A DNA stretch of 9,848 bases from NCBI GenBank assembly GCA_021846065.1, contig JAJZCP010000035.1:1-9848 (forward strand), written 5' to 3'. The stretch is from Acidobacteriota bacterium. Lineage in GTDB: Bacteria > Acidobacteriota > Terriglobia > Terriglobales > Acidobacteriaceae. Below the pieces are notes generated by a model that was not told the origin of the DNA, did not search any database, and worked only from the letters and a program-made list of their open reading frames with translations. A program made the translations under genes and the position numbers. This document shows positions 1 to 9,848 of this stretch, piece after piece; position 1 is the stretch's first letter; each line of letters opens with the position of its first letter.

Positions 1-919
1 TGTCGGCCTGGTGACATCCGTGCTGGCAGTAAACAGTGAGGCTGTGCGAGATTTTGAGGCGTTTGTCATCACCAGCGATGCGGAGAATTTTTCCGTTGGT
101 GCGAACCTCATGCAGTTGCTGCTGGCCGCGCAGGAAGGCGACTGGGATGAGGTCAATCTTGCCATTCACGCCTTCCAGTCGATGACGGCGGCGATCAAGT
201 TTTGTCCGCGCCCGGTTGTGGTTGCTCCCTACGCGATGTGCCTGGGCGGAGGCACGGAGATGGCGCTGCACGCGGCGCTTCGACAGCCACATGCGGAGTT
301 ATACATGGGCCTGGTGGAGGCCGGTGTGGGATTGATTCCCGGCGGCGGTGGCACCAAGGAGATGGCGCTGCGCGCGCTGGATGCGAGCATGGCTTTCGCT
401 CCGCCGGAGCCGCGCGATCCGGCGTCGAAATTTGCGCAATCCGCTGAATATGCAGCGGCGCTGAAACGTTCGCTGGAGTTGATTGCGATGGCAAAAGTCT
501 CGACCTCGGCGGCGGAAGCGCGGGAGATGGGCCTGCTGCGAGGCGAGGATCGCTTGACAATGAATCGCGAGCGACTGCTGTTGGACGCCAAAGCGCAGGC
601 ACAGTTGCTGGCTCGGATCGGATATCTTCCTCCGCAGCCGCGCGTGATGATTCCGGCCGCGGGCGTGCCAGTACTGGCGATGCTGGAGACGGGAATTTAT
701 CTGATGGGCGAGGCAGGATTTGCCAGCGAACACGATCAGAAAGTGGCTCGCAAGGTGGCGCATGTATTGTGCGGCGGGCGGGTGACGGCCGGAACACTGA
801 TGAGCGAGCAGTCGCTTCTGGACCTGGAGCGCGAAGCGTTTCTGTCGCTGTGCGGCGAACGAAAGACGCTGGAGCGCATTGCGCATACGCTGAAGACAGG
901 GAAGCCGCTGCGCAACTGA
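1..919 (+). CDS. fadN: FadN-type 3-hydroxyacyl-CoA dehydrogenase / enoyl-CoA hydratase, C-terminal part (5' truncated by window edge)
   Basis: This is the C-terminal part of a fatty-acid beta-oxidation enzyme; the reading frame is open from base 2, so the gene starts outside the window. About 305 residues are visible and carry a crotonase (enoyl-CoA hydratase) fold. Counting from the codon at base 11, an ENFSVGANL oxyanion-hole segment is at about residues 25-33. GGGTEMAL contains Glu83, and VEAGVGLIPGGGGT contains Glu103; these match the two acid/base glutamates of hydratases. The extreme C-terminus (SEQSLLDLEREAFLSL, then KTGKPLRN) is very like Bacillus FadN, in which the dehydrogenase domain comes first and the hydratase last, the reverse of E. 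coli FadB. The dehydrogenase half is presumed to lie upstream and is not seen. The enzyme should hydrate enoyl-CoA and oxidise 3-hydroxyacyl-CoA in the cytoplasm. The thiolase encoded downstream supplies the final step. Confidence 0.9.
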   Translation, partial: VGLVTSVLAVNSEAVRDFEAFVITSDAENFSVGANLMQLLLAAQEGDWDEVNLAIHAFQSMTAAIKFCPRPVVVAPYAMCLGGGTEMALHAALRQPHAELYMGLVEAGVGLIPGGGGTKEMALRALDASMAFAPPEPRDPASKFAQSAEYAAALKRSLELIAMAKVSTSAAEAREMGLLRGEDRLTMNRERLLLDAKAQAQLLARIGYLPPQPRVMIPAAGVPVLAMLETGIYLMGEAGFASEHDQKVARKVAHVLCGGRVTAGTLMSEQSLLDLEREAFLSLCGERKTLERIAHTLKTGKPLRN

Positions 920-932
920 GGGCGAGAGTGGA

Positions 933-1550
933 ATGAGAGTGAATACATCCACGATTCGAGTGAAACGGCGCATGCTTGCCGTGCTGCTCGCTGTCTGCAC
1001 AGCGGGTTGTCTTCACGCGCAGACGGATGTGGAAACAGTGGCAACCGGATCGATCCGCATCCATGGACAGGAGCAGTCCTACAGCTTTCGACGATTGCCG
1101 GTTTCATCCTTTCCTGAACTGCCGCCAATTGTTGCAACAGCACTGATGGAACGTGGCTGTATGATCCCGCAGACATGGCAGGCGCATCGCCCGGAGAATG
1201 TGGTTCATGGCAGCTTTGCCCACGCCGGATCGGAGGACTGGGCCGTGTTGTGTTCGTCAAAGGGCGAGACATCTCTGCTGGTTTTTTTTGCTCAGTCGCA
1301 GACTCCGCAGCGGCTGGCCGAGTGGCCGGAAGAATCACGACTGCAACGGCATGATCCCAGCGGCGTTCTTGGCTACAACTGGGGTATTGATGCGGCCACG
1401 CCGGAGCAGTTTCGCGATGCCTTTGCGGCGCAGAACAATCCACCCTCGCCGCCGGATCATGACACCGTTGCCGACAGCGTGATCGACCAGAAGACGATTT
1501 ATCACGCGTATCAACAGGGCAGGTGGAAACAGTACGAAGCGGACGAATAA
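933..1550 (+). CDS. Small exported protein of unknown function, between fadN and fadA
   Basis: I do not recognise this 205-residue protein. It begins with a basic stretch (IRVKRR, residues 8-13) and a hydrophobic run (MLAVLLAVCTAG, 14-25), then CLHAQ. This is a signal peptide with a probable signal peptidase I site after Ala29. Cys26 lacks a good lipobox, since Thr is at -3, so a lipoprotein is less likely. The mature part is soluble, with no membrane segment. It has short beta-like stretches (SEDWAVLCSSKGETSLLVFF, about 100-119) and a polar, Pro-rich, acidic C-terminus. The start at 933 has only a distant GAGG (918-921). Met14 at 972 would still keep the hydrophobic signal core but lose the basic n-region, and has no better ribosome site. 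It starts 13 nt after fadN and ends in tandem stops TAATAA, 49 nt before the preferred fadA start, so it is probably co-transcribed. A secreted protein in a cytoplasmic beta-oxidation operon is unexpected. Confidence 0.75.
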   Translation: MRVNTSTIRVKRRMLAVLLAVCTAGCLHAQTDVETVATGSIRIHGQEQSYSFRRLPVSSFPELPPIVATALMERGCMIPQTWQAHRPENVVHGSFAHAGSEDWAVLCSSKGETSLLVFFAQSQTPQRLAEWPEESRLQRHDPSGVLGYNWGIDAATPEQFRDAFAAQNNPPSPPDHDTVADSVIDQKTIYHAYQQGRWKQYEADE

Positions 1551-1585
1551 TAAGCGAGCGAGAGCAATGCGCGAAGGCAATGCGC

Positions 1586-1593
1586 AAGGGGGC
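1586..1593 (+). promoter_or_regulatory. Ribosome binding site deciding the fadA start
   Basis: A purine-rich AAGGGGGC ends about 6-7 nt before the ATG at 1600. The earlier in-frame ATG at 1567 has no comparable site and would add 11 residues not expected in thiolases. This supports translation from 1600. Confidence 0.7.
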
Positions 1594-1599
1594 GATGCG

Positions 1600-2784
1600 A
1601 TGGAAGAGGCAGTGATTGTAAGCGCGGTGCGAACGGCAGTGGGCCGATCGGGCAAAGGCGTCTTTGCAACAACGCGACCGGAAGACCTGGCTGCGGCGGC
1701 AGTGCATGGCGCGCTGAATCGCGTGCCTGCGCTGGAGCCAGCGATGCTGGACGATGTGGTCTTTGGCTGCGCGCTGCCGGAGGGCGAGCAGGGATGGAAT
1801 ATTGCGCGGTACATCGTGCTGCGCGCCGGATTGCCGGTGGAGGTGAGCGCGATGACGGTGAATCGGCTGTGCGCCTCCGGTCTGGAGGCGATTGCGCAGG
1901 CGGCGATGCGCGTGCAGACCGGAGTGGCGCGCGCGGTGCTGGCCGGCGGCGTGGAATCGATGAGCATGATTCCGATGAGCGGCAACAAGCCGAGTCCGAA
2001 TCCGTGGCTTGCGGAACACTATCCCGCCGCGCTGCTGACGATGGGACTGACGGCAGAGCGCGTGGCGCGGCACTACAACGTTAGCCGCGAGGATCAGGAC
2101 GCATTTGCAATGGAAAGCCATCGACGCGCGCTGGCGGCGCAGGCGGATAATCGCTTCGCCGAAGAGATTGTTCCGGTCACGGTGGAGCGAGTGACCCAAG
2201 CGACAAATTCAACGAAGACGAAGACGGAGCAGAGTACGGTGAGCGTCGATGAAGGCCCGCGCGCTGACACTTCACTGGAAGCGCTGGCAAAGCTGAAGCC
2301 GGCGTTTCAGGCAGGCGGCAGCGTGACGGCCGGAAACAGTTCGCAGACCTCCGACGGCGCAGCGGCCAATGTGGTGATGAGCAAGACCCACGCAAAGAAA
2401 TTGGGTTTGCAGCCTCTTGCGCGGTTTGTTGGCTTCTCTACGGCTGGCTGCCTGCCGGAGGAGATGGGCGCAGGACCGATCTTTGCCATTCCGAAGGTGC
2501 TGCGGCAATGTGGCATGAAGCTGGATCAGATTGACCGCATTGAGCTGAATGAAGCCTTCGCCGCGCAGTCGCTTGCGGTCATTCGCGAACTGGATATGGA
2601 CCCTGCGCGCGTCAACGTGAATGGCGGGGCCATTGCACTAGGCCATCCGCTCGGCTGCACCGGCTCCAAGCTGACGGCAACGTTGCTGAGCGAGTTGCGG
2701 CGCAGCCGCTCGCGCTATGGCATGGTGACGATGTGCGTCGGCGGCGGGATGGGCGCTGCGGCTATCTTTGAGAATCTGATGTAG
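1600..2784 (+). CDS. fadA: Acetyl-CoA acyltransferase (3-ketoacyl-CoA thiolase)
   Basis: This thiolase of 394 residues, the usual family length, performs the last beta-oxidation step by cleaving 3-ketoacyl-CoA with CoA to acetyl-CoA and a shortened acyl-CoA. The nucleophilic Cys91 is in [11 protein letters not shown], followed by GGVESMS at about 116-122. NEAFA is at about 317-321, His349 is in [14 protein letters not shown], and the second catalytic Cys379 is in [10 protein letters not shown]. All the expected catalytic residues are present. The reading frame is open from an ATG at 1567, but I choose the ATG at 1600: it has a strong AAGGGGG ribosome site 7 nt upstream and gives a family-typical N-terminus ([15 protein letters not shown]). 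A Thr/Lys-rich loop (about 197-212) precedes the conserved DEGPR segment. It is the last gene of the fadN operon here; no acyl-CoA dehydrogenase follows. Its last 23 bases overlap the end of the pectinase gene on the other strand. Confidence 0.95.
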
Positions 2785-5155
2785 CGCTTTGGCTGCGAGC
2801 AGCCAGCACAGCCTGCGGGTTCCAGTGGTCAGCGCCGGCAAGAAAGCGCATGGGTTCAAATTGCGCCGCCTGCTGCGGCGTCAACTGATGCGTGTGCGGA
2901 TCACGGGCTTTGGGTGAGCCGCCCGGGCCGCGCGAGTCGAACTCGGCATAGTAGGCCGTGTCGAGCGAGTGAGTCTTTCCCGGTGACCACTCACGCCAGC
3001 CAGCCCGATCGATGTGCGCACCCATCCACGTGTGCAGATAGATCACCGTGGAGTAGGGTCTCCACGGCCGTCCCAGATAGACATCGCCCGTCTCGGCAGG
3101 ATCGCCACTGAGTCTGCACTGGTTGAGCACATAGCCGGAGTCTTCCCCAGGGTAATGCTTCGATTGCGCTGTGACAAAGCCGCCGCGATGCGGCGTGCTG
3201 TGAATCACGCAGTGATCGAAGACAGCCTTTCCATCGCCAAAGATGAAATCGACATTGCCTTCGATGTAACAGTCGGAGAAGTATTGCCGCGCCGGAGTGC
3301 AACTGGCTCCGTCTGGATTGCAGTTGCGGCTGCCGGCGTAGAGCGTGTCCTGATTGCCGAGCATGCGGACGTTGTGAAAGATCGCGCGGTCGCCTTTGAC
3401 CAGCAACGCAACGGCCTGCGAGCCTTCGGATTGTTGCGAGTGGGTGCGGTTGAAGTCGTTGGCGAAGGTGATGTTTTCGGCGAGAAAGTTATCGGCAAGA
3501 ATATTTACGGTGGCCGAGTGGGTGGTGCCGCCGTTGGCGCCGGCGCTGTGATCGTTGACGACGACGGTTGCCTCCGGTCCGCTGCCAGCGCCGCGCAGCG
3601 TGAGATTCGACTTGAGGACTGTGACAATCTCGCGATAGGTACCAGGAGCAATCTGCACGACGGCTCCATCGGCTGGCGCAGCGTCGAGCGCCTGCTGGAT
3701 GGAGGAATAATCGCCGCTGCCGTCGACTGCGACATAGAGCGTCCGATCCGTGGCAGGGACTGCGCCGGCCATCTCCGGAGCGGTTGCAAGCGAAGGAAAT
3801 ACGGGGAACCGCGCGGAGCAGTCCAGCGCATGACCGGACTTCGCTCCGGGCACATCCTTCGTCTGCACATCGTCGCCGGAGGGAAGCAGATTCCCGCGGC
3901 GAGGACCGATGGAAACGGCAGCGTGAGCGGCCTCCCATCGTCCGTGCTGCGAATCGAAAGCGAAGACATTGTCGAGCGTGAGCGCGAGGCGATGCTGCGC
4001 GTCCAGGCCATCCAGGGTTGAGCGACCGCCGCCGTCGATGGTGACGTCGCTAAGCGTGATGTCGCGATACTCCGGCAAGAGGCTGCCGGAGCGCGTGGTG
4101 TAGACAGGGCTGAAGACCAGAGGATGCGCAATCTGTCGCATGCACACGTTCTCATAACGAACGTCGGTGACCATGCCGCCGCGGCTGCGATCCGACTTGA
4201 TGCGAATGCCGTTGTCGGCGCCGTCGATGCTGAGGTCGCTGACCAGCATGTGATCGACACCGCCGTTGGTTTCGCTGCCGATCGACATGCCGTGCCCGGT
4301 GAAGAAGTGGTTGTGCGTAACGGAGATGTGCGACATCGGTCCGCTGCCGTTGGCCTTGACCGCAACGTTGTCATCGCCGACGTGAATCCAGCAGTGCGTG
4401 ATGGTCACATTCTGCGAAGAGATGGGATCGATGCCGTCGGTGTTGCGCGCGGTCTTCGGCGTCATGACCTTCACGCCCCATGCGGTGAAGCCGTTCGTGT
4501 TGTTGACTGCGACATGGAAGCCGGGTGAGTTGCGAAGCGTGATGTTGTAGAGCGTGAAGTTGTCCGCGTGGCGCAGAATCATCATCCAGGGAACGCTTTG
4601 GTTGAGGTCGCGTAGCTTGGCCTCATGCGCCAGATCCCACCATGTCTCGTGCTGGCTTAGCAGCACTGCGCCGCCGCGTCCGTCGATTGCGCCGTCTCCC
4701 ATCACACCGCTGTCGATTGCATGATCGGCGAGAATCAGCGGCTTGCATCCGTGCCCTTTTTTGTTGACGACGCCACAGCTTCCAGGCGAAAGATCATAGA
4801 CGCGCGGATCGCGCGAGCCGACAAGAACCGTGTTGGCATCCACAACCAGCGTGACTCCGGAACGAAGCTGCAAAGGACCACTGAGAAACACCTGATTCTC
4901 ACCGGAAGCACGCAGCACAACGGCGTGGCCTGGAGCGCAGTGGTCGATCGCGGCCTGAATGCGGGCCGTATCAAGCTGCCGCTCATCGGCATCGCGGAGC
5001 CGTCCGCGGTCCGTATGCAGATGCGCATCAAGTACGATGCAGGCGGGCGGTTGGTGTGGCTCGGTGACCATGCGCGTATCCTGAGCGCACGCCGTGGCAC
5101 CGCAAGCCGTCGCGATCAGTCCTGTTGAAACCAGTGCTACGAACCAGATGCGCAT
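2762..5155 (-). CDS. Secreted bifunctional pectinase: GH28 polygalacturonase plus CE8 pectin methylesterase
   Basis: A 797-residue exported enzyme with two parallel-beta-helix catalytic domains. Residues 1-25 are a signal peptide (MRIWFVALVSTGLIATA, probable cleavage after ACA). The N-terminal domain (about 35-400) is GH28 with every signature: NTDGIDP (Asn238, Asp240), GDDN (Asp261, Asp262), TGHGMSIGSE (His288) and RIK (Arg318, Lys320). After a linker (about 430-470), the CE8 domain (about 473-740) begins at YVAVDGSGDYSSIQ. It has Gln580 in EGSQAVAL, Gln602-Asp603 in GNQDTLY, Asp636 in GNVDFIFGD, and Arg696/Trp698 in LGRPWRPYS, the full catalytic set. It should remove methyl esters from pectin and hydrolyse the resulting polygalacturonate in the periplasm or outside. 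The start at 5155 is chosen because a perfect AGGAGG sits 6 nt upstream; the frame extends to a TTG at 5194 without such support. Divergent to the second GH28 gene. Confidence 0.93.
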   Translation of the reverse strand: MRIWFVALVSTGLIATACGATACAQDTRMVTEPHQPPACIVLDAHLHTDRGRLRDADERQLDTARIQAAIDHCAPGHAVVLRASGENQVFLSGPLQLRSGVTLVVDANTVLVGSRDPRVYDLSPGSCGVVNKKGHGCKPLILADHAIDSGVMGDGAIDGRGGAVLLSQHETWWDLAHEAKLRDLNQSVPWMMILRHADNFTLYNITLRNSPGFHVAVNNTNGFTAWGVKVMTPKTARNTDGIDPISSQNVTITHCWIHVGDDNVAVKANGSGPMSHISVTHNHFFTGHGMSIGSETNGGVDHMLVSDLSIDGADNGIRIKSDRSRGGMVTDVRYENVCMRQIAHPLVFSPVYTTRSGSLLPEYRDITLSDVTIDGGGRSTLDGLDAQHRLALTLDNVFAFDSQHGRWEAAHAAVSIGPRRGNLLPSGDDVQTKDVPGAKSGHALDCSARFPVFPSLATAPEMAGAVPATDRTLYVAVDGSGDYSSIQQALDAAPADGAVVQIAPGTYREIVTVLKSNLTLRGAGSGPEATVVVNDHSAGANGGTTHSATVNILADNFLAENITFANDFNRTHSQQSEGSQAVALLVKGDRAIFHNVRMLGNQDTLYAGSRNCNPDGASCTPARQYFSDCYIEGNVDFIFGDGKAVFDHCVIHSTPHRGGFVTAQSKHYPGEDSGYVLNQCRLSGDPAETGDVYLGRPWRPYSTVIYLHTWMGAHIDRAGWREWSPGKTHSLDTAYYAEFDSRGPGGSPKARDPHTHQLTPQQAAQFEPMRFLAGADHWNPQAVLAARSQSATSDSQR

Positions 5156-5161
5156 CGGAAG

Positions 5162-5167
5162 CCTCCT
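5162..5167 (-). promoter_or_regulatory. Shine-Dalgarno of the GH28-CE8 gene
   Basis: A perfect AGGAGG on the minus strand (CCTCCT on plus) lies 6 nt before the ATG at 5155-5153. It settles that start over the in-frame TTG at 5194. Confidence 0.85.
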
Positions 5168-5250
5168 GACTATCCGTGGAAAGAAGACAGGCAATGGGTT
5201 GACGCGCAGACTTTCTCGGCTTCATGTGGACAGACCTCTTGCGCTCTACC

Positions 5251-5280
5251 TATATAACTGCGCAGTGCTTGCAGAGTCAA
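5251..5280 (-). promoter_or_regulatory. Sigma70-like promoter for the GH28-CE8 gene
   Basis: Reading the minus strand, TTGACT (5280-5275) is followed after 17 nt by TTATAT (5257-5252), or after 18 nt by TATATA. The -35 matches five of six consensus bases. Transcription would start near 5244, giving a leader of about 90 nt. The perfect palindrome ACTGCGCAGT (5257-5266) lies in the spacer, abutting the -10 box, where a bound protein could block polymerase. Confidence 0.6.
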
Positions 5281-5421
5281 GAAAAGAATGATGGGGCGGA
5301 AGGAAATTCTGCGGGAAAGCCAACGGAAGCGTAGGACATTCTGATATTTTCCATACATTCTTTGCCTGTTTTCGTGTAGATGGAAGCCGGCCCATCGCAC
5401 AGATCCCAAGCGCTGCTACGA

Positions 5422-5450
5422 TTGTCCTGAAAAGTTGGCCAGAAAATAAT
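5422..5450 (+). promoter_or_regulatory. Sigma70-like promoter for the second GH28 gene
   Basis: TTGTCC (5422-5427) and AATAAT (5445-5450) are separated by 17 nt; the -10 matches five of six consensus bases. A start near 5457 would leave a leader of about 75 nt to the GTG at 5532. It would also put the TGGTnnnACCA repeat on the transcription start. Confidence 0.5.
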
Positions 5451-5457
5451 CCTCTAT

Positions 5458-5470
5458 GTGGTTGGACCAC
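5458..5470. promoter_or_regulatory. Candidate operator, TGGTnnnACCA inverted repeat
   Basis: GTGGT-TGG-ACCAC is a perfect inverted repeat of 5-bp arms with a 3-nt spacer. TGGTnnnACCA fits the half-site pattern bound by FadR-subfamily GntR regulators, the subfamily that includes the uronate repressors ExuR and UxuR of enteric bacteria. It begins 8 nt after the -10 box of the rightward promoter, a usual place for a repressor site. No regulator gene is in the window, and I noticed only this one copy, so the identity of the regulator is a guess. Confidence 0.45.
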
Positions 5471-5531
5471 TTGAGATATTTCCGTGTACGATCAGTGTGC
5501 GGTTCAATCGAGATTTCGACGAGGTTTCCCC

Positions 5532-6842
5532 GTGAAACGACCTTCTGCCCAACCGACTTCTGTCGCAGGCGCTCTGCGACTTTGCTTCCCTGCTCTGGCT
5601 GTTCTGGCGTTCTTGAGTTTTGCGCTTCCCGCGCATGGGATCACGAGTTGCGATCCACGCGCATTCGGAGCCAAAGCCGACGGCGCGACCAAAGACTCCG
5701 TCGCCATCCAGAAAGCCATCGACGCCTGTTCGGCAGAGGGTGGCGGAACGGTGACGCTGAGAGCGGGCACCTACTTGAGCGCGCCGATTGTGTTGAAGAG
5801 CAACGTGACGCTGCATCTGGACAAAGGCGCGACGCTGTTGGGTTCGCCGGACCATGCAGACTATCCTGCGAAGACGGAGTTTCGCGAGCCGGGTTTGCAA
5901 TCACTGATCAGCGCAAAGGGCGCGAGCAACATCGCGATTACCGGCGAGGGCACGGTGGACGGCAATGGCGCGACGTGGTGGGCGATGGCGCGCGCGATCA
6001 AAGACACAGGGATTCTGGGTTCCGATCATCCGCGCCCGCGACTGGTAGTGCTGGAGCATTGCAAGCATGTGCTGCTGGATGGCGTGACGTTTCAGAACTC
6101 GCCGATGTGGCAAATCGTTCCATATTACTCGGACGATGTTGTGATTCGCAATGTGCGCGTGCTGGCGCCGCCGCATGCTCCGAATACGGATGCTATCGAT
6201 CCTTTCTCGAGCACGAATGTCCTCATCGATCATGTCTTTGCGGATGTGGGCGACGATGATATCGCGATTAAATCGGGCGCGATCAGCTCGCCGGGGCCGG
6301 ACTCGCCGAGCGCAAATATCACCATCCGCGACTGCACGTTTCTGCATGGTCATGGCGTTTCTGTCGGCAGCGAGCTGGCAGGCGGCGCGCAGAACATTCT
6401 GGTGGAACGCGTGAAGATGGACGGAACGGATAACGGCATTCGCGTGAAAGCGAATCGTGATCGCGGCAACGATGTCTCTCACATTGTCTTTCGCGATATG
6501 CAGATCAAGAACGTGAAATATGGACTGATTATCAGCGAATACTATCCGAAGGTGTTTCCGCAGCCAGGAGAAAAGGCGCAGCCCATCGGACGCCTGACAC
6601 CACACTTCCACGACATTACGGTAGAGAACGTGACGATCACTAATGCCAAAATTGCGGGCGCGATCATCGGACTTCCGGAGGTTCCGATGCCAGGCATTGT
6701 GCTGAACCATGTGTCGATCAGCGCGCAGAAAGGGATGGTGATCGGCTATGCGCAGGTGACGGCGAAGGACTTTCACGTCATAGCGCAGGACGGGCCGGGC
6801 ATCACGCAGACGACCGGGGCAAAACTCACCACCACACGCTGA
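5532..6842 (+). CDS. Secreted GH28 family glycoside hydrolase (polygalacturonase / exo-polygalacturonosidase)
   Basis: A 436-residue exported GH28 enzyme that should hydrolyse alpha-1,4 bonds of polygalacturonate or its oligomers. A basic start (KRPS) and a hydrophobic run (LCFPALAVLAFLSFALPA, about 17-34) form a signal peptide, cleaved near AHG-IT. The mature protein starts with the CDPRAFGAKADG segment common in pectinases with this beta-helix. GH28 signatures are complete: NTDAIDP (Asn218, Asp220), VGDDD (Asp241, Asp242), HGHGVSVGSE (His274) and GIRVK (Arg304, Lys306). The start is taken as the GTG at 5532, with GAGG 7 nt upstream; the frame is open to a GTG at 5484, which would bury the signal peptide. 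It differs from the neighbouring GH28 domain in lacking the esterase part, so endo and exo roles may be split between them. Transcription probably ends at the hairpin at 6869. Confidence 0.92.
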   Translation: MKRPSAQPTSVAGALRLCFPALAVLAFLSFALPAHGITSCDPRAFGAKADGATKDSVAIQKAIDACSAEGGGTVTLRAGTYLSAPIVLKSNVTLHLDKGATLLGSPDHADYPAKTEFREPGLQSLISAKGASNIAITGEGTVDGNGATWWAMARAIKDTGILGSDHPRPRLVVLEHCKHVLLDGVTFQNSPMWQIVPYYSDDVVIRNVRVLAPPHAPNTDAIDPFSSTNVLIDHVFADVGDDDIAIKSGAISSPGPDSPSANITIRDCTFLHGHGVSVGSELAGGAQNILVERVKMDGTDNGIRVKANRDRGNDVSHIVFRDMQIKNVKYGLIISEYYPKVFPQPGEKAQPIGRLTPHFHDITVENVTITNAKIAGAIIGLPEVPMPGIVLNHVSISAQKGMVIGYAQVTAKDFHVIAQDGPGITQTTGAKLTTTR

Positions 6843-6868
6843 CAATCCATCGACGAAAACATGGAAAC

Positions 6869-6902
6869 AAAGCCGCACTCGAACACTGAGTGCGGCTTTT
6901 TT
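6869..6902 (+). terminator. Rho-independent terminator, probably bidirectional
   Basis: AAAGCCGCACTC (6869-6880) pairs perfectly with GAGTGCGGCTTT (6888-6899) around a 7-nt loop, and more T residues follow on the plus strand. It lies 26 nt after the GH28 stop. On the minus strand the stem is followed by TTTGTTT, so it can also end the uronate operon, whose last stop is at 6943-6941. It is placed between the two convergent units. Confidence 0.92.
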
Positions 6903-6940
6903 GTTCAGGCAGAACCGGTGGGGATTCGAGTAGCTGTTTT

Positions 6941-7711
6941 TTACTGATTGACGCCGCTGGCAAGGAATCCGCCATCGACGACGAGGGTTTGCCCGGTGAC
7001 AAAGGAAGCGGCATCGGAGGCCAGATAGACCGCGGCTCCGATCAGCTCCTCCGTGCGTCCGAAGCGGCCCATGGGCGTGCGCAGGAGCAGCTCCTGACCG
7101 CGCGGCGTGCTATCGAGCAAGGCAGCGTTCAGCTCTGTGCGAAAGACTCCGGGAGCGATGGCGTTGACGTTGACGCCCTCGCGCGACCACTCGACGGCGA
7201 GCGAACGGGTGAGCGATGCGACGGCGGCTTTGCTGGCAGCGTAGGCGGCGACCTCTTTGAGAGCGACGAAGCTGTTGAGCGATGCGATGTTAATGATGCG
7301 TCCGGAGTGGTTGGCAAGCATGTGCGCGCCGAAGACCTGGCAGGCGCGCAGCGTGCCGGTGAGGTTGGTGTTCAGGATGTCCTCCCACTCGGCCTCGGGT
7401 TGGGTAAGGGTGGGAGTGCGCTTGATCTTTCCGGCGCAGTTGATGAGGATGTCCACCTTGCCCAAAGCAGCGACGGTTGAGGCCAGCAGCGCATCGAGCG
7501 AGCCACGGTCACAGACGTCGGAGGTGAGGCGGAGAGTGCGACGTCCGCGCGCTTCAATGGCTGCGGCCGCATCCTCGACCTGTTGTGCGCGACGAGCGGT
7601 GGCGACGACATCGGCTCCGGCCTCGGCGAGACCGAGACTGAGCGCGAGGCCGATGCCGGACGTTCCGCCGGTGACGACGGCCACTTTGCCTTCCAGACTC
7701 ATGCTTTGCAT
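6941..7711 (-). CDS. SDR-family oxidoreductase, possible independent translation product inside the fused frame
   Basis: The ATG at 7711 is in frame with the kinase but is preceded by its own ribosome site, and would give a 256-residue dehydrogenase, the standard length of a single-domain SDR (about 250). The next in-frame ATG at 7702 is too far from that site. All catalytic residues (Ser, Tyr, Lys) are included. Candidate activities are fructuronate reductase, gluconate 5-dehydrogenase or 2-deoxy-gluconate 3-dehydrogenase; sequence reading alone cannot separate these. As I recall, Thermotoga maritima also carries uxaE close to SDR genes and a gluconate kinase in a pectin locus, which supports a role in uronate or gluconate use. 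Confidence 0.55.
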   Translation of the reverse strand: MQSMSLEGKVAVVTGGTSGIGLALSLGLAEAGADVVATARRAQQVEDAAAAIEARGRRTLRLTSDVCDRGSLDALLASTVAALGKVDILINCAGKIKRTPTLTQPEAEWEDILNTNLTGTLRACQVFGAHMLANHSGRIINIASLNSFVALKEVAAYAASKAAVASLTRSLAVEWSREGVNVNAIAPGVFRTELNAALLDSTPRGQELLLRTPMGRFGRTEELIGAAVYLASDAASFVTGQTLVVDGGFLASGVNQ

Positions 7712-8230
7712 TGGTACTCCTCTCCGGTGTTCAGCTGAGATTGATTGAATACGCTGAAGAATTTCAGCCACTGTTTCTTCCGGCGTTCCAGCGACAGAGA
7801 CACGCCACGCGTCCTGCGGCTCTTCCAGAGTGGCAAGCTGGCTGGGCAACAGACCCGGATTCATGTACTCGTGTTTGCGCGCCAGGATGCGCTGCTCGAT
7901 GAGGGCTGGCGGGGCATGGAGCAGGACGAAACGCATCTGGCCCGGAGCGAAGCCGCGGGCAAGCTCTTCGCGAGCCATGGCGCGGAGCGCCGAGCAGGCA
8001 AGAATGGCTGACTGCTGTTGTCCCACGTGCTGCGCCATGCGATCGTGCAGAGTGCGCAGCCACGGCAGGCGATCCTCGTCGGTGAGAGGAATGCCGGAGG
8101 CCATCTTGCGACGATTGGCCTCGGAGTGATAATCGTCGGCATCTTCAAATTGCCAGCCAGTGCGAGCGGCCAGCAACTTGCCGACGGTAGTCTTGCCGAT
8201 TCCACTGACACCCATCAGAACAAGAATCAT
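6941..8230 (-). CDS. Fused GntK-type sugar-acid kinase and SDR-family oxidoreductase
   Basis: A single 429-codon frame encodes two normally separate cytoplasmic enzymes. Residues 1-165 are a gluconokinase-like kinase with a P-loop (GVSGIGKTT, 7-15), DADDYH (30-35), KMASGIPLTDEDR (42-54) and ACSALR (78-83), close to E. coli GntK in length and motifs. Residues 177-425 are a classical short-chain dehydrogenase: TGGTSGIG (187-194), NCAG (264-267), Ser317 in IASLNS, Tyr330 and Lys334 in YAASK, and APGVFRTE (359-366). ATARR after the second strand hints at NADP(H) use. The nearest families I recall are gluconate 5-dehydrogenase and KduD-like enzymes. Context suggests sugar-acid reduction, possibly fructuronate to mannonate. 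The start ATG overlaps the uxaE stop as ATGA (8227-8230). The linker (166-176) contains a complete ribosome site and ATG for the dehydrogenase, so two products may be made. Confidence 0.85.
   Translation of the reverse strand: MILVLMGVSGIGKTTVGKLLAARTGWQFEDADDYHSEANRRKMASGIPLTDEDRLPWLRTLHDRMAQHVGQQQSAILACSALRAMAREELARGFAPGQMRFVLLHAPPALIEQRILARKHEYMNPGLLPSQLATLEEPQDAWRVSVAGTPEETVAEILQRIQSISAEHRRGVPMQSMSLEGKVAVVTGGTSGIGLALSLGLAEAGADVVATARRAQQVEDAAAAIEARGRRTLRLTSDVCDRGSLDALLASTVAALGKVDILINCAGKIKRTPTLTQPEAEWEDILNTNLTGTLRACQVFGAHMLANHSGRIINIASLNSFVALKEVAAYAASKAAVASLTRSLAVEWSREGVNVNAIAPGVFRTELNAALLDSTPRGQELLLRTPMGRFGRTEELIGAAVYLASDAASFVTGQTLVVDGGFLASGVNQ
7717..7725 (-). promoter_or_regulatory. Internal Shine-Dalgarno for the dehydrogenase part
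   Basis: GGAGAGGAG on the minus strand ends 5 nt before the ATG at 7711. It is as strong as the site of the other genes here and lies in the linker between two complete enzymes. It implies that the dehydrogenase was, or still is, translated separately. Confidence 0.7.
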
Positions 8231-9495
8231 GAGGCTCGCCCCAGAAAGACCGGAGCGATGTGCCGGTCGAAGAGATTTTCGGTTACGTTGCGAGCGATGA
8301 TGGCTTCATGGTCGCGCAGCAGAGCGAGGTATCGGTCGCCCATCTTCGCTGCGATCTTGAATCCGACGTGGAGCAACTGACGAAAGCTGGGGTTATAGCC
8401 CGGCGCGCTCTGGACGTGTCGCAACGCTTCGGTATATTGCGCTGAACTCCAGGATGCGACGAGAGCGGGCGCAGGCAGATACGCAGGATCAATGTCGATC
8501 ACAGTGGCGTAGGGAGCACAGAGTTCCGCCTGATGCGCGAAAGCTTCGCGGTAAATTTCCTTGGCGAGCATGAGAGCTTCGCCACCCGCTTCGGCGAGTC
8601 CGATCAGCTCTTCGAGCCATGTGGTGCCTGCGGTTTTGAGGTGGACTCCGGCACCGAGCCGCTGCATGGTGCGATGAATGGCGGGATAGATGGAGAACTT
8701 GTCGCTGCCGGAGTGAACGCTGAGCTTGAGCGTGGCGGGCAGTCCGAAGTGTCGGACGGCGTAGGCGATGGCAGCGATGTCGAGTGCGAATTCACGCTCG
8801 AACTGGACGACGTCGCCGACGTAATCGACGCCTTTGTTGAAGCGTCCGCTGAACTTGGGCGCGATGGTCTGCACGGGAATGCCTTCATCGGCGATTGCGG
8901 CGAGAATGAGAAGTAACTCAACCGGAGACTGCGCGGCGTCGGTCTCATCCATCGAAACCTCGGGCAGAAAATTCCCTTCGCCTTTGACGGCGAGAATGTG
9001 CCGATAGACGGAGCCAGCCTGCTGCACGGCGGCCAGATATTTCTCTGCCGTGGCGCGCAGTGTTTGAGCGGTGATGAAGAACTTTTCTTCCGTGCCAGGC
9101 AGTGCAATCTCGCCGATCAGATTTGCGTGACGCGCGGCAAATGCGGCTACATCCTGCGAAGCGGCAGGCTTGCCGATGGCATCAGCGACATCGATGGTGT
9201 AAAAGTCGCAGGCATCGACAAAGCGATCCACGGTTTGCAGCGTGATGTGGTCCGCGTCACAGAAATAAGCACCTTTCCAGCCGAGCGACTGAACGGCTGC
9301 ATCGGCAGCGCGGCGCACCGAGGTTGGCTCCGAGCCAATGATGAGGTGCTCGCGGTTGGATTTATTCCAGACCGGAGTGACTTCCACATCGGCTTGCAGC
9401 GCCTGAATGCAAGCCTGTAACTGCGCCTTTGCCTGATGCGCGAAACGGTCGCCCGTTCCAATGGAATACCTACCCAATAATTTTTGTATCGCCAC
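8227..9495 (-). CDS. uxaE: Tagaturonate epimerase (UxaE family)
   Basis: A 422-residue cytoplasmic protein that I recognise as the UxaE family, which interconverts D-tagaturonate and D-fructuronate and so joins galacturonate catabolism to the mannonate/KDG branch without the UxaB/UxaA altronate steps. Recognisable segments are GDRFAHQ (15-21), YFCDADHI (77-84), KGEGNFLPEVSMDET (171-185), KFSGRFNKGVDYVGD (214-228), LSVHSGSDKFSIYP (258-271), HLKTAGTTWLEE (285-296) and the tail KMGDRYLALL with NVTENLFDRHI. Conserved His, Asp and Glu residues in these are plausible metal or catalytic ligands, but I cannot assign them. It begins with GTG at 9495, preceded by AGGAGAGGA about 8 nt upstream, and overlaps the end of the upstream gene by 26 nt. 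Its TGA overlaps the ATG of the kinase gene. Both overlaps point to one coupled operon. Confidence 0.85.
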   Translation of the reverse strand: MAIQKLLGRYSIGTGDRFAHQAKAQLQACIQALQADVEVTPVWNKSNREHLIIGSEPTSVRRAADAAVQSLGWKGAYFCDADHITLQTVDRFVDACDFYTIDVADAIGKPAASQDVAAFAARHANLIGEIALPGTEEKFFITAQTLRATAEKYLAAVQQAGSVYRHILAVKGEGNFLPEVSMDETDAAQSPVELLLILAAIADEGIPVQTIAPKFSGRFNKGVDYVGDVVQFEREFALDIAAIAYAVRHFGLPATLKLSVHSGSDKFSIYPAIHRTMQRLGAGVHLKTAGTTWLEELIGLAEAGGEALMLAKEIYREAFAHQAELCAPYATVIDIDPAYLPAPALVASWSSAQYTEALRHVQSAPGYNPSFRQLLHVGFKIAAKMGDRYLALLRDHEAIIARNVTENLFDRHIAPVFLGRAS

Positions 9496-9848
9496 CTGAG
9501 TTTTCCTCTCCTAATCTGCTTGGGTGCGCCCAGAGTCCAAGTCCTGGATTGGCAATAAAGAAAACATCTTCTCCGGCGACACGGTTATAGCCCGCGTTCA
9601 TCTTCTCCGGCTGGTAAATCTCCAGCATACGGTCGAGTTCGCCGAAAGCGAATCCTACGCCTTCCACTTCAGCGCGGGAGAGATGGCCCGGACACCAGGT
9701 GATGCGGAACCGTCCTTCCGCCGAGCCGTGGATCAGATGCGCCGCCGCGCTTAGATCGGCGGCAAGCTCAGGATTCTCCGCAACCGCCTTCAGCGTTGCC
9801 GGAGTGCCAAAGTAGCCATACTTGCGAATCAGCCGATCAATCGTCTTG
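9470..9848 (-). CDS. C-terminal end of an uncertain protein, tentatively LarA/DUF2088-like (5' part beyond window edge)
   Basis: The minus-strand frame is open from the window edge to a TAG at 9472-9470, giving the last 125 residues of a protein. Visible landmarks are KYGYFGTPATLKAVAENPEL near the start, ITWCPGHLSRAEVEGVGFAF in the middle, and FFIANPGLGLWA near the end. There is no signal peptide or membrane segment in this part. The middle and end remind me of C-termini of the lactate-racemase-like (LarA, DUF2088) family, some members of which act on other hydroxy acids, but I am not sure. Its frame is genuine: it runs into the uxaE start with a 26-nt overlap, as expected in a tight operon, and its base use matches the neighbours. 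The operon promoter must lie further upstream, outside the window. Confidence 0.6.
   Translation of the reverse strand, partial: KTIDRLIRKYGYFGTPATLKAVAENPELAADLSAAAHLIHGSAEGRFRITWCPGHLSRAEVEGVGFAFGELDRMLEIYQPEKMNAGYNRVAGEDVFFIANPGLGLWAHPSRLGEENSGGDTKIIG

What the first reader, a model, noticed from the sequence alone, without database searches (positions are those of the whole stretch)
7690..7760. In-frame kinase-dehydrogenase fusion that still carries an intergenic-like junction
Both enzymes are complete and in one frame, but between them lie a strong GGAGAGGAG site and an ATG 5 nt later, the hallmarks of a gene start. The other frames close nearby: a TGA at 7733-7731, 19 nt before that ATG, and another TGA at 7701-7699 overlapping the second Met codon. 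A tandem CAATCAAT (minus strand, 7747-7740) just upstream is a likely slippage site. This looks like a two-gene operon turned into a fusion by a small indel or stop loss, possibly giving both a fusion and a free dehydrogenase. A one-base assembly error could mimic it.
Basis: partly seen in the sequence, partly recalled or inferred. Interest (0 to 1): 0.72.

Follow-up and report, generated by a model that had tools for sequence, protein, structure and literature searches.

The report
Kinase-dehydrogenase fusion keeping its internal start
Two neighbouring sugar-acid genes, separate in the seven close relatives that could be read, run as one gene here but keep the second gene's own start signals, and more distant relatives appear to have fused the same pair independently.

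Summary
Window 6941-8230 (-) encodes 429 aa: GntK/IdnK-type kinase (1-166), 7-residue linker, SDR dehydrogenase (174-429), with GGAGAGGAG and ATG still at the junction. In 7 of 7 same-genus relatives readable across the junction the genes are separate. The closest (G151) ends its kinase at ...QSISA-stop; the window keeps a displaced TGA exactly there, which fits a one-base deletion. CAATCAAT aligns without a gap, so it is not the indel site. An assembly slip cannot be excluded: no second copy of this species was found. But six neighbouring genes are frame-intact against G151, and the same fusion exists elsewhere (two other genomes; 84 of 120 listed public proteins). A linker-free tree needs 6 fusion-state changes, at least 4 on strongly supported branches. 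84 of 87 fused rows keep a Met at the dehydrogenase start; in the largest fused clade the hypervariable linker has fixed islands, Arg-Gly and then Met, as expected of a buried ribosome-binding site and start codon. Best reading: a recent operon-to-fusion event in a pectin/galacturonate operon, making fused protein and probably free dehydrogenase. Dual product and substrates are inferred, not shown.

The parts
6941..8230 (-). Fused ORF, 429 aa (GntK/IdnK-type kinase + SDR dehydrogenase)
   Evidence: the window is part of G000 contig C35 (same assembly)
7733..8230 (-). Kinase part, residues 1-166; Walker A-like GVSGIGKTT (motif recalled)
   Evidence: TIGR01313 141 bits over cut-off 113.75; dN/dS 0.05-0.13 against six relatives, dS saturated in several
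7712..7732 (-). Linker EHRRGVP (residues 167-173), translated former intergenic DNA
   Evidence: comparison with separate-gene relatives; pLDDT under 50 at residues 166-177
7731..7733 (-). Out-of-frame TGA at the position of the relatives' kinase stop (G151 ...ISA-TAA); likely the old stop, displaced by a one-base deletion
7717..7725 (-). Retained Shine-Dalgarno-like GGAGAGGAG
   Evidence: G151/L040 has AGAGAGGAG before its SDR start
7709..7711 (-). Retained ATG of the dehydrogenase gene (Met174); second ATG at 7702-7700
   Evidence: the matching ATG starts the separate gene in relatives
6941..7711 (-). SDR part, 256 aa if started at Met174; TGGTSGIG, NCAG, Ser317/Tyr330/Lys334 (motifs recalled)
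   Evidence: PF13561 199.9 bits; NF005559 217 over 215; dN/dS 0.02-0.08; column conservation
8227..9495 (-). UxaE-like tagaturonate epimerase, overlaps the kinase start (ATGA)
   Evidence: PF16257 170 bits
9470..9847 (-). C-terminal part of a LarA-type nickel-dependent putative hexonate epimerase, cut by the contig end
   Evidence: NF052594 146.5 bits, profile 304-411; positions 4-344 are on contig C90
5484..6842 (+). Polygalacturonase-like protein (pectin context)
   Evidence: NF051860 235.8 bits, below its cut-off of 600
2762..5194 (-). Polygalacturonase-pectinesterase-like two-domain protein, 810 aa (pectin context)
   Evidence: both below curated cut-offs; also 810 aa in relative L145

Best explanation
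The ORF is a derived, in-frame fusion of two ancestrally separate adjacent operon genes, a GntK-type hexonate kinase and an SDR dehydrogenase (likely the fructuronate reductase of a galacturonate route). The kinase lost its stop, most simply by a one-base deletion in GC(N)TGA, and ribosomes now read through. The dehydrogenase's ribosome-binding site and ATG were kept, so the transcript probably yields the 429-residue bifunctional protein and, by internal initiation at Met174, free dehydrogenase. Shown: the sequence, the two-gene state in relatives, retention of the start signals, recurrence of the fusion. Inferred: that this MAG's sequence is correct, dual translation, substrates.
For: Separate genes in 7 of 7 readable same-genus genomes: L038, L040, L041, L042, L043, L044, L046 (G-handle copies). 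Window and L040 are sisters (100/97) inside the genus clade of otherwise separate genes. Old stop visible out of frame. Both halves under purifying selection, but this largely predates the fusion. Same fusion in G019 and G417 and in 84 of the 120 listed public proteins, P0004 and P0008 among them being the same proteins as in G019 and G417. Met kept at the SDR start in 84 of 87 fused rows. Clade B2 (32 rows after 95% dedup): Arg -21 and Gly -20 show 4 and 1 changes and Met -16 none, against 10-18 in the 12 other linker columns from -30 to -17. The 8 residues before the Met position can encode an SD match of 5 or more nt in 94% of 47 fused rows, against 36% of 385 other Met and 39% of shuffled linkers. 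LarA, UxaE, GntK and SDR lie in one row with UxaC and a transporter in L043.
Against: No second copy of this species: nearest fused public protein has 64% kinase identity; nearest separate kinase 91% in G151, 88% in the protein collection. No DNA for clade B2, so its Shine-Dalgarno is inferred from amino acids, and Met could be kept as part of the conserved SDR N-terminus. For matches of 6 or more nt the encodability test shows no excess (15% in all three sets), and in B2 alone it is below the shuffles (3% against 16%). P0009, P0010 and P0022 lack the Met; in clade A the Met column shows 3 changes, one of them a one-residue shift in L009. G019's internal site is weaker (-6.6; 16% of background as strong). 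The 47 rows are few independent lineages.
Confidence: 0.68

Rival explanations
1. Assembly or consensus artefact: the organism has two separate genes with a TGA after the kinase, and the MAG lost one base at the junction.
For: The alignment puts a single-base gap exactly at the old stop; only one assembly of the species was found, and its LarA gene is split between contigs C35 and C90.
Against: Six neighbouring genes each give one unbroken match with G151 over 9.8 kb at 88% identity; the site is no homopolymer run; the same fusion exists in other genomes.
Confidence: 0.2
2. Plain fusion: only the 429-residue protein is made; the Shine-Dalgarno and ATG are relics that have not yet decayed.
For: The window's fusion is young on the tree; clade A members P0009 and P0010 have lost the Met and stay fused.
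Against: In clade B2 Met and Arg-Gly stay nearly fixed next to a hypervariable linker; internal signals remain in L009 and L119 DNA.
Confidence: 0.2
3. The pair is an L-idonate/5-ketogluconate module: the SDR is a gluconate 5-dehydrogenase or KduD rather than fructuronate reductase (this concerns substrates and can hold together with the fusion reading).
For: Best profile hits include KduD and gluconate 5-dehydrogenase; best solved-structure match is a gluconate 5-dehydrogenase, 5u9p.
Against: Scores lie below the KduD and gluconate 5-dehydrogenase cut-offs, though also below the D-mannonate oxidoreductase cut-off. The neighbours are UxaE and a LarA hexonate epimerase, with UxaC in relative L043. 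The family of canonical fructuronate reductase (PF08125; that UxuB belongs there is recalled) is missing in 10 of 10 genomes searched, leaving that step open.
Confidence: 0.25

Closest known systems
GntK/IdnK-type gluconokinase (TIGR01313) fused to other domains, e.g. 6-phosphogluconate dehydrogenase (listed proteins P0104, P0113)
   Same: Kinase family above its cut-off; another enzyme of sugar-acid use fused to it
   Different: The partner here is an SDR dehydrogenase, and the SDR's own start signals remain at the junction
Public GntK-SDR fusions (P0001-P0011 and others; sources call them 'carbohydrate kinase (thermoresistant glucokinase family)' or 'glucose 1-dehydrogenase [Acidisarcina sp.]')
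   Same: Same domains and order, most of 427-452 aa
   Different: By tree the window fusion is a separate event; the AU test against a joint clade with clade A alone is only narrow (p 0.0435)
Hexuronate route with UxaE, fructuronate reductase, GntE and GntK proposed for Thermotoga (Rodionova 2012, known to me only as recounted in passages of PMC6978723 and as a reference in PMC7583248)
   Same: UxaE, a LarA-type hexonate epimerase and GntK in one locus, UxaC too in L043; PMC6978723 recounts gntE homologues in Acidobacterium and Terriglobus
   Different: An SDR stands where the mannitol-dehydrogenase-type UxuB would be (recalled), and is fused to the kinase here
Lactobacillus suebicus mannonate kinase / 6-phosphomannonate 2-epimerase route (PMC6978723, passages)
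   Same: A GntK-like kinase is proposed to act after fructuronate reduction
   Different: Whether this kinase takes mannonate or gluconate is untested

Membership tests
GntK/IdnK-type gluconokinase | TIGR01313 above cut-off | tested here: met
   141 against 113.75 bits; the equivalog PRK11545 is not reached (100 against 265)
GntK/IdnK-type gluconokinase | Phosphorylates gluconate | not testable with these tools
   needs an enzyme assay
Classical SDR dehydrogenase | Rossmann TGxxxGxG, NAG, Ser-Tyr-Lys | tested here: met
   PF13561 199.9 and PF00106 186.6 bits; motifs read
KduD | TIGR01832 above cut-off | tested here: not met
   246.4 against 338.85 bits
SDR D-mannonate oxidoreductase (NF006132) | Profile above cut-off | tested here: not met
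   221.9 against 281 bits; function proposed from context only
Operon-derived gene fusion | Orthologues adjacent but separate in relatives at the same locus | tested here: met
   7 of 7 readable same-genus genomes; synteny with L145
Dual-product gene with internal translation start | Internal SD and ATG at the start of the second domain | tested here: met
Dual-product gene with internal translation start | Both proteins observed | not testable with these tools
   needs Western blot or mass spectrometry

The most novel reading that the evidence does not exclude
GntK-SDR fusion is a recurrent, selected solution in Acidobacteriaceae: several independent fusions are dual-product genes whose linker is constrained as DNA, not as protein, because it carries a functioning internal ribosome-binding site (Arg-Gly...Met in one lineage, Glu...Met in another). 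The fused enzymes work on consecutive steps, the kinase acting directly on the SDR's product mannonate, with the hexonate epimerase acting afterwards.
Probability: 0.25. Interest if true: 0.66.

Novelty: new variant of a known kind. Interest (0 to 1): 0.45.

Why it matters
Fusions of operon neighbours are usually seen only after the fact. Here the separate-gene state, a fresh fusion with the old stop still visible and deeper fused clades can be compared in one bacterial family, so one can ask directly whether a fusion keeps supplying the free enzyme through the old start site. It also points to an SDR as the missing fructuronate-reductase step in acidobacterial pectin use.

Tried and rejected
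CAATCAAT as the slippage site: rejected, relatives align through it without a gap. One common origin of all fusions: rejected by tree and AU test (p 7.7e-82). Window plus clade A as one clade: p 0.0435 with the group named after seeing the tree, so weak on its own; nesting and synteny carry the point. B1 plus B2 as one clade: not rejected (p 0.419), so they may be one event with a later split. Parsimony cannot tell gains from losses. First tree kept linker columns and was replaced; that tree has long rows (L036, L010, P0010) whose places are unsure, and L121 is gappy.

Rows dropped: duplicate loci of the same genome; listed proteins of 395 aa or less or without the SDR glycine motif, so two shorter ones with SDR domains, P0015 (352 aa) and P0053 (376 aa), are not counted as fusions; 43 of 121 rows as near-copies; window and P0022 in the encodability test. 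P0241, found later, is a further clade A-like protein and is in no count.

Independent evidence of this species: none found in public proteins or viral contigs (P0019 as query); the protein listings show neither the window's own protein nor a kinase as near as G151's, so absence there is weak. Clade B DNA: no stop-free full-length match besides G000, G019 and G417 among rows listed for 397 genomes, none in 62 genomes of the nearest genus. G417 is the only one of 80 genomes of its genus, and G019 of 2, with the fusion at E <= 1e-145. UxuA as a discriminator: mixed, a PF03786 match in 6 of 10 genomes, among them G000, but none in G019, G417, G174 or G283. LarA group 18 is above cut-off in 9 of 10 genomes but not in the fused G019 (191 against 500 bits), which is against one shared pathway for all fusions. 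G102 of the same genus has the kinase but no SDR in 4.5 kb around it.

Literature: one search (gluconokinase, fusion, gluconate 5-dehydrogenase) gave 0 papers; one search (gene fusion, internal translation initiation, Shine-Dalgarno, bifunctional) gave 0; one search (gluconokinase, bifunctional, gene fusion) gave 4 with unrelated titles; one search gave 38, of which 12 were listed; a find in one of these, PMC4921024, for gluconate, glucono, hexuronate and short-chain dehydrogenase gave nothing; one search gave 3 papers, none with such a fusion in title or start of abstract. The library holds open-licence papers only, and no paper was read whole.

Full report
What is there. On the minus strand 8230 to 6941 is one open frame of 429 codons. 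Residues 1-166 are a GntK/IdnK-type kinase (TIGR01313, 141 bits over a cut-off of 113.75), residues 174-429 a classical SDR dehydrogenase (PF13561 199.9 bits), best like KduD and gluconate 5-dehydrogenase but below those families' cut-offs. The window lies at the end of contig C35 of a MAG, 88% complete, 107 contigs.

Ancestral state. Of 15 genomes of the window's genus, 9 have the kinase at E <= 1e-40, G000 included. Of the 8 others, 7 could be read across the junction and all 7 have two genes; the eighth, G102, has no SDR near its kinase. Kinase stops lie 8 to 141 nt before the SDR reference codon, and in three (L042, L043, L044) stop and start overlap as ATGA. The closest relative G151 (L040/L145) reads ...CAATCCATTTCTGCATAA..., the window ...CAATCAATCTCAGC-TGAAC...; the aligner leaves one gap right at the stop. 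So the window's out-of-frame TGA at 7733-7731 is most simply the old stop, put out of frame by a one-base deletion; a stop-codon substitution plus an intergenic length change is possible too. The repeat CAATCAAT is not the changed place.

Real or artefact. The window aligns to G151 over 9.8 kb at 88% identity, and six other genes each give one unbroken protein match (the crotonase from residue 21, where L145 begins). No other assembly of this species turned up in what was searched: the best public fused protein has 64% identity in the kinase part, the best separate kinase 91% in G151. The protein listings show neither the window's protein nor a kinase as near as G151's (best 88%), so their silence says little. 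The artefact reading stays open at about 0.2.

The fusion recurs. In one search (398 genomes of the family) only G000 and G019 show the full-length match without a stop among the rows listed (the list was cut at low scores); (397 genomes, largely the same by their handles) adds G417. Of 1436 public candidates 351 matched the kinase part; 120 were listed, and 84 of these are kinase-SDR proteins over 395 aa, including the G019 and G417 proteins themselves (P0004, P0008). A careful tree on linker-free columns (78 rows after removing near-copies from 121) needs 6 changes between fused and separate, at least 4 on starred branches, 5-6 over bootstraps. Clear fused lineages are the window, clade A (G019, G417, P0001-P0010), clade B1 and clade B2; P0011 and P0022 stand alone. 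Holding all fused rows together is rejected (p 7.7e-82), holding window and clade A together only narrowly (p 0.0435), B1 with B2 not at all (p 0.419).

The buried start. 84 of 87 fused rows have a Met at the SDR start (81 at -16 from GGTSGIG, L009 and P0004 at -15, the window at -14 and -11); P0009, P0010 and P0022 do not. In clade B2 the 12 linker columns -30 to -22 and -19 to -17 show 10 to 18 changes each on the tree, while Arg -21 shows 4, Gly -20 shows 1 and Met -16 none. Met adjoins the conserved SDR N-terminus (-15 shows 1 change, -14 shows 3), so Met alone proves little; the Arg-Gly island is the stronger sign. Arg-Gly in the frame AGR-GGN is what a GAGAGG site, common before the separate relatives' starts, can read as. 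In clade A the steady linker residues are Gly -26 (0 changes) and Glu -19 (1), Met -16 shows 3, and the two clade A DNA sequences carry ACGGAGAAAGAAATCATG (L009) and AGGGAGAACGAGATG (L119). Over 47 fused rows (window and P0022 left out) the 8 residues before the Met position can encode an SD match of at least 5 nt in 94%, against 36% at 385 other Met and 39% in shuffled linkers; for 6 nt there is no difference (15% in all three), and in B2 alone 6-nt matches are rarer than in shuffles (3% against 16%). These rows are few lineages, so this is suggestive, not a probability. Measured on DNA, the window's site (-8.6) resembles the starts of relatives (34 separate starts, mean -7.8); L119 has -8.0, L009 -6.6.

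Context and mechanism. Upstream of the kinase lie a UxaE-like epimerase (overlapping ATGA) and a LarA-type putative hexonate epimerase cut by the contig end; its other part is on C90. Relative L043 shows uronate isomerase (named glucuronate isomerase by its profile), MFS transporter, LarA group 18, a UxaE-like frame (by likeness to the window's, not scanned), GntK and SDR in a row. PMC7583248 (passages) shows groups 19 and 20 of LarA homologues turning D-mannonate into D-gluconate and supposes a hexonate for group 18. PMC6978723 (passages) recounts the proposed route mannonate to gluconate to 6-phosphogluconate, with gntE homologues in Acidobacterium and Terriglobus, and shows mannonate kinase activity in L. 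suebicus cell extracts. The family of canonical fructuronate reductase (PF08125) has no match in 10 of 10 genomes searched, so the SDR is the natural candidate for that step (inference). G019's fused gene sits near a transporter and 6-phosphogluconate dehydrogenase, as expected if the kinase makes 6-phosphogluconate, but G019 has no LarA group 18 above cut-off, and G000 does hold a UxuA match, so a second route is open to it. The AlphaFold2 model (44 sequences) has a fair kinase fold, a low-confidence linker (166-177) and a poor C-terminal SDR part, mean pLDDT 72, pTM 0.49, so nothing is built on it.

Verdict. Real observation, interpretation supported, assembly error still possible for this one genome. 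The wider finding, repeated fusion of the same operon pair with the second gene's start signals kept, is the interesting part and is testable with simple laboratory constructs. Numbers mended on re-checking the calls did not require a change of odds.

Noticed in passing
L038 / G044:C3:7246-7356, between kinase stop and SDR start: A 111-nt element with matching inverted ends (GAGCGTGTTTCAT...ATGAAACACGCTC) sits between the two genes in G044; similar elements are dispersed in the genus (13 matches in G000, 13 in G044, 4 in G151, 1 in G234). MITE- or REP-like.
   Followed up: partly
2762-5194 (-): An 810-aa polygalacturonase plus pectinesterase-like two-domain protein, another joining of pathway neighbours, with the same length in relative L145.
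   Followed up: no
P0003 and P0010 (clade A fusions): The SDR active-site segment YAASK reads FAASA and YGASA, so the SDR half may be losing catalysis in some fused proteins; P0010 has also lost the internal Met.
   Followed up: no
9470-9847 (-) and G000 C90:1-1020: The LarA-type hexonate epimerase gene is split over two contig ends with overlapping profile positions 304-344: an assembly break about 2 kb from the junction.
   Followed up: partly
listed proteins: GntK-type kinases are also found joined to MFS transporters (PF07690), to PF16798 and to 6-phosphogluconate dehydrogenase in public proteins, so the family looks fusion-prone.
   Followed up: no
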